NCBI RefSeq assembly: GCF_008641065.1
Contig: NZ_VTRS01000001.1
Span: 248,001 to 312,000, forward strand
DNA: 64,000 nucleotides
Direction of reading: 5' to 3'
DNA from: Rhabdaerophilum calidifontis
Lineage (GTDB): Bacteria > Pseudomonadota > Alphaproteobacteria > Rhizobiales > Beijerinckiaceae
This document shows, piece by piece, positions 1-64,000 of this stretch. The notes beneath the pieces were generated by a model. The model was not told the origin of the DNA. It made no database searches and worked only from the letters and a program-made list of their open reading frames with translations. How positions within the stretch are numbered: the first letter of the stretch is position 1; every line of letters starts with the position of its first letter. The position numbers were made by a program, and so were the translations under genes.

Positions 1-871
1 TCTGCCCCCGTGGCGAGAGCAGGAAATCGAGGAAGCGCCGCGCAAGCGCCGGTTCACCCCCGCGGACTGGGATCATCGCGCCGCGGCTGAGGACGAGGAC
101 GTAATCCTCCGGCAGCACGATGCCGATCGGCGCGCCCTGGCGTTGCGCGGCATAGGCATAGGAGCCGAGGAGATTGTAGGCGAGGTGCAGGCGGCCTTCG
201 GCGAGTTCCTGGATCAGGTCGCCGCTGCAGCAGCGGGTCACGAGGTTCAGGCGGCCGAATCCCTCGATCAGCCGGCCATAGACCAGAGCGTTGCGGGCGT
301 CGAAGGCTGCGAACAGGTAACCGATGCCCGAGCGCGCGATGTCATAGCCGCCGATGCGCCCGGCAAGCCGCACGGGCTGCTCGCGCATCAGCTCGATCAG
401 CGCCAGGCGGGTGCGCGGCACTTCCTCCCGCGCCATCAGCGCGCGATTGTAGACGATCACCGCCGGTTCGAAGGTGAAGCCGAAGATCTCGTCGCGCCAG
501 CGCGTCCAGGCCGGCGCGGCCAGCGTTTCGGCCGAGCGATGCGCGCGCGCGCAGCCTTCGTTCGCCAGCACGACGAGATGGTCGACCGAGGAGGTGATGA
601 CCAGATCGGCGTTCCGCCGCCCGTCGGCGCATTCCTGGCGCACGCGCTCGAACAGCGTGTTGGTCACCATCTCGCGATAACGGATCGTCACATCCGGCTC
701 TTCGCGCTGGAAGGCGAGGATCAGCGGCTGGAACGCCGCGAGATCCGTGGCGGTGTCGAGGGTCAGGACATGCCGTTCGGTTCCCGGCGCCGTGAAGATC
801 GTGACATCCTCGCCCGCCGCGGCGGTCGGGGCGGCGAGCAGGGCCAGCAGCAGGAGCATGCGCCGCATCAT
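1..871 (-). CDS. Periplasmic ABC-type solute-binding protein, partial at left edge
   Basis: The minus-strand frame reads as an exported binding protein: a hydrophobic signal peptide (about residues 1-20, Leu/Ala-rich, ending Thr-Ala-Ala-Ala-Gly), then a type-2 periplasmic-binding-protein fold resembling the Fbp/AfuA iron-binding group (starts EDVTIFTAPGT; later LVITSSVDHLVVLANEGC). About 290 residues are visible; the family is usually 330-350, so the C-terminus lies outside the window. The ATG start overlaps the tctE stop (ATGA), which implies translational coupling. No ABC permease or ATPase gene is visible, so it may serve as a ligand-sensing accessory to the TctE kinase rather than in uptake. 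That role is inference; the family assignment is reasonably firm. Confidence 0.8.
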   Translation of the reverse strand, partial: MMRRMLLLLALLAAPTAAAGEDVTIFTAPGTERHVLTLDTATDLAAFQPLILAFQREEPDVTIRYREMVTNTLFERVRQECADGRRNADLVITSSVDHLVVLANEGCARAHRSAETLAAPAWTRWRDEIFGFTFEPAVIVYNRALMAREEVPRTRLALIELMREQPVRLAGRIGGYDIARSGIGYLFAAFDARNALVYGRLIEGFGRLNLVTRCCSGDLIQELAEGRLHLAYNLLGSYAYAAQRQGAPIGIVLPEDYVLVLSRGAMIPVRGGEPALARRFLDFLLSPRGQ

Positions 872-2283
872 GCCGCGGCCTCCGCAAGACGGAGCGGAAC
901 GGTTCCGGCCTCGGCGAGCGGAAAGGCGAGCAGCACGGCGAAATGCCCGTCGGCACGACGCGCGAAGCCGAGCGTGCCGCCATGGGCGGCCATCACATCG
1001 GCGGCGATGGCGAGGCCGAGGCCGGAGCCGGCCGGCTCGACGCCGAGCCGCGTGAAGGGCTTGACGACTTCCGGCCAGGATTCCGGCGGGATGCCCGGCC
1101 CGTCATCGGCGATCTCGACGAGGGCGCGGCCGGCCTCGGCCCGGATCCGCGCCGCGATCAGCCCCGGCGCGCCGTGACGGACGGCGTTGTGGACGAGATT
1201 GCCGATCACCTCGCGGATCGAGACGGGATCGCCCATCACGACCAGGCTTTCCGTCTCCGCCTCGAAGCCCACCCGGATGTCGCGGTCGAGCGAGAGCGGG
1301 ACGGTTTCCGCCAGCGCGGCGCGGACGAGCGGGACGAGATCGACCGGCGTCAGCGCCACCACCTCGCGGCGATGGATCACCATGGCATGGTTGAGAAGCT
1401 GGCTCGTCAGCCGGCCGAGCTGCTCGGCGCGCTCGCGGATGCGCGCGATCTGGGCGCGGCGGAGATCGGCGCGCGTCTCGGCCGAGAGCAGGTCGATCTG
1501 CGCCAGCAGGGCGGTCAGCGGCGTGCGCATCTGGTGCGCGGCATCGGCGATGAAACGCTCCATGCCGCCGATCCGCGCGGCGAGCCGGCCGAGAAAATGA
1601 TTGATGGAGGCGATCAGCGTGCCGATCTCGCGCGGCGCCGCAATCGCGACGGGACGCAGATCCTTCGGATCACGCGCGGCGATTGCCGATTCGACCTGGC
1701 TCAGCGGGCGCAGCGCGAGGCGCACCGCCACCACCAGCGCGACGAGCGCCAGCAGGCTCATCCCGAGCACCAGCAGCACGGATTTCAGTGTCAGATCGCG
1801 CGCGAGGGCGAGACGCGCGAGCCGCGTCTGTGCCACGCTCACCTCCACCCAGCCGGCAATGCCCGGCCCGGTGACGTAGCGGCCGAGGGTGACGATGCGC
1901 ACGGGAAAGCCGCGATAGCGGGCATCGGCCATCACCGGCATCCGCCCCAGCGGCGTGCCGTCGAGCGCGGAGACGAGGTCCTCCTGACCGGTGAGATGCG
2001 TGCCATGCGGATCGGTGACGCGATAGAAGATCCGGTCGTCGGGGGCGAGAGCCAGCGTCTCGAAGGCGGAATTCGGCGGATCGACCGTCACCGCCCCCGG
2101 CTCGGTGGCGATGCTCTCGGCGATCTGGAGCGCGGCGCCGACAAGCAGGCGGTCATAGGCTTCGTCCGCCGCGATCCGGGCATAGATCCAGGCCGCCGAG
2201 CCGAGCCCGGCCGCCGCCAGCCCGAACACAAGCGTGATGACCAGCACGAGCCGCCGGAACAGCGAGGGGCCGGCGCCGGTCAC
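868..2283 (-). CDS. tctE: Sensor histidine kinase, TctE type
   Basis: Membrane sensor kinase of 471 residues, partner of the response regulator just upstream. Two membrane segments (about 11-34 and 168-190) flank a periplasmic 2CSK_N-like domain. A HAMP-like linker follows, then the H-box ADAAHQMRTPLTAL with phospho-acceptor His near 250, the N-box GNLVHNAVRHG (about 361-371), DDGPGIP (393-399) and GSGLGLA (419-425) of the ATPase domain. I chose the GTG start that overlaps the tctD stop (GTGA); this puts the first membrane segment at the usual distance from the N-terminus, whereas upstream extension gives a basic, non-homologous-looking stretch. Expected to sense tricarboxylates or a related ligand; the ligand itself is not determined by the sequence. 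Confidence 0.9.
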   Translation of the reverse strand: MTGAGPSLFRRLVLVITLVFGLAAAGLGSAAWIYARIAADEAYDRLLVGAALQIAESIATEPGAVTVDPPNSAFETLALAPDDRIFYRVTDPHGTHLTGQEDLVSALDGTPLGRMPVMADARYRGFPVRIVTLGRYVTGPGIAGWVEVSVAQTRLARLALARDLTLKSVLLVLGMSLLALVALVVAVRLALRPLSQVESAIAARDPKDLRPVAIAAPREIGTLIASINHFLGRLAARIGGMERFIADAAHQMRTPLTALLAQIDLLSAETRADLRRAQIARIRERAEQLGRLTSQLLNHAMVIHRREVVALTPVDLVPLVRAALAETVPLSLDRDIRVGFEAETESLVVMGDPVSIREVIGNLVHNAVRHGAPGLIAARIRAEAGRALVEIADDGPGIPPESWPEVVKPFTRLGVEPAGSGLGLAIAADVMAAHGGTLGFARRADGHFAVLLAFPLAEAGTVPLRLAEAAA

Positions 2284-2945
2284 AATGCCACCAACTGATA
2301 GCCGAGCCCGCGCAGGGTGCGGATCTCGGCGCGCGCGCCGGTGATCTTGCGCCTGAGCCGGCCGATATATTGCTCGACGGCGTTCTCGCTCGGTTCGTCG
2401 TCGAGGCCGAAGAGCTGTTCGATCAGTTCGTCCTTGCCGAAGACGCGGCCGGGCCGCGCGGCGAGGATCTCGAGCAGGGTCAGTTCCCGCCTGGTCAGGT
2501 CGAGCGGGCGTCCGTCGAGGGTCGCACTGCGGCTGGCCTGATCGAGCACCAGCCCGCCGCATTCGAGCCGGCTGGTGGCCGAGCCCAGCCGCCGGCGCAG
2601 CAGCGCCCGGACACGGGCTTCGAGTTCGCGGAAATCGAACGGCTTGACGAGATAATCATCGGCGCCGAGGTCGAGCGCGGAGACGCGGTCCTCGATCTGG
2701 CTGCGCGCCGTCAGCACCAGGACCGGGGTCGTGACCCCGCGCCGGCGCAACGCCTTGAGCAGGCTGAACCCGTCGAGCCGCGGCAGCATCACGTCGAGCA
2801 CGATCAACCCGTATTCCTGCGCGCGGGCCAGCGCCTCGGCCTCCTCACCGTCGCGCGCCCAGTCGATCGCGTGGCCGAGCCGTTCGAGTGCGGCGACGAT
2901 CGCCTCGCCGACATCGGCGACATCCTCGACGACGAGCAGGCGCAT
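2280..2945 (-). CDS. tctD: OmpR-family response regulator, TctD type
   Basis: Two-domain regulator of 221 residues. The receiver domain (about 1-115) shows the acidic pair E8-D9, the phospho-acceptor Asp51 in IVLDVMLP, Thr79 and Lys101 in YLVKPFDF. The winged-helix OmpR/PhoB domain (about 130-221) ends in RTLRGLGYQL, the typical wing. The ATG has a strong purine-rich ribosome site (GGGGAAGAAAGG) about 5 bases upstream, so longer upstream readings are not needed. It is the first gene of a tctD-tctE-binding-protein operon and is divergent from tctCBA, the expected target. A phased direct repeat in the intergenic region is a candidate binding site. Confidence 0.92.
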   Translation of the reverse strand: MRLLVVEDVADVGEAIVAALERLGHAIDWARDGEEAEALARAQEYGLIVLDVMLPRLDGFSLLKALRRRGVTTPVLVLTARSQIEDRVSALDLGADDYLVKPFDFRELEARVRALLRRRLGSATSRLECGGLVLDQASRSATLDGRPLDLTRRELTLLEILAARPGRVFGKDELIEQLFGLDDEPSENAVEQYIGRLRRKITGARAEIRTLRGLGYQLVAL

Positions 2946-2990
2946 GGCCGCCTTTCTTCCCCTCGTTCTCTGCGCCGAGAAGGCGCGAGT

Positions 2991-3008
2991 CAGGTTGACG
3001 ACAGGTTG
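2991..3008. promoter_or_regulatory. Candidate TctD operator (11-bp-phased direct repeat)
   Basis: CAGGTTG occurs at 2991-2997 and again at 3002-3008, exactly 11 bases apart, between the divergent tctD and tctC genes. OmpR-family regulators usually bind tandem direct repeats spaced by one helical turn, so this is the best operator candidate in the 181-base gap. A short hairpin (GCGCC-GAGAA-GGCGC, 2972-2986) lies on the tctD side. I could not place a convincing -35/-10 pair for either gene. Confidence 0.45.
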
Positions 3009-3126
3009 GGAGCGTATCGGGGAGGGATCACCCCGCCAAGTGGGTGAGTGAAACAATGTTCGAGGGGGAAGCGTCGCCGGCCGGGCCGGAACCGCCTGCC
3101 TCGCTCGCAACCGAAGTGAGGAAAAG

Positions 3127-4113
3127 ATGATCCGCTCCAGGATTTCTGCGACCCTGTCCTCCGCAATGCTGTCGCTCGCCGCTGCCGCCCTCGCGGCCGG
3201 GACCGCGGCGGCGCAGCCCGCGAAGACCGAGTGCCTCGCCGGCGCCAAGCCCGGCGGCGGCTTCGATCTCACCTGCCGTCTCGCCGGCGCGGCGCTGCAC
3301 GCCACCAAGCTGATCAAGGACCCGATGGCGGTTTCCTACATGGAGGGCGGCGTCGGGGCCGTGGCCTACAACCATGTCGTCGGCACGCGGCCCGGCGATT
3401 CCGGCCTCGTCGTCGCGGCCTCGAGCGGCTCGGCCCTGCTGATCGCGCAGGGCAAGTTCGGCAAGCATGACGAGAACGCGGTGCGCTGGGTCGGTGCGCT
3501 TGGCGCGGATTTCGGCGTCATCGCGGTGGCACCCGACAGCCCGATCAAGACGCTCAAGGATCTTGTCGCGGCCTATGGCAAGGATCCGGGCGCCTTCCCG
3601 ATCGGCGGTGGCGGTGCGGTCGGCAGCCAGGATTGGATGAAGATGGCGCTGCTCGCCAAGGAGGCGAAGGCCGATCCCAAGAAGATGCGCTATGCCGCGC
3701 TCGAAGGCGGCGGCGCGGTGACCACGGCGCTCCAGGGCGGCCATATCAAGATCGCCGCCGGTGATGCCTCGGAGATGATCGCGCTGCACGAGCAGGGCAA
3801 GCTGCGCATCCTCGCCGTGATGTCCGAACGCCGCCTGCCCGGCCGGTTCAAGGACATCCCGACCACCTTCGAGCAGGGCTACACGATCGACTGGCCGATC
3901 TGGCGCGGGCTCTATGTCGGCCCCAAGGTCTCCGACGCCGATTACAATTGGTGGGTCGATACGCTGAAGAAGCTCAAGGATTCGCCGGAATTCATCAAGG
4001 AGCGCGAGGCACGCGGGCTTTTCGCCTTCGATTCGATCGGCGCGGATTTCGAAAAGCGCGTCAAGACCGATGTCGCCCGCTTCAAGCAACTGGCCAAGGA
4101 GGCCGGCCTCTAA
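3127..4113 (+). CDS. tctC: Tripartite tricarboxylate transporter substrate-binding protein
   Basis: Periplasmic receptor of a TTT system, 328 residues, the usual length of the TctC (Bug) family. A cleavable signal peptide covers about residues 1-29 (Ala-rich core ending ALAAGTAAAQP). The mature part keeps the family pattern: an early Gly-rich loop (AKPGGGFDLTCRLAG), a central GGGGAVGSQDW loop, and a C-terminal region in which the domain closes over a dicarboxyl group. The ATG is preceded by GAGGAAAAG. It would deliver a carboxylated ligand to TctAB; the exact substrate cannot be read from sequence. The strong start and a hairpin just downstream suggest it is made in excess over the membrane subunits. 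Confidence 0.88.
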   Translation: MIRSRISATLSSAMLSLAAAALAAGTAAAQPAKTECLAGAKPGGGFDLTCRLAGAALHATKLIKDPMAVSYMEGGVGAVAYNHVVGTRPGDSGLVVAASSGSALLIAQGKFGKHDENAVRWVGALGADFGVIAVAPDSPIKTLKDLVAAYGKDPGAFPIGGGGAVGSQDWMKMALLAKEAKADPKKMRYAALEGGGAVTTALQGGHIKIAAGDASEMIALHEQGKLRILAVMSERRLPGRFKDIPTTFEQGYTIDWPIWRGLYVGPKVSDADYNWWVDTLKKLKDSPEFIKEREARGLFAFDSIGADFEKRVKTDVARFKQLAKEAGL

Positions 4114-4146
4114 AAGGTCCGGTTCCGGAGGGGCTTGCCGCCCCGA

Positions 4147-4171
4147 CCCCGCGCGCCGGCGGCGCGCGGGG
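4147..4171 (+). terminator. Intra-operon hairpin between tctC and tctB
   Basis: A perfect 11-bp stem (CCCCGCGCGCC / GGCGCGCGGGG) with a 3-base loop sits 34 bases after the tctC stop, followed by CCGTTCTT. The T tract is weak, so it looks like an attenuator or RNA 3-prime-end stabiliser that lets tctC exceed tctBA, rather than a full stop. Confidence 0.6.
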
Positions 4172-4221
4172 CCGTTCTTCAGGCGCCGCCGCTCCGGCGC
4201 CCCGTCCCGATGAGGGTTTCC

Positions 4222-4680
4222 ATGACCGACACTTCCCGCAATGCGCGCCTTTCCGGGCGCATCGCCGCGCTGGCGCTGCTCGCCTTCGCGCTCGTCTATG
4301 GCCTGTTCGGCGCGCGCATCGAATACGCCTTCGCCTCCGATCCGATCGGGCCGCGCGGCTTCCCGGTGGCGCTGGCGCTGGTTTTGGCGCTGCTCGCGCT
4401 CTGGTATCTCGCGAGGCCCGGCGAGGCAGAGGAATGGCCGGGCCGCGCGGGGCTTGGCGCCGCACTCGCCTTTCTCGGCACAAGCGTCGCCTGCCTGCTC
4501 GTCTTCGACCATGCCGGCTTCGTGCCGAGCATGGCGGTGCTGATGGCGGTGATCGCCCGGCTGTTCGGTGCGGGGTGGATCACGGCGATCCTGGGCGGGA
4601 TCGGGCAGGCGCTGCTCTGGTGGCTGCTGTTCGGGCCGCTGCTCGGCGGCAATCTTCCCAAGGGGCTGCTCGGCTTCTGA
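4222..4680 (+). CDS. tctB: Tripartite tricarboxylate transporter small membrane subunit
   Basis: Small, poorly conserved membrane subunit of the TctABC importer, 152 residues with four hydrophobic segments (about 12-30, 40-58, 73-92, 103-140), the layout expected for TctB. The chosen ATG (protein begins MTDTSRN) has GAGGG 6-8 bases upstream; the in-frame ATG 12 bases earlier would overlap that ribosome site. Position between tctC and tctA supports the call more strongly than residue conservation, which is low in this family. Confidence 0.85.
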   Translation: MTDTSRNARLSGRIAALALLAFALVYGLFGARIEYAFASDPIGPRGFPVALALVLALLALWYLARPGEAEEWPGRAGLGAALAFLGTSVACLLVFDHAGFVPSMAVLMAVIARLFGAGWITAILGGIGQALLWWLLFGPLLGGNLPKGLLGF

Positions 4681-4728
4681 GGCCTAGCGCGGCACGGTCG
4701 ACAAGAACGAGAAGAGGGGAGTTTCCGC

Positions 4729-6231
4729 GTGTCCTTCGATTTCCTCTGGCAGGGTTTCGGCGTCGCCCTCCTGCCGCAGAACCTGCTGATCGGCCTGATC
4801 GGCTGCTTCCTCGGCACGATGATCGGCGCCCTGCCGGCGATCGGCCCGATCAACGGCATCGCGCTGCTTTTGCCGATCGCCTATACGGCCGGGCTGCCGC
4901 CGGAATCGACGCTGATCCTGCTCGCCGGCGTCTATTACGGCGCCGAATATGGCGGGCGGATCTCCTCGATCCTGCTCAACGTGCCCGGCGATGCCGGGGC
5001 GGTGATGACCGCGCTCGACGGCTACCCCATGGCGCGCCGGGGCGAGGCGACCAAGGCGCTTGCGATCTCGGGCATCTCCTCCTTCATCGGCGGCATCCTT
5101 GCGGTGGTGGGGATGACCTTTCTCGCGGTGCCGCTGTCCTGGCTCGCGATCAAGTTCGGCCCGGCCGAATATTTCGTGCTGATGGTCTTCGCCTTCGCGA
5201 CGCTCGGCTCGATGGTCGGGCACGAGCCGGCAAAGACGCTGATCGGCTGCGTGCTCGGCCTGATGCTGACGACGATCGGCCTCGACGCGACCTCGGGCGC
5301 CTATCGTTTCACCTTCGAGCAGGCCGAACTGCATGACGGGATCGAGTTCATCATCCTGGTGATCGGCCTGTTCTCGATCTCGGAAGTGCTGCTGATGCTC
5401 GAACATCAGCTCAAGGGCACGCTGCGGCCGCTCGCCGTTTCCGGCGCCTATCCGAGCTGGGCGGATATCCGCTTCATCTGGTGGCCCTCCGTCCGCGCCA
5501 CGGTGATCGGCTTCGTGATCGGCGTGCTGCCGGGCACGGGTGCCTCGGTCGCGAGCGCGGTGTCCTACACCACGGAGAAGCGCCTCAACGACAAGGAGGG
5601 CACGTTCGGCACCGGCGACATGCGCGGCCTCGCGGCGCCCGAGGCCGCGAACAACGCCGCCGCCACCGGCGCCTTCGTGCCGATGCTGACCCTGGGCGTT
5701 CCGGGCTCCGGCACGACGGCAGTGATGCTCGGCGCGCTGATGCTCTACAACATCCAGCCGGGGCCGCAGCTCTTCGTCGAGCAGCCGAAGCTCGTCGGCG
5801 GGCTGATCGCCTCGATGTATGTCGGCAATCTGCTGCTGCTGGTGATGAACCTGCCGCTGGTGCAGCTCTTCGCCCGCGTGCTGCTGATGCCGAACTGGAT
5901 TCTCATCCCCGGCATCACGGCCTTGTCGATCCTCGGGGTCTATTCGGCCTATGCCAGCGTGATGAGCGTCCTGATCATGTTCGGGATCGGTGTCGCGGGC
6001 TATCTGCTGCGCAAGCTCGGCTTCGACATGGCGCCGATCATCCTCGGTTTCGTGCTCGGGCGCGTCATGGAGGTCAATCTCCGCAACGCGCTCGCGCTCT
6101 CGGGCGGAGATCCCGGCATCCTCTTCGCGAGCCCGCTCGCGATCATCCTCTGGATCATGGCCGGCGCGATCGTCATCCTGCCCTGGTGGCTGCGGCGGCG
6201 GGCACGGCCAACCGCCGTTCCGGCGGCGTGA
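4729..6231 (+). CDS. tctA: Tripartite tricarboxylate transporter large membrane subunit
   Basis: Main permease subunit of the TTT system, 500 residues with about 12 hydrophobic segments. Family hallmarks are clear: the N-terminal ALPAIGPINGIALLLPIAY loop, YYGAEYGGRISSILLNVPG, and the repeated counterpart in the second half PEAANNAAATGAFVPMLTLG followed by GVPGSGTTAVMLGAL. The start is GTG with AGGGGAG about 7 bases upstream. Imports a tricarboxylate or similar organic acid with TctB and the TctC receptor using the ion gradient. A strong palindromic terminator follows, so the operon ends here. Confidence 0.93.
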   Translation: MSFDFLWQGFGVALLPQNLLIGLIGCFLGTMIGALPAIGPINGIALLLPIAYTAGLPPESTLILLAGVYYGAEYGGRISSILLNVPGDAGAVMTALDGYPMARRGEATKALAISGISSFIGGILAVVGMTFLAVPLSWLAIKFGPAEYFVLMVFAFATLGSMVGHEPAKTLIGCVLGLMLTTIGLDATSGAYRFTFEQAELHDGIEFIILVIGLFSISEVLLMLEHQLKGTLRPLAVSGAYPSWADIRFIWWPSVRATVIGFVIGVLPGTGASVASAVSYTTEKRLNDKEGTFGTGDMRGLAAPEAANNAAATGAFVPMLTLGVPGSGTTAVMLGALMLYNIQPGPQLFVEQPKLVGGLIASMYVGNLLLLVMNLPLVQLFARVLLMPNWILIPGITALSILGVYSAYASVMSVLIMFGIGVAGYLLRKLGFDMAPIILGFVLGRVMEVNLRNALALSGGDPGILFASPLAIILWIMAGAIVILPWWLRRRARPTAVPAA

Positions 6232-6256
6232 GGCGGCATATCCGGGGTCTCATCCA

Positions 6257-6296
6257 GCGAAGGGCGGCGGTTCCGGCCGGAACCGCCGCCCTTCGC
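6257..6296. terminator. Terminator after tctA
   Basis: Perfect 18-bp inverted repeat (GCGAAGGGCGGCGGTTCC and its complement) around a GGCC loop, 25 bases after the tctA stop. There is no U tract, but the stem is very stable and it marks the end of the transporter operon. Confidence 0.75.
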
Positions 6297-6457
6297 GCAT
6301 GACCCGTGCAGGCTGGACGGATTCCAAGCCATCAGGGCGCCGCGCAAAGCGACGTTCTGCTCAATATTTCATCGAGCCCCTCCCGCGAGATCGACAGCTC
6401 GGCGCCGGGACGGGATGGATCGTCGCCGGATTCGGCGTGATCGACCGCCCCGTCCTG

Positions 6458-6474
6458 TTGGCACGCATCCTGCT
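6458..6474 (+). promoter_or_regulatory. Candidate sigma-54 promoter of nirBD
   Basis: TTGGCACG at 6458-6465 and CTGCT at 6470-6474 match the sigma-54 consensus (TGGCACG N4 TTGCW) with one mismatch. The invariant GG (6460-6461) and GC (6472-6473) are separated by exactly 10 bases, as required. Transcription would start near 6485, about 86 bases before the nirB ATG. This would place nirBD under nitrogen control (NtrC or a similar activator), fitting an assimilatory role. No activator site was identified upstream. Confidence 0.6.
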
Positions 6475-6491
6475 CTGGAAAAGCGCGATCC

Positions 6492-6547
6492 GCCGCAGCC
6501 ATGCGGCTCTTCCGTCATTGGCTCCGCGCGGCAGCATCCCGCCGCGC
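6492..6547 (+). promoter_or_regulatory. Two-hairpin leader of nirB
   Basis: Between the predicted start of transcription and nirB lie two hairpins: GCCGCA-GCCA-TGCGGC (6492-6507) and GCGCGGC-8-GCCGCGC (6526-6547). Tandem hairpins in nas/nir leaders of proteobacteria are the usual target of ANTAR antiterminators such as NasR and NasT. The first can be drawn with a six-base loop starting with A, but its fourth position is C rather than the preferred G, so the ANTAR reading is only a possibility. Confidence 0.35.
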
Positions 6548-6570
6548 CGCCGCATTGGATCAGGGCACCG

Positions 6571-9042
6571 ATGTCTCTTCGTCGCTTGGTCATCATTGGA
6601 AACGGCATGGCGCCCGGCCGAGCGCTGGAGAAGCTGTTCGAATTGGACCCCGGCGCTTCCGGCGGAAGCGGAACCTATTCCGTGACGATTTTCAACGCGG
6701 AGCCGCGGGTCAATTACGACCGGATCATGCTTTCGCCGGTGCTGTCCGGCGAGAAGAGCTACGAGGAGATCGTGATCCACGGCGACGGCTGGTACATCCG
6801 GAACGGTGTCACGCTCTACAAGGGTGTGCGGGTCACGGCGATCGACCGGGTGGCGAAGACCGTGACGGGAACGGGCGGGATCACGGTTCCCTATGATGAC
6901 CTGATCGTGGCGACGGGGTCGGTGCCGTTCATCCTTCCGGTTCCGGGGGCGAATCTGCCGGGGGTCGTGACCTATCGCGACCTCGACGATGTGCATGCGA
7001 TGATGGTGGCGGCCAAGGCCGGCGGCCGCGCGGTGGTGATCGGAGGCGGGCTGCTGGGGCTGGAGGCCGCGGCGGGTCTGCAGGCGCAGGGGATGACGGT
7101 GACGGTCTTGCACCTGATGCCGCATCTGATGGAGCGTCAGCTCGACCCGGCGGCGGGATATCTGCTGCAGCGCGAACTGGAGCGGCGCGGAATCGCGGTG
7201 CGGTGCCAGGCGAACACGCAGGCCATCGAAGGCGAGGGGCGGGTTTCCGGCGTGCGGCTGGACGACGGGACGCTGATCCCCGCGGATCTGGTGGTGATGG
7301 CGGTGGGAATCCGGCCCAATGCGGGCCTGGCCCGGGAGGCAGGGCTCGCCGTCAACCGCGGGATCGTGGTCGGACCGGATATGCGCAGCTCGGACCCGTC
7401 GATCTTCGCGCTCGGCGAATGCGCGGAGGCGGAGGGCCAGGTCTTCGGGCTGGTGGCACCGCTCTACGAGATGGCGAATGTGGTGGCGGCACGGCTCTCG
7501 GGCGATGAGACGGCCGTGTTCAAGCCTGCGGTGACGGCGACAAAGCTGAAAGTGACGGGGATCGACCTCTATTCGGCCGGGGATTTCGCGGAAGCGAAGG
7601 ACCGGGAAGAGATCGTGTTGCGCGACCCGACAGCGGGGCTCTACCGGCGGCTGGTGCTGCGCGACAACCGGGTGATCGGCGCGGTGATGTATGGCGATAC
7701 CTCGGACGGGGCGTGGTTCTTCGACCTGATCCGGCGCGGCACCGACATTTCCGGGATGCGCCAGACGCTGATCTTCGGCCAGGGCTATCAAGGGGGCCAG
7801 GCGCTGGACCCGCTGGCAACGGTCGCGGCACTGCCGGACGACGCGGAGATCTGCGGCTGCAACGGCGTGTGCAAGGGGACGATCATCCAGAAGATCGACG
7901 AGCTCGGGCTGACGACGCTCGACGGCGTCCGCGCGCATACCAAGGCCTCGGCCTCCTGCGGCTCCTGCACTGGCCTAGTCGAGAACCTGCTCCGGCTCCG
8001 GCTCGGCGAGGGCTACAATCCTGCCGCCGTGCAGCCCATGTGCGGCTGCACCGATCTCGGCCATGACGAGTTGCGGCGGCTGATCCGGGCCAAGCGGCTC
8101 AAATCGATCCCGGCAGTGATGCAGGAACTCGGCTGGAAGACCTCCTGCGGCTGCGCCAAATGCCGGCCGGCGCTCAATTACTATCTCGTCTGCGACTGGC
8201 CGGGCGAATACGCGGACGACCAGCAGAGCCGCTTCATCAACGAGCGCGTCCACGCCAATATCCAGAAGGACGGCACCTTCTCGGTGGTGCCGCGCATGTG
8301 GGGTGGGCTGACGAGCGCAAAGGAGCTGCGCGCCATCGCCGATGTCGTCGACAAGTTCGCGATCCCCACCGTCAAGGTCACCGGCGGCCAGCGCATCGAC
8401 ATGCTCGGCGTGCGCAAGGAGGATCTCCCCGCCGTCTGGGCCGATCTCAACGCCGCCGGCATGATCTCCGGCGCCGCCTATGCCAAGGGGCTCCGGACGG
8501 TGAAGACCTGCGTCGGCTCCGATTGGTGCCGCTTCGGCACCCAGGATTCCACCGGGCTCGGTGTCCGGCTCGAGAAGTTCATGTGGGGCTCCTGGACCCC
8601 GGCCAAGCTCAAGATGGCCGTCTCCGGCTGTCCGCGCAACTGCGCCGAGGCCACCTGCAAGGATATCGGGGTCATCTGCGTCGATTCCGGCTACGAGATC
8701 CATTTTGCCGGTGCCGCCGGTCTCGACATCAAGGGCACCGAGATTCTCGGCCATGCCGGCACCGAGGACGAGGCCGTCGAGATCATCGCCGCCCTGACCC
8801 AGCTCTACCGCGAGCAGGGCCATTATCTCGAACGCATCTACAAATGGGCGAAGCGCGTCGGCATCCCCGCCATCAAGGCCGCGATCATCGAGGATCCCGC
8901 CCGCCGCCGCGCGCTCTTCGAGCGCTTCGTCCTCTCCCAGCGCTATGCCCAGGTTGATCCCTGGGCCGAGCGTGTCAACGGCCGGGAGGCGCATGAATTC
9001 GCGGCCATGGCCGAACTGCGCCTGCCTCAGGCCGCCGAATGA
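6571..9042 (+). CDS. nirB: NADH-dependent nitrite reductase, large subunit
   Basis: Cytoplasmic siroheme nitrite reductase (nitrite to ammonium), 823 residues, normal for NirB. Order: FAD/NAD(P)H oxidoreductase with LVIIGNGMAPGRALE at the N-terminus and VVIGGGLLGLEAA near 155; two BFD-like [2Fe-2S] modules (CGCNGVCKG with CGSCTG, then CGCTDLG with CGCAKC, about 428-535); nitrite/sulfite-reductase ferredoxin-like half and siroheme/[4Fe-4S] domain with C-x5-C (CVGSDWC) and C-x3-C (CPRNC). The ATG opening MSLRRLVIIGNG fits the family; only a weak AGGGCA precedes it. Codon use switches sharply near residue 425, from G-ending to C-ending codons. Paired with nirD; no nitrate reductase or transporter gene is in view. 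Confidence 0.95.
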   Translation: MSLRRLVIIGNGMAPGRALEKLFELDPGASGGSGTYSVTIFNAEPRVNYDRIMLSPVLSGEKSYEEIVIHGDGWYIRNGVTLYKGVRVTAIDRVAKTVTGTGGITVPYDDLIVATGSVPFILPVPGANLPGVVTYRDLDDVHAMMVAAKAGGRAVVIGGGLLGLEAAAGLQAQGMTVTVLHLMPHLMERQLDPAAGYLLQRELERRGIAVRCQANTQAIEGEGRVSGVRLDDGTLIPADLVVMAVGIRPNAGLAREAGLAVNRGIVVGPDMRSSDPSIFALGECAEAEGQVFGLVAPLYEMANVVAARLSGDETAVFKPAVTATKLKVTGIDLYSAGDFAEAKDREEIVLRDPTAGLYRRLVLRDNRVIGAVMYGDTSDGAWFFDLIRRGTDISGMRQTLIFGQGYQGGQALDPLATVAALPDDAEICGCNGVCKGTIIQKIDELGLTTLDGVRAHTKASASCGSCTGLVENLLRLRLGEGYNPAAVQPMCGCTDLGHDELRRLIRAKRLKSIPAVMQELGWKTSCGCAKCRPALNYYLVCDWPGEYADDQQSRFINERVHANIQKDGTFSVVPRMWGGLTSAKELRAIADVVDKFAIPTVKVTGGQRIDMLGVRKEDLPAVWADLNAAGMISGAAYAKGLRTVKTCVGSDWCRFGTQDSTGLGVRLEKFMWGSWTPAKLKMAVSGCPRNCAEATCKDIGVICVDSGYEIHFAGAAGLDIKGTEILGHAGTEDEAVEIIAALTQLYREQGHYLERIYKWAKRVGIPAIKAAIIEDPARRRALFERFVLSQRYAQVDPWAERVNGREAHEFAAMAELRLPQAAE

Positions 9043-9082
9043 ACCCCGCCGAGCAGGCCCCAGACCCGACACGGAGCATGCG

Positions 9083-9451
9083 ATGAACCGGATCGCCGAA
9101 ACCTGGCTTGATATCGGCGCAGAGGCCGACATCCCTCTGCGCGGCGCCCGCGTCGTCCGCGCCCCCATCGGCGATATCGCCGTCTTCAAGGCCGCGGACG
9201 GCACACTTTTCGCCCTGCGCGACCGCTGCCCCCACAAGGGCGGCCCCCTCTCCCAGGGCATCGTCCATGGCCACGCCGTCACGTGCCCGCTCCACAACTG
9301 GGTCATTTCGCTCGAGACCGGCGAGGCCCAGGGCGCCGATCACGGATGCACCCCGAAAATCCCGCTCCGCGTCGAAAACGGGCGGGTGCTCCTCGATGCA
9401 GCCGCCATCGCCAGGCTGGGCGCCCCGCAATCCGACGCCTCTGCGGCCTGA
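9083..9451 (+). CDS. nirD: Nitrite reductase small subunit, Rieske type
   Basis: Small subunit of the NirBD enzyme, 122 residues. It carries an apparently intact Rieske [2Fe-2S] binding pair, CPHKGG (about 43-48) and CPLHNW (about 62-67), as in many NirD proteins and Rieske ferredoxins. The selected ATG has ACGGAG 6 bases upstream and gives the expected N-terminus (MNRIAETWLDIG). It follows nirB by 40 bases and shares the C-ending codon preference of the 3-prime half of nirB. The gap after it contains a hairpin (9470-9488, stem GGCCGG) without a T tract. Confidence 0.93.
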   Translation: MNRIAETWLDIGAEADIPLRGARVVRAPIGDIAVFKAADGTLFALRDRCPHKGGPLSQGIVHGHAVTCPLHNWVISLETGEAQGADHGCTPKIPLRVENGRVLLDAAAIARLGAPQSDASAA

Positions 9452-9495
9452 TTGCCTTCCCGCATCGCAGGCCGGTGGCGGCCCGGCCCAGGAAA

Positions 9496-9524
9496 TTGAC
9501 GTTCCGGGTCTGGATTGTTATCGA
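9496..9524 (+). promoter_or_regulatory. Candidate sigma-70 promoter for exbB
   Basis: TTGACG (9496-9501), a 17-base spacer and TATCGA (9519-9524) form a good housekeeping promoter about 85 bases before exbB. A hairpin GCCGCG-6-CGCGGC (near 9572-9589) lies between it and the gene. I see no Fur- or Irr-like box overlapping the promoter. Confidence 0.45.
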
Positions 9525-9607
9525 GCGGGTGGCCGAGGCAGCCAGAGCAGCCACCCAGGCCCGGGCAGGCCGCGGATCATCGCGGCTCATGACAATCGGG
9601 CAGGCGC

Positions 9608-10390
9608 ATGATCGATTTTCCTTTCCGCCGCCGCATCCGCGCGGCCTTCGCCCTCGGCATGGTCGCGCTGTTCTCCCCGGCGCCGCTCCGGGCCGCCGAT
9701 CCGACCCTGCCGGCTGATCTCTCGCAGGTCGGCATGTTTCTGCAGGCCGATCTCGTCGTGAAGGCGGTGATGGTCGGGCTTGCGCTCGCCTCGCTCGTCG
9801 CCTGGACGGTGCTGTTCGCGAAGAAGATCGAGATCGGGCTCGCCCGTGCCCGGCTTGCCCGCAGCCTCGCCGCGCTGGCGGACCAGCCCGGCCTGCGTGC
9901 GGCCTCCGCCGGGCCGGTGCCGGACCGGATCGCCGCGGCGCTCACCGCCGCCGCGCTCGACGAGATCACGCGCGCCGGGGAGGGCGCGAGCCGCGACGGC
10001 GTCAAGGAGCGCATCGCGCTCCGCCTCCAGCGGATCGAGGCGGCGGCGACGCGCGAGATCGGGCGCGGCGTCAGCCTGCTGGCGACGATCGGCGCCACTG
10101 CGCCCTTCGTCGGGCTGTTCGGCACCGTCTGGGGCATCATGAACAGCTTCATCGGCATCTCGAAATCGCAGACGACCAACCTCGCCGTGGTCGCGCCGGG
10201 CATCGCCGAGGCGCTGCTTGCGACGGCGATCGGCCTTGTCGCCGCGATTCCGGCGGTGATCTTCTACAACCACCTCACCCGCGCGGTGGCGGGCTATCGC
10301 GCCGCGCTGGGCGATGCGGTCGCGATCACCAGCGTGCTCGCGAGCCGCGATCTCGACCGGGGACCGTCCCTGCGCCTGGCGGCGGAGTGA
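9608..10390 (+). CDS. exbB: ExbB/TolQ-family proton channel subunit
   Basis: Inner-membrane stator protein of the MotA/TolQ/ExbB family, 260 residues, that couples the proton gradient to TonB. It has an N-terminal signal-like segment (about 9-29, ending PLRAADP) as in the longer alphaproteobacterial ExbB proteins, one membrane segment near 48-70, a cytoplasmic helical region, and the paired C-terminal segments with the signature TIGATAPFVGLFGTVWGI (about 159-176) and ALLATAIGLVAAIPAV (about 201-216). It is followed after 7 bases by exbD. ExbB rather than TolQ is preferred because of the signal-like N-terminus and the lack of tolA, tolB or pal nearby. Confidence 0.9.
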   Translation: MIDFPFRRRIRAAFALGMVALFSPAPLRAADPTLPADLSQVGMFLQADLVVKAVMVGLALASLVAWTVLFAKKIEIGLARARLARSLAALADQPGLRAASAGPVPDRIAAALTAAALDEITRAGEGASRDGVKERIALRLQRIEAAATREIGRGVSLLATIGATAPFVGLFGTVWGIMNSFIGISKSQTTNLAVVAPGIAEALLATAIGLVAAIPAVIFYNHLTRAVAGYRAALGDAVAITSVLASRDLDRGPSLRLAAE

Positions 10391-10397
10391 GGCCGAG

Positions 10398-10850
10398 ATG
10401 GGGTTTTCCGTCAAATCCGGGGGCGAAGACGACCTGACCGAGAGCGGCGAGATCAACGTCACGCCGTTCATCGACGTCATCCTCGTCCTGCTCATCATCT
10501 TCATGGTCGCGGCGCCGATCTCGACGGTCGATGTCCCGGTCGACCTGCCGGCGGCGGCGGCGCAGCCCAGTCCGAAGCCGGACAAGCCGGTCTATGTGAC
10601 GCTCAAGGCCGATCTCTCGCTCGCGGTGGGTGAGGCGGCGGTCGCGCCGGAGAGGCTCGGGCCGGCGATCGATGCCGCCACCGGCGGCCAGCGCGACACG
10701 CGGCTCTTCCTGCGGGCGGACCGCAATGTGCCCTATGGCGAGATCATGCGGCTCTTCACCGCCTTGCGCCAGCAGGGCTATCTCAAGGTTGCGCTCGTGG
10801 CGCTCGAGCAGGGCGGCGCGCCGGCGGCGGAACCCGCCTGGGCGCCATGA
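10398..10850 (+). CDS. exbD: ExbD/TolR-family proton channel subunit
   Basis: Partner of ExbB, 150 residues: a short cytoplasmic N-terminus, a single membrane helix (about 24-43) and a periplasmic domain. The signature INVTPFIDVILVLLIIF is intact, including the essential membrane Asp (residue 26). The ATG with GAGGCCGAG upstream gives the standard start. In many proteobacteria tonB comes next; here the next gene is unrelated and on the other strand, so TonB must be encoded elsewhere. Confidence 0.9.
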   Translation: MGFSVKSGGEDDLTESGEINVTPFIDVILVLLIIFMVAAPISTVDVPVDLPAAAAQPSPKPDKPVYVTLKADLSLAVGEAAVAPERLGPAIDAATGGQRDTRLFLRADRNVPYGEIMRLFTALRQQGYLKVALVALEQGGAPAAEPAWAP

Positions 10851-10956
10851 AGGCGGGCTCGCCCTTCCTGCCTGCCGCTGCAATTCCCGCTGAAGCTGCA
10901 ATGCACAATATCGCCCGACGGCAAATCCAGAGATGGAAGGTCTTTTGCCTTCATTT

Positions 10957-11764
10957 CTAGAGTGTCGGCGCCCGAGACTGGGCAGGCCGATCCTCGCGCT
11001 TCTGGCCTTGCAGGATCAATTCGCCCTTGGCCCGCACAACGTGTGCGGTAACCACCTCTTCTACGCGCTTACGCGCAGCCTGCCGGATGGCGGTTTCGTT
11101 GGTCAACTCTCCGTCATTCAAAATAACATCCACCGTCGCCGCAATGAGCGCATTCACCTCGCCTTCGCAGAAAAGCATGGCCGCTTTGGCGATGACTTCC
11201 GCTTTTTCATCGGTCACAAGCATGGGTAAGGCCTGCTTTCCGATGCAGCCCATGGTCCGCTCACGGATCACATCGCGAACTTTTTCAGCCGTCGCGAGCT
11301 TGTCAGCGCGAGCCGCTTTGGCACGTGCCTCCGATTCGGCTCGCTCTGCCGCTTGTCGCGCAGCCTCGGTGCGGCGCAATTCCTCCAAGCGTATCATATC
11401 GGCCTTGATGCTCGCGATGCGCGGCGCGGGCTCGAATTGCCCGGTCCAAATCGTTCAAATAAGCACCGGAGAAAAACTCCATCCCGCCGCCGCCATAGAT
11501 TGCATCGTGCATGGCGATCATGGTCAGGAGAGATGGCCTACAAGCGTCCATCGCTATGGCGGTCAGCGGCCGGAAATTGTTCATCTCGACTGCATTCGAG
11601 AAACTGGATGACGCGCTAACATAATTGGAGATGCAGTCGGTCGCCGCGCGTACATAGGGAACATGCTGGCGCCGTTTGTCACGGTCCGAAGCGGGATCAG
11701 CACATGCTGTGCCGGCGGAGGCTAGAAACAAGGCGAAGCAAGGTATGGCTAACCACTGACGCAT
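10957..11764 (-). pseudogene. Secreted two-repeat protein of unknown function, reading frame broken
   Basis: Two minus-strand reading frames look like one gene split by a frame change. The first (from ATG 11764, ribosome site GGAGTG) has a signal peptide (about 1-23, ending GTACADP) and a domain with two Cys; the second, open from 11454, holds an Ala/Glu/Arg-rich coiled coil and a second two-Cys domain. The two domains resemble each other (LTAIAMDACRPSLLTMIAMHD versus IAKAAMLFCEGEVNALIAATVD), which argues they belong to one duplicated protein of about 268 residues. Joining them needs a +1 shift somewhere between 11454 and 11303, most likely near 11430-11450. No slippery heptamer is evident, so a disabling mutation or sequencing error is likelier than programmed shifting. 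Base composition is AT-richer than the neighbours. I do not recognise the family. Confidence 0.6.
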
Positions 11765-11934
11765 CGCACACTCCGACAAGTCGGATTAAAACGCTAACAC
11801 CATTCACGAGCGTTCGGAAGATGCTGGCTCGCCCGAAGCAGAGCGATGCGGCGGGACCCGTGATGGGGCCAACAGCACCGCACGCTAAAATTAAACTAAA
11901 AAACTAATTATAACAATGAACGAAATCAGAAATC

Positions 11935-12010
<76 letters not shown>

Positions 12011-12154
12011 GGTCAGACGGAGGCGCTTCCTTCGCCGATCGGGCACGGGAAGTCAACGGATTTTCGCGGCATCGGAGGCCGTCTTGCGCGAGCCCGGTGC
12101 GCTCGTCTAAGGTCCGGCGCGGCGCAAGGCCGCCGCAGGCAGACGGGAGCTGGC

Positions 12155-12439
12155 ATGTACCCCATCCTTTGGCTGTTCAACACCTTGATCGGCATCTATT
12201 CCTTTCTCCTGATCGCCTTCGTGGTGCTGTCGCTGTTGATCAATTTCAACATCGTCAATGCGCGCCAGCCGCTCGTCTCGGCCATCGGCGAGTTCCTCTA
12301 CCGCATCACCGAGCCGGTGCTGGCGCCGGTGCGCCGGCGGCTTCCCGATCTCGGGCCGATCGACATTTCCCCGGTCGTGGTGCTGCTGGGGCTGCAATTC
12401 CTCCAGATCACGGTCAATTACTACGCCCGCGCCTTCTGA
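12155..12439 (+). CDS. YggT family membrane protein
   Basis: Small integral membrane protein of 94 residues with two hydrophobic segments (about 5-30 and 68-92) and the YggT signature between them (FNIVNARQPLVSAIGEFLYRITEPVLAPVRRRLP, residues about 30-64, quoted by its parts: NARQP, ITEPVLAPVRR and LGPIDISP). The family has been linked to osmotic tolerance and, in cyanobacteria and plastids (CCB3/YlmG), to membrane organisation; its bacterial role is unsettled. In alphaproteobacteria it is commonly next to a DUF167 gene, which is present here two genes downstream. Confidence 0.88.
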   Translation: MYPILWLFNTLIGIYSFLLIAFVVLSLLINFNIVNARQPLVSAIGEFLYRITEPVLAPVRRRLPDLGPIDISPVVVLLGLQFLQITVNYYARAF

Positions 12440-12514
12440 GGCTTCGACGCCGGATTGACGACGCCGCGGCGACAGGCCCTAATCCTGATCCGGAGCGCGG
12501 AACGGGAGGGCTTC

Positions 12515-13069
12515 ATGGTTCGGATCAGGATGCTGGGCGCGGCCATGCTGCTTGCGCTCGCCGGCCAGGGCGGCGGCCTGGCGCAGGATGCGGGTGAGGC
12601 GACCTTCACGCGCGTCGCCATGCCCAAGGATCTGGCGGGCTTCCAGCTCTACGGCAAGGTGGACAAGCCCGACCGCAAGATCGTGCGATTCCTCTACGTG
12701 AACCGCGACGCGCTTGCCGGGGTCCGGCCTGGCGAGCCATTCCCGGATGGCACGGTGATCGTGATGGAGGATCGCGGCGTCGCCCTCGATACCGCCGGGG
12801 CGCCGATCCGGGGCGCTGACGGCCGCCTCCAGCCGACGGGGCGCGTCCGCGCCTATCTGCTGATGGAGAAGCGCAAGGGTTGGGGCGAGACCAATCTCTT
12901 CCCGCCCGAGAAGGACAATGGCGATTGGGAATACGCGCTGTTCCGCGGCGACGGCAGCCCGAACCCGGTGAAGCTCGACACCTGCTATGCCTGCCACCTG
13001 CCGCAGAACAAGGACGGGCTCGACTTCACCTTCTCCGGCGCCGGGATCCACGCGCTGGCGCGGCGCTGA
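12515..13069 (+). CDS. Cytochrome P460-like exported heme protein
   Basis: Predicted periplasmic protein of 184 residues. Residues 1-23 form a signal peptide (MVRIRMLGAAMLLALAGQ then Gly/Leu-Ala). The body matches the cytochrome P460 family pattern: a region around FLYVNRDALAG, the WGETNLFPPEKDNGDWEYALF segment and a c-type heme site CYACH near residue 158, with a short tail ending FTFSGAGIHALARR. The ATG was chosen for GGGAGGG 6 bases upstream. Family members act in oxidation of hydroxylamine or NO detoxification, but many exported homologues have no assigned function. It interrupts the usual yggT-DUF167 neighbourhood. Confidence 0.75.
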   Translation: MVRIRMLGAAMLLALAGQGGGLAQDAGEATFTRVAMPKDLAGFQLYGKVDKPDRKIVRFLYVNRDALAGVRPGEPFPDGTVIVMEDRGVALDTAGAPIRGADGRLQPTGRVRAYLLMEKRKGWGETNLFPPEKDNGDWEYALFRGDGSPNPVKLDTCYACHLPQNKDGLDFTFSGAGIHALARR

Positions 13070-13075
13070 CCGGCG

Positions 13076-13402
13076 ATGGCGGCGATCGCGGATCTCGCGC
13101 GGTGCGAGGCCGGCGGGATCGTCTTCCGGGTCCGGCTCACGCCGCGCGGCGGGCGCGATTCCATCGACGGGGTGGGGCGGGATTCGGCCGGGCTCGCGCA
13201 TGTCGCGGCCCGGGTCGCGGCGCCGCCCGAGGAGGGCCGCGCCAATGCGGCGCTGGTCGCGCTGCTCGCGGAGGCATTGGGGCTGCCGCGGCGGGCGGTG
13301 ACGATCCGATCCGGCCAGCAGGCACGCGTCAAGCTGATCCAGGCCGAGGGCGATGCCGAGGCGCTCGCCGAGCGGCTGGCGGCTCTGGTTACAAAGCCTT
13401 AA
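13076..13402 (+). CDS. DUF167 (YggU) family protein
   Basis: Small cytoplasmic protein of 108 residues with the DUF167 signature: an N-terminal FRVRLTPRGGRDSIDG, the central VAAPPEEGRANAALVALLAE (about 47-66) and the C-terminal GQQARVKLI. Function unknown across bacteria; structures show a small alpha/beta fold. It starts 6 bases after the P460-like gene and is probably co-transcribed with it and yggT. The 178-base gap after it must hold the sdh promoter; I see only a weak candidate (TTGCGA, 17 bases, TAGTCC near 13518-13546). Confidence 0.85.
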   Translation: MAAIADLARCEAGGIVFRVRLTPRGGRDSIDGVGRDSAGLAHVAARVAAPPEEGRANAALVALLAEALGLPRRAVTIRSGQQARVKLIQAEGDAEALAERLAALVTKP

Positions 13403-13580
13403 GAAGAAAGGCGGAAAAGCGGCCGGCGGGAGGCTCGGGTCGGGGCGCGACGTTCTGCCCCGCCCCCGATGCTTGGCGCGGCCCGTACATCTTGGCAGAA
13501 GGTCGAGTCGGGTGTTGCGTTGCGAAGCATTCCAAACTCCGCTAGTCCAACCGCATTCGCGATACGCGGCAAGGTGAACC

Positions 13581-13973
13581 ATGGCTAGAACCGGTCCGGC
13601 GGAACGTCCGCTCTCCCCGCATCTCCAGATCTACCGGCCGTCGGTGACGATGGTGATGTCGATCCTTCACCGCATCACCGGGGCGGCGCTGTTCTTCGGC
13701 ACCCTGCTCGTGGTGGCGCTGCTGGTGGCACTCGCCGCCGGGGCCGGCGCCTATGACGCGGTGCGCGGGATCTACGGGTCGATGCTCGGCCGGCTGGTGC
13801 TGTTCGGCTATTCCTGGGCGCTGATCCATCACGCGCTCGGCGGGCTTCGCCATCTCGTCTGGGATACCGGCGCCGGGCTCGAACGGGCCACGCGCCTGCG
13901 GTTCGGCTGGCTGACGATCATCGGCTCGCTGGCGCTGACGCTGCTGCTCTGGCTTTTCCATTTCGTCGGGTGA
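13581..13973 (+). CDS. sdhC: Succinate dehydrogenase cytochrome b556 subunit
   Basis: Membrane anchor of complex II, 130 residues, three membrane helices (about 22-50, 66-90, 108-129). Signatures: RPLSPHLQIYRPS near the N-terminus (quinone side), the HRITG motif at the first helix and SWALIHHALGGLRHLVWD, whose His residues include the heme b ligand. It is the first gene of sdhCDAB, and its stop overlaps a possible GTG start of sdhD (GTGA). Confidence 0.95.
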   Translation: MARTGPAERPLSPHLQIYRPSVTMVMSILHRITGAALFFGTLLVVALLVALAAGAGAYDAVRGIYGSMLGRLVLFGYSWALIHHALGGLRHLVWDTGAGLERATRLRFGWLTIIGSLALTLLLWLFHFVG

Positions 13974-13978
13974 ATGCG

Positions 13979-14377
13979 ATGCACGGCTCCTCCCCCACCT
14001 CCATCCGCACCCCGGCATCCCGCGTCCGCGGCCTCGGCGCGGCGAAATCCGGAACCGGGCATTTCTGGCTGAGCCGTCTGACGGCGGTCGCGAACCTGCC
14101 GCTGACGATCGCCTTCCTGGTGATCGCATTGATGCTCGCCCGGCGCGACCATGCGGGCGCGATGGCGCTTGTCGGCCATCCGCTGGTCGCGCTGGTTCTG
14201 CTCGGCTTCCTGCTCTCGGTCTGCATCCACATGCGGCTCGGCATGCAGGTCATCATCGAGGATTACGTGCATCGGGAAGGGACGAAGATCGTGCTCCTGA
14301 TGCTGAATACCTTCTTCGCGGTCGGGGTCGGTCTTGCCTCGGCCTATGCGATCCTCCGGGTCGACCTCGCGGGCTGA
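13979..14377 (+). CDS. sdhD: Succinate dehydrogenase hydrophobic anchor subunit
   Basis: Second membrane anchor of complex II, 132 residues with three hydrophobic helices. The [20 protein letters not shown] region and [18 protein letters not shown] (heme ligand His and the D-Y quinone-site pair) are typical of alphaproteobacterial SdhD. An in-frame GTG at 13970 overlaps the sdhC stop and would add three residues; I prefer the ATG, but coupling to sdhC translation is likely either way. Confidence 0.93.
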
Positions 14378-14462
14378 CGGGTGGGATCATCGGGTTGACG
14401 CATCGTTCCGGTTCGCCGGCGGCCGCCGGGTTCGGGACATGCCTTTTGGGAGATCGAGCGGG

Positions 14463-16301
14463 ATGGCAAAGAACGGCGCTTCTGCGAAGGCCTCACCGGC
14501 CGTGAACGGCAAGGCCTATCCGATCACCGACCACAGCTTCGATGTCGTTGTGGTCGGCGCCGGCGGGGCGGGGCTCAGGGCGACGGTGGGCTGCTCGCAG
14601 GCGGGTCTGCGCACGGCCTGCATCACCAAGGTGTTCCCGACGCGCTCGCACACGGTGGCGGCGCAGGGCGGCGTTGCGGCCGCGCTCGCCAATATGGGGC
14701 CGGACGACTGGAAATGGCACATGTACGACACCGTGAAGGGGTCGGACTGGCTGGGCGACCAGGATTCGATCGAATATCTCTGCCGCAACGCGCCGGCGGC
14801 GGTCTATGAGCTCGAACATTGGGGCGTGCCGTTCTCCCGCACCGAGGACGGCAAGATCTATCAGCGCCCCTTCGGCGGCATGACGACCGATTACGGCAAT
14901 GGCCCGCCCGCGCAGCGCACCTGCGCCGCGGCCGACCGCACGGGCCATGCCATGCTGCACACGCTCTACGGCCAGGCCCTGCGCAATTCGACCGAATTCT
15001 TCATCGAATATTTCGCGATCGACCTCATCATGGACGAGGAGGGCCGCTGCCGCGGCGTCGTCGCGCTGAAGATGGATGACGGCACGATCCACCGCTTCCG
15101 CGCACAACTGGTGATCCTCGCCACCGGCGGCTATGGCCGGGCCTATTTCTCCGCGACCTCCGCGCATACCTGCACGGGTGACGGCAACGCGATGGTGCTG
15201 CGCGCCGGCCTGCCGCTTCAGGACATGGAATTCGTGCAGTTCCACCCGACCGGAATCTACGGCGCGGGCTGCCTCATCACCGAAGGCGCGCGCGGCGAGG
15301 GCGGTTATCTCACGAATTCCGACGGCGAGCGCTTCATGGAGCGCTATGCGCCGAGCGTGAAGGACCTTGCACCGCGCGACATGGTGAGCCGCGCGATGAC
15401 GATGGAGATCCGCGAGGGCCGCGGCGTCGGCAAGAACAAGGACCATATCCACCTGCATCTCGACCATCTCGACCCCGCGATCCTCGCCGCCCGGCTGCCG
15501 GGCATCTCGGAGAGCGCGAAGATCTTCGCCGGGGTGGATGTGACCAGGGAGCCGATCCCCGTCCTGCCGACGGTGCATTACAACATGGGCGGCATCCAGA
15601 CGAATTTCTACGGCGAGGTCGTGACGCTGAAGGACGGCAACCCGGATGTCGTGGTGCCGGGGCTGATGGCGATCGGCGAAGCAGCCTGCGTCTCGGTGCA
15701 CGGCGCGAACCGGCTCGGCTCGAACTCGCTCATCGATCTCGTGGTGTTCGGCCGTGCGGCCGGCCTGCGCGCGGCGGAGATCCTCACGCCGGGCGCCAAG
15801 CAGGCGGATCTGCCGGCCAATTCCGCGGAACTCGCGCTCGGGCGGCTCGACCGGTTCCGGCATGCCAACGGCTCGACGCCGACCGCCGAACTCCGCCTCG
15901 CGATGCAGCGCGAGATGCAATCGAACTGCGCCGTCTATCGCACCGGCGAGACCCTGGCCGAAGGCTCGCGCAACATCCACAAGGTCTGGGAGGCGGCGGC
16001 GGATATCCGCGTCACCGATCGCTCGCTTGTCTGGAACTCGGACCTGATCGAGACGCTCGAATTCGACAACCTGATCTGCCAGGCGGTGGTGACGATGGAT
16101 TCGGCGCTCAACCGCACCGAATCGCGCGGCGCCCATGCCCGCGAGGATTACAAGGACCGGGACGACAAGACCTGGATGAAGCACACATTGGCTTGGGCGG
16201 ATACCGAGAAGAAGTCTGTCTCGATCGATTACCGTCCGGTCCATTCCTACACGATGACCAACGAGGTCAGCTATATCGCGCCCAAGGCGCGGGTATATTG
16301 A
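14463..16301 (+). CDS. sdhA: Succinate dehydrogenase flavoprotein subunit
   Basis: Catalytic subunit of complex II, 612 residues. The FAD-binding motif [17 protein letters not shown] is near residue 28. [12 protein letters not shown]-type sequence (here [20 protein letters not shown]) supplies the His that carries covalent [24 protein letters not shown] contains the substrate-binding loop. The C-terminal domain holds [16 protein letters not shown]. The chosen ATG opens [10 protein letters not shown] and follows GGGAG; an upstream in-frame ATG (14439) is possible but lacks a ribosome site. It oxidises succinate to fumarate in the TCA cycle and passes electrons to SdhB. Confidence 0.96.
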
Positions 16302-16311
16302 GGTTTGCCCG

Positions 16312-17106
16312 ATGGCCGAATTCTCTCTCCCCAAGAACTCCCGCCTGACCGAGGGCAAGACCTGGCCCAAGCCGCAAGGATCGGATGGGAAACCCGCCAC
16401 GAACCTGCGCGAGTTCCGCATCTATCGCTGGGATCCCGACGGTGAAAGCAACCCGCGCATCGACACCTATTTCGTCGATCTCGACGATTGCGGGCCGATG
16501 ATCCTCGACGCGATCATCTGGATCAAGAACAAGGTCGATCCGACGCTTACCTTCCGCCGCTCCTGCCGCGAAGGCATCTGCGGCTCCTGCGCGATGAATA
16601 TCGACGGCACCAACACCCTTGCCTGCACCAAGGGCATGGAGGAGGTCTCCGGCACGATCCGCATCTATCCGCTGCCGCACATGCCGGTGGTGAAGGATCT
16701 GGTGCCGGATCTGACCCGGTTCTATGCGCAGCACGCCTCGATCGAGCCCTGGCTCAAGACCGACACGCCCGCGCCGGAGAAGGAATGGCGGCAGAGCCCC
16801 TCCGACCGCGAGCATCTCGACGGGCTCTATGAATGCATCCTCTGCGCCTGCTGCTCCACCTCCTGCCCCTCCTATTGGTGGAACGGCGACCGCTATCTCG
16901 GCCCGGCGGCGCTGCTCCAGGCCTATCGCTGGCTGATCGACAGCCGCGACGAGGCGACCGGCGAACGGCTCGATTTCCTTGAGGATCCGTTCCGGCTCTA
17001 TCGCTGCCACACGATCATGAACTGCTCGAATGCCTGCCCCAAGGGGCTGAACCCCGCCAAGGCGATCGCCGAGATCAAGAAGATGATGGTCGCGCGGCAG
17101 TTCTGA
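16312..17106 (+). CDS. sdhB: Succinate dehydrogenase iron-sulfur subunit
   Basis: Electron-transfer subunit, 264 residues. The [2Fe-2S] ligands are in [15 protein letters not shown] and CTKG (residues about 84-107). The ferredoxin half carries [18 protein letters not shown] and [17 protein letters not shown] for the [4Fe-4S] and [3Fe-4S] clusters. It ends the sdhCDAB operon; the next gene is convergent, with stops 10 bases apart. Confidence 0.97.
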
Positions 17107-17115
17107 GCCGCGGGC

Positions 17116-17496
17116 TCATCCGCCCCGCGCCGCCAGGGCGAAGAGCCCGGCCACGCCTGCCAGGGCCAACGCCCAGAGCAGCGAACGCAGGCTCGGCCGA
17201 TCGGCCAGATAGGCGCCGGTATAGCCGAGCCGCAGCGCCATGATGGCCAGCGCCGGCATGTCCGCGGCGCCCGGCCCCGCCTTCCATTCGGCCAGCATCA
17301 CGCCGGCGGCGTAGAGCGGCAGGAACTCGAAATGGTTCTGATGCGCGGCATGTGCCCGGGCGCGCAGCCCGGTGAGGCTGCCGGCCCATTCGCGCGGGCG
17401 GGCATTGTCGTAGCCGCCTCCGGAGAACTTGGCGATGCCGACGGTGAGATAGGGCAGGAGCCCGGCGAAAAGGATGCTCCAGAGGGCGATCGACAT
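17116..17496 (-). CDS. MAPEG family membrane protein
   Basis: Small membrane protein of 126 residues with four hydrophobic segments (about 5-22, 55-72, 80-98, 104-124). The pattern GLRARAHAAHQNHFEFLPLYAAGVMLAE (read as RARAHAAHQNHFE plus following helix) is the MAPEG signature seen in bacterial homologues of microsomal glutathione transferases. Substrates of such bacterial proteins are mostly unknown. Convergent with sdhB and transcribed alone. Confidence 0.85.
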   Translation of the reverse strand: MSIALWSILFAGLLPYLTVGIAKFSGGGYDNARPREWAGSLTGLRARAHAAHQNHFEFLPLYAAGVMLAEWKAGPGAADMPALAIMALRLGYTGAYLADRPSLRSLLWALALAGVAGLFALAARGG

Positions 17497-17607
17497 GGTT
17501 CCTCCCCGTTCATGCCGTATTTACGCGCGGCCGGAAATGGTGGATGAGACGACCCGGAAAACAGGCGGAACTTCCTCCGCCTCCGTGCTGTCGCCCCGGA
17601 GACCGGC

Positions 17608-18330
17608 ATGTCGCTGACCGCCTTCCGCATGCTCGCCGCCATTTCCGCCTTAAGCCTCGCCCTCGCGGGGTGCGAATCGAGTTCGCGGCTGCGCTCGCTG
17701 CTGCCCGAGGATGGCCAGCGCCAGGCGGTGCGGGGCGCGCCGCCGGCGCCGCTCACCCCGGCACCCAGCGCCGATGTCGACACGAGCGATCTCCCGCCGC
17801 CGCCCGGCGCCGCGACCGCGCCGCCGCCGGCTGCAAGCCTGCCGCAGGGCGGGGTCGGAACGGCGCCCGGTGCGCCGCTCGGGGGCGCCGGGCAAGGTCT
17901 TCCGGGCGCGCCTGCCCAGCCGGGTACCGCGACACCCGCGCCTTCTGGCGGTTATTTCCCCGGCTCGCCGTCGCAGACCGGCACCGGCACTGGCACCGCC
18001 GGGGCGGTCGCCGCCGCGCCGGTTCCCGCGGCACCTGCCGGCGCTCCCACGCGCACGGCGGTGATCGGCAATTGGTCGCTCGCGGAATCGGCGGGCGGGC
18101 GCTGCCGGATCACGCTTTCGAGCGCGCCGAAGCTCGATCTCTACGGAGCCGGCACCTCCGGCTGCCAGTCGAAGGATCTCCAGCGCGTCAATGCCTGGGA
18201 GCTCAACGGCTCCGAAGTCATCCTCTATGAACCCGGCGGCGGGGTGGTGGCGCGGCTGCGGCAGAGCGGCGGGCAGAGCTTCTCCGGTGTTGTCGCCAAG
18301 ACCGGCGCACCCATCTCGATCTCGAAATAG
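17608..18330 (+). CDS. Outer-membrane lipoprotein with protease-inhibitor (Inh/AprI) domain, Omp19-like
   Basis: Lipoprotein of 240 residues. The lipobox LALAGC puts the acylated Cys at about residue 22. A long Pro/Ala/Gly-rich linker (about 40-150, with a GTGTGTAG stretch) leads to a C-terminal beta-barrel domain of about 90 residues (starts AVIGNWSLAESAGGRCRITLSS, ends SGVVAKTGAPISISK) that matches the Inh/AprI metalloprotease inhibitor family. The same layout is found in Brucella Omp19, reported to inhibit host proteases. The Cys pair in GRCRI and SGCQS probably forms the conserved disulfide. The linker is unusually long relative to the domain. Confidence 0.8.
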   Translation: MSLTAFRMLAAISALSLALAGCESSSRLRSLLPEDGQRQAVRGAPPAPLTPAPSADVDTSDLPPPPGAATAPPPAASLPQGGVGTAPGAPLGGAGQGLPGAPAQPGTATPAPSGGYFPGSPSQTGTGTGTAGAVAAAPVPAAPAGAPTRTAVIGNWSLAESAGGRCRITLSSAPKLDLYGAGTSGCQSKDLQRVNAWELNGSEVILYEPGGGVVARLRQSGGQSFSGVVAKTGAPISISK

Positions 18331-18353
18331 CCGCGCGGCCGCGGGAGGGGATA

Positions 18354-18983
18354 ATGGCTGAATTCCGCCTGCATGGCCTCGGGGAGAGCGGCAACGCCTA
18401 CAAGGTGGCGCTGATGCTGGAATTGTCCGGCGCGGATTGGGAACTGGTGCCGGTGGCGTTCTTCCAGGGCGCCACCCGCGAGGCGAGCTGGCGGGCGAAT
18501 GTCAACGCGATGGGTGAGGTGCCGGTGCTTGAGCATCGCAGCGAGACGCTCACGCAATCGGGCGTCATCCTCGATTATCTTGCGACGGTGATGGGCACTT
18601 TCGCGGGGGGGGGCGAGCGGGAATCGCGCGAGATCTGGCGCTGGATCCTGTTCGACAACCACAAGTTCACGTCGTATTTCGCGACGCTGCGCTTCCTCTA
18701 CGGCCTTCAGAAGACGGGCGAGACGCCGGTAACCGAATTCCTGCGCGGACGCGCCAGGGCGGCCTATCAGATCCTCGACGCGCATCTCGCGACGCGGAGC
18801 TTCGTCGTCGGCGAGCGGGCGACGATCGCCGATCTCTCGCTTGCCGGCTATGTGTTCTACGACGAGGAAACCGGGCTCGACCGCGCGGCCTTCACGCATA
18901 TCGAGGCTTGGAAGGCGCGCATCCGTGCCCTGCCGGGCTGGAAGCCGCCCTATGCGCTCATGCCGCCGGCTTTTGCGGCCTGA
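18354..18983 (+). CDS. Glutathione S-transferase family protein
   Basis: Cytoplasmic GST-fold protein of 209 residues. The thioredoxin-like N-terminal domain (about 1-80) includes SGNAYKVALMLELSG with a catalytic-type Ser and NAMGEVPVLEH plus LTQSGVILDYLA, the glutathione-binding cis-Pro and Ser residues. The all-helical C-terminal domain includes VGERATIADLSLAGYVFYD, the N-capping motif. Substrate unknown. Its 3-prime end overlaps the convergent acetyltransferase gene by 26 bases. Confidence 0.88.
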   Translation: MAEFRLHGLGESGNAYKVALMLELSGADWELVPVAFFQGATREASWRANVNAMGEVPVLEHRSETLTQSGVILDYLATVMGTFAGGGERESREIWRWILFDNHKFTSYFATLRFLYGLQKTGETPVTEFLRGRARAAYQILDAHLATRSFVVGERATIADLSLAGYVFYDEETGLDRAAFTHIEAWKARIRALPGWKPPYALMPPAFAA

Positions 18984-19611
18984 CATCGCCGTTTCTCGGC
19001 TCGCGCCCCAGAATGGCGCGGCGCTGCCAGTCGAGCGCGATGGCGGTGAAGGCGCTCGCTTCGTCGAACACCTCGCGCAGGAGCGAGATGATCGTCTGGC
19101 GTGGCGGCTCGACCAGCGCGACGGCCTCGTCGAACTCGACATGGATCTCGGCGGAGAATTTGCGCGCCAGCGCGCGCATCGGCGCGTTGTGCTTGAGGCA
19201 GCTCATGTAGAGGCGCACGAAGCCGCGATTGCGCGCCGAGCGCAGGACGCGCGCGAAGAGCACGCTGCCGATGCCGCAATTGCGCCAGTCCTGCCGCACG
19301 GAGAAGGCGATCTCCGCCTCCTCGGCGATGAAATCGCCGACCGGGCGCATTTCCGCGGCGCCGATCAGCTCCTCGCCGAGGAAGGCGCCGTGGATGATCG
19401 CGTTCAGGGTGATGCAGCGCGCGGCATATTGCTCCAGGAACGCGTCGGTTGCCGTCATGCCGAAGCGCGAGCGGCGGCTGTCCGGATCAAGCGCCAGCAG
19501 ATGCGCCTCGAAGGCGGCGTGATCGGTGGCGTTGAGCTTGCGGAAGACGATATCGTCGAGCGAACGGCTCTCCGCACGGGTTTCGGGGGTCGATTGCGAA
19601 TGGGGGTCCAT
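18958..19611 (-). CDS. GNAT family N-acetyltransferase
   Basis: Acetyltransferase-fold protein of 217 residues. The core runs from about residue 20 to 165; the acetyl-CoA pyrophosphate loop is RQDWRNCGIGSVLFARVL (Q/R-x-x-G-x-G/A type, slightly degenerate: N-C-G-I-G), preceded by IAEEAEIAFSV. The C-terminal 50 residues are an extension. Substrate unknown. The N-terminal 18 residues are polar and may be disordered. Divergent from zapE, with 251 bases between the starts. Confidence 0.83.
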   Translation of the reverse strand: MDPHSQSTPETRAESRSLDDIVFRKLNATDHAAFEAHLLALDPDSRRSRFGMTATDAFLEQYAARCITLNAIIHGAFLGEELIGAAEMRPVGDFIAEEAEIAFSVRQDWRNCGIGSVLFARVLRSARNRGFVRLYMSCLKHNAPMRALARKFSAEIHVEFDEAVALVEPPRQTIISLLREVFDEASAFTAIALDWQRRAILGREPRNGDVRPQKPAA

Positions 19612-19862
19612 GATGCATGTCCTGATCGCCCGCGCGGGACGGAGGGCCGAAGACGCGGCGATTCGATTGTGCAGTGCAATATAGGGCGCTTTTGTCAGAA
19701 GCGTGGCAAGCTCCGTGCCTTTTTCCCGGCGTGGTGAATCCCGTCCGTGCCGCGGCGCATATCCGTGTCTTTCCGTTGCCTCTTCCCTCCGGCGCGCGGT
19801 TTCTCTAGAGCCTCAATCGGGTGCGGGTATCCGCGCCGCGACCGAAGACTGGACCGGGGCGG

Positions 19863-21038
19863 ATGAGCGGGGCGATCGCATCGCGATACGCGGGCATGGT
19901 GGCGGAGGGGCGGCTCGAGGCCGATCCGGCGCAGCGTCAGGTGGTGGCGGCGCTCGATCAGCTCGCCCAGCGGCTCGAGGCACATCGGCTGGCGCGCAAG
20001 GGCTCGGCGCTTGGCTGGCTGTTCGGCCGCAGGGAGCCGGAGGCGCCGATCCGCGGCATCTATCTCTGGGGCTCGGTCGGCCGCGGTAAGACGATGCTCG
20101 CCGACCTTTTCCACGAAAGCCTTGGCGTGAAACGCAAGCGGCGCGCGCATTTCCACGCCTTCATGGCGGATGTGCATGCCCGCATCCATGATTGGCGCCA
20201 GCGCGCCCGGCGCGGCGAGATCAAGGGCGAGGATCCGATCCGCCCGGTGGCGGAGGCGCTGGCCGACGAGGCCTGGGTGCTGGTGTTCGATGAATTCGCG
20301 GTGACGGATATCGCGGATGCGATGATTCTCGGCCGGTTGTTCCAGGCATTGTTCGCGCGCGGGGTGGTGATCGTCGCGACCTCGAATGTCGAGCCGGCGC
20401 GGCTTTACGAAAACGGCCTCAACCGCGCGCTGTTCCTGCCCTTCATCGGGCTGATCGAGGCGCGGATGCAGGTGATCCGGCTCGATGCCCGCACGGATTA
20501 CCGGCTGGAGAAGCTCGCCGGCCGCCCGGTCTATTACGCGCCGGCGGATGTGGCGGCGGCGGCGGTGCTCGATCGGCTGTTCGAAGAGATCGCGGCCGGG
20601 CAGCCGGCGCAGCCGCGCGACATCGATCTCGGCGGGCGGGCGCTGCGCCTGCCGCGCGCCGCGGCGGGGGTGGCGCGTGCCTCGTTCGAGGATCTCTGCG
20701 CGCAGCCGCTCGGCGCGGTCGATTATCTGGCGCTGGCGCGGAACTTCCACACGCTGGTGCTGGACGATGTTCCCCGGCTCGATTTTTCGCGGCGGAACGA
20801 AACCAAGCGCTTCATCACGCTGATCGACATCCTCTACGAGCACCATGTCAAGCTGATCGTCTCGGCCGCGGCGGAGCCCGCCGGGCTCTACATGGCGAGC
20901 CGCGGCCACGAGGCGTTCGAGTTCGACCGCACGGTCTCGCGGCTGATCGAGATGCGTTCGGAGGCCTATCTCGCCTTGCCGCATGGCCGGCCGGACAGCC
21001 AGGCCTCGGGCGACAGCACGGGGCTGGTCGAGACATGA
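19863..21038 (+). CDS. zapE: Cell division ATPase ZapE (AFG1-like)
   Basis: AFG1/LACE1-type P-loop ATPase of 391 residues. Walker A is GSVGRGKTM near residue 68, Walker B VLVFDEFAVTDIADA near 140, and the sensor region VIVATSNVEPARLYENGLNR near 170. In E. coli ZapE associates with the Z-ring; the mitochondrial relative Afg1 aids degradation of respiratory subunits, which is interesting next to sdh and suc genes but not evidence of a link. The ATG opening MSGAIASRYAGMV was preferred to one 14 codons upstream because it matches the usual family start. Its stop overlaps the next start (ATGA). Confidence 0.9.
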   Translation: MSGAIASRYAGMVAEGRLEADPAQRQVVAALDQLAQRLEAHRLARKGSALGWLFGRREPEAPIRGIYLWGSVGRGKTMLADLFHESLGVKRKRRAHFHAFMADVHARIHDWRQRARRGEIKGEDPIRPVAEALADEAWVLVFDEFAVTDIADAMILGRLFQALFARGVVIVATSNVEPARLYENGLNRALFLPFIGLIEARMQVIRLDARTDYRLEKLAGRPVYYAPADVAAAAVLDRLFEEIAAGQPAQPRDIDLGGRALRLPRAAAGVARASFEDLCAQPLGAVDYLALARNFHTLVLDDVPRLDFSRRNETKRFITLIDILYEHHVKLIVSAAAEPAGLYMASRGHEAFEFDRTVSRLIEMRSEAYLALPHGRPDSQASGDSTGLVET

Positions 21039-21631
21039 CGGGCGAGCCCGCCGAGAGCGCGCGGGCGCGGATCCTCGCCATGGCCGCGACCGAACTGCGC
21101 CAGATCGGGCCGCAGCGGCTGAAGATTTCCGGCATCGCCCGGCGCGCCGGGATGAGCCATGCCAATGTCTATCGCCATTTCGACGGCAAGGCGGGGGTGC
21201 TGGATGCGCTGCTCGGCCAATGGCTGCGCGGTCTCGAAGCACGCCTGCAGGAGATCGTCGACGGGCCGGACCCGGCCGATGACAAGCTTGAGCGCTTCCT
21301 TGCCACCCTCTCGCGCGCCTATGCCGAGACAAGGGCACAGGACCGGGCGCTGTTCGCCCTGCTGGCCGACCCCTTCCCCGGTATGCTCGAGCCGGCGCGC
21401 CACCGACGCCGGGTCGAGACCTGGACGATACGGATCGCCGACGAGGGAATCGCGACGCGGCTGTTCGGCGGCAGCGATGCCCGCCGCGCCGCGGCGTTGG
21501 CGCTCGATCTCGCGCATCGCTTCTGCGATCCGGCGGCGCTGTCCTGTGCCGAATCGGGCATTCCCGCCGGAGACGGGCGTCGCGAGCGCGTGGTCCGCTG
21601 GGCGGTGCGGGCGCTCACGGGGCGAAATTGA
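21035..21631 (+). CDS. TetR/AcrR family transcriptional regulator
   Basis: Repressor-type protein of 198 residues. The N-terminal helix-turn-helix (about 10-55) reads ILAMAATELRQIGPQRLKIS then GIARRAGMSHANVYRHFDGK, a clear TetR signature. The C-terminal ligand domain is too variable to name a ligand. The start overlaps the zapE stop, so the two are translationally coupled. No operator was recognised nearby. The gap after it (21632-21971) is the leader of mdh. Confidence 0.88.
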   Translation: MTGEPAESARARILAMAATELRQIGPQRLKISGIARRAGMSHANVYRHFDGKAGVLDALLGQWLRGLEARLQEIVDGPDPADDKLERFLATLSRAYAETRAQDRALFALLADPFPGMLEPARHRRRVETWTIRIADEGIATRLFGGSDARRAAALALDLAHRFCDPAALSCAESGIPAGDGRRERVVRWAVRALTGRN

Positions 21632-22934
<1,303 letters not shown>

Positions 22935-22955
22935 GGCCGAGGCGGGCCGGTGGCG

Positions 22956-22973
22956 GGCGGCCTGGCGGCCGCC
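22956..22973 (+). terminator. Hairpin between mdh and sucC
   Basis: GGCGGCC-TGGC-GGCCGCC forms a 7-bp stem 22 bases after the mdh stop, with no T tract. It may act as an attenuator or as a 3-prime-end stabiliser for mdh mRNA. Confidence 0.4.
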
Positions 22974-23025
22974 TCGCTCCTCCGGTCCGGTTCCGATCGC
23001 CGATTGCCTTTCCGAAGGAGTTTCC

Positions 23026-24219
23026 ATGAACATCCATGAATACCAGGGCAAGGCCATTCTGAAGGCCTATGGCGCGACGATCTCCGCCGGCTATCCGGCG
23101 TTGAGCGTCGAGGAGGCGGTCGAGGCGGCGAAGAAGCTGCCCGGACCGCTCTTCGTCGTGAAGAGCCAGATCCATGCCGGCGGGCGTGGCAAGGGCAAGT
23201 TCAAGGAGCTTCCGGCCGAGGCCAAGGGCGGCGTGCGGCTCGCGAAATCGGTCGCCGAGGTCGAGGCGCATGCCCGCGAGATGCTCGGCAACACGCTGGT
23301 GACGATCCAGACCGGGCCCGCCGGCAAGCAGGTCAACCGGCTCTATATCGAGGACGGCTCGGATATCGAAAAGGAATTCTACCTCTCGATGCTCGTCGAT
23401 CGCAGCACCGGCCGGACCGCCTTCGTTGTCTCTACCGAGGGCGGCATGGATATCGAGAAGGTGGCGCATGACACGCCCGAGAAGATCGTGACCTTCTCGG
23501 TCGACCCCGCCACCGGCGTGATGCCGCATCACGGCCGCGCGGTGGCCCGGGCACTGAACCTTACCGGCGATCTCGCCAAGCAGGCCGAGAAGCTCACCGC
23601 GCAGCTCTACGCCGCCTTTGTCGAGAAGGACATGAGCCTGCTCGAGGTCAATCCGCTGATCGTCACCAAGGATGGTGTGCTCAAATGCCTCGACGCCAAG
23701 GTCGGCTTCGATTCCAACGCGCTCTACCGCCACCCCGACATGGTGGAGCTGCGTGACCTGACCGAGGAGGATCCGAAGGAGATCGAGGCCTCGAAATACG
23801 ATCTCTCCTATGTCGCGCTCGACGGCACGATCGGTTGCATGGTCAACGGCGCCGGCCTTGCCATGGCGACGATGGACATCATCAAGCTCTATGGTGCTGA
23901 GCCGGCGAATTTCCTCGATGTCGGCGGCGGTGCGAGCAAGGAGAAGGTGACGGCGGCGTTCAAGATCATCACCGCTGATCCGAACGTGAAGGGCATTCTC
24001 GTCAACATTTTCGGCGGGATCATGAAATGCGACATCATCGCCGAGGGCGTCATCGCCGCGGTGAAGGAGGTCGGCCTCAAGGTGCCGCTCGTGGTGCGCC
24101 TCGAAGGCACCAATGTGGAACTCGGCAAGAAAATCATCCGCGAATCCGGCCTCAACGTCATCCCGGCGGATGACCTTGACGACGCCGCGCAGAAGATCGT
24201 CAAGGCCGTTCAGGGCTGA
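23026..24219 (+). CDS. sucC: Succinyl-CoA synthetase beta subunit (ADP-forming)
   Basis: 397 residues. The ATP-grasp domain (about 1-240) includes [15 protein letters not shown] and the metal-binding end of that fold ([12 protein letters not shown]); the C-terminal ligase domain carries [15 protein letters not shown] and [16 protein letters not shown], the phosphohistidine-facing P-loop region. Strong ribosome site GAAGGAG. Works with SucD to convert succinyl-CoA to succinate with ATP formation. sucD follows after 16 bases. Confidence 0.97.
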
Positions 24220-24235
24220 GTGGGAGACTGACCAG

Positions 24236-25120
24236 ATGTCCATCCTCATCGACGCGAATACCAGGGTCATCTGCCAGGGCTTCACCGGCAAGAACGGGAC
24301 CTTCCATTCCGAGCAGGCGATCGCCTATGGAACCAAGATGGTCGGCGGCACCTCGCCGGGCAAGGGCGGCTCCGTCCATCTCGGCTTGCCGGTCTTCGAT
24401 ACCGTGGCCGAGGCGCGCGAGAAGACCGGCGCCGATGCGTCCGTGATCTATGTGCCGCCTCCCGGCGCGGCGGATGCGATCTGCGAGGCGATCCAGGCCG
24501 AGATCCCGCTCATCGTCTGCATCACGGAAGGCATTCCGGTGCAGGACATGATCAAGGTGAAACGCGCGCTCTCCGGCTCGAAATCGCGCCTCATCGGGCC
24601 CAATTGCCCCGGCGTGATGACGGCGGGCGAGTGCAAGATCGGCATCATGCCCGGCAACATCTTCAAGCGCGGCAATGTCGGCATCGTGTCGCGCTCCGGC
24701 ACGCTGACCTACGAGGCGGTGTTCCAGACCACCCAGGAGGGGCTCGGCCAGACGACGGCCGTCGGCATCGGCGGAGACCCGGTGAAGGGCACCGAATATA
24801 TCGACATGCTGGAGCTGTTCCTCGCCGATCCGGCCACGCAGTCGATCATCATGATCGGCGAGATCGGCGGCTCGGCCGAGGAGGATGCCGCGCAGTTCAT
24901 CAAGGACGAGGCGAAGCGCGGGCGGAAGAAGCCGATGGTCGGCTTCATCGCTGGCCGCACCGCGCCTCCGGGGCGGCGCATGGGCCATGCCGGTGCGATC
25001 ATCTCGGGCGGCCAGGGCGGCGCCGAGGACAAGATCGCGGCGATGGAGTCGGCGGGCATCCGCGTGTCGCCCTCACCGGCGAGGCTCGGCAAGACGCTCG
25101 TCGAGGTGCTGAAGGGCTGA
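24236..25120 (+). CDS. sucD: Succinyl-CoA synthetase alpha subunit
   Basis: 294 residues. CoA-binding Rossmann domain at the N-terminus ([19 protein letters not shown]), the central [20 protein letters not shown], and the phosphorylated active-site His in [14 protein letters not shown] (near 247). The ATG with GGGAG upstream gives the canonical start [11 protein letters not shown]. Forms the heterodimer or tetramer with SucC. Confidence 0.97.
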
Positions 25121-25143
25121 GGTGCTGAAAGGCTCATGAGGCG

Positions 25144-25377
25144 ATGATCTACGCGCTGGCGCTTCTTCTCCCGTTTCTGGCGCTCGCGCTGCGGGGGAAG
25201 ATCTTCCAGTCGATTCTCTGCCTCATCCTTCAGCTTACCGTGTACGGGTGGATCCTGGCCGCGCTCTGGGCGGTGCTGGTGGTCCTCGATGACAATGCCG
25301 AGCGCCGCCACAGGGAAATGCTGGCGACGCTCACAGCGAGAAACGACGCGGGGGGCGGGACATCCCGGGAATCTTGA
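25144..25377 (+). CDS. Small membrane protein, Pmp3/YqaE-like
   Basis: 77 residues with two hydrophobic segments (about 3-17 and 22-48) joined by RGKIFQS, then a charged tail (DDNAERRHREM). The pattern of a Pro-containing first helix, a short basic turn and a second helix with a GW motif (YGWILAALWAV) resembles the Pmp3/UPF0057 group of small membrane proteins, but the match is by eye and weak. It lies between sucD and sucA with spacing of 23 and 8 bases, so it must be translated from the TCA operon mRNA if real. Coding status is supported by the tight packing. Confidence 0.6.
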   Translation: MIYALALLLPFLALALRGKIFQSILCLILQLTVYGWILAALWAVLVVLDDNAERRHREMLATLTARNDAGGGTSRES

Positions 25378-25385
25378 GGTCGGAC

Positions 25386-28268
25386 ATGGACAACAGCGAA
25401 ATCGATCTTTCCGCCTTCTCCGGCGCGAACGCCGCGTATCTGGAAGCCATCACCGGCGAGGTGACGCCCGGCCCGTCCTGGCAGCGGCCGAACTGGCCGG
25501 TGCCGGCCAATGGCGAATTGATCTCGGCGCTCGACGGCAATTGGGGCGCGATCGAGAAGGCGATCGGCGACAAGCTCAAGGGCAAGGCGGCCGAAGCCAA
25601 GGGCGATGCCAAGGGCGGCCGGCTGGGTTTCGCGGAAGCCGATCTTCAGCGCGCGGCGCGGGATTCGGTGCATGCGCTGATGATGATCCGCGCCTATCGC
25701 ATGCGCGGGCATCTCCATGCCAATCTCGACCCGCTCGGCATCGAGCCGCGCCGCGATCATGAGGAGCTGCACCCCTCCTCCTACGGCTTCACCGAAGCCG
25801 ATTGGGATCGGCCGATCTTCATCGACCATGTCCTCGGGCTCGAATTCGCGACGCTGCGGCAGATGCTCGAGATCCTGCGCCGGACCTATTGCGAGAATAT
25901 CGGCTACGAGTTCATGCATATTTCCGAGCCGGCCGAGAAGGCCTGGCTCCAGGAGCGCATCGAGGGGCCGGACAAGGAGATCACCTTCACCCGCGAGGGC
26001 AAGCGCGCGATCCTCAACAAGCTCGTCGAGGCGGAAGGATTCGAGAAATTCCTCGACGTCAAGTTCACCGGCACCAAGCGCTTCGGGCTCGACGGGGGCG
26101 AGGCGCTGATCCCGGCGCTTGAGCAGATCATCAAGCGCGGCGGCAATCTCGGCTGCAAGGAAGTCGTGCTCGGCATGGCGCATCGCGGGCGCCTCAACGT
26201 GCTCACCCAGGTGATGGGCAAGCCGCATCGCGCGCTGTTCCACGAATTCAAGGGCGGTTCCTTCGCGCCCGACGATGTCGAGGGGTCCGGCGATGTCAAA
26301 TACCATCTCGGCGCCTCGTCGGACCGCGAGTTCGACGGCAACAAGGTGCATCTGTCGCTGACCGCCAATCCCTCGCATCTCGAGATCGTCGATCCGGTCG
26401 TGCTCGGCAAGGTGCGCGCGAAGCAGGACCAGCATGGCTGTCCGCGCGACGATCGCCGCGCGGTGATGCCGCTGCTCCTGCACGGCGATGCCGCCTTCGC
26501 CGGTCAGGGCGTTGTCGCGGAATGTTTCGGGCTCTCGGGCCTCAAGGGGCACCGGACCGGCGGCTCGGTGCATTTCATCATCAACAACCAGATCGGATTC
26601 ACCACCTATCCGCGCTATTCGCGCTCCTCGCCCTATCCGTCGGACGTGGCGAAGATGGTCGAGGCGCCGATCTTCCACGTCAACGGCGACGATCCCGAGG
26701 CGGTGGTGTTCGCGGCGAAGGTCGCGACCGAATTCCGGATGAAGTTCCAGAAGCCGGTCGTCATCGACATGTGGTGCTACCGGCGCTTCGGCCATAACGA
26801 GGGCGACGAGCCGGGCTTCACCCAGCCGCTGATGTACAAGAAGATCCGCGGCCACAAATCGACGCTCGAGATCTATGCCGCGAAGCTGGTGGCCGAAGGC
26901 GTCGTCACCGAGGGCGAGATCGAGAAGATGAAGGCCGATTGGCGCCAGCGTCTCGAGGCCGAGTTCGAGGCCGGCCAGGCCTACAAGCCGAACAAGGCCG
27001 ATTGGCTCGACGGCAAATGGTCCGGCCTCAAATCGATCAAGGAAACCGAGGAGGATCCGCGCCGCGGCCAGACCGGCGTGCCGCTGGCGCGCCTCAAGGC
27101 GATCGGCGAGGCGATCACCCGCGCACCCAAGGGTTTCAACGTCCACCGCACGATCCAGCGCTTCCTCGACAATCGCCGCAAGATGATCGAGACCGGCGAG
27201 GGGCTCGATTGGGCAAGTGCCGAGGCCATGGCCTTCGGTTCGCTGGTGGCGGAGGGGCATCGCGTCCGGCTTTCCGGCCAGGATTGCGAACGCGGCACGT
27301 TCTCGCAGCGCCATTCCGTGCTGATCGATCAGGAGACGGAGGCGCGCTACACCCCGCTCAACAATATCGAGGCGGGACAGGCACGCTACGAGGTCATCAA
27401 TTCGATGCTCTCGGAAGAGGCGGTCCTCGGCTTCGAATACGGCTATTCGCTTTCCGAGCCCAATGCGCTCACCTGCTGGGAGGCGCAGTTCGGCGATTTC
27501 GCCAATGGCGCGCAGGTGCTGTTCGACCAGTTCATCTCGTCGGGCGAACGCAAATGGCTGCGCATGTCGGGGCTCGTCTGCCTGTTGCCGCATGGCTATG
27601 AGGGGCAGGGGCCGGAGCATTCCTCCGCACGCCTCGAGCGGTTCCTCCAGCTCTGCGCGGAAGACAACATGCAGGTGGCGAATTGCTCAACGCCGGCTAA
27701 CTATTTCCATATCCTGCGCCGGCAGATCAAGCGCGATTTTCGCAAGCCGCTGATCCTGATGACGCCGAAGAGCCTGCTGCGCCACAAGCGCTGCGTCTCG
27801 ACGCTCGACGAATTGGCGGAGAACACCTCGTTCCACCGCATCCTGCGCGACGATGCCGAGAGCGGCCGCGCGCCGCTCAAGCTCAAGGCCGATTCCAAGA
27901 TCCGGCGCGTCATCCTGTCCTCCGGCAAGGTCTATTACGACCTGCTCGAGGAACGCGAGAAGCGCGAGATCGACGATGTCTATCTGCTGCGCGTCGAGCA
28001 GCTCTATCCGTTCCCGCTGAAATCGGTGGCGCAGGAGCTTGCGCGCTTCAAGAAGGCCGAGATCGTCTGGTGCCAGGAAGAGCCGAAGAACATGGGCGCC
28101 TGGTCCTTCGTCGAGCCCTATCTCGAATGGGTCATGCAGCAGGCCGGCTCGGCGGCAAAGCGCGCGCGCTATGTCGGCCGCCCGGCCTCAGCCTCGACTG
28201 CGGTCGGGCAGATGTCCAAGCATCTCCAGCAATTGCAGGCCTTCCTCGACGAAGCCTTCGCGAAATGA
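25386..28268 (+). CDS. sucA: 2-oxoglutarate dehydrogenase E1 component
   Basis: Thiamine-diphosphate E1 enzyme, 960 residues, normal length. Early [11 protein letters not shown] segment (E2-binding N-terminus), then [18 protein letters not shown] with an active-site His, [19 protein letters not shown] and [12 protein letters not shown] for diphosphate and Mg binding, and the late transketolase-like part [14 protein letters not shown] and [20 protein letters not shown]. The ATG begins [11 protein letters not shown]. Decarboxylates 2-oxoglutarate and succinylates the lipoyl group of SucB. Confidence 0.97.
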
Positions 28269-28306
28269 GTGAACTCGGCCCCGACCGAATCCCCAGAGGC
28301 AAAAGC

Positions 28307-29509
28307 ATGAGCACCGAAATCCGCGTTCCGACCCTCGGCGAAAGCGTTACCGAGGCGACCATCGGCAAATGGTTCAAGAAGCCGGGCGAGGCCGTGAAGG
28401 CCGATGAGCCGCTCCTCGAACTCGAAACCGACAAGGTGACGCTCGAGGTCAATGCGCCGGCGGCCGGAACGCTCGCGGAAATCGTCGCCAAGGATGGCGA
28501 AACGGTCGGCGTCGGCGCGCTGCTCGGCACGATCGCGGCCGGTGGCGCCGCCGATGCGCCAGCCGCCGCGAAGGCCGAGGCGCCGGCGCCTGCGGTTTCG
28601 GCGCCCGCCGCCGCTGCGGTGGCAGCCATGCCGCCGGCCCCCGCTGCCGCGCGGATGATGGCCGAGACCGGGCTCCAGGTCGTCGAAGGATCGGGCAAGC
28701 GCGGCCAGGTGCTGAAGGAGGACGTGATCCGCGCCGCCGCCGCTCCGGCTGCGCCGAGCGCCCCGGCCGCGCCCGCCGCCCCCCGCGTGGCCTCGCCGGC
28801 GGATGATGCCGCCCGCGAGGAGCGGGTGAAGATGAGCAAGCTGCGCCAGACCATCGCGCGGCGGCTGAAGGAGAGCCAGAACACTGCCGCGATGCTCACG
28901 ACCTTCAACGAGGTCGACATGAGTGCGGTGATGGGCCTGCGCAATCAATACAAGGATCTGTTCGAGAAGAAGCACGGCGTGAAGCTCGGCTTCATGGGTT
29001 TCTTCGTCAAGGCCTGCGTGCAGGCTCTGAAGGAGTTGCCGGGAGTCAACGCCGAGATCGACGGAACCGATATCATCTACAAGAATTACTACCATATCGG
29101 CATCGCGGTCGGCACTGACAAGGGCCTTGTCGTGCCGGTCGTCCGCGAGGCGGATCATCTCGGCCTGGCCGGGATCGAGAAGACCATCGCCGATTTCGGA
29201 CGTCGTGCCCGCGACGGACAGCTCAAGATCGAGGAGATGCAGGGCGGCACCTTCACGATCACCAATGGCGGCATCTACGGCTCGCTGATGTCGACGCCGA
29301 TCCTCAATACGCCGCAATCCGGCATCCTCGGCATGCACAAGATCCAGGAGCGGCCGGTGGTGATCGGCGGCAAGATCGAGGTGCGGCCGATGATGTATCT
29401 CGCGCTTTCCTACGATCACCGCATCGTCGACGGCAAGGAAGCCGTGACCTTCCTCGTGCGCGTCAAGGAATGCCTCGAGGACCCGGCGCGGCTGGCGATG
29501 GATCTCTGA
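28307..29509 (+). CDS. sucB: Dihydrolipoyllysine succinyltransferase, E2 of 2-oxoglutarate dehydrogenase
   Basis: 400 residues in three parts: lipoyl domain (1-77) with Lys43 in ETDKVTLEV as the lipoylation site; an Ala/Pro-rich linker with a peripheral-subunit-binding domain (about 118-145, [20 protein letters not shown]); a second Ala/Pro linker; and the catalytic domain (about 170-400) ending with the active-site pattern [13 protein letters not shown]. Forms the core of the 2-oxoglutarate dehydrogenase complex. AGAGG lies upstream of the selected ATG, 38 bases after sucA. Confidence 0.97.
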
Positions 29510-29636
29510 TCCGGCGAACGATCATGCCCGGCGCGAGCCGGCATCCCGCCCTGTTTGCCCGGTCCCGGCGCGGAGATCCGCGACTGGCCGGGCCGAGCCC
29601 GCCCATGACGCGTGGGGTCGGGCAGAGGAGAGAAGC

Positions 29637-31034
29637 ATGTCCTATGATCTCATCGTCATCGGCTCCGGCCCCGGCGGCTATGTCTGCGCGATCCGCGCAG
29701 CGCAGCTCGGCCTCAAGGTCGCCGTGGTCGAGAAGGAAAAGACCTATGGCGGCACCTGCCTGAATATCGGCTGCATCCCGTCGAAGGCGCTGCTGCATGC
29801 CTCGGAGCTGTTCGACGAGGCGGGGCACGGCTTCGCGGCGCTCGGCATCGAGGTGCCGGCGCCGAAGCTCAACCTGCCCGGCATGATGAAGCACAAGGCC
29901 GATACCGTGGCCGCCAATGTCAACGGCGTCGCCTTCCTGTTCAAGAAGAACAAGGTCGAGGCCTTCAGGGGGCTCGGCGCTGTTCTGGCTCCGGGCAAGG
30001 TCCAGGTGACGGTGGAGGACGGCACGGTCCAGGTGCTCGAAACCCGCAATATCGTCATCGCCACCGGCTCGGAAGTGACCCCGCTGCCCGGCGTCGAGAT
30101 CGACGAGAAGCGGATCGTCTCCTCCACCGGCGCGCTCGACCTCGCCAAGGTTCCGGGCCGGCTGATCGTGATCGGCGCCGGGGTGATCGGGCTCGAACTC
30201 GGCTCGGTCTGGCGGCGCCTCGGCGCCAGGGTCGAGGTGATCGAATATCTCGACCGCATCCTGCCGGGCATGGATGCCGAGGTTGCCAAACAGGCGCAGC
30301 GGCTCTTCGAGAAGCAGGGCATGACCTTCCGTCTTGCGAGCAAGGTCACGGGCGCCAAGGCCACGGCCAAGGGCGTGACGCTGACGGTCGAGTCCGCCGC
30401 CGGCGGCGCGGCGGAGAGTGTCGAGGCGGACATCGTGCTGGTTGCGATCGGCCGCCGGCCCTTCACGGCCGGGCTCGGGCTCGAGGCGGCGGGGGTGGCG
30501 ATGGAACGCGGCCGCATCGTGATCGACGATCATTTCCGCACCAATGTCGCCGGTATCTTCGCCATCGGCGACGTGGTGCGCGGGCCGATGCTCGCGCACA
30601 AGGCCGAGGATGAGGGCGTCGCGGTGGCCGAGATCATCGCCGGCAAGGCGGGCCATGTGAATTACGACGTCATCCCCGGCGTGGTCTACACATTCCCGGA
30701 GATCGCCTCGGTCGGAAAAACCGAGGAGGAGCTCAAGGCTGCCGGCATCGAGTACAATGCCGGCAAGTTCCCCTTCACCGCCAATGGCCGCGCGCGCGCC
30801 AACCGCGCCACCGACGGTTTCGTCAAGGTGCTTGCCGACAAGGCGACAGACCGGGTGCTCGGCGTGCATATCGTCGCGGCGGGCGCGGGCGAAATGATCC
30901 ATGAGGCAGCGGTGCTGATGGAATTCGGCGGTTCATCCGAGGATCTTGCCCGCACCTGCCACGCCCATCCGACGATGAGCGAGGCTGTCAAGGAAGCCGC
31001 GATGGCGGTGGAGAAGCGGCAGATCCATCTCTGA
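29637..31034 (+). CDS. lpdA: Dihydrolipoyl dehydrogenase (E3)
   Basis: Flavoprotein disulfide reductase of 465 residues. FAD motif LIVIGSGPGGYVCAIRAAQ, redox-active disulfide Cys41-Cys46 in GGTCLNIGCIPSKALL, NAD motif LIVIGAGVIGLELGSV near 180, and the dimer-interface catalytic His in CHAHPTMSEAVKEA. Reoxidises the lipoyl group of SucB. It follows sucB by 127 bases, a gap without a recognisable gene, and has its own GAGGAGAGAAG ribosome site. Confidence 0.97.
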   Translation: MSYDLIVIGSGPGGYVCAIRAAQLGLKVAVVEKEKTYGGTCLNIGCIPSKALLHASELFDEAGHGFAALGIEVPAPKLNLPGMMKHKADTVAANVNGVAFLFKKNKVEAFRGLGAVLAPGKVQVTVEDGTVQVLETRNIVIATGSEVTPLPGVEIDEKRIVSSTGALDLAKVPGRLIVIGAGVIGLELGSVWRRLGARVEVIEYLDRILPGMDAEVAKQAQRLFEKQGMTFRLASKVTGAKATAKGVTLTVESAAGGAAESVEADIVLVAIGRRPFTAGLGLEAAGVAMERGRIVIDDHFRTNVAGIFAIGDVVRGPMLAHKAEDEGVAVAEIIAGKAGHVNYDVIPGVVYTFPEIASVGKTEEELKAAGIEYNAGKFPFTANGRARANRATDGFVKVLADKATDRVLGVHIVAAGAGEMIHEAAVLMEFGGSSEDLARTCHAHPTMSEAVKEAAMAVEKRQIHL

Positions 31035-31054
31035 TGGCAGGTTGCCGATGCAGC

Positions 31055-31089
31055 CTTGCCGGGCAGGTTCCATGCGCCGGCCCGGCAAG
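31055..31089. terminator. Terminator between lpdA and xerC
   Basis: A 10-bp stem (CTTGCCGGGC / GCCCGGCAAG) with a 15-base loop lies between the convergent lpdA and xerC ends and can serve both directions. There is no clear T tract on either side. Confidence 0.6.
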
Positions 31090-31104
31090 CGGGCAGCATC
31101 CGGA

Positions 31105-32010
31105 TCATGCCCTGGGATGCGCCGCCTTGTAGGTGGCCATCAGGCGGTCGGTATCGACGGCGGTATAGACCTGCGTCGTCGAGAGCGAGGCATGGCCGAG
31201 CAGTTCCTGGATGGTGCGGAGATCGCCGCCGCGCGCGAGCAGATGCGTCGCGAAGGAATGGCGCAGCGCGTGCGGTGTCGCGCTCTCCGGCAGGCCCAGC
31301 GCGCCGCGCAAACCTTCCATCGCCAGCTGGATGATGCGCGGCGAGAGCGGGCCGCCCTTCGCGCCGACGAAGAGCGGGCCATCGGCCGGCATCCGCCAGG
31401 GGCATTGCGCGAGGTAATCGGCGATCGCGGCGGCGATCTGCGGCAGGACGGGGACCTGCCGCTGCTTGCCGCCCTTGCCGGTGATAAGCAGCACGCCGCC
31501 AGGTTCCGGCGCATCGGCACGCCGCAACGCCAGCGCCTCCGAGATGCGCAGCCCCGCGCCGTAGAGCAGCGCGAAGACGGCAGCGTCGCGGGCAAGAATC
31601 CAGGGCGCCTTCGCCTCGCCGGCGCGGGCTTCGCGCGTCGCGGTCGCGCGGGCATCGCCAGGCGAGAGCGGGCGCGGCAGCCCCTTCTTCACCCGCGGCC
31701 CCTTCACCGCCTTGAAGGCCGAGGCATGGCCGTGGCCCTCGCGTTCGAGGAACCGTGCGAAGGAGCGGAGCCCCGCGAGCTGGCGCATCAGCGAGCGGCT
31801 GCCCACCCCTGCCTCGCGCCGCGCGGCGAGGAAGAGCCGGAGATCGGCGGGGCGGGCGGCGAGAAAATCGGCCGGTGCGCGGTGATCGGGGCCGAGAAAG
31901 GCCAGGAATTGCCCGACATCGCGGCCATAGGCCTCGATGGTTTTGGCCGAATAGAGCCGTTCGCGCGCGAGTTCCGCGAGCCAGGCGATGCGGGCGTTCT
32001 CGATCGACAT
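31105..32010 (-). CDS. xerC: Tyrosine recombinase XerC
   Basis: Site-specific recombinase of 301 residues for chromosome dimer resolution. N-terminal SAM-like DNA-binding domain (about 1-95); catalytic domain with LLYGAGLRISEAL (first Arg), Lys in ITGKGGKQRQVPV, HALRHSFATHLL (His and second Arg), LGHASLSTTQVYT (second His and nucleophile Tyr). All catalytic residues are present. Divergent from priA with 105 bases between them, the usual arrangement in Hyphomicrobiales, so this is a housekeeping gene rather than an integrase. Confidence 0.95.
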   Translation of the reverse strand: MSIENARIAWLAELARERLYSAKTIEAYGRDVGQFLAFLGPDHRAPADFLAARPADLRLFLAARREAGVGSRSLMRQLAGLRSFARFLEREGHGHASAFKAVKGPRVKKGLPRPLSPGDARATATREARAGEAKAPWILARDAAVFALLYGAGLRISEALALRRADAPEPGGVLLITGKGGKQRQVPVLPQIAAAIADYLAQCPWRMPADGPLFVGAKGGPLSPRIIQLAMEGLRGALGLPESATPHALRHSFATHLLARGGDLRTIQELLGHASLSTTQVYTAVDTDRLMATYKAAHPRA

Positions 32011-32115
32011 GGGCCCCGTCGGATGAAACAATCCTGGGGCATCCTGCGGCGCGCGGGTTAAGAAATCCGGTTCCACCCTCGCCGCGCCGGAGCGAATCCG
32101 TGCTATCAGGCGCGC

Positions 32116-34332
32116 ATGTCCGTGCCTGAAGGCGGGTCCGCGTCGCCCGAGCCCCTGATCGCCGAGGTCGCGCTGCCGCTCGCGATCCCGCATTGCTATT
32201 CCTATCGCGTGCCGGTGGGGATGCGGCTCGAAACGGGCGAATGCGTGGTGGTGCCGCTCGGGCCGCGGCGGAGCTACGGCTTCGTCTGGGAGCTTCACCA
32301 CGGCTCCGGCGGGACCAATCTCAAGGACATCGTGGCGAAGACGGCGCTGCCGCCGCTGCGGCCGGCGATGCGGCGCTTCATCGCGCGGGTGGCGGAATAC
32401 ACGCTCGCCCCGCTCGGCATGGTGGCGCGCATGGCGGCGCGCGACCCGGATGGCGAGGCGCATGAGCCGCTCCGCTTCGGCGTGCGGCGGACGGGAAAGA
32501 CGCCGGCGCGGATGACACCTGCCCGCGCCCGCCTGCTCGCCGCGGCATCCGGCGCGCTCGTTTACCGCAAGCGCGATCTCGCCGAGGCGGCCGCCTGTTC
32601 GACCGGCGTGATCGATGCGCTGGTCGATGACGGCGTATTCGAGATCGTGGCCCTGGCGCCGGAGGCGCGGGCGGACAGGCTCGACCCGGCCGGGCGGGCG
32701 CCGCGGCTCTCGCCGGCGCAGGCGGCGGCGGCGGAGGCGCTCCGCGCGAGCCTGGCGGCAGGCGGTTTCGTGCCGCATCTGCTCGAAGGCGTGACCGGAT
32801 CCGGCAAGACGGAGGTCTATTTCGAGGCGGTGGCGGCGGCGCTCGCGGCCGGCCGGCAGGTGCTGATCCTGCTGCCGGAGATCGCGCTGACGCCGGAATT
32901 CCTCGCGCGGTTCGAGGCCCGGTTCGGCGGGCTGCCCGGCGCCTGGCATTCCGGCATTCCCGCCGGGCGGCGCGACCGGCTCTGGCACGCGGTGGCCGAG
33001 GGCGAGGCGCGGGTGGTGGTCGGCGCGCGCTCGGCGCTGTTCCTGCCCTTTCCCGAACTCGGGCTGATCGTGGTCGACGAGGAGCACGAGGCAGCGTTCA
33101 AGCAGGACGATCTCGTGCGCTACCATGCGCGCGACATGGCGGTTCTGCGCGCCAAGATCGAGGATTGCGCGGTGGTGCTCGCCTCGGCGACGCCCTCGAT
33201 CGAAAGTCGCGTCAACGCGATGCAGGGACGCTACCGCCATCTCCTGCTGCCGGATCGTGCGGCCGGTCGCAGCCTGCCGGACATTTCCGCGCTCGACCTT
33301 AAGCGCGATCCGCCGCCGCGCGGCCGCTTCCTCTCGCCGCGTCTCGTCGCGCTGGCGGAGGCGGCGCTGAAGCGCGGCGAGCAGGTGATGTTCTTCCTCA
33401 ACCGCCGCGGCTATGCACCGCTGACGCTGTGCCGGGCCTGCGGCCATCGCTGGCAATGCCCGCAATGCGATGCCTGGCTGGTGGAGCACCGGTTCCGGCG
33501 CGCGCTCGTCTGTCATCATTGCGGCCATGTCGAGCGGCGTCCGGCGCAATGCGTCGCCTGCGGCGCCGAGGAAAGCCTCGCCGCCTGCGGGCCCGGTGTC
33601 GAGCGCATCGCCGAGGAGGTCGCCGAGCTCTTTCCCGGCGAGCGGCGCATCGTCCTCTCCTCGGATTTTCCGGGCGGAACAGAGCGGCTGCGGCGGGAAT
33701 TGCAGGCGGTGGCGCAGCGTGAATTCCCGATCGTCATCGGCACCCAGCTCATCGCCAAGGGCCATAATTTCCCGCATCTGACGCTCGCCGCCGTGCTCGA
33801 TGCGGATATCGGCCTCGTCTCGAACGATCCGCGCGCCGCGGAACGGACCTTCCAGCTTCTCGCGCAGGTGACGGGCCGGGCCGGGCGGGGCGAGCGCCCG
33901 GGGCGCGGCGTGCTCCAGACCTACCAGCCCGACCATCCGGTGATCCGCGCGCTCGTTTCGGGCGACCATGCCCGCTTCTACGCCGAGGAAATCGCCATGC
34001 GCGAGGCGGCCGGGCTACCGCCCTTCGGGCGGCTTGCCGCCATTCTCGTCTCGGCGCGGGACAAGGCCGCAGCCGAGGCGCATGCGCGGGAGATCGCCCG
34101 CGCCGGCCATGGCGAGATCGCCGCGCGCGGCCTCGGCGGCGCGGCGGCGCTGCTCGGCCCGGCCGAGCCGCCGCTGGCGCTGCTGCGCGGCCGCCACCGC
34201 ATGCGGCTGATCCTGAAGGCCGCCCGCACGGTTCCGGTGCAGGGGCTGATCCGCGCCATGCTCGCCGCGGCCGGCCCGCCGCGGGGCGGGGCGCGGATTG
34301 ATGTCGATATCGACCCGCTGAGCTTCCTTTGA
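32116..34332 (+). CDS. priA: Primosomal protein N' (replication restart helicase PriA)
   Basis: 738 residues. An N-terminal DNA-binding domain precedes the SF2 helicase core: Walker A GVTGSGKTEVYFEA (near 225), Walker B/DEAH-like VVDEEHEAAFKQDD, and ATPSIESRVNA. The zinc-binding insert is complete: CRACGHRWQCPQCD, CHHCGH and CVACGAE. Later motifs IGTQLIAKGHNFPHLTL and QVTGRAGRGERPGRG follow. Restarts collapsed replication forks. Commonly adjacent to xerC and the atp operon in this group. Confidence 0.96.
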   Translation: MSVPEGGSASPEPLIAEVALPLAIPHCYSYRVPVGMRLETGECVVVPLGPRRSYGFVWELHHGSGGTNLKDIVAKTALPPLRPAMRRFIARVAEYTLAPLGMVARMAARDPDGEAHEPLRFGVRRTGKTPARMTPARARLLAAASGALVYRKRDLAEAAACSTGVIDALVDDGVFEIVALAPEARADRLDPAGRAPRLSPAQAAAAEALRASLAAGGFVPHLLEGVTGSGKTEVYFEAVAAALAAGRQVLILLPEIALTPEFLARFEARFGGLPGAWHSGIPAGRRDRLWHAVAEGEARVVVGARSALFLPFPELGLIVVDEEHEAAFKQDDLVRYHARDMAVLRAKIEDCAVVLASATPSIESRVNAMQGRYRHLLLPDRAAGRSLPDISALDLKRDPPPRGRFLSPRLVALAEAALKRGEQVMFFLNRRGYAPLTLCRACGHRWQCPQCDAWLVEHRFRRALVCHHCGHVERRPAQCVACGAEESLAACGPGVERIAEEVAELFPGERRIVLSSDFPGGTERLRRELQAVAQREFPIVIGTQLIAKGHNFPHLTLAAVLDADIGLVSNDPRAAERTFQLLAQVTGRAGRGERPGRGVLQTYQPDHPVIRALVSGDHARFYAEEIAMREAAGLPPFGRLAAILVSARDKAAAEAHAREIARAGHGEIAARGLGGAAALLGPAEPPLALLRGRHRMRLILKAARTVPVQGLIRAMLAAAGPPRGGARIDVDIDPLSFL

Positions 34333-34615
34333 TCTCCGCCGGAGCCGGATTCCCGCCCGTGCTTGTGCGTCGCAGCAACACTGGAGCGGAACCGGCGCCG
34401 ATCCGCGGCTTTGCGACCAAAAGCCGGGGGTGAAAGGTGTTGCGCAGCCGTTGAAGATTTGTTAGCGACCCCGCGACCCTCGCAGGGATTTCCCATCCTG
34501 CGACGGCGTCGATCCGTTGATTGATCCCGGTTGCCGGGGCACGGCGCCCGATCGTTCGGCCGAGGCCATCACCTCGACGGCGAACGGCGCGTGTGGAACG
34601 CGAAAGACATCCGTC
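34333..34615 (+). promoter_or_regulatory. priA-atpH intergenic region, presumed atp promoter
   Basis: 283 bases without a gene, AT-richer than surroundings around 34430-34460. It contains a hairpin TCGCAGG-10-CCTGCGA (about 34480-34504). The atp operon promoter should be here, but I could not place it with confidence. Confidence 0.4.
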
Positions 34616-35173
34616 GTGGCCTCATCCAGCCCGATCGTTTCCGGCCTTGCGGGGCGCTATGCCTCGGCGCTGTTCGAACTTGCGAGCGAAGCCCAGGCGC
34701 TCGATTCCGTTTCTGCCGCACTCGACGATTTCGCGGCCCTGCTCGACATCAGTCCCGACCTCGACCGCCTCGTCCGCAACCCCGTCTTCACCGCCGAGGA
34801 GCAGGTCGGTGCGCTTGATGCCGTGCTCAAGCGGGCGAAGATCGAGGGGCTTGCCGCCAATTTTCTCAAGCTGGTTGCGGCCAAGCGCCGGCTCTTCGCC
34901 GTGCGCGGCATGATCACCGCCTATCGCGCGCTGGTCGCCGAGAGCAAGGGCATCGTCCCGGCTGAGGTGATCGTCGCGGCGCCGCTCTCGGAGGCGAACC
35001 GCGCCGCCGTGCTCGAGGCGCTCGAGAGCCAGGCCGGCAAGAAGATCGCGCTGACCGAGAAGGTCGACCCGGCAATCATCGGCGGGCTGGTCGTCAAGAT
35101 CGGCAGCCGCATGATCGACGCCTCGCTCAAAACCAAACTCAACGCGATGAAACTCGCGATGATCAACGGCTGA
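34616..35173 (+). CDS. atpH: ATP synthase F1 delta subunit
   Basis: Peripheral-stalk subunit that links F1 to the b subunits, 185 residues. Typical N-terminus SSSPIVSGLAGRYASALFELA and C-terminal IIGGLVVKIGSRMIDASLKTKL. I take the GTG opening ASSSPIVSG as the start because it gives the family length; no strong ribosome site is present, which may limit its rate. First gene of atpHAGDC; the Fo genes are elsewhere, as is usual in alphaproteobacteria. Confidence 0.93.
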   Translation: MASSSPIVSGLAGRYASALFELASEAQALDSVSAALDDFAALLDISPDLDRLVRNPVFTAEEQVGALDAVLKRAKIEGLAANFLKLVAAKRRLFAVRGMITAYRALVAESKGIVPAEVIVAAPLSEANRAAVLEALESQAGKKIALTEKVDPAIIGGLVVKIGSRMIDASLKTKLNAMKLAMING

Positions 35174-35250
35174 ACCCCAGACGCATTTTCGCCAGGCAAC
35201 CCGCTTCCCACGGTTCCCGAAACTGCTTTCGCAAACGAAAGGCTTGAGAG

Positions 35251-36780
35251 ATGGATATCCGCGCCGCTGAGATCTCGGCGATCCTCAAGGAGCAGATCAA
35301 GAATTTCGGCGCTTCGGCGGAAGTCGCCGAAGTTGGTCAGGTTCTGTCGGTCGGCGACGGCATTGCGCGCGTCTTCGGCCTCGACAAGGTCCAGGCCGGC
35401 GAGATGGTCGAGTTCGAGAACGGCGTCCGTGGCATGGCGCTGAACCTCGAGACCGACAATGTCGGCGTCGTCATCTTCGGCTCCGACCGCGACATCAAGG
35501 AAGGCCAGACGGTGAAGCGCACGGGCGCCATCGTCGACGTGCCGGTCGGCAAGGGTCTGCTCGGCCGCGTGGTCGATGCGCTCGGCAACCCGATCGACGG
35601 CAAGGGGCCGATCAAGGCCGAGAAGCGCGCGCGCGTCGATGTGAAGGCTCCGGGCATCATTCCGCGCAAATCGGTGCACGAGCCGATGGCAACCGGCCTC
35701 AAGGCGATCGACGCGCTGATCCCGATCGGGCGCGGCCAGCGCGAACTGATCATCGGCGACCGCCAGACCGGCAAGACCGCGATCGCGCTCGACACGATCC
35801 TCAACCAGAAGCCGCTCAACGAGGGCAATGACGAGGCGAGCAAGCTCTACTGCGTCTATGTCGCCGTCGGGCAGAAGCGCTCCACCGTCGCGCAATTCGT
35901 GAAGGTGCTCGAGGAGCGCGGCGCGCTCGAATATTCGATCGTCGTCGCCGCCACCGCGTCGGATGCCGCGCCGATGCAGTTCCTGGCCCCGTTCGCCGGC
36001 TGTGCGATGGGCGAGTTCTTCCGCGACAACGGCATGCACGCCGTGATCATCTACGACGACCTTTCCAAGCAGGCGGTCGCCTATCGCCAGATGTCGCTGC
36101 TGCTGCGCCGCCCGCCGGGCCGCGAAGCCTATCCCGGCGACGTGTTCTATCTCCATTCCCGCCTGCTGGAGCGCGCCGCGAAGCTCAATGCCGATAATGG
36201 TTCCGGCTCGCTCACCGCGCTGCCGGTGATCGAGACCCAGGCGAACGACGTCTCGGCCTATATCCCCACCAACGTGATCTCGATCACCGACGGCCAGATC
36301 TTCCTCGAAACCGACCTGTTCTTCCAGGGCATCCGCCCGGCGGTGAATGTGGGCCTCTCGGTCAGCCGCGTCGGTTCCTCGGCGCAGACCAAGGCGACGA
36401 AGAAGGTCGCCGGCAAGATCAAGGGCGAGCTGGCGCAATATCGCGAGATGGCGGCCTTCGCGCAGTTCGGCTCGGATCTCGACGCGGTGACGCAGCGCCT
36501 GCTCAACCGCGGCGCGCGGCTGACCGAACTCCTGAAGCAGCCGCAATTCTCGCCGCTGAAGATGGAAGAGCAGGTCTGCGTGATCTATGCCGGCGTCAAC
36601 GGCTATCTCGACGGCCTGCCGGTCAATCGCGTCCGCGCCTACGAGGACGGACTGCTGGCCCTGCTGCGCGACAAGCACAAGGCGCTGCTCGACAACATCG
36701 CCAAGACGAAGGACCTTTCCGACGCGGATGCCGCGACGCTGAAAGGCATCGTCGAGGGCTTCACGAAGAGCTTCGCCTGA
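35251..36780 (+). CDS. atpA: ATP synthase F1 alpha subunit
   Basis: 509 residues. Non-catalytic nucleotide site Walker [12 protein letters not shown] (about 170-180), followed by [16 protein letters not shown], the arginine finger region and the family signature [18 protein letters not shown]-terminal [16 protein letters not shown] is typical of Rhizobiales AtpA. Forms the alpha3beta3 hexamer with AtpD. Confidence 0.98.
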
Positions 36781-36790
36781 GGGTCAATCG

Positions 36791-36870
36791 CGGGCGGAAC
36801 GGAGCCGGCAGGCTCCACTCCGCCCGCCGGATAATGGATTGCTTCGGCGCTCGCGCTCCTCGCAATGACG
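36791..36870. repeat. REP-like double hairpin between atpA and atpG
   Basis: Two adjacent palindromes fill most of the 107-base gap. The first (36791-36826) pairs CGGGCGGA with TCCGCCCG and, inside, GGAGCC with GGCTCC. The second (36838-36866) is bounded by ATTGC and GCAAT, with an inner GCG-CTCG-CGC stem. The wording GGATTGCTTCG...CTCCTCGCAATGACG is characteristic of dispersed intergenic palindromes seen across many proteobacterial genomes. It may alter mRNA stability between alpha and gamma genes. I found no second copy in this window. Confidence 0.65.
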
Positions 36871-36887
36871 ACGGGAAACGGTAGCAG

Positions 36888-39220
<2,333 letters not shown>

Positions 39221-39235
39221 CCGGGGCATTCCTCC

Positions 39236-39625
39236 ATGGCAACCTTCTCCTTCGAACTGGTCTCCCCGGAGCGCGTGCTGTTCTCGGGTGATGTCACCTC
39301 GGTGGTCGTTCCCGCCGCCGAAGGCGACATGACCGTTCTCGCGCATCACGCGCCCTTCATGTCGGCGCTGCGGTCCGGTGTGGTGACGGTCAACGGCGCG
39401 AAGCGGCTCTTCGTCCGCGGCGGGTTCGTCGATGTCGGCGCCGGCGGGCTGACCCTGCTTGCCGAGCAGGCGGTGGCGGTCGAGGAGATCGATGCCGGGC
39501 GGGTCACGGCGGATCTCAAGGATGTCGAGGAAGATCTGCGCGACGCCAAGTCCGACGAGGCGCGGGCGCGCCTCGCCGAGAAGGCCGAGGGCCTCAAGGC
39601 GATGCTCGCCGCGCTGCGTCACTGA
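39236..39625 (+). CDS. atpC: ATP synthase F1 epsilon subunit
   Basis: 129 residues. N-terminal beta-sandwich (about 1-84) starting FSFELVSPERVLFSGDVTSV with LAHHAPFMSALRSG, then a C-terminal helical hairpin of about 40 charged residues, the ratchet-like regulatory part. Last gene of atpHAGDC; 23 bases separate its stop from the convergent outer-membrane gene. Confidence 0.95.
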   Translation: MATFSFELVSPERVLFSGDVTSVVVPAAEGDMTVLAHHAPFMSALRSGVVTVNGAKRLFVRGGFVDVGAGGLTLLAEQAVAVEEIDAGRVTADLKDVEEDLRDAKSDEARARLAEKAEGLKAMLAALRH

Positions 39626-39648
39626 TCCGGCTTCTTTCTCGCCGCGCC

Positions 39649-40476
39649 TCAGAACCGCAAGGTCGCGGCGGCCTGCGGCGCCAGCGTCAGCGCCCGATAG
39701 CGGTTCGGCGCATAGGACGAGAAGCCGCGTGTGAAACTCGTCCGCAGGCTGAGTTCGCGGCCCGGCGCCCATTCATAGGCCAGGCCGGCGGAGAGGGTGA
39801 AGGATCGATCGCGGATCCGGGGCAGGATCGGCGTATTGTCCTCCAGCAGCCAGCCGATTCCGCCGCCGATTCGCAGGCTGAGCGGCCCGCGGCGATGCAC
39901 CAGTGCGAGACTGGCGCGCGCGCCCCAATCGTTCTTCGAGCCATTCTGGTAGAAACGGCGCGACAGGCCGAGGCTCGGGATGAGTGTCAACCCGCTGCCG
40001 AGCCCGAAGGAGCGCGAGAAGCCGAGGCTCAGGTTCTGGCTGGCGCTGTCATGGGCGGTGAGGCGCTGGTTCAGCGTCGTGCGGGCGCCGGCGCCGAGCG
40101 TCAGCGTGCCGCCCCAGAGCGCCTGCCCGAGGCTGATGCCCGCGAGCGCCCGGTTGAACCCCGCGCGCGGCGTTTCCCGGTAAAGTTCCGACATGGCCGC
40201 GCCGGTGAGGGTGAGGCTGGTGCCCGCGCGGAGCTGCCAGCTGCGCGAGAGGCCGGCCTCGAGGCCGAGAAAGGCGTCGCCCTTGCGGCGGCCGGGTGCT
40301 TCCTCGGGATTCGAGGACCAGCCGGGGACCAGGGCCAGCGACAGCGACCAGCCCGGCGCTGCCGCGGAGGGCGGCGCGAGCGCTGCCGGCAGGGCCGCGC
40401 GCGGGGCCTGTGCGCCCGCGATGCCGCCAAACGCGACGAGCGTCACCAGGCCCAGCAATGCCTTTCCCCCGCGCAT
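39649..40476 (-). CDS. Predicted outer-membrane beta-barrel protein, unknown function
   Basis: 275 residues with a signal peptide (about 1-22, ending GIAGAQAP) and a body of alternating polar and hydrophobic strands rich in Gly, Ser and Leu, ending in Leu-Arg-Phe; a terminal Phe is the usual signal for BAM-assisted insertion. Repeating strand pairs such as GGTLTLGAGARTTLNQ and LSLRIGGGIGWLLED suggest 10-12 strands. No named family recognised. It sits 68 bases after putA on the same strand and may be co-transcribed, although nothing ties it to proline use. Confidence 0.65.
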   Translation of the reverse strand: MRGGKALLGLVTLVAFGGIAGAQAPRAALPAALAPPSAAAPGWSLSLALVPGWSSNPEEAPGRRKGDAFLGLEAGLSRSWQLRAGTSLTLTGAAMSELYRETPRAGFNRALAGISLGQALWGGTLTLGAGARTTLNQRLTAHDSASQNLSLGFSRSFGLGSGLTLIPSLGLSRRFYQNGSKNDWGARASLALVHRRGPLSLRIGGGIGWLLEDNTPILPRIRDRSFTLSAGLAYEWAPGRELSLRTSFTRGFSSYAPNRYRALTLAPQAAATLRF

Positions 40477-40544
40477 TCCGCTTCCGCCCGCGTCTTGTCT
40501 CCGCTCTTGTAGCGAAGGGCGGGCCGGCGCGCATCAGGCGGCGA

Positions 40545-43500
40545 TCATTCCTCCGCGAGCGCCATCAGGCTCGCATTGCCGCCGGCGGCGGCGGTGTTCA
40601 CCGTCACCACCTGCTCGGTGGCGAAGCGGAGGAGATAGTTCGGCCCCCCGGCCTTGGGCCCGGTGCCGGAGAGGCCGTGCCCGCCGAAGGGCTGCACGCC
40701 GACGACCGCGCCGATCATGTTGCGGTTGACATAGATGTTGCCGGTTGCAAGCGCGGCGGTGACGCGCTCGATCTCGCTGTCGATGCGCGAATGCAGGCCG
40801 AGCGTGAGGCCGTAGCCGGAGCGGTCGATGGCGGCGATGAGCGCGTCCAGCGCCCCGGCGCGATAGCGCAGCACATGCAGGATGGGGCCGAAAACCTCCT
40901 CGGCGAGATCCTCCGGCCGCGCGATCTCGAAGATATGCGGCGCGACATAAAGCCCTGCAGGAGCCGTTCCGGCGTAATGGACGCGCGCCTCCCGCCGCAT
41001 CCGGGCGATATGCGCGTCGAGCCGCGCCTTGGCCTCGGCATCGATCACCGGGCCGATATGCGTGGCGACATCGCGCGGATCTCCGAGGCGGAGTTCGCGC
41101 GCGGCGCCGACGATCATCGCGATGACATGATCCGCGACATCCTCCTGCACGCAGAGCAGCCGCAATGCCGAACAGCGCTGCCCGGCCGAGCGGAAGGCCG
41201 AGACCACGACATCGTCCGCCACCTGTTCCGGCAGGGCGGTGGCGTCGACGATCATGGCGTTGATGCCGCCCGTCTCGGCGATCAGCGGCACGATCGGGCC
41301 GTCCTTGGCGGCAAGCGCGCGATTGATCCGGCGCGCGGTTTCGGTCGAGCCGGTGAAGACGACGCCCGCCACGCGCGGATCGCCGACCAGGGCCGCGCCG
41401 ATCGCGCCGTCGCCGAGCACGAGATTGAGCGCATCGGCGGGGATCCCGGCGCGGTGGAGGAGCGAAACCGCGAAATGCCCGATCAGCGGGGTCTGCTCCG
41501 CGGACTTGGCGAGCACGGCATTGCCGGCGGCCAGGGCCGCCGCGATCTGGCCGAGGAAGATTGCCAGCGGGAAATTCCACGGCGCGATCGCCACGAAGAC
41601 GCCGCGCGGCCGGTAGAGCAGGCGGTTCTCCTCGCCGGTCGGACCGGGCAGTGTGAGGGGGGCCGTGAAAAGCCGCTCGGCCTCGCCGGCATAGTAGCGC
41701 AGGAAATCCACCGCCTCGCGGTGCTCGGCGAGAGCGTCGTCGATGGTCTTGCCCGCCTCGGCCTGAAGCAGGGCAAGAAGCCGGCCGCGATGCTCCTCGA
41801 GGAGATCGGCTGCGCGGCGCAGCGCGCCGGCGCGGATCGCGACCGGCGTCGCGCCCCAGCGCCGGAACCCGGCAAGGGCGACGCTCATGGCGGCGGCGGC
41901 GGTTTCGGCGCCGGCGATCGCGGCATGGCCGATGATCGCCCCGTCGATGGGCGAGCGGATTTCCGTTTCCGGTCCCGGCACGGCCGCGCCCTCGACGATG
42001 CTCACGGCGCGATATGGTGCAAAATCACGCGAGGCGACGAGCGCCGCGAGGGATTCGGCATGGCCGAGCTCGACGCCCCGGCTGTTGATGCGCTCCGCGC
42101 CGTAGAGCAGGGCGGGGCGCCGGATACCGCGATGGCGGGCGCGGCGCGCGTCGCCGATGATCGCCGCCGGCCGCGCGAGCAGCCGCTCGACCGGCACGGC
42201 AGGGTCGGCAGCCTCGTGGACGAAGGAGGAATTGGCGCCATTCTCGAGCAGGCGCCGCACCAGATAGGCGAGCAGGTCGCGATGTCCGCCAACCGGGGCG
42301 TAGACCCGGCATGCGGTTTCGGGGTCCGCCTTCAGCACCGCGTCATAGAGCGCCTCGCCCATGCCGTGCAGGCGTTGGAACTCGTAACCTTCGCCCGTGC
42401 CGGCCATCGCGCCGATCGTCGCGACGGTGAGGGCGTTGTGGGTCGCGAATTGCGGGAAAAGGCGCGGCCGCGCGGCGAGCAGCGCCTGCGCGCAGGCAAG
42501 GTAATTCAGGTCGGTCATCGCCTTGCGGGTAAAGACGGGAAAGTCGTCGAGCCCCCGCTCCTGCGCGCGCTTCACCTCGCTGTCCCAATAAGCGCCCTTG
42601 ACGAGGCGAACCATGAGGCGACGGCCCGTCGCGGCGGCGAGGCCGTCGAGCCAGGCGATCACGGCGCGTGCGCGCTTCTGGTAGGCCTGTACGGCGAGAC
42701 CGAGCCCATCCCAGCCGGCAAGCGCCGGATCGCGGGTCAGTTCGGCGAAGATGTCGAGCGAGAGTTCGAGCCGGTCGGCCTCCTCGGCATCGATCGTCAG
42801 GTTGAGATCGCTCGCCTTCGCCATGGCCGCGAGTTCCGCGATCTGCGGTACGAGTTCCGCCAGAACAGCAGCGCGGTTGACCGCTTCGTAGCGCGGATGC
42901 AGCGCCGAGAGCTTGACCGAGATGCCGGGACGATCCGGCAGCGGCCGGTTGCCGGCCCGCGCGGCGATATGGCGGATGGCGTCGGCGTAGCTTGCGAAAT
43001 AGCGCCGCGCGTCCTCGGCGGTGCGGGCGCCCTCGCCGAGCATATCGAAGGAATAGCGGTAATTGCGCCCGGTGCCGGCGCGGCTTAGCGCTTCGTCGAT
43101 CGTCTGGCCGAGCACGAAATGGTTGCCCATCACCTTCATCGCCTGCCGCGCGGCGGTGCGGATCGTCGGCAGGCCGATCCGCTTGGCGAGCGCGGCCAGG
43201 ATGCCGTCCGGCGTCTCGCCCGGCTGGATGATGCGTGCGCCGATGCCGAGCGCCCAGGCCGAGGCATTGATCAGCAAGGCGTCGGATTTCGGCTCATGAT
43301 GCGTGAAATCGCCCTGGCCAAGCTTGTCCTCGATCAGCTTGTCGGCGGTGAGGCTGTCCGGCACGCGCAGCAGCGCCTCGGCCAGCACCATCAGCGCCAG
43401 CCCCTCCTTGGTCGAGAGCGCATATTCCTGGAGGATCTGCTCGATGCCGCCGATTCCACCGGTGCCGGCACGGATGGCGCCGATCAGCGCGCGTGCGCGG

Positions 43501-43634
43501 GCATCGATCGCGCGCTCCGTCTCCGGCGGCAGCGCGGCTTCGGCCAGCAGGGTCGCGGCAAGCGTTTCGTCGTCCGGTGCATAGGGCGCGCGGAAGGGCG
43601 GGATCGGCGATGGCGGGGCGGCACTCTCGGGCAT
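40545..43634 (-). CDS. putA: Bifunctional proline dehydrogenase / glutamate-semialdehyde dehydrogenase
   Basis: 1029 residues. FAD-dependent proline dehydrogenase domain (about 60-480) with RLVKGAYWDSEVKRAQ, FATHNALTVATIG and the EFQRLHGMGEALYD region; aldehyde dehydrogenase domain (about 500-990) with FTGSTETARRIN, LIAETGGINAMIVD (general-base Glu) and GQRCSALRLLCVQED (nucleophile Cys). No ribbon-helix-helix DNA-binding domain at the N-terminus, so this short form is not self-regulating; the divergent Lrp-type gene is the expected regulator. Oxidises proline to glutamate with substrate channelling. The start MPESAAPPSP is the first ATG with room before the conserved PPFRAPYAPDDE region. Confidence 0.96.
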   Translation of the reverse strand: MPESAAPPSPIPPFRAPYAPDDETLAATLLAEAALPPETERAIDARARALIGAIRAGTGGIGGIEQILQEYALSTKEGLALMVLAEALLRVPDSLTADKLIEDKLGQGDFTHHEPKSDALLINASAWALGIGARIIQPGETPDGILAALAKRIGLPTIRTAARQAMKVMGNHFVLGQTIDEALSRAGTGRNYRYSFDMLGEGARTAEDARRYFASYADAIRHIAARAGNRPLPDRPGISVKLSALHPRYEAVNRAAVLAELVPQIAELAAMAKASDLNLTIDAEEADRLELSLDIFAELTRDPALAGWDGLGLAVQAYQKRARAVIAWLDGLAAATGRRLMVRLVKGAYWDSEVKRAQERGLDDFPVFTRKAMTDLNYLACAQALLAARPRLFPQFATHNALTVATIGAMAGTGEGYEFQRLHGMGEALYDAVLKADPETACRVYAPVGGHRDLLAYLVRRLLENGANSSFVHEAADPAVPVERLLARPAAIIGDARRARHRGIRRPALLYGAERINSRGVELGHAESLAALVASRDFAPYRAVSIVEGAAVPGPETEIRSPIDGAIIGHAAIAGAETAAAAMSVALAGFRRWGATPVAIRAGALRRAADLLEEHRGRLLALLQAEAGKTIDDALAEHREAVDFLRYYAGEAERLFTAPLTLPGPTGEENRLLYRPRGVFVAIAPWNFPLAIFLGQIAAALAAGNAVLAKSAEQTPLIGHFAVSLLHRAGIPADALNLVLGDGAIGAALVGDPRVAGVVFTGSTETARRINRALAAKDGPIVPLIAETGGINAMIVDATALPEQVADDVVVSAFRSAGQRCSALRLLCVQEDVADHVIAMIVGAARELRLGDPRDVATHIGPVIDAEAKARLDAHIARMRREARVHYAGTAPAGLYVAPHIFEIARPEDLAEEVFGPILHVLRYRAGALDALIAAIDRSGYGLTLGLHSRIDSEIERVTAALATGNIYVNRNMIGAVVGVQPFGGHGLSGTGPKAGGPNYLLRFATEQVVTVNTAAAGGNASLMALAEE

Positions 43635-43677
43635 CGGCGCGTTTCCTCGCGATTGACTGGAGTTACCAAAGCCTAAC

Positions 43678-43700
43678 GGTTGTTTGACAGTTGTTTCAAC
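43678..43700. promoter_or_regulatory. Candidate PutR operator between putA and putR
   Basis: In the AT-rich 141-base divergent gap, GTTGTTT occurs at 43679-43685 and 43690-43696, 11 bases apart, and the second copy is part of GTTG-TTT-CAAC (43690-43700). A TTGACA hexamer (43684-43689) lies inside it, so a bound regulator would cover the -35 of a rightward promoter; I could not place a good -10. Phased AT-rich repeats are typical of Lrp-family sites. Confidence 0.45.
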
Positions 43701-43775
43701 GGCAAAATTGGTTCATATATAGCGAAAATCCCCATTCATGCGGTTTATTGCAGCGATAGTGCCGGAGGCGTCGAA

Positions 43776-44240
43776 ATGAGTGTGATCCTGGACCGGGCCG
43801 ATCTCAAGATCCTGCGGGCGCTCCAGCGCGACGGCCGGCTCTCGACGGTCGCGCTGGCGGAGACGGTGGGGCTCTCGCCGACCGCCACGACCGAGCGCGT
43901 CAAGCGCCTGACGCGCGACGGCTATATCCGGGGCTATCACGCCGAACTCGACCCCGCGCTGCTCGACCGGGCCCTCCTCGTGTTCGTCGAGGTGACGCTC
44001 GACAAGACCACGCCGGATGTCTTCGCGAAATTCGCGGTCGCGGTGCGGGCGAGTCGCGAGATCCTTGAATGCCATCTCGTCGCGGGGGGATTCGATTATC
44101 TGATCAAGACGCGTGTCAAGGACATGGAAGCCTATCGCAACCTCCTCACCCAGACGATCCTCGCCCTGCCCGGCGTGCGGGAATCGCGCTCCTACGCGGT
44201 GATGGAGGAGGTGAAGGCCGAGCTGGCGCTGCCGCTCTGA
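43776..44240 (+). CDS. putR: Lrp/AsnC family regulator, probably proline-responsive
   Basis: 154 residues. N-terminal helix-turn-helix (about 5-50: LDRADLKILRALQRDGRLS, then LAETVGLSPTATTERVKRL), C-terminal RAM/AsnC ligand domain (about 70-145) with CHLVAGGFDYLIKTRVKDM. Strong ribosome site GGAGG 7 bases upstream. Divergent from putA, the standard arrangement for PutR, which activates putA in response to proline in rhizobia and agrobacteria. The symbol rests on this position. Confidence 0.9.
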   Translation: MSVILDRADLKILRALQRDGRLSTVALAETVGLSPTATTERVKRLTRDGYIRGYHAELDPALLDRALLVFVEVTLDKTTPDVFAKFAVAVRASREILECHLVAGGFDYLIKTRVKDMEAYRNLLTQTILALPGVRESRSYAVMEEVKAELALPL

Positions 44241-44260
44241 GCGCCGCCCGGCCTCGGGCC

Positions 44261-45269
44261 TCAGCCGTGCCGGGTGACGGAAACGGCGCGGGTCTTCCAC
44301 AGGGAATAGAGGATGCCGCCGAGGATCAGCGCCAGGGTGACCCCGAGCGAAATGGCGGGGTTCAGTTTGCCGACCAGCTCGTTCCAGAAGATCTTCAGCC
44401 CGATGAAGACAAGGATCAGCGCCAGCGCGTATTTCAGGTAATGGAAGCGATGCACCATGGCGGAGAGCGCGAAATAGAGCGCGCGCAGGCCGAGGATCGC
44501 CATGATGTTCGCCGTGTAGACGATGAAGGTATCCGTGGTGATGGCGAAGATCGCCGGAACCGAATCGACCGCGAAGATCAGGTCGGCGATATTGATGACG
44601 ACCAGCGCCAGGAAGAGCGGCGTGGCGAAGGCCACGCGCCGGCCGGTAGCGGGGTCCGGCTTGCGGACGAAGAATTTCTGGCCGTGCAGCTCCTCCGTGA
44701 CGCGCATCCGATTGCGGAGGAAGCGCACGACGGGGTTCTTCGCCACATCGGGGTCGCTTTCGGGCACGACGAGCATCTTGATCCCGGTCGCGACAAGGAA
44801 GGCGCCGAAGAGATAAAGCACCCAGGAATATTGCTGAACCAGGGCCGCGCCGGCGGCGATCATCACGCCGCGCAGCACGATCACGGCGAGGATGCCCCAG
44901 ACCAGCGCGCGATATTGGTAGCGCGGCGGGATGGCGAAGAAGGAGAAGATCAGCGAAATCACGAAGACATTGTCGATCGACAGCGCCTTCTCGATGAAGA
45001 AGCCGGTGAAATAGGCGATGCCGGCATGACTTCCGTCTTCGGTCACCAGCCGTCCGGTCTCGTAGGCCCACCAGATATAGCCGCCGAAGGCCAGCGCGAT
45101 GCAGATATAGAAGGCGGAAAGCCAGAGGCTCTTCGCCACGCCGAGTTCCGCGTCGCCGCGGTTCAGCAGGCCGAGATCGAAGACCAGCAGGGCAAGGATG
45201 ATGGCGAGGAACGCCCCCCACATCCACAGGGGCTTCCCAAGGAAGACAAGCGTGAGCAGATCGAGCATG
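44261..45269 (-). CDS. TerC family integral membrane protein
   Basis: 336-residue protein with about nine membrane segments. The TerC pattern is clear: early FDLGLLNR, then FIEKALSIDNVFVISLIFSF with acidic residues in the membrane, and the repeat INIADLIFAVDSVPAIFAIT in the second half. TerC/Alx proteins export Mn(II) or insert and protect membrane proteins from metal stress. The start is the ATG opening MLDLLTLVFLGKP; no clear ribosome site precedes it, and the leader can fold (see promoter entry). Transcribed away from the acyl-CoA synthetase gene. Confidence 0.9.
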
Positions 45270-45354
45270 ACCGTTACCGTAATGAGCCCAGAACCATGGT
45301 TCCGACATCGCGCGATCGGTGATCGCACCAGAGGGGCCCGGTAACCGAGGCGGT

Positions 45355-45382
45355 CAAATAAGGGCGGCGGGCGTGTTGTCAA
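45355..45382 (-). promoter_or_regulatory. Candidate promoter of the terC-family gene
   Basis: On the minus strand TTGACA (45382-45377), a 16-base spacer and TATTTG (45360-45355) give a fair sigma-70 promoter. The resulting leader of about 75 bases contains GTTACCG near its start and CGGTAAC just before the ATG; these two can pair and would fold up the start region. Confidence 0.45.
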
Positions 45383-45449
45383 CCCCCTTCTGCCAGGGCG
45401 ATTGCCGTCCGGAACGCTTTTTCCTAAACAGGCAGGCGAGGAGATCGCG

Positions 45450-47129
45450 ATGGCGTCGAAGACGAGTGCCGAGCGGGATGCGCGGGGCCTCGGCCCGCTG
45501 CTGGGTGCGCCTGCATCGTATGAAACGGTTCTGGCCCGGTTCCGCTGGCCGGATCTTGCGGCGTTCAACATCGCTGCCTTCTGCTGCGACCGCCATGCGG
45601 CCGCGGAACCCGGCCGGCCGGCAATTCTCGCGCTGGCGGCGGATTTCTCGGTCTCGGTTCTGACCTTCGGTGCGCTGCGCGCGGAGGCCGACCGGCTGGC
45701 GCATGCGCTCGAAAGGGCGGGGATTAGGCGCGGCGACCGGGTGGCGATCCTGCTTCCGCAGGGACGGCACGTCCCGGTGGCGCATATGGCGATCTACAAG
45801 CTCGGCGCCGTGGCGCTGCCGCTCGCGGCGCTGTTCGGTGCCGAGGCGATCGGCTATCGGCTCCAGGATTCCGGCGCGCGGCTGCTGATCACCGATTCCG
45901 GCGGGCTCGCGAAGCTCCGCGCCTTTCCCGGCGCGGTGCCGGCGCTGGAGCGGGTGATCTCCATCGACGGCGCGGATGGCGATGCGCTGGGCTATGACCG
46001 CTTCCTCGAAGGCATGCCCGAGCGGTTCGAGACGCGGGCCTGCACCGGCGACGCCCCGGCGCTGATGATCTACACGTCCGGCACGACCGGGCAGCCGAAG
46101 GGCGCGCTGCATGGCCATCGCGTGCTCGCGGGGCATCTGCCCGGTGTCGAGATGCACCATGATTTCCTGCCGCAGCCCGACGACCGGATCTGGACCCCGG
46201 CGGATTGGGCCTGGGCCGGCGGCCTGCTCAACGTGCTGCTGCCGGGGCTGTTCTTCGGCGTGCCGGTTGTCGCCTGGCCGTTCCAGAAATTCGATCCCGA
46301 GGCCGCCTTCGCGATGATGGCGCGGGTTTCGGTGCGCAACGCCTTCATCCCGCCGACCGGCCTGCGGCTGATGCGCAACGTGGAGGACCCTGCGAGGCGC
46401 TACGGCATGCCGCTGCGTTCGCTCGCCTCCGGCGGCGAGGCGCTCGGCACGCCGACCTTCGAATGGGGGCGCGAGGCGCTCGGCCTCCCGATCAACGAGT
46501 TCTATGGCCAGACCGAGTGCAACCTCGTCCTGTCCTCCTCCGCGGCGATGGGCGTGGCGCGGCCGGGCATGATCGGCCGGCCGGTGCCGGGGCATCGCGT
46601 GGCGGTGATCCGGCCGGATGGCAGCGAATGCGCGCTCGGCGAGCGCGGGCAGATCGCGATCCGCCGGCCCGATCCGGTGATGTTCCTCGGCTACTGGAAC
46701 CGACCGGAGGCGACGGCGGAGAAATTCATCGGCGATTGGATGACGACCGGCGATCAAGGCATGTGCGATCCGGAGGGCTATATCGGTTTTGTCGGGCGCG
46801 ATGACGACGTGATCACCTCGTCGGGTTACCGGATCGGCCCGGTCGAGATCGAGGATTGCCTGATCAAGCACGAGGCGGTGGCGCTGGCGGCGGTGGTTGG
46901 CAAGCCGGACCCGCTGCGCACCGAGATCGTCACCGCCTTCGTGACGCTGAAGCCCGGCTTCGCGCCCGGCGAGGCGCTGGCGGAATCGATCCGCCGCCAT
47001 GTCCGCGAGCGGCTCTCGGCGCATGAATATCCGCGCGAGGTGCATTTCATCGACGAGATGCCGCTGACTACGACCGGCAAGATCATTCGGCGCACGCTGC
47101 GCGATCGCTTCAGCGAAAGCGGCGCCTGA
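45450..47129 (+). CDS. Acyl-CoA synthetase (AMP-forming), acetyl-CoA-synthetase-like
   Basis: ANL-superfamily ligase of 559 residues. P-loop MIYTSGTTGQPKGALHGHR (about 209-227), FNEFYGQTEC-type motif (here INEFYGQTECN), DWMTTGDQG, and the C-terminal catalytic Lys in LPLTTTGKIIRRTLRD (here MPLTTTGKI). Activates a carboxylic acid through an acyl-adenylate to the CoA thioester; sequence style is closest to medium-chain acyl/acetoacetyl ligases (AcsM-like), but the acid is not certain. ATG with GAGGAG upstream. Possibly works with the thiolase encoded further right, though three genes lie between. Confidence 0.88.
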   Translation: MASKTSAERDARGLGPLLGAPASYETVLARFRWPDLAAFNIAAFCCDRHAAAEPGRPAILALAADFSVSVLTFGALRAEADRLAHALERAGIRRGDRVAILLPQGRHVPVAHMAIYKLGAVALPLAALFGAEAIGYRLQDSGARLLITDSGGLAKLRAFPGAVPALERVISIDGADGDALGYDRFLEGMPERFETRACTGDAPALMIYTSGTTGQPKGALHGHRVLAGHLPGVEMHHDFLPQPDDRIWTPADWAWAGGLLNVLLPGLFFGVPVVAWPFQKFDPEAAFAMMARVSVRNAFIPPTGLRLMRNVEDPARRYGMPLRSLASGGEALGTPTFEWGREALGLPINEFYGQTECNLVLSSSAAMGVARPGMIGRPVPGHRVAVIRPDGSECALGERGQIAIRRPDPVMFLGYWNRPEATAEKFIGDWMTTGDQGMCDPEGYIGFVGRDDDVITSSGYRIGPVEIEDCLIKHEAVALAAVVGKPDPLRTEIVTAFVTLKPGFAPGEALAESIRRHVRERLSAHEYPREVHFIDEMPLTTTGKIIRRTLRDRFSESGA

Positions 47130-47140
47130 CGGTACAGAAC

Positions 47141-48148
47141 CTAGCCGCCACGCCCGACAAGCGCTGTCCAGAACCCCTCGATGGTTCCCGGCGCGATGTC
47201 CTGAGTGATGCAGACGATGCGCGTGCGCCGATCCCGCGAGGGCCAGCGCGGCAGCCGCAGCGGCGGATGGACGACCGATTGCACCTGGTGGATCGCCACC
47301 GGATGTTCCGGATCCTCGGCCAGCGCGACGATCCCCTTCATGCGCAGCAGGCGCGGGCCGTGCAGCATCCGCATCGCTTCGCGGAATACGGTGAGCGCGC
47401 CCTCCGGTACCGGATTCCCGGCGGTCAGCGTCAGGCTGGCGATCGCGCCGGCCTGATGCGCGGCCTCCTCGCCGGTGCCGAGCCAGGAGGCGATATCCTC
47501 CGTCCGCGCGGCCGAGAAGCGCGGCGCGAACAGCGCATCGGCGGGAAACGGCCTCTCATTGTCGTCCTGCGGCGTCACGATCGGGTTCAGCGCCCGGATA
47601 TCCGCCTTCAGCATGGCGAGCCCGGCCGGATCAGCGAGATCGGTCTTGGTCAGCAGCAATGCATCCGCCAGCGCCACCTGACGGCGGGCCTCGGGATGCG
47701 CGGCGATGGTCGTCGCGCCCGATACGGCATCGACCAGCGTCACCAGCCCGGCGATGGCGAAGCGCTTCGAGAGATAGGGGTGCTGGAGCACCGCCTGCAG
47801 GATCGGCAGCGGATCGGCGAGGCCGGTGGTCTCGATCAGCAGCCGCCGGAAGAAGCGGATGCGGCGATTGTCGCGGCGGCGCAGCAGATCCTCGAGCGTC
47901 GCGACGAGGTCGCCGCGCACGGTGCAGCACAGGCAGCCCGCCGCCATCAGCACCACATCCTCCGGTGCCGCTTCCACCAGCAGGTGGTCGAGCCCCACTT
48001 CGCCGAATTCATTGATGACGACGAGTGTATCCGCGAGCGCGGCGTCGCGCAGCCAGGCGTTGAGCCGCGTCGTCTTCCCGGCGCCGAGGAAGCCCGTCAG
48101 CACCACGAGCGGGATCGGCGTCAGCGGATCAGGCTCGGATTCGGCCAT
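47141..48148 (-). CDS. COG0523 (CobW/YjiA-type) GTPase, putative metal chaperone
   Basis: 335 residues. Walker A GFLGAGKTT (about 20-28), Walker B NEFGEVGLDH, the metal-binding GCLCC motif (about 73-77), ETTGLADP, and a TKTD guanine-specificity motif, then the CobW C-terminal domain (about 240-335). Members insert zinc, cobalt or nickel into target proteins. No His-rich tail is present, so a storage role is unlikely. It is not beside the cob genes of this window, and no zinc-uptake genes are in view, so the metal is open. The start after the upstream basic stretch (MAESEPDPL) is the first ATG that fits the family. Confidence 0.85.
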   Translation of the reverse strand: MAESEPDPLTPIPLVVLTGFLGAGKTTRLNAWLRDAALADTLVVINEFGEVGLDHLLVEAAPEDVVLMAAGCLCCTVRGDLVATLEDLLRRRDNRRIRFFRRLLIETTGLADPLPILQAVLQHPYLSKRFAIAGLVTLVDAVSGATTIAAHPEARRQVALADALLLTKTDLADPAGLAMLKADIRALNPIVTPQDDNERPFPADALFAPRFSAARTEDIASWLGTGEEAAHQAGAIASLTLTAGNPVPEGALTVFREAMRMLHGPRLLRMKGIVALAEDPEHPVAIHQVQSVVHPPLRLPRWPSRDRRTRIVCITQDIAPGTIEGFWTALVGRGG

Positions 48149-48167
48149 CGGGTGGATCCGGGACGGT

Positions 48168-49583
48168 TCAGGAGCGCGGCGCGGAATTCCCGGCCGGCGC
48201 GCGCTTCTTTCTGGCCGTCTCTTGCTTGCGCGCGGCCTCGGCCTTCGGTGCCGGGCCGGGCGCGGGGCGAGCATCGCCCTGAGCGGGGAGAGCGCGGGCG
48301 CGCTGCTGGAGCGAGGCCGCAGCCGCGGGGCGGGCGGCTGCCGGCGCGGTGGCGCGCCCGATGGCGCCGAGAGCGAGCGGCGCGCCGCTCGCCTTCCGCC
48401 GGGGCTCCGGCGCCGCAGCCTGAAGCGTGGCCCCGGCGGGGGCGCCGCCGGGGCGGCGGGCGATTTCGGTCGAGCCCGGCTTGGGGCCGAGATAGACGGG
48501 GATGGCCGCGAGCTGCTCGCGCGGGCCGAGCGAGACGCGCCCGCCGGCGCGCTGGCCGACGGTGGAGGCGAGGCCCGGGCTCGCGAAGCTCATCAGGGAA
48601 TCCGGCCGGTCCGAATTCGAGGTCTGGGAGATGAAGATCGCGCCGCCGGCATCCTCCTCGCTTGCCGGCGCGCCGCGCCGGCCGCAGATCTCGGCGCGGC
48701 GGTTCGGCGCGCTGGTCTCGACGCTGGCCGTGAGCGATTCGAGTGTGCGGCCGCCGCCCCCGCTCCCGCTCCCGCCGAAAAAGCCGCCGCCGGCGAATCC
48801 CTGATCGAGGAGCTGGGCGGCCTTCAGCGTGCGGTCGGCGGCGGATGAGGCGCCGAATACCACCGCGATCAGGATCCGGCCGTTGCGCTCGGCGGCCGAG
48901 ACGAGGTTGAAGCCGGAGGCGCAGACGAAACCGGTCTTCATGCCCATGGCGCCGGAATAGCGGCCGATCAGCCCGTTGGTGTTCTGGAACTTGCGGTTGC
49001 CGAGCTGCACCGCGCCGATGCCGAACAGGTCGCGGTATTCGGGAAACTCGATCAGCAATGCCCGGGCGAGGATTGCCATGTCGCGGGCGGAAGACACGTG
49101 TTCGGGCTGGTGCAGGCCGTGCGGATTGACGAAATGGCTTTCGCGCATGCCGAGCCGCCGGGCCTCGGTGTTCATCATCGCCGAGAACCCCGCCGTCGAG
49201 CCGCCGATCCCTTCCGCGATCACGGTCGAGATGTCGTTCGCGGATTTGACCATGATGATCTTGAGCGCGTTCTCGAGCGTGATCTCCTGCCCCGGCTTGA
49301 CGCCGATCTTGCTCGGCGGCTGGCGGGCGGCGGCGGCCGAGACGACGATCGGCGTTTCGAGCTTGATCTGCCCGCGGGCAACCGCGCGCAGCGCGACATA
49401 GGCCGTCATCAGCTTGGTCGTCGAGGCGGGGTACCAGGGCCGCGTCGCCTCCTCGGCTTGCAGCACCTCGCCCGAAAGCGCATCGACGATCACGGTCGGC
49501 ACCATCGGATCGGCACGGAGCGGAAGCGCGCCGACCATCAGGCCGAGAAGCGCGAGCAGGCTTTGCGGAGCGCGATGGAGCAC
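48168..49583 (-). CDS. D-alanyl-D-alanine carboxypeptidase (low-molecular-weight penicillin-binding protein)
   Basis: Exported peptidoglycan-trimming enzyme, 471 residues from a GTG start that follows AAAAGG; the signal peptide is about 1-25 (LLALLGLMVGALPLRADP). Catalytic motifs of S11 family: S54-T-T-K57 (PASTTKLM), SAN in VKSANDIST near 120, and KTG in GMKTGFVC near 220. The catalytic core ends near residue 290; the last 180 residues are a Pro/Ala/Gly-rich tail with no PBP5-like C-terminal anchor domain. Upstream in-frame starts would add 68 non-homologous residues. Removes the terminal D-Ala from pentapeptides. Confidence 0.88.
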   Translation of the reverse strand: MLHRAPQSLLALLGLMVGALPLRADPMVPTVIVDALSGEVLQAEEATRPWYPASTTKLMTAYVALRAVARGQIKLETPIVVSAAAARQPPSKIGVKPGQEITLENALKIIMVKSANDISTVIAEGIGGSTAGFSAMMNTEARRLGMRESHFVNPHGLHQPEHVSSARDMAILARALLIEFPEYRDLFGIGAVQLGNRKFQNTNGLIGRYSGAMGMKTGFVCASGFNLVSAAERNGRILIAVVFGASSAADRTLKAAQLLDQGFAGGGFFGGSGSGGGGRTLESLTASVETSAPNRRAEICGRRGAPASEEDAGGAIFISQTSNSDRPDSLMSFASPGLASTVGQRAGGRVSLGPREQLAAIPVYLGPKPGSTEIARRPGGAPAGATLQAAAPEPRRKASGAPLALGAIGRATAPAAARPAAAASLQQRARALPAQGDARPAPGPAPKAEAARKQETARKKRAPAGNSAPRS

Positions 49584-49789
49584 GGGTTTCGCCTTTTCGG
49601 AAGGGCCGCCCGACGGGCGGGCCGATTCAATCGGACAGGCCGATCTGTTTCGTAGCCTCCCGGTGCGGGATTGGGAAGGGCCGGAGCCTGATTCCCCGCT
49701 TCCGCCATTCAAATGTGGCGATCGTTCGGCCGAGGCCTTTTCTTCGGCGCGGGGCTGGTCCACCGTCTGCATTGCCGGCTGGGGCATTG

Positions 49790-49811
49790 AATGTTAAACA
49801 TTGAACATTCC
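49790..49811. promoter_or_regulatory. Candidate operator upstream of the thiolase gene
   Basis: GAATGTT (49790-49796) and AACATTC (49805-49811) form an inverted repeat with an 8-base spacer, and the spacer itself contains AACATT, so AATGTT-A-AACATT is also a perfect palindrome. Three half-sites within 22 bases, 69 bases before the thiolase ATG and in a divergent gap, strongly suggest a regulator site. The regulator is not identified. Confidence 0.55.
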
Positions 49812-49879
49812 ATGGCCGCAAGGCCGAGGATGTCACGGGCAGCGGGACGTCAGAAACGATCTTTGCAGGGAGCGAGACC

Positions 49880-51046
49880 ATGAGTGCCGCGATCATCGGC
49901 TGGGCGCATACAAGTTTCGGGAAGAAGGAGGAAAGCCTCGAGGAGATGATCGTCGCGGTCGCGCGCGACGCGCTCGCGCATGCGAGGATCGCGGCAGAGG
50001 ATGTGGACGAAATCTATCTCGGGCATTTCAACGCCGGCTTCTCGCCGCAGGATTTCACCGCCTCGCTGATCCTCCAGGCCGATCCGGGGCTGCGCTTCAA
50101 GCCCACCACCCGGGTGGAAAACGCCTGTGCCACCGGCTCCGCCGCCGTGCACCAGGGCGCGAAGGCGATTGCGGCGCGCGCCGCACGGGTCGTTCTCGTC
50201 GTCGGCGTCGAGCAGATGACGCGGATTCCGGGGCCGGAAATCGGCGCGAACCTGCTCAAGGCGTCCTATCTTCCGGAGGAGGGCGATACGGCAGGCGGGT
50301 TCGCGGGCGTTTTCGGCAAGATCGCCGGCGCCTATTTCCAGCGCTACGGCGATCAATCCGACGCTTTGGCGAAGATCGCGGCCAAGAACCACCGCAACGG
50401 CGTCGCCAATCCTTACGCGCAGATGCGCAAGGATCTCGGCTACGAGTTCTGCCGCACCGAGAGCGACAAGAACCCCTTCGTCGCCGGGCCGCTGAAGCGC
50501 ACGGATTGCTCGCTGGTTTCCGACGGCGCGGCGGCGATCGTGCTCGCCGATGTCGAGACTGCCATGCAGGCCGAGCGTGCCGTGCTCCTGCGCAGCCTTG
50601 CGCATGCGCAGGATTTCCTGCCGATGTCGAAGCGCGACATCCTTGCCTTCGAGGGCTGCCAGAATGCCTGGCGGCAGGCGCTCACCAAGGCGAAGCTCGC
50701 GATCACCGATCTTTCCTTCGTTGAGACGCATGATTGCTTCACCATCGCCGAGCTGATCGAATACGAGGCCATGGGGCTCACCGGCCCCGGCGAGGGCGCC
50801 CGCGCGATCCACGAGGGCTGGACCGAGAAGGGCGGCCGGCTGCCGGTCAATCCGTCCGGCGGGCTGAAGGCCAAGGGGCACCCGATCGGCGCGACCGGCG
50901 TTTCCATGCATGCGCTGACGGCGATGCAGCTCTGCGGCGCGGCGCCGGAGGGCATGCAGATCGCGGGGGCCGAACTCGGCGGCATCTTCAACATGGGCGG
51001 TGCGGCGGTGGCGAATTACGTCTCGATCCTCGAGCGGATCCGCTGA
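49880..51046 (+). CDS. Thiolase, SCP2-type (acetyl-CoA acetyltransferase family)
   Basis: 388 residues. Nucleophile Cys83 in TRVENACATGSAAV; THDCFTIAELIEYEAMGL carries the HDCF motif of SCP2-type thiolases; NPSGGLKAKGHPIGATG supplies the catalytic His. The classical C-terminal CxG Cys is replaced (LGGIFNMGGAAVANY), consistent with the SCP2 subfamily, where the HDCF Cys is thought to take that role. Probably cleaves or forms a 3-ketoacyl-CoA; direction and chain length unknown. The MFS gene follows after 5 bases, so the two form an operon. Confidence 0.9.
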   Translation: MSAAIIGWAHTSFGKKEESLEEMIVAVARDALAHARIAAEDVDEIYLGHFNAGFSPQDFTASLILQADPGLRFKPTTRVENACATGSAAVHQGAKAIAARAARVVLVVGVEQMTRIPGPEIGANLLKASYLPEEGDTAGGFAGVFGKIAGAYFQRYGDQSDALAKIAAKNHRNGVANPYAQMRKDLGYEFCRTESDKNPFVAGPLKRTDCSLVSDGAAAIVLADVETAMQAERAVLLRSLAHAQDFLPMSKRDILAFEGCQNAWRQALTKAKLAITDLSFVETHDCFTIAELIEYEAMGLTGPGEGARAIHEGWTEKGGRLPVNPSGGLKAKGHPIGATGVSMHALTAMQLCGAAPEGMQIAGAELGGIFNMGGAAVANYVSILERIR

Positions 51047-51051
51047 CGCCC

Positions 51052-52269
51052 GTGGATGCGTTCTCCATTGGCCGTCGCCGCGCCGCCTTTGCGGCGGCGG
51101 CCTCGGGCTATGTGCTGAGCCAATTTTATCGCTCGTTCCTGACGGTGGTGGTCGACGATCTCGCGCGCGACCTTGGCATCGGGCCGAAGGAATTCGCGGC
51201 GCTCGGCGCGGCCTGGTTCCTGGCCTTCGCGCTGTCGCAATTCCCGGTCGGCATGGCGCTCGACCGGCTCGGGCCGCGCCGCACCATGGCGGCGCTGATG
51301 CTGGTGGCGGTTGCCGGCGCGCTGCTGTTCGCGCTGGCCGGAACGCATCATCTGGCGCTGGTTGCGATGGCGCTGATCGGCATCGGCTGCGCGCCGATCC
51401 TGATGGGGGCGCTCTATTTCCTCGCCCGCACCGAGGCGCCGGCGCGGTTCGCGATGCTCGGAAGCCTGTTCCTGAGCTGCGGGCTTGTCGGCAGCCTGAT
51501 CGCGGCGACGCCGATGGCGGCCCTGGTCCAGGCGATCGGCTGGCGCGCGGCGATGGCGCTTGTCGCGCTGGCGACGCTGGCCTCCGCCTTCGCGGTCTGG
51601 ATCGCAATGCGCGATCCGCCGCGCGAGACGGGGGCGGGAGGTGGTTCGCTGGTGGGCGATCTCCTCGCGCTTCTGCGCCTGCCGCTGTTCTGGCCGATCC
51701 TCGTCATGAGCTTCGCGATCTCGGCGCCGGTCTTTACCGAGCGCGCGCTCTGGGTCGGCCCGTTCTTCGGCGAGGTCCACGGGCTCGGGCCGATCGAGCG
51801 CGGCAACGCGGCGCTGGCGCTCGCGGTGGCGATGACCGCCTCGGCCCTGCTCGCCGGCCCGGCGGCGCGGCTGCTCGACAATGCCAAGGCCGTGGTGTTC
51901 TGGGCCAATTTCCTCTGCGGTCTCGCCTTTCTCGGGCTTGGCCTGTGGCGGGAGGCGCCCCTGGCCGGCGCGCTGGTTCTGGTGATGCTCGCCGGGCTCT
52001 TCGGCGTCAGCTATGCGGTGCTGATCGCCCATGCGCGGCTGTTCATGCCTGCACATGTCATCGGGCGGGGGGTGACCTTCGTCAATTTCGTCTCGATCGG
52101 CGGCACGGGGCTCGCGCAGCTCGCTTCGGGCCACGCGATCGCGGGGATGCGCGGGGCCGGGTTCGATCCGGGCGCGACCTATGCTGCGTTGCATCTCGCC
52201 TTCGGGGCGCTGCTCGTTTTCTGCGCGCTCGTCTATGCCTGGGCCCCGGCGCGCCCCGCAGGGCGCTGA
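51052..52269 (+). CDS. MFS transporter
   Basis: 405 residues with about 12 hydrophobic segments. The signature between helices 2 and 3 is GMALDRLGPRRTMAALML; N-terminal SGYVLSQFYRSFLTVVVDDL resembles the nitrate/oxalate-type and sugar-phosphate-type MFS start. The frame opens with a GTG 6 bases after the thiolase stop; the nearby ATG at 51056 is out of frame. Substrate unknown; the tight link to the thiolase suggests a carboxylate or its degradation product. The 3-prime end nearly meets the convergent CNNM gene. Confidence 0.85.
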   Translation: MDAFSIGRRRAAFAAAASGYVLSQFYRSFLTVVVDDLARDLGIGPKEFAALGAAWFLAFALSQFPVGMALDRLGPRRTMAALMLVAVAGALLFALAGTHHLALVAMALIGIGCAPILMGALYFLARTEAPARFAMLGSLFLSCGLVGSLIAATPMAALVQAIGWRAAMALVALATLASAFAVWIAMRDPPRETGAGGGSLVGDLLALLRLPLFWPILVMSFAISAPVFTERALWVGPFFGEVHGLGPIERGNAALALAVAMTASALLAGPAARLLDNAKAVVFWANFLCGLAFLGLGLWREAPLAGALVLVMLAGLFGVSYAVLIAHARLFMPAHVIGRGVTFVNFVSIGGTGLAQLASGHAIAGMRGAGFDPGATYAALHLAFGALLVFCALVYAWAPARPAGR

Positions 52270-52272
52270 TCC

Positions 52273-53574
52273 TCAGGTGACGGTCTGATCGAGGCGGCGG
52301 AAGAGCAGCTTGTCGATCCGCCGCCCGTCCATATCCATGATCTCGATCGTCCAGGGGGCGAGTTCGGCGCTGTCGCCCTCGGTGGGGATGCGGCCGAAGA
52401 CCTCGAGCGCGAGGCCGGCGACGGTGCGGAACCGCGCGTCGGAAGGAACCTCGATGCCGAGTTCCTCCTCGAGTTCGCCGATCTCGGTGCGGCCATCGAC
52501 GAGGAACGAGCCGTCCTGGCGAGGATGGATCATGCGCGGGCTCGCGACCTCGTGCTCCTCCGGAATGTCGCCGGTGATCGCCTCGAGCACGTCGGTGAGG
52601 GTCAGGACGCCTTCGAAGGTGCCGAATTCGTCGAGCACGAAGGCGAAATGGTTGCGCTTCTCGCGGAACAGTTCCAGCACGTCGAGCACCGAGGAGACCT
52701 CCGGCACGAAGAGCGGCTCACGGACATTGCGCTCGATGTCGAGCGGCTTTCCCTCGAGCGTGAGATCGAACAGGTCCTTCTTGTGGACATAGCCGAGCGG
52801 CTCGTCGATCGAGCCGCCCTTGGCGACGACGACGCGGCTGAACGGGCATTGCCGCAATTCGGCGCGCACGACCTTGGGATCATCCGAGACGTCGATCCAG
52901 TAGACCTCGGTACGCCGGGTCATGATATCCGAGACCGGCCGGTCGGCGAGGCCGATCACCTCGCGCACGATCTCGCGTTCGGCGGGGTCGATCACGCCCG
53001 ATCTGGTGCCCTCCTGAAGGATGGTCTCGACCTCTTCCTCGGTCACGCTCTGGTCGCGCGTCTGCGGCACGCGCAGCAGGGTCAGGATCATGGCGCTCGA
53101 GAAGCCGAGCAGATTGACGATGGGTCGACCGACATCGCCGATGAAGGCCAGCGGCCGCGCGACCTTCGCCGCCACCCGTTCCGGATTGGCGAGCGCGATC
53201 CGCTTCGGCACGAGTTCGCCGAGGACAAGCTGGAGGAAGGTGATGCCGATCACCACGATGCCGTAGCCGATCGGCTCGGCATAGCCCGCGATGAAGGCGA
53301 GCCCCGCGAGATATTCGGCGAGTTTCTGGCCGAGCGTCGCGGTGCCGAAGGCGCCGGCGACGATGCCGACGAGCGTGATGCCGATCTGCACCGAGGACAG
53401 GAAGCGCGAGGGATCGGCCGCGAGTTCCGACGCCTTCGCCGCGCCGGAATGCCCGGCCTCCGCCATGGTTTCGAGCCTGGCGCGCCGCGAGGACACGACC
53501 GCCATTTCCGACATCGCGAAAAAGCCGTTGAGGAGGGTCAGCCCGAGAACAACGAGGAGTTCGACGGCAAGCAT
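52273..53574 (-). CDS. CNNM/HlyC-CorC type membrane protein with CBS pair
   Basis: 433 residues. DUF21 (CNNM) membrane domain about 1-185 with LLNGFFAMSEMAVVSSRRARLE and GITLVGIVAGAFG; two CBS domains (about 205-325; ends IDVSDDPKVVRAELRQCPFS and VLDVLELFREKRNHFAFVLDEFG); CorC_HlyC domain about 345-430 (DGRTEIGELEEELG). This family transports Mg(II) or related ions or controls their efflux, despite the hemolysin label. Length and order are complete. Convergent with the MFS gene. Confidence 0.92.
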   Translation of the reverse strand: MLAVELLVVLGLTLLNGFFAMSEMAVVSSRRARLETMAEAGHSGAAKASELAADPSRFLSSVQIGITLVGIVAGAFGTATLGQKLAEYLAGLAFIAGYAEPIGYGIVVIGITFLQLVLGELVPKRIALANPERVAAKVARPLAFIGDVGRPIVNLLGFSSAMILTLLRVPQTRDQSVTEEEVETILQEGTRSGVIDPAEREIVREVIGLADRPVSDIMTRRTEVYWIDVSDDPKVVRAELRQCPFSRVVVAKGGSIDEPLGYVHKKDLFDLTLEGKPLDIERNVREPLFVPEVSSVLDVLELFREKRNHFAFVLDEFGTFEGVLTLTDVLEAITGDIPEEHEVASPRMIHPRQDGSFLVDGRTEIGELEEELGIEVPSDARFRTVAGLALEVFGRIPTEGDSAELAPWTIEIMDMDGRRIDKLLFRRLDQTVT

Positions 53575-53670
53575 GAAAGCGGCAGGAAACCCGGAGAGGC
53601 CCTTTCCGAGGCCCGAGCGGGTTTCACCATGCCGGGGCGCAAAAGTCCAGCATGCGGCACGCTGCCCGCC

Positions 53671-53961
53671 TCAATCCGCCCCGGCGGCCTCGATCGCGAG
53701 CGCGTGGAGGCCGGTTTCGAATTCCGGCGCCAGCAGCGCGTTGATCCGGCGATGGCAGGCGACGCGGCCGAGCCCCGACAGCGCGCGGGCGCGGATCTGG
53801 ACCCGGTAATGCGTTTCGCCGCTCTCGCGCCAGCCGGCATGGCCGCGATGGCGCTCGCTCTCGTCGATCACCGCGAGTTCGACGGGGTCGAGCGCGGCGA
53901 GGGCGGCGCGGATGCGCTCGATCCGGGTGCCGGCCGGCGGTGCGCTGGGATCTTCGGTCAT
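53671..53961 (-). CDS. bolA: BolA family protein
   Basis: 96 residues, mostly the BolA/KH-like fold: RIRAALAALDPVELAVIDES, HAGWRESGETHYRVQIR, and the signature CHRRINALLAPEFETGLHAL with His conserved for Fe-S ligation with a monothiol glutaredoxin. Divergent from the J-domain gene and cobST, a neighbourhood conserved in Hyphomicrobiales. No glutaredoxin gene is in view. Confidence 0.9.
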   Translation of the reverse strand: MTEDPSAPPAGTRIERIRAALAALDPVELAVIDESERHRGHAGWRESGETHYRVQIRARALSGLGRVACHRRINALLAPEFETGLHALAIEAAGAD

Positions 53962-54052
53962 CTTGTCCTCCTGCGGGAACCTGCCATATCGGCAAGCCGG
54001 GCGCGCCGGAAAGCGCTTGCCCTGCCCTTGGCGCGGAACCTAAACTCGGTCG

Positions 54053-54649
54053 ATGATGAATCTCAACTCGCCGCTTTTCGACAAGGTGCGGTCGAAGCCT
54101 GTCGCGGATGAGCCGCGCGCGGAAGAAGGTCCGCGCTGCGAGCATCCCGGTTGCGCGCGCAAGGGCGAGTTCCGCGCACCGAAGGGGCGTGTCCATGAGG
54201 GCGAGTTCTTCCGCTTCTGCCTCGATCACGTGCGGGAATACAACCAGAGCTACAATTACTTCGCCGGCATGAGCGAAGGCGCGGTGCAGAACTACCAGAA
54301 GGATGCGCTGACCGGCCACCGCCCGACCTGGACGGTCGGGGTCAATGGCGGGCCCGGCCCCGAATCCAAGCTCGATGCCGCAACGCTGCTGCGTGCCCGG
54401 CTCGAGAGGCTGCGCAAGGCCCGCGCGGCGGCCGGAGAGCCGCGCCGCCGCGTCGGCAAGCTTGCGCTCAAGGCGCTCGAAGCCCTTGGGCTCGACGAGA
54501 ACGCCGACCGCGCCACCATCCGGCGCCGCTTCAAGGACCTCGCGAAACGGCTGCACCCGGACCTCAACGAGGGGGACCGCTCGCGAGAAGACAAATTGCG
54601 TGCGATCATCGACGCCTATAATTATCTCAAATCCGAGGGCCTTGCCTGA
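54053..54649 (+). CDS. J-domain protein, DnaJ-like
   Basis: 198 residues. The N-terminal half contains a short Cys-rich segment (RCEHPGCARKGEFRAP, then FRFCLDHVREYN) that may bind a metal; the C-terminal J domain (about 140-198) has the required His-Pro-Asp motif in KRLHPDLNEGD and ends DAYNYLKSEGLA. Such proteins are found directly upstream of cobS in many alphaproteobacteria. A chaperone role for the cobaltochelatase is plausible from position only. Confidence 0.9.
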   Translation: MMNLNSPLFDKVRSKPVADEPRAEEGPRCEHPGCARKGEFRAPKGRVHEGEFFRFCLDHVREYNQSYNYFAGMSEGAVQNYQKDALTGHRPTWTVGVNGGPGPESKLDAATLLRARLERLRKARAAAGEPRRRVGKLALKALEALGLDENADRATIRRRFKDLAKRLHPDLNEGDRSREDKLRAIIDAYNYLKSEGLA

Positions 54650-54706
54650 TCCGGCCCGTTTGCGAAAGGAAGGCCGTTCCGAACACGCGGCGGCCTTGGG
54701 TGATGA

Positions 54707-55714
54707 ATGTCTGTGACTGCGCTTGCCGAGACCCTGGCCGCCGATGGAACCGGCGGCGAGCCGGATACCACCGTCTCCGTTCGCGATGCATTCGGGATCG
54801 ATTCCGACATGCGCGTGCCGGGCTACAGGGCGCGGACCGATGCCGTGCCCGATCTCGACCCGGATTACCTGTTCGACCGCGATACGACACTCGCGATCCT
54901 CGCCGGCTTCGCGCATAACCGCCGCGTCATGGTAACCGGCTATCACGGCACCGGCAAATCCACCCACATCGAGCAGGTCGCGGCGCGGCTCAACTGGCCC
55001 TGCGTGCGCGTCAATCTCGACAGCCATGTGAGCCGGATCGATCTCGTCGGCAAGGACGCCATCGTCCTCAAGGACGGCAAGCAGATCACCGAATTCCGGG
55101 ACGGCATCCTGCCCTGGGCCTATCAGCGCAATGTCGCGCTCGTGTTCGACGAATACGATGCCGGCCGGCCGGACGTGATGTTCGTCATCCAGCGCGTGCT
55201 GGAGAGTTCGGGGCGGCTGACGCTGCTCGACCAGTCCCGCGTCATCCGGCCGCATGCGGCCTTCCGCCTGTTCGCGACCGCCAACACGGTCGGGCTTGGC
55301 GATACCTCCGGGCTCTATCACGGCACGCAGCAGATCAACCAGGCGCAGATGGACCGCTGGTCGATCGTCACGGTGCTCAACTACCTCCCGCACGACAAGG
55401 AGGTCGATATCGTTCTTGCCAAGGCCAAGCATTACAAGGGCAAGGAGGGGCGTGACATCGTCAACCGCATGGTGCGGGTGGCGGATCTGACGCGCAACGC
55501 CTTCATCAACGGCGAGCTTTCCACCGTGATGAGCCCCCGCACCTGCATCACCTGGGCGGAAAACGCGGCGATCTTCGGGGATATCGGCATGGCCTTCCGC
55601 CTTACCTTCCTCAACAAATGCGACGAACTCGAGCGCAGCCTCGTGGCGGAATTCTACCAGCGCTCGTTCGGGGTGGAGTTGAAGGAATCGACGGTCAATG
55701 TCGCGCTGAGCTGA
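54707..55714 (+). CDS. cobS: Cobaltochelatase subunit CobS
   Basis: AAA+ ATPase subunit of aerobic cobaltochelatase, 335 residues. N-terminal CobS domain (about 1-65), Walker [11 protein letters not shown] (about 78-87), Walker [16 protein letters not shown], sensor [12 protein letters not shown]. With CobT it drives cobalt insertion into hydrogenobyrinic acid diamide by CobN in vitamin B12 synthesis. CobN is not in the window. cobT follows after 3 bases. Confidence 0.97.
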
Positions 55715-55717
55715 GGC

Positions 55718-57652
55718 ATGACCGCGCTTTCCAACCGCAAACCGGGCCAGCCCGAGGCATCGCCCGTCGAGCCGTTCAAGAAGGCGGTTGCCGGCGCGCT
55801 GCGCGCCATGGCCGGCAAGGAGGAGATCGAGGTCCAGTTCGCGGCCGACCGGCCGAGCCTCGTCGATGCCGGCGATGTCGTGCGGGCCCGCCTGCCGGAG
55901 CCGCCGCGGCGGCCGAGTGCGCGGGATATCGCCATCCTGCGCGGGCATGCCGATTCCTACGCGCTGAAGCTCGCCTGCCATGACGAGAAGCTGCATCGCC
56001 GGCTCCAGCCGGAGGGGCTCGATGCCCGCAAGATCTTCGAGGCGGTCGAGCAGGCGCGCTGCGATGCGATCGGCTCGAACCGGATGATCGGCGTTGCCGA
56101 CAATATCGACACCATGCTCGACGAGCGTTTTCAGCGCGCCAACCTCGCCCAGGTCAGCGATATCGCCAATGCCCCGATGGAGGAGGCGGTGGCGCTGCTG
56201 GTGCGCGAGCGGCTGACCGGTCGCGAAACCCCGGCTGCCTGCCGGAAGCTGCTCGGCCTCTGGCGCACGGAACTGGAGGGGAAGGCCGGCCCGACGCTCG
56301 ACACCCTGGCCGGCAGCATCGAGGATCAGCAGGCCTTCGCGAAGATCGTCCAGAAGCTGCTCCTCGATCTCGGCATGATCGAGGGCGAGGATCTCGCAGG
56401 GGACGACGAGACGGGCGAGGACGAGGCCGACGACCAGGATGGCGAGCAGGACAATCCCGACGGGGAGAGCGGCGAAGCCGAAGAGAATGAGGGATTCGAT
56501 CTCGAGGAGACCGATGCACTCTCCGACGACATGAGCGAGGGCGCGCAGGAGGCGGCCGACGCGCCGCCGGGCGAGGACCCCGATGACAGCGAGATGGTCG
56601 ATGCCGAGGAGCCCGCCGAGGCGAGCCGGCCGCCGAGCGCGCGCGACGCCCAGCGCGATCTCTCCGCCTACAAGGCCTACACGACCAGGTTCGACGAGAC
56701 GATCGCGGCCGAGGATCTCTGCGATGCCGAAGAGCTCGACCGGCTCCGCGCCTATCTCGACAAGCAGCTCGCCAATCTCCACAACGTCGTCGGCCGCCTC
56801 GCGAACCGGCTTCAGCGGCGCCTGCTCGCCCAGCAGAGCCGCGCCTGGGAATTCGATCTTGAGGAAGGCATGCTCGATCCGGCGCGGCTCACCCGCGTGG
56901 TGATCGACGATCTCCGCGGCACCTTCGCGCCGCTCTCGTTCAAGCGCGAGAAGGACACGAATTTCCGCGACACGGTGGTGACGCTGCTGATCGACAATTC
57001 CGGCTCGATGCGCGGCCGGCCGATCACGGTCGCCGCCACCTGCGCCGACATCCTCGCCCGCACGCTCGAACGCTGCGGGGTGAAGGTCGAGATCCTCGGC
57101 TTCACGACCCGCGCCTGGAAGGGCGGGCAGAGCCGCGAACTATGGCTGCAATCCGGCAAGCCCGCCAGCCCCGGCCGCCTCAACGATCTCCGCCACGTGA
57201 TCTACAAGAGCGCGGATGCGCCCTGGCGCCGCGCCCGGCGCAATCTCGGGCTGATGATGCGCGAAGGGCTGCTCAAGGAGAATATCGATGGCGAGGCGCT
57301 CGCCTGGGCGCATCAGCGCCTGCTCGCCCGGCGCGAGCAGCGCCGCGTCCTGATGATGATCTCCGATGGCGCCCCGGTCGATGACACGACGCTTTCGGTG
57401 AATTCCGGCAATTTTCTCGAAAAGCATCTCCGGCAGGTGATTGAGGAGATCGAGACGCGCTCGCCGGTGGAGCTGATCGCCATCGGCATCGGCCACGACG
57501 TGACGCGCTATTATCGCCGCGCGGTGACGATCGTCGATGCCGAGGAACTCGGCGGGGTGATGACCGAGAAGCTCGCCGAATTGTTCGAGGAGGCGCCGCG
57601 CGCCGCGCCGGCGCCGGAAGGGCCGCGCCGCCGCGCCGGAGCCGGCCGGTGA
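55718..57652 (+). CDS. cobT: Cobaltochelatase subunit CobT
   Basis: 644 residues. N-terminal helical region; a highly acidic Asp/Glu stretch (about 225-300); C-terminal von Willebrand A domain with the MIDAS motif [10 protein letters not shown] (about 427-436) and [10 protein letters not shown]. Partner of CobS in the ATP-driven cobaltochelatase complex. The layout and length match known CobT. Its stop overlaps or abuts the start of the phytase-like gene. Confidence 0.97.
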
Positions 57653-57654
57653 GC

Positions 57655-58674
57655 ATGGGCAGTCTCCGCCGGCGGGCCCTGCTCGCCGGGCTCCTGGCCT
57701 GGTCCGCCGCGCTTGCCGCCCCGGCGGCGGCGCTCGACCGCGCCGCCCCGCGCGCGCTGGAGATCATCGCCTATCCGCTCAAGGGCTTCGTGATCGGCGA
57801 GCCGGACCGGCGTGTCTTCGGGCGGCTCACGTTTCTCGGCGGGCTCGAATTGCGCGCGCACGACCCGGATTTCGGCGGCATTTCGAGCCTTCGGATCGCG
57901 CGCGACGGCGAGCGCTTCATCGCCGTGACCGATCAGGCGCATTGGATCACCGGGCGGATCGTTGCGCGCGACGGTGCGCCCGCGGCGATCGCGGAGGCGC
58001 GGATCGCGCCGATTCTCGGCCCGGTCGGCACACCGCTGAAGCGCACGCGCCATTTCGACACCGAGGCGCTCGCCTGGCAGGGGAACACGCTCTTTGTCGC
58101 CACCGAGAGGGCGCATGACATCCTCCGCTTCGAGCTGCCGGCGGGGGGAATGCCCGGCCGCGGCCGGGTGATCGAGGTGCCGGCGGCGTTCCGCGATCTC
58201 GAGGGCAATCGCGGCATCGAGGCGCTGGCGGTTCTGCCGCCGCGCGCGGCGCAGGCGGGCCAGCTCCTCGCCTTCGCGGAGCGCGCGCCGGCGCGCTGGC
58301 GGATGGCGGATCATGTCGGCTTCATCCTCGGTCCGGGCGGGGGGCGCGTGAGCCTGCGGCGGATCGGCGATTACGACGTGACCGACATCGCCTTCCTGCC
58401 GGATGGCGATCTCCTCGTGCTGGAGCGGCGCTTCGTGCCCATTCTCGGGCTCGGCCTGCGCATCCGCCGCATCGCGCTCGCCGCCATCCGGCCCGGCGCG
58501 CGGCTCGACGGCGAGATCCTGATCGAGGCCGATGGCGGGGTGCAGATCGACAATATGGAGGCGCTCGCGGCGCATCGCGATGCCGAGGGCCGGACGATCC
58601 TCACCATCGTCTCGGACAACAATTTCTCGATCCTCCAGCGGACCTTGCTGCTGCGCTTCGCGCTTCAGGAATGA
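57655..58674 (+). CDS. Exported phytase-like esterase family protein
   Basis: 339 residues. A Tat-like N-terminus (SLRRRALLAGLLAWSAALA, about 2-20 from the ATG) precedes a domain of the esterase-like activity of phytase family: GGISSLRIARDGERFIAVTD, RHFDTEALAW, GIEALAVLP and a closing VSDNNFSILQRTLLLRF. It often follows cobT in this group. Substrate unknown. An in-frame GTG at 57649, overlapping the cobT stop, is an alternative start two codons upstream. Confidence 0.82.
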   Translation: MGSLRRRALLAGLLAWSAALAAPAAALDRAAPRALEIIAYPLKGFVIGEPDRRVFGRLTFLGGLELRAHDPDFGGISSLRIARDGERFIAVTDQAHWITGRIVARDGAPAAIAEARIAPILGPVGTPLKRTRHFDTEALAWQGNTLFVATERAHDILRFELPAGGMPGRGRVIEVPAAFRDLEGNRGIEALAVLPPRAAQAGQLLAFAERAPARWRMADHVGFILGPGGGRVSLRRIGDYDVTDIAFLPDGDLLVLERRFVPILGLGLRIRRIALAAIRPGARLDGEILIEADGGVQIDNMEALAAHRDAEGRTILTIVSDNNFSILQRTLLLRFALQE

Positions 58675-58714
58675 GCCGGGCGGCGGAACGGCTTGCGAGG
58701 CAACTGCGCTTCTG

Positions 58715-58728
58715 TTAAGTTCTCTTAA
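58715..58728 (+). promoter_or_regulatory. CtrA-like TTAA pair upstream of the GH75-like gene
   Basis: TTAA-N6-TTAA in an AT-rich strip, 25 bases before the start. CtrA sites are normally TTAA-N7-TTAA, so the spacing is one short; I list it as a weak candidate. Confidence 0.25.
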
Positions 58729-58752
58729 AGGTTTCGAACAGCGGGGTCGGCT

Positions 58753-59697
58753 GTGAGAACTCTGCTTGTTTCAGCAATCTGTTGTTTTTCTGGTATTGCT
58801 GTCGCGCAGCAATGTCAGGTTGCCGATGTTGATCTTTTCGAGAGCCCGCGAATGCGGGAGCGGGTTCATCTGATCGGGCGCAGTGACGGCCAGCCGATGA
58901 GCCTCATCGCCTTCCGCGCCGGCCTGCGGGTAAACACCGACGGCGCGCCTATCTCCTATCACCCGGACGATCTGCGCGGGCGGGTCAAGGCGATCAACAA
59001 TATCTGCAACGGCGTCTCCGTGCGCGATATGGCCGGCCGGCGCCTCGGCTGCGGCGAGGCGCGCGCGGCGTTCGCCGCGTTCCGCGACCGGAACTGGGTG
59101 GAGCCGCCGGGCGTGACGATCCGCTGGCAGAACGTGATCGCGGCCCGGAGCGAGGGCGGCCGGAGCATCCCCTGCGTGTTCCGCTCCGGCCCGCATGCCG
59201 GGTATCTCGGCTCGCTGACGACGCTTAAGAACGGCCTTGCGCCGGCCGAGCGCGGCGAGTGCGAGGCGGCCGACCAGGTCGATCAGAGCCAGATCCCGAC
59301 GATCGTGCTGCCCGGTGGCGCCAATCCGCTGCGGCAGTTCGGGGCGCGAATCGGCGATCTCGTCGCGGTACGCAACCCGGAGACCGGCGTCGATGTGGCG
59401 GCGATCATCGCCGATGCCGGCCCGCCCGACAATCTCGGCGAAGGCTCCGTCGCGCTCAACATGCGCCTGCTCGGTGCGCCGCGTCCGCCGGCGACCTATG
59501 GCGAGGCGCTGCAGCTCGATACCGGGCCGAAGCAGATGATCGTGGTCATCGTGCCGGATTCGCGCGGCTTCCAGCCGCAACGGCCCTTCACGGCCGCCAA
59601 TCTCGAACAGCGGATCGGCGCCTATGCCGCGTCAAAAGGGCTGCCCGGCAACCTGAAGGCGCTGCTCGATTTCGCGAGCGCCTGCGCGCCCAATTGA
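58753..59697 (+). CDS. Exported GH75 (chitosanase)-like protein
   Basis: 314 residues from a GTG start with GGGG upstream. Signal peptide about 1-19 (ending GIAVAQQ). The body resembles the glycoside hydrolase 75 fold: an early LRVNTDGAPISYHPDD, then QIPTIVLPGG, GARIGDLVAVRNPETG, and the end DVAAIIADAGPPDNLGEGSVALN, which carries the Asp and Glu placed like the catalytic pair of GH75 enzymes. Fungal GH75 are chitosanases; bacterial relatives are mostly unstudied. The first 60 bases of the gene are AT-richer than the rest. Confidence 0.65.
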   Translation: MRTLLVSAICCFSGIAVAQQCQVADVDLFESPRMRERVHLIGRSDGQPMSLIAFRAGLRVNTDGAPISYHPDDLRGRVKAINNICNGVSVRDMAGRRLGCGEARAAFAAFRDRNWVEPPGVTIRWQNVIAARSEGGRSIPCVFRSGPHAGYLGSLTTLKNGLAPAERGECEAADQVDQSQIPTIVLPGGANPLRQFGARIGDLVAVRNPETGVDVAAIIADAGPPDNLGEGSVALNMRLLGAPRPPATYGEALQLDTGPKQMIVVIVPDSRGFQPQRPFTAANLEQRIGAYAASKGLPGNLKALLDFASACAPN

Positions 59698-59727
59698 GCC
59701 CCTGGACGGGGCGGTCCGCAAAGCAAA

Positions 59728-59749
59728 CGGCCGCCCGATGGGGCGGCCG
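59728..59749 (-). terminator. Terminator of rpmB
   Basis: CGGCCGCCC-GATG-GGGCGGCCG gives a 9-bp stem; on the minus strand it is followed by TTTGCTTT, so it looks like a rho-independent terminator for rpmB, 27 bases after its stop. It also lies downstream of the convergent GH75-like gene. Confidence 0.75.
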
Positions 59750-59776
59750 CGAAACCGGGTTCGTGAGGCGGGCGCC

Positions 59777-60061
59777 TCAGGCGCTGAGCTTCTTCTCGAT
59801 GTCGCGTTTCAAGTCGCGCGCCGTCGGCGAGAGATCCGCCGCATCCGCCTTAAGAAGAAAGGCATCGAGCCCGCCGCGATGCTCGACCGAGCGCAGCCCG
59901 TTGGCCGAGACGCGCAGCTTGACGGCGCGGTTTAGCGCATCCGAGGTGAGCGTCACATTGACCAGATTCGGCAGGAAGCGCCGCTTCGTCTTGCGGTTGG
60001 AATGGCTGACCTTGTGGCCAACCAGCACGCCCTTGCCAGTGAGCTCGCAAACACGGGACAT
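59777..60061 (-). CDS. rpmB: 50S ribosomal protein L28
   Basis: 94 residues. Classic L28 start [20 protein letters not shown], then [17 protein letters not shown] and the basic C-terminal part [17 protein letters not shown]. Cys in the first ten residues is present. Transcribed alone with its own terminator; divergent from the DUF3108 gene. Confidence 0.97.
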
Positions 60062-60271
60062 GACACGAAACCTTTCAAACCGGGCCGCCGCCGGATGCGG
60101 GGTCCGAGCAGCCCGGAGGCAAGCCTTCGAACTGGGTGAAAACCGAAGCGCCGCCTATAATCGAAGCGGCCTGGGCGGTCAACCTCCCCGCGCGGGCGCG
60201 ACGTTTCGAAGCTTGCCACGAATCGGCCACGGATTCACAACTAGATCGCGGATCAACAGGGGAGCTCGGCC

Positions 60272-61096
60272 TTGGCGGCGGCAGAGAGTGCACGATGGGT
60301 GCGGGCCGGGCGCGTTCCCGGCAGCGCAGTGGCGGGGCTCGCGGCGCTGCTGTTCGGCGTTGCGCCGGCCCTCGGCCAGAATGTCGAGGCGCAATATACG
60401 ATCACGCTGGCCGGGCTGACGATCGGCAAGGCGGCGATCAGCGGTCAATTGTCCGGCTCGTCCTACACGCTCAATGTCAGCTCCGCGCTGACGGGGCTCG
60501 TCGGTGCGGTCTCGCGCGGGCAGGGGTCGGCGGCTGCGCGCGGTCAGATCGGCGGGGGCACGGTGCTGACCAACGGGTTTTCGTTCTCCGCCAGCAACGG
60601 CACCGATCAGCGCTCGGTGCAGATCGTGGCGAGCGGTGGCTCCGTCCGCAGCGTGGTGATCGAGCCACCTTTCGACCAGAAGGATGACCGCGTGCCGGTG
60701 CGGCCCGCGCACAGGAACGGTGTGCTTGATCCGGTCAGCGCGCTGGTCATGCCGTCGAAGGCCGTCGATCCGCTCGACAAGGCCAATTGCGAGCGGCGCC
60801 TGCCGGTCTTCGACGGCAGCCAGCGCTTCGATATTGTTCTGTCCTATGCCGGAACGCAGCAGGTCGAGAGCGAGGGCGGCTATTCCGGTCCGGTTCTTGT
60901 CTGCGCGGCGCGCTACGTGCCCGTGGCCGGGCACAGGCCGAACCGCCGCGTGACGAAGTTCATGATCGAGAACCGCGACATGCAGGCCTGGCTCGCGCCG
61001 GTGAAGAGCGGCCGCCTGCTGCTGCCCTATCGGATCTCGGTGCGGACGATGATCGGCACCACGATCATCGAGGCAACGCGGTTCAATCCCGGCTGA
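60272..61096 (+). CDS. Exported DUF3108 domain protein
   Basis: 274 residues from a TTG start preceded by AGGGGAG; later in-frame GTG codons (60299, 60329) are alternatives. Signal peptide with a hydrophobic core AVAGLAALLFGVAPALGQ (about 19-36). The rest matches the DUF3108 pattern: AQYTITLAGLTIGKAAISG, DRVPVRPAHRNGVLDPVSAL, and KFMIENRDMQAWLAPVKSG. Proposed periplasmic; function unknown. The rpmB / DUF3108 / helicase neighbourhood is conserved in Hyphomicrobiales. A hairpin GTCCCG-GAA-CGGGAC (61108-61122) follows the stop. Confidence 0.82.
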   Translation: MAAAESARWVRAGRVPGSAVAGLAALLFGVAPALGQNVEAQYTITLAGLTIGKAAISGQLSGSSYTLNVSSALTGLVGAVSRGQGSAAARGQIGGGTVLTNGFSFSASNGTDQRSVQIVASGGSVRSVVIEPPFDQKDDRVPVRPAHRNGVLDPVSALVMPSKAVDPLDKANCERRLPVFDGSQRFDIVLSYAGTQQVESEGGYSGPVLVCAARYVPVAGHRPNRRVTKFMIENRDMQAWLAPVKSGRLLLPYRISVRTMIGTTIIEATRFNPG

Positions 61097-61752
61097 GGCG
61101 ATTGCCTGTCCCGGAACGGGACCGGGCGGTTAACGGGCGTCGCGCTTTTTCTAGAAATTCCGTCGCCGGCTCCGCATGCGCGTTCTGCGCGCAGAATGCG
61201 GGTTTCGGCGCGTTGCAGCCCGGTTTCGGCGCCAGAGGACCGGATTGGTGCGCGAGGCGAATCAGCGACGCCCGATTCGTGCCGGTTCCGTTCCAAGAAT
61301 GGGCCAAATCTTAACGCGGGCGCCTGTCCGCAGGGGGAGACGGGCTATCGAAGTATTAACCATGATTCCCGGAAGAATCGTCTTGACGGCGATCTCCGCT
61401 CGACTCGGCACGGGAGTCGAGCGGGCAGGGCGATTCGCAATGCTGAGTCGAGAGATTCAACAACATGTCGCGGAGCGACGGTTATGCTTCGCCATATCTT
61501 GTGCGTGAACAAAGCAAGACTCGACCCGAGTCAGCGATTCGGGCCGGATTCGTTCGCAGGCTGTTCGGAAGCTTTCAGCATCTGGCGATTCGCTCGGCCC
61601 GTCTGTGCCGGATTGGCACCAATTCCGGGGAATCGAGGCGCTGCGGCGGGAATCCGGTTGCCGATCGCCGGCCGGGTGCCCAGATAGCATTCATGCGCGG
61701 GTGCAGGCTGATGAAGCCGATTCGCACCCGGTCTGATGCAGCCGGAGCGCCC
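61097..61752. promoter_or_regulatory. Intergenic region with dense GANTC sites and inverted repeats
   Basis: 656 bases with no convincing gene. From 61259 to 61723 I count 17 GANTC sites (starts 61259, 61274, 61364, 61375, 61402, 61414, 61432, 61445, 61454, 61518, 61528, 61536, 61547, 61587, 61630, 61650, 61719), versus about one or two expected for this base composition, and none from 61741 to 63000. Several are inverted pairs: GATTC-CCGGAA-GAATC (61364-61379), CGACTC-7-GAGTCG (61401-61419), GACTCG-ACC-CGAGTC (61518-61532). There is also a 14-base palindrome TTCTGCGCGCAGAA (61183-61196), a direct repeat GGTTTCGGCGC (61201 and 61222) and a CtrA-type half-site TTAACCAT (61356-61363). GANTC is the CcrM methylation target, so methylation-dependent control of the helicase or another cell-cycle role is possible. 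Confidence 0.7.

Positions 61753-64000
<2,248 letters not shown>

Follow-up and report, generated by a model that had tools for sequence, protein, structure and literature searches.

A dense GANTC array and a conserved core with a LexA-type box upstream of a Suv3-like helicase gene in Rhabdaerophilum calidifontis

Why does a single intergenic gap of an alphaproteobacterial chromosome hold 17 GANTC (CcrM-type) sites, and what could read them in front of a helicase gene? The locus lies in the window analyzed here, a 64-kb stretch of Rhabdaerophilum calidifontis DNA (G000:C11:248001-312000; positions are those of the window unless a contig is named). The array occupies positions 61259 to 61723, with no strand assigned, inside a putative regulatory intergenic region on the plus strand (61097 to 61752; taken from 61094 in the scripts, stop codon included). 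This region separates the gene for a DUF3108 protein (60272 to 61096, plus strand; Pfam PF11306) from that for a Suv3-like helicase (plus strand; Pfam PF22527 and PF00271), the start of which lies at 61753 to 63999 and which continues beyond the window end. Excerpts of PMC3973325 report that GANTC is over-represented between genes and that genes with conserved promoter GANTC sites are over-represented among those strongly misregulated in a ccrM mutant.

RESULTS

Density of the array. The 17 sites start at 61259, 61274, 61364, 61375, 61402, 61414, 61432, 61445, 61454, 61518, 61528, 61536, 61547, 61587, 61630, 61650, and 61719. The sequence-only reading of this DNA had counted 17 sites in 465 bases and none between 61741 and 63000; both counts were reproduced, and the GANTC-free stretch was found to extend from 61724 to 64000, the window end. 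Its chance expectation of 1.4 sites was of the right order of magnitude but about twice the contig average, which is 0.74 per 465 bp (1.60 GANTC/kb over 780 kb). A density scan covering 780 kb (contig C11) of the 3.09-Mb genome placed the array at the top with 17 sites per 465 bp, followed by stretches with 7, 6, and 6, and the ranking that had been proposed earlier thus revealed no second such region within the 780 kb scanned. A Poisson calculation on the contig mean gave 9e-18 per position, which is a rough guide only since it ignores composition. The gap has a G+C content of 0.63, compared with 0.68 for the contig, and dinucleotide shuffles of its 659 bp (n = 1000) produced a mean of 4.2 and a maximum of 11 GANTC sites versus the 17 observed. 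Across the whole window there were 109 sites versus a shuffle mean of 361, indicating that GANTC is otherwise avoided in the window. Dispersed copies were sought by BLAST in the same genome (E ≤ 10) and rejected: of the 42 matches, one was the self-match and the next best had an E value of 0.117. Strict helical phasing of the whole array was also rejected, wide recurrence being limited to the offsets around the core described below.

Conservation within the genus. The helicase locus was recovered from 16 of 17 genomes of the genus, including that of the window; G016, where a helicase match was absent, was left out of the genus set. The locus was thus available from 15 of the 16 same-genus relatives, with 8 to 15 GANTC sites in the same gap, and the loss in close relatives that the sequence-only reading had considered was not seen in any of these 15. 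Together the 16 gaps, with 8 to 17 sites each, contain 201 GANTC sites in 10.7 kb (18.8 per kb), and the first 2.2 kb of the helicase genes of the genus contain 1.3 per kb. GANTC was the most frequent of the 16 palindromic pentamers of the form XYNY'X' in these gaps, and its 201 occurrences versus 3 to 61 for each of its twelve one-letter neighbors indicate that the enrichment belongs to GANTC itself. Tested singly by shuffling, the gaps gave z scores from 2.8 and 2.9 (L003 and L005) up to 7.0 (the window). In the genus alignment the 201 sites were accommodated in 43 columns. Five window sites (61274, 61414, 61518, 61536, and 61547) share their column in 15 or 16 of the 16 members, four of these columns being filled in all 16 genomes and one in 15, and six window sites were matched in at most 2 of the 16. 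The alignment suggests that a high number of GANTC sites is kept while many of their positions drift.

Two further genus-conserved blocks on the plus strand were seen in this alignment. The upstream one (61259 to 61294), containing GAATC and GATTCG...GTTCC, may be a degenerate and incomplete repeat of the core, although its profile score of 11.7 bits (E value of 0.087) hardly differs from that of a chance match elsewhere on the contig (11.4 bits). The other, AAGTATTAACCATGATT at 61351 to 61367, contains TTAACCAT, which we take to be a putative CtrA half-site.

The array beyond the genus. The comparison was widened to 80 named loci, chosen as the best of 561 confirmed stretches; nine of these 80 come from the window's genus and are shared with the genus set. 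Among these best 80, the 465-bp GANTC maximum lies before the helicase in 62 and is tied in 6, and some other part of the locus has more sites in the remaining 12; at least 8 sites precede the helicase in 52 of the 80, and such a number was reached elsewhere in the locus in none. The array is present in Bradyrhizobium, Rhodopseudomonas, and several Beijerinckiaceae and absent from Xanthobacter, Azorhizobium, Lichenibacterium, and some others. The closest named helicases are 78 to 84% identical, with MAGs labelled Beijerinckiaceae, Methylobacterium, Hyphomicrobiales, or only Proteobacteria. The earlier suggestion that the same cluster be looked for upstream of the helicase in related genomes was rewarded, the cluster being dense in the genus and sparser across much of the order.

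A conserved core with a LexA-type box. Judged by alignment, the most conserved part of the array region is a core of fixed spacing that includes a LexA-type box. In the window the core lies at 61501 to 61575 on the plus strand, reads GAACAAA...GACTC-N5-GAGTC-agcGATTCGG...GATTCGTTC-N7-GTTC, and matches the core profile with 59.7 bits (E value of 8.6E-17), the sole strong profile match in 780 kb. It is about 80 bp long and is made up of the GAACAAA element at its left end (61507 to 61513, plus strand, defined by core alignment and profile), the cGATTCGG site, and TTCGTTC-N7-GTTC. GATTCGG (61536 to 61542, plus strand) is the most conserved GANTC of the array in the core alignment, the profile, and the genus columns, and with its preceding C it fits the YGAKTCG/YGAKTCK motif form described in PMC7987155. 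The LexA-type box, GTTC-N7-GTTC, occupies 61552 to 61566 on the same strand. In an anchored alignment of the loci the order was GAACAAA, GACTC-N5-GAGTC (in part of the loci), GTCagcGATTCGG, nTTCGTTC, N7, and GTTC, with the spacing fixed.

The exact motif GATTC-N11-GTTC-N7-GTTC precedes the helicase in 114 of 152 distinct loci (obtained from 158 by merging identical upstream 300-bp sequences) and did not occur elsewhere in 1,647,805 bases searched on both strands. All 114 GTTC-N7-GTTC boxes are accompanied by the GATTC 16 bp upstream, although that count of boxes did not demand it. The profile added six loci at E < 1e-3 (L154 to L158 and L180), all from outside the order; in L154 to L158 one GTTC half is changed and GATTCG is retained. 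Neither an exact core nor a profile match (E < 1e-3) was present in 32 of the 152 loci, with L019, L082, and L145 counted as coreless at weak profile matches (E values of 0.015, 2.5, and 0.94). L141, with an upstream region of only 29% G+C, still has GATTCGG and both GTTC halves. Around the core, GANTC recurs at offsets -18 (47 of 109 loci), -8 (59), +11 (65), and +22 (41); the profile seeds and these 109 loci were chosen for having GATTC and the box, so that offset 0 is filled by construction. In many relatives only a few GANTC sites accompany the core. In L144 two copies of the core, about 200 bp apart, precede a single helicase gene.

Linkage of the core to the helicase gene. The distance from the box to the downstream helicase start ranges from 47 to 438 bp (median, 200 bp), and no exact core was reversed relative to the helicase. 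Among the 119 core loci with over 1,150 bp of upstream DNA, 28 lacked a detectable DUF3108 gene there, and conversely DUF3108 persists in 8 of the 31 loci in which a core was not detected, indicating that the core goes with the helicase; some loci offer 1.2 to 1.5 kb of upstream DNA, and five smaller stretches in the DUF3108 search hold 1.2 kb only, so that DUF3108 was possibly missed in a few. Downstream of the helicase in the window's genome are, in a row, genes for an S4-domain protein, a ferredoxin (Fer4/DUF3470), CarD, and a sigma-70-family factor.

Candidate readers. The genome of the window has a GcrA match (G000:C14; E value of 7.9E-53, by a family profile that also matched one archaeal control genome) and one LexA match. 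Absence of ccrM, which the sequence-only reading had named as an argument against its proposal, was not observed: there is a RAMA-domain match (G000:C16; E value of 2.1E-17), taken as CcrM by this domain alone, which is presumably the C-terminal part of CcrM. In a second set of genomes GcrA was matched in 20 of 20 and RAMA in 19 of 20, so that their presence cannot separate core from coreless loci. GcrA was also matched in all nine genomes tested from the 32-locus coreless group, and its presence therefore does not imply the core.

The YGAKTCG form accounts for 8 of the 17 array sites versus 268 of 1,232 in the 780 kb outside the array (Fisher test, P = 0.019), and the YGAKTCK form for 10 of 17 versus 345 of 1,232. 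According to PMC7987155, YGAKTCK is the hypothesized activating form, with almost no such preference in Brevundimonas. A GcrA-loading or methylation-sensing role, as proposed at the outset, fits the sequence. In PMC5172544, proteins are described that keep CcrM off promoter GANTC sites.

For LexA, a gene match was found in 8 of 8 genomes and then in 17 of 20 further genomes, which are draft assemblies, and the same GTTC-N7-GTTC type of box occurs at lexA and recA in eight genomes. The LexA DNA-binding-domain match is absent from three draft genomes of the order (G038, G042, and G044). G038 and G042 (92% and 94% complete) keep the box and G044 is boxless; the box in the former two either weakens the proposed LexA step or indicates that lexA was missed there.

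Position on the chromosome. The sequence-only reading had noted that GANTC is enriched at some replication origins. On contig C11 the GC skew is slightly negative from 20 to 120 kb and positive in every 20-kb step onward through 800 kb; it turns at about 100 to 120 kb, close to hemE (124 kb) and to a pair of exact parS sites (128.4 and 130.4 kb). There is no skew sign change at the array (C11, 309 kb). With the skew turn, hemE, and parS some 180 to 190 kb away, the origin idea did not hold, and the array was excluded as oriC. No DnaA box of the scanned form was found in the 800 bp before the helicase of L001. A DnaA-box-like TTATCCACA stands just upstream of the core in the distant loci L155 and L157, and its complement does so in L145.

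The second and third densest GANTC stretches, with 7 and 6 sites per 465 bp at G000:C11:127710 and 129399 (L112), are outside the window; they neighbor hemE and both parS sites, in what is probably the origin region. In 8 of 11 genomes the helicase and hemE are separated by no more than 10% of the genome length (51 to 419 kb), and the distance is larger in G029, G036, and G048, with hemE validated as an origin marker in G000 only and contig ends left unwrapped in the distances. This closeness fits replication-timed methylation, although plain synteny may account for it.

RNA, promoter, and coding checks. No Rfam match up to an E value of 1 was obtained for 61000 to 62000, and the consensus fold of 54 cores was fully unpaired at 0.0 kcal/mol (computed without a shuffle control). 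No sigma-70-like promoter was found in 61050 to 61780, a result that says little for an alphaproteobacterium as the consensus is of the E. coli type. Five terminator-like sites were found versus 0.8 expected. One terminator-like hairpin on the minus strand (61518 to 61532) combines GACTC-N5-GAGTC with a T-rich tail that is the complement of GAACAAA. The GACTC/GAGTC hairpin was rejected as a general terminator, given that the -18 GANTC is kept in only 47 of 109 loci. Two reading frames cross the gap, an open reading frame at 61196 to 61687 and the frame of the helicase, which continues upstream to an ATG at 61465. Neither 61196 to 61687 nor 61465 to 61760 gave a Pfam match, and together with the many indels in the genus alignment this makes it unlikely that the array region is protein coding. 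The helicase frame is open up to that ATG over part of the array, and the indels in the genus speak against a true extension.

DISCUSSION

On balance, we lean, with only slightly better than even confidence, toward the region being a CcrM/GcrA-read promoter-operator with a LexA-type box that would serve the helicase-CarD cluster and that is decorated with the array in the genus. The genes under its control would be those for the helicase, the S4-domain protein, the ferredoxin, CarD, and the sigma-70-family factor, and the region is probably a switch tying this group to chromosome copying and DNA damage. Its most constant element would be one cGATTCG at a fixed 11 bp before the LexA-type GTTC-N7-GTTC, and in the window's genus this single site would have been expanded into an array of 8 to 17 GANTC. 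The replication fork would cross this origin-proximal locus early, and its sites would stay hemimethylated until late in the cycle, when CcrM acts. The reader of CcrM methylation would most likely be GcrA with sigma-70 polymerase; on methylated YGATTCG sites, GcrA would set transcription according to cell cycle stage, and many GANTC sites may give a stronger or steeper response. LexA, if it binds the box, would repress the promoter until DNA damage occurs. In this proposal we infer methylation of the sites, binding of GcrA and LexA, the position of the promoter, and timed expression from sequence features. Against the proposal count the missing match to an E. coli-type promoter in 61050 to 61780, the named loci in which the array is not the densest stretch, and the genomes of the coreless group that nonetheless have GcrA.

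Could the locus instead be mainly an SOS operator, with LexA binding GTTC-N7-GTTC and perhaps a GAAC half-site, and with GANTC conserved through its overlap with LexA half-sites while methylation goes unread? The box recurs in 114 of the 152 distinct loci, boxes of the same type stand at the lexA and recA promoters of eight genomes, and the excerpts of PMC7987155 point to an easy overlap between GANTC and the LexA motif of alphaproteobacteria, GTTC-N7-GTTC, which can explain GANTC conservation at SOS genes. However, the window gap has a single such box and most of its 17 GANTC sites lie outside it, GANTC far exceeds its one-letter neighbors, G038 and G042 have the box and no LexA match, and L154 to L158 alter one GTTC half while GATTCG stays. 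We therefore regard this explanation as unlikely, though worth keeping in mind. We are more doubtful still of a single-copy, origin-proximal methylation counter of the Hyphomicrobiales, in which the hemimethylated array and the GATTCG/LexA-type core would gate the helicase-carD cluster (or replication) and would measure the time since fork passage and the integrity of the DNA. Rather improbable, too, is a dedicated cis-acting chromosome site that is not a promoter, whether an origin-proximal hemimethylation sensor or a titration site for GcrA, CcrM, or another protein. Such a site would have a possible functional parallel in datA or a SeqA cluster, and it would suit the one strong copy in 780 kb, the extreme site density, the nearness to hemE (at most 10% of genome length in 8 of 11 genomes), and a site number that is retained although the positions mostly change (201 sites spread over 43 columns). 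The core, however, keeps its orientation and stays at most 438 bp from one gene despite a differing upstream neighbor, which would be needless for a free-standing site, and in many relatives the core is accompanied by few additional sites.

The remaining explanations carry much less weight. A structured noncoding RNA gene or leader that contains GANTC incidentally could draw on the large conserved gap, on the ability of GACTC/GAGTC to make short hairpins, and on the predicted minus-strand terminator-like hairpin at 61518 to 61532, but it is very improbable in view of the missing Rfam match in 61000 to 62000 (up to an E value of 1), the unpaired consensus fold of the 54 cores (0.0 kcal/mol, again without a shuffle control), and a hairpin that is not general, with the -18 GANTC in only 47 of 109 loci. 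In E. coli, oriC has dense methylation sites. By that likeness, and with an AT-richer gap (GC 0.63 versus 0.68) and the DnaA-box-like TTATCCACA beside the core in L155 and L157 (its complement in L145), a second or main replication origin might be entertained, but the skew is positive across the locus, its turn, hemE, and parS are about 180 to 190 kb distant, and the 800 bp before the helicase of L001 hold no DnaA box of the scanned form, so that we give this idea almost no credence.

In the literature searched, which had subscription journals and supplements outside its scope, no statement of a GANTC cluster before a Suv3-like helicase was found, and the word "helicase" had 0 occurrences in the main texts that were searched for it. 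GcrA/CcrM targets are, according to the excerpted PMC7987155, rewired between species. If regulation by the promoter-operator proposed here is confirmed, a core shared by much of the order before one gene, with a dense array in one genus, would be a rare conserved target outside the Caulobacterales, and the locus would join cell cycle methylation, SOS control, and the helicase-CarD cluster. It would also make the role of multiple promoter GANTC sites directly testable. If that reading is true, the methylation counter would unite replication timing and SOS in a single checkpoint element, for which the literature searched showed no counterpart.

Among known systems, the E. coli oriC, datA, and SeqA-bound GATC clusters are methylation sites clustered near the origin. 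The array resembles them in the local clustering of methylation sites near the origin and differs in having a different methylase, in lying off the origin, and in being tied to one gene. Like the MucR-shielded hypomethylated promoters in the excerpts of PMC5172544, where methylation of promoter GANTC can be blocked by another protein, the locus has GANTC in a putative promoter region. With alphaproteobacterial LexA (SOS) operators it shares the exact GTTC-N7-GTTC half-sites, their spacing, and a position upstream of a gene; unlike those operators, it combines the box with a constant GATTC 11 bp upstream and, at a fixed distance, a GAACAAA arm, and its box is kept in two draft genomes without a LexA match. 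With the CcrM/GcrA promoters of Caulobacter and Brevundimonas, as excerpted from PMC7987155, PMC3973325, and PMC3667746, it has in common promoter-region GANTC, YGAKTCG-form sites, and conservation in relatives. The genome of the window likewise has CcrM-type and gcrA genes. Unlike those promoters, the locus carries 17 sites in 465 bp and a fixed-spacing core that is tied to a LexA-type box and conserved across much of the order, and its regulation is predicted here.
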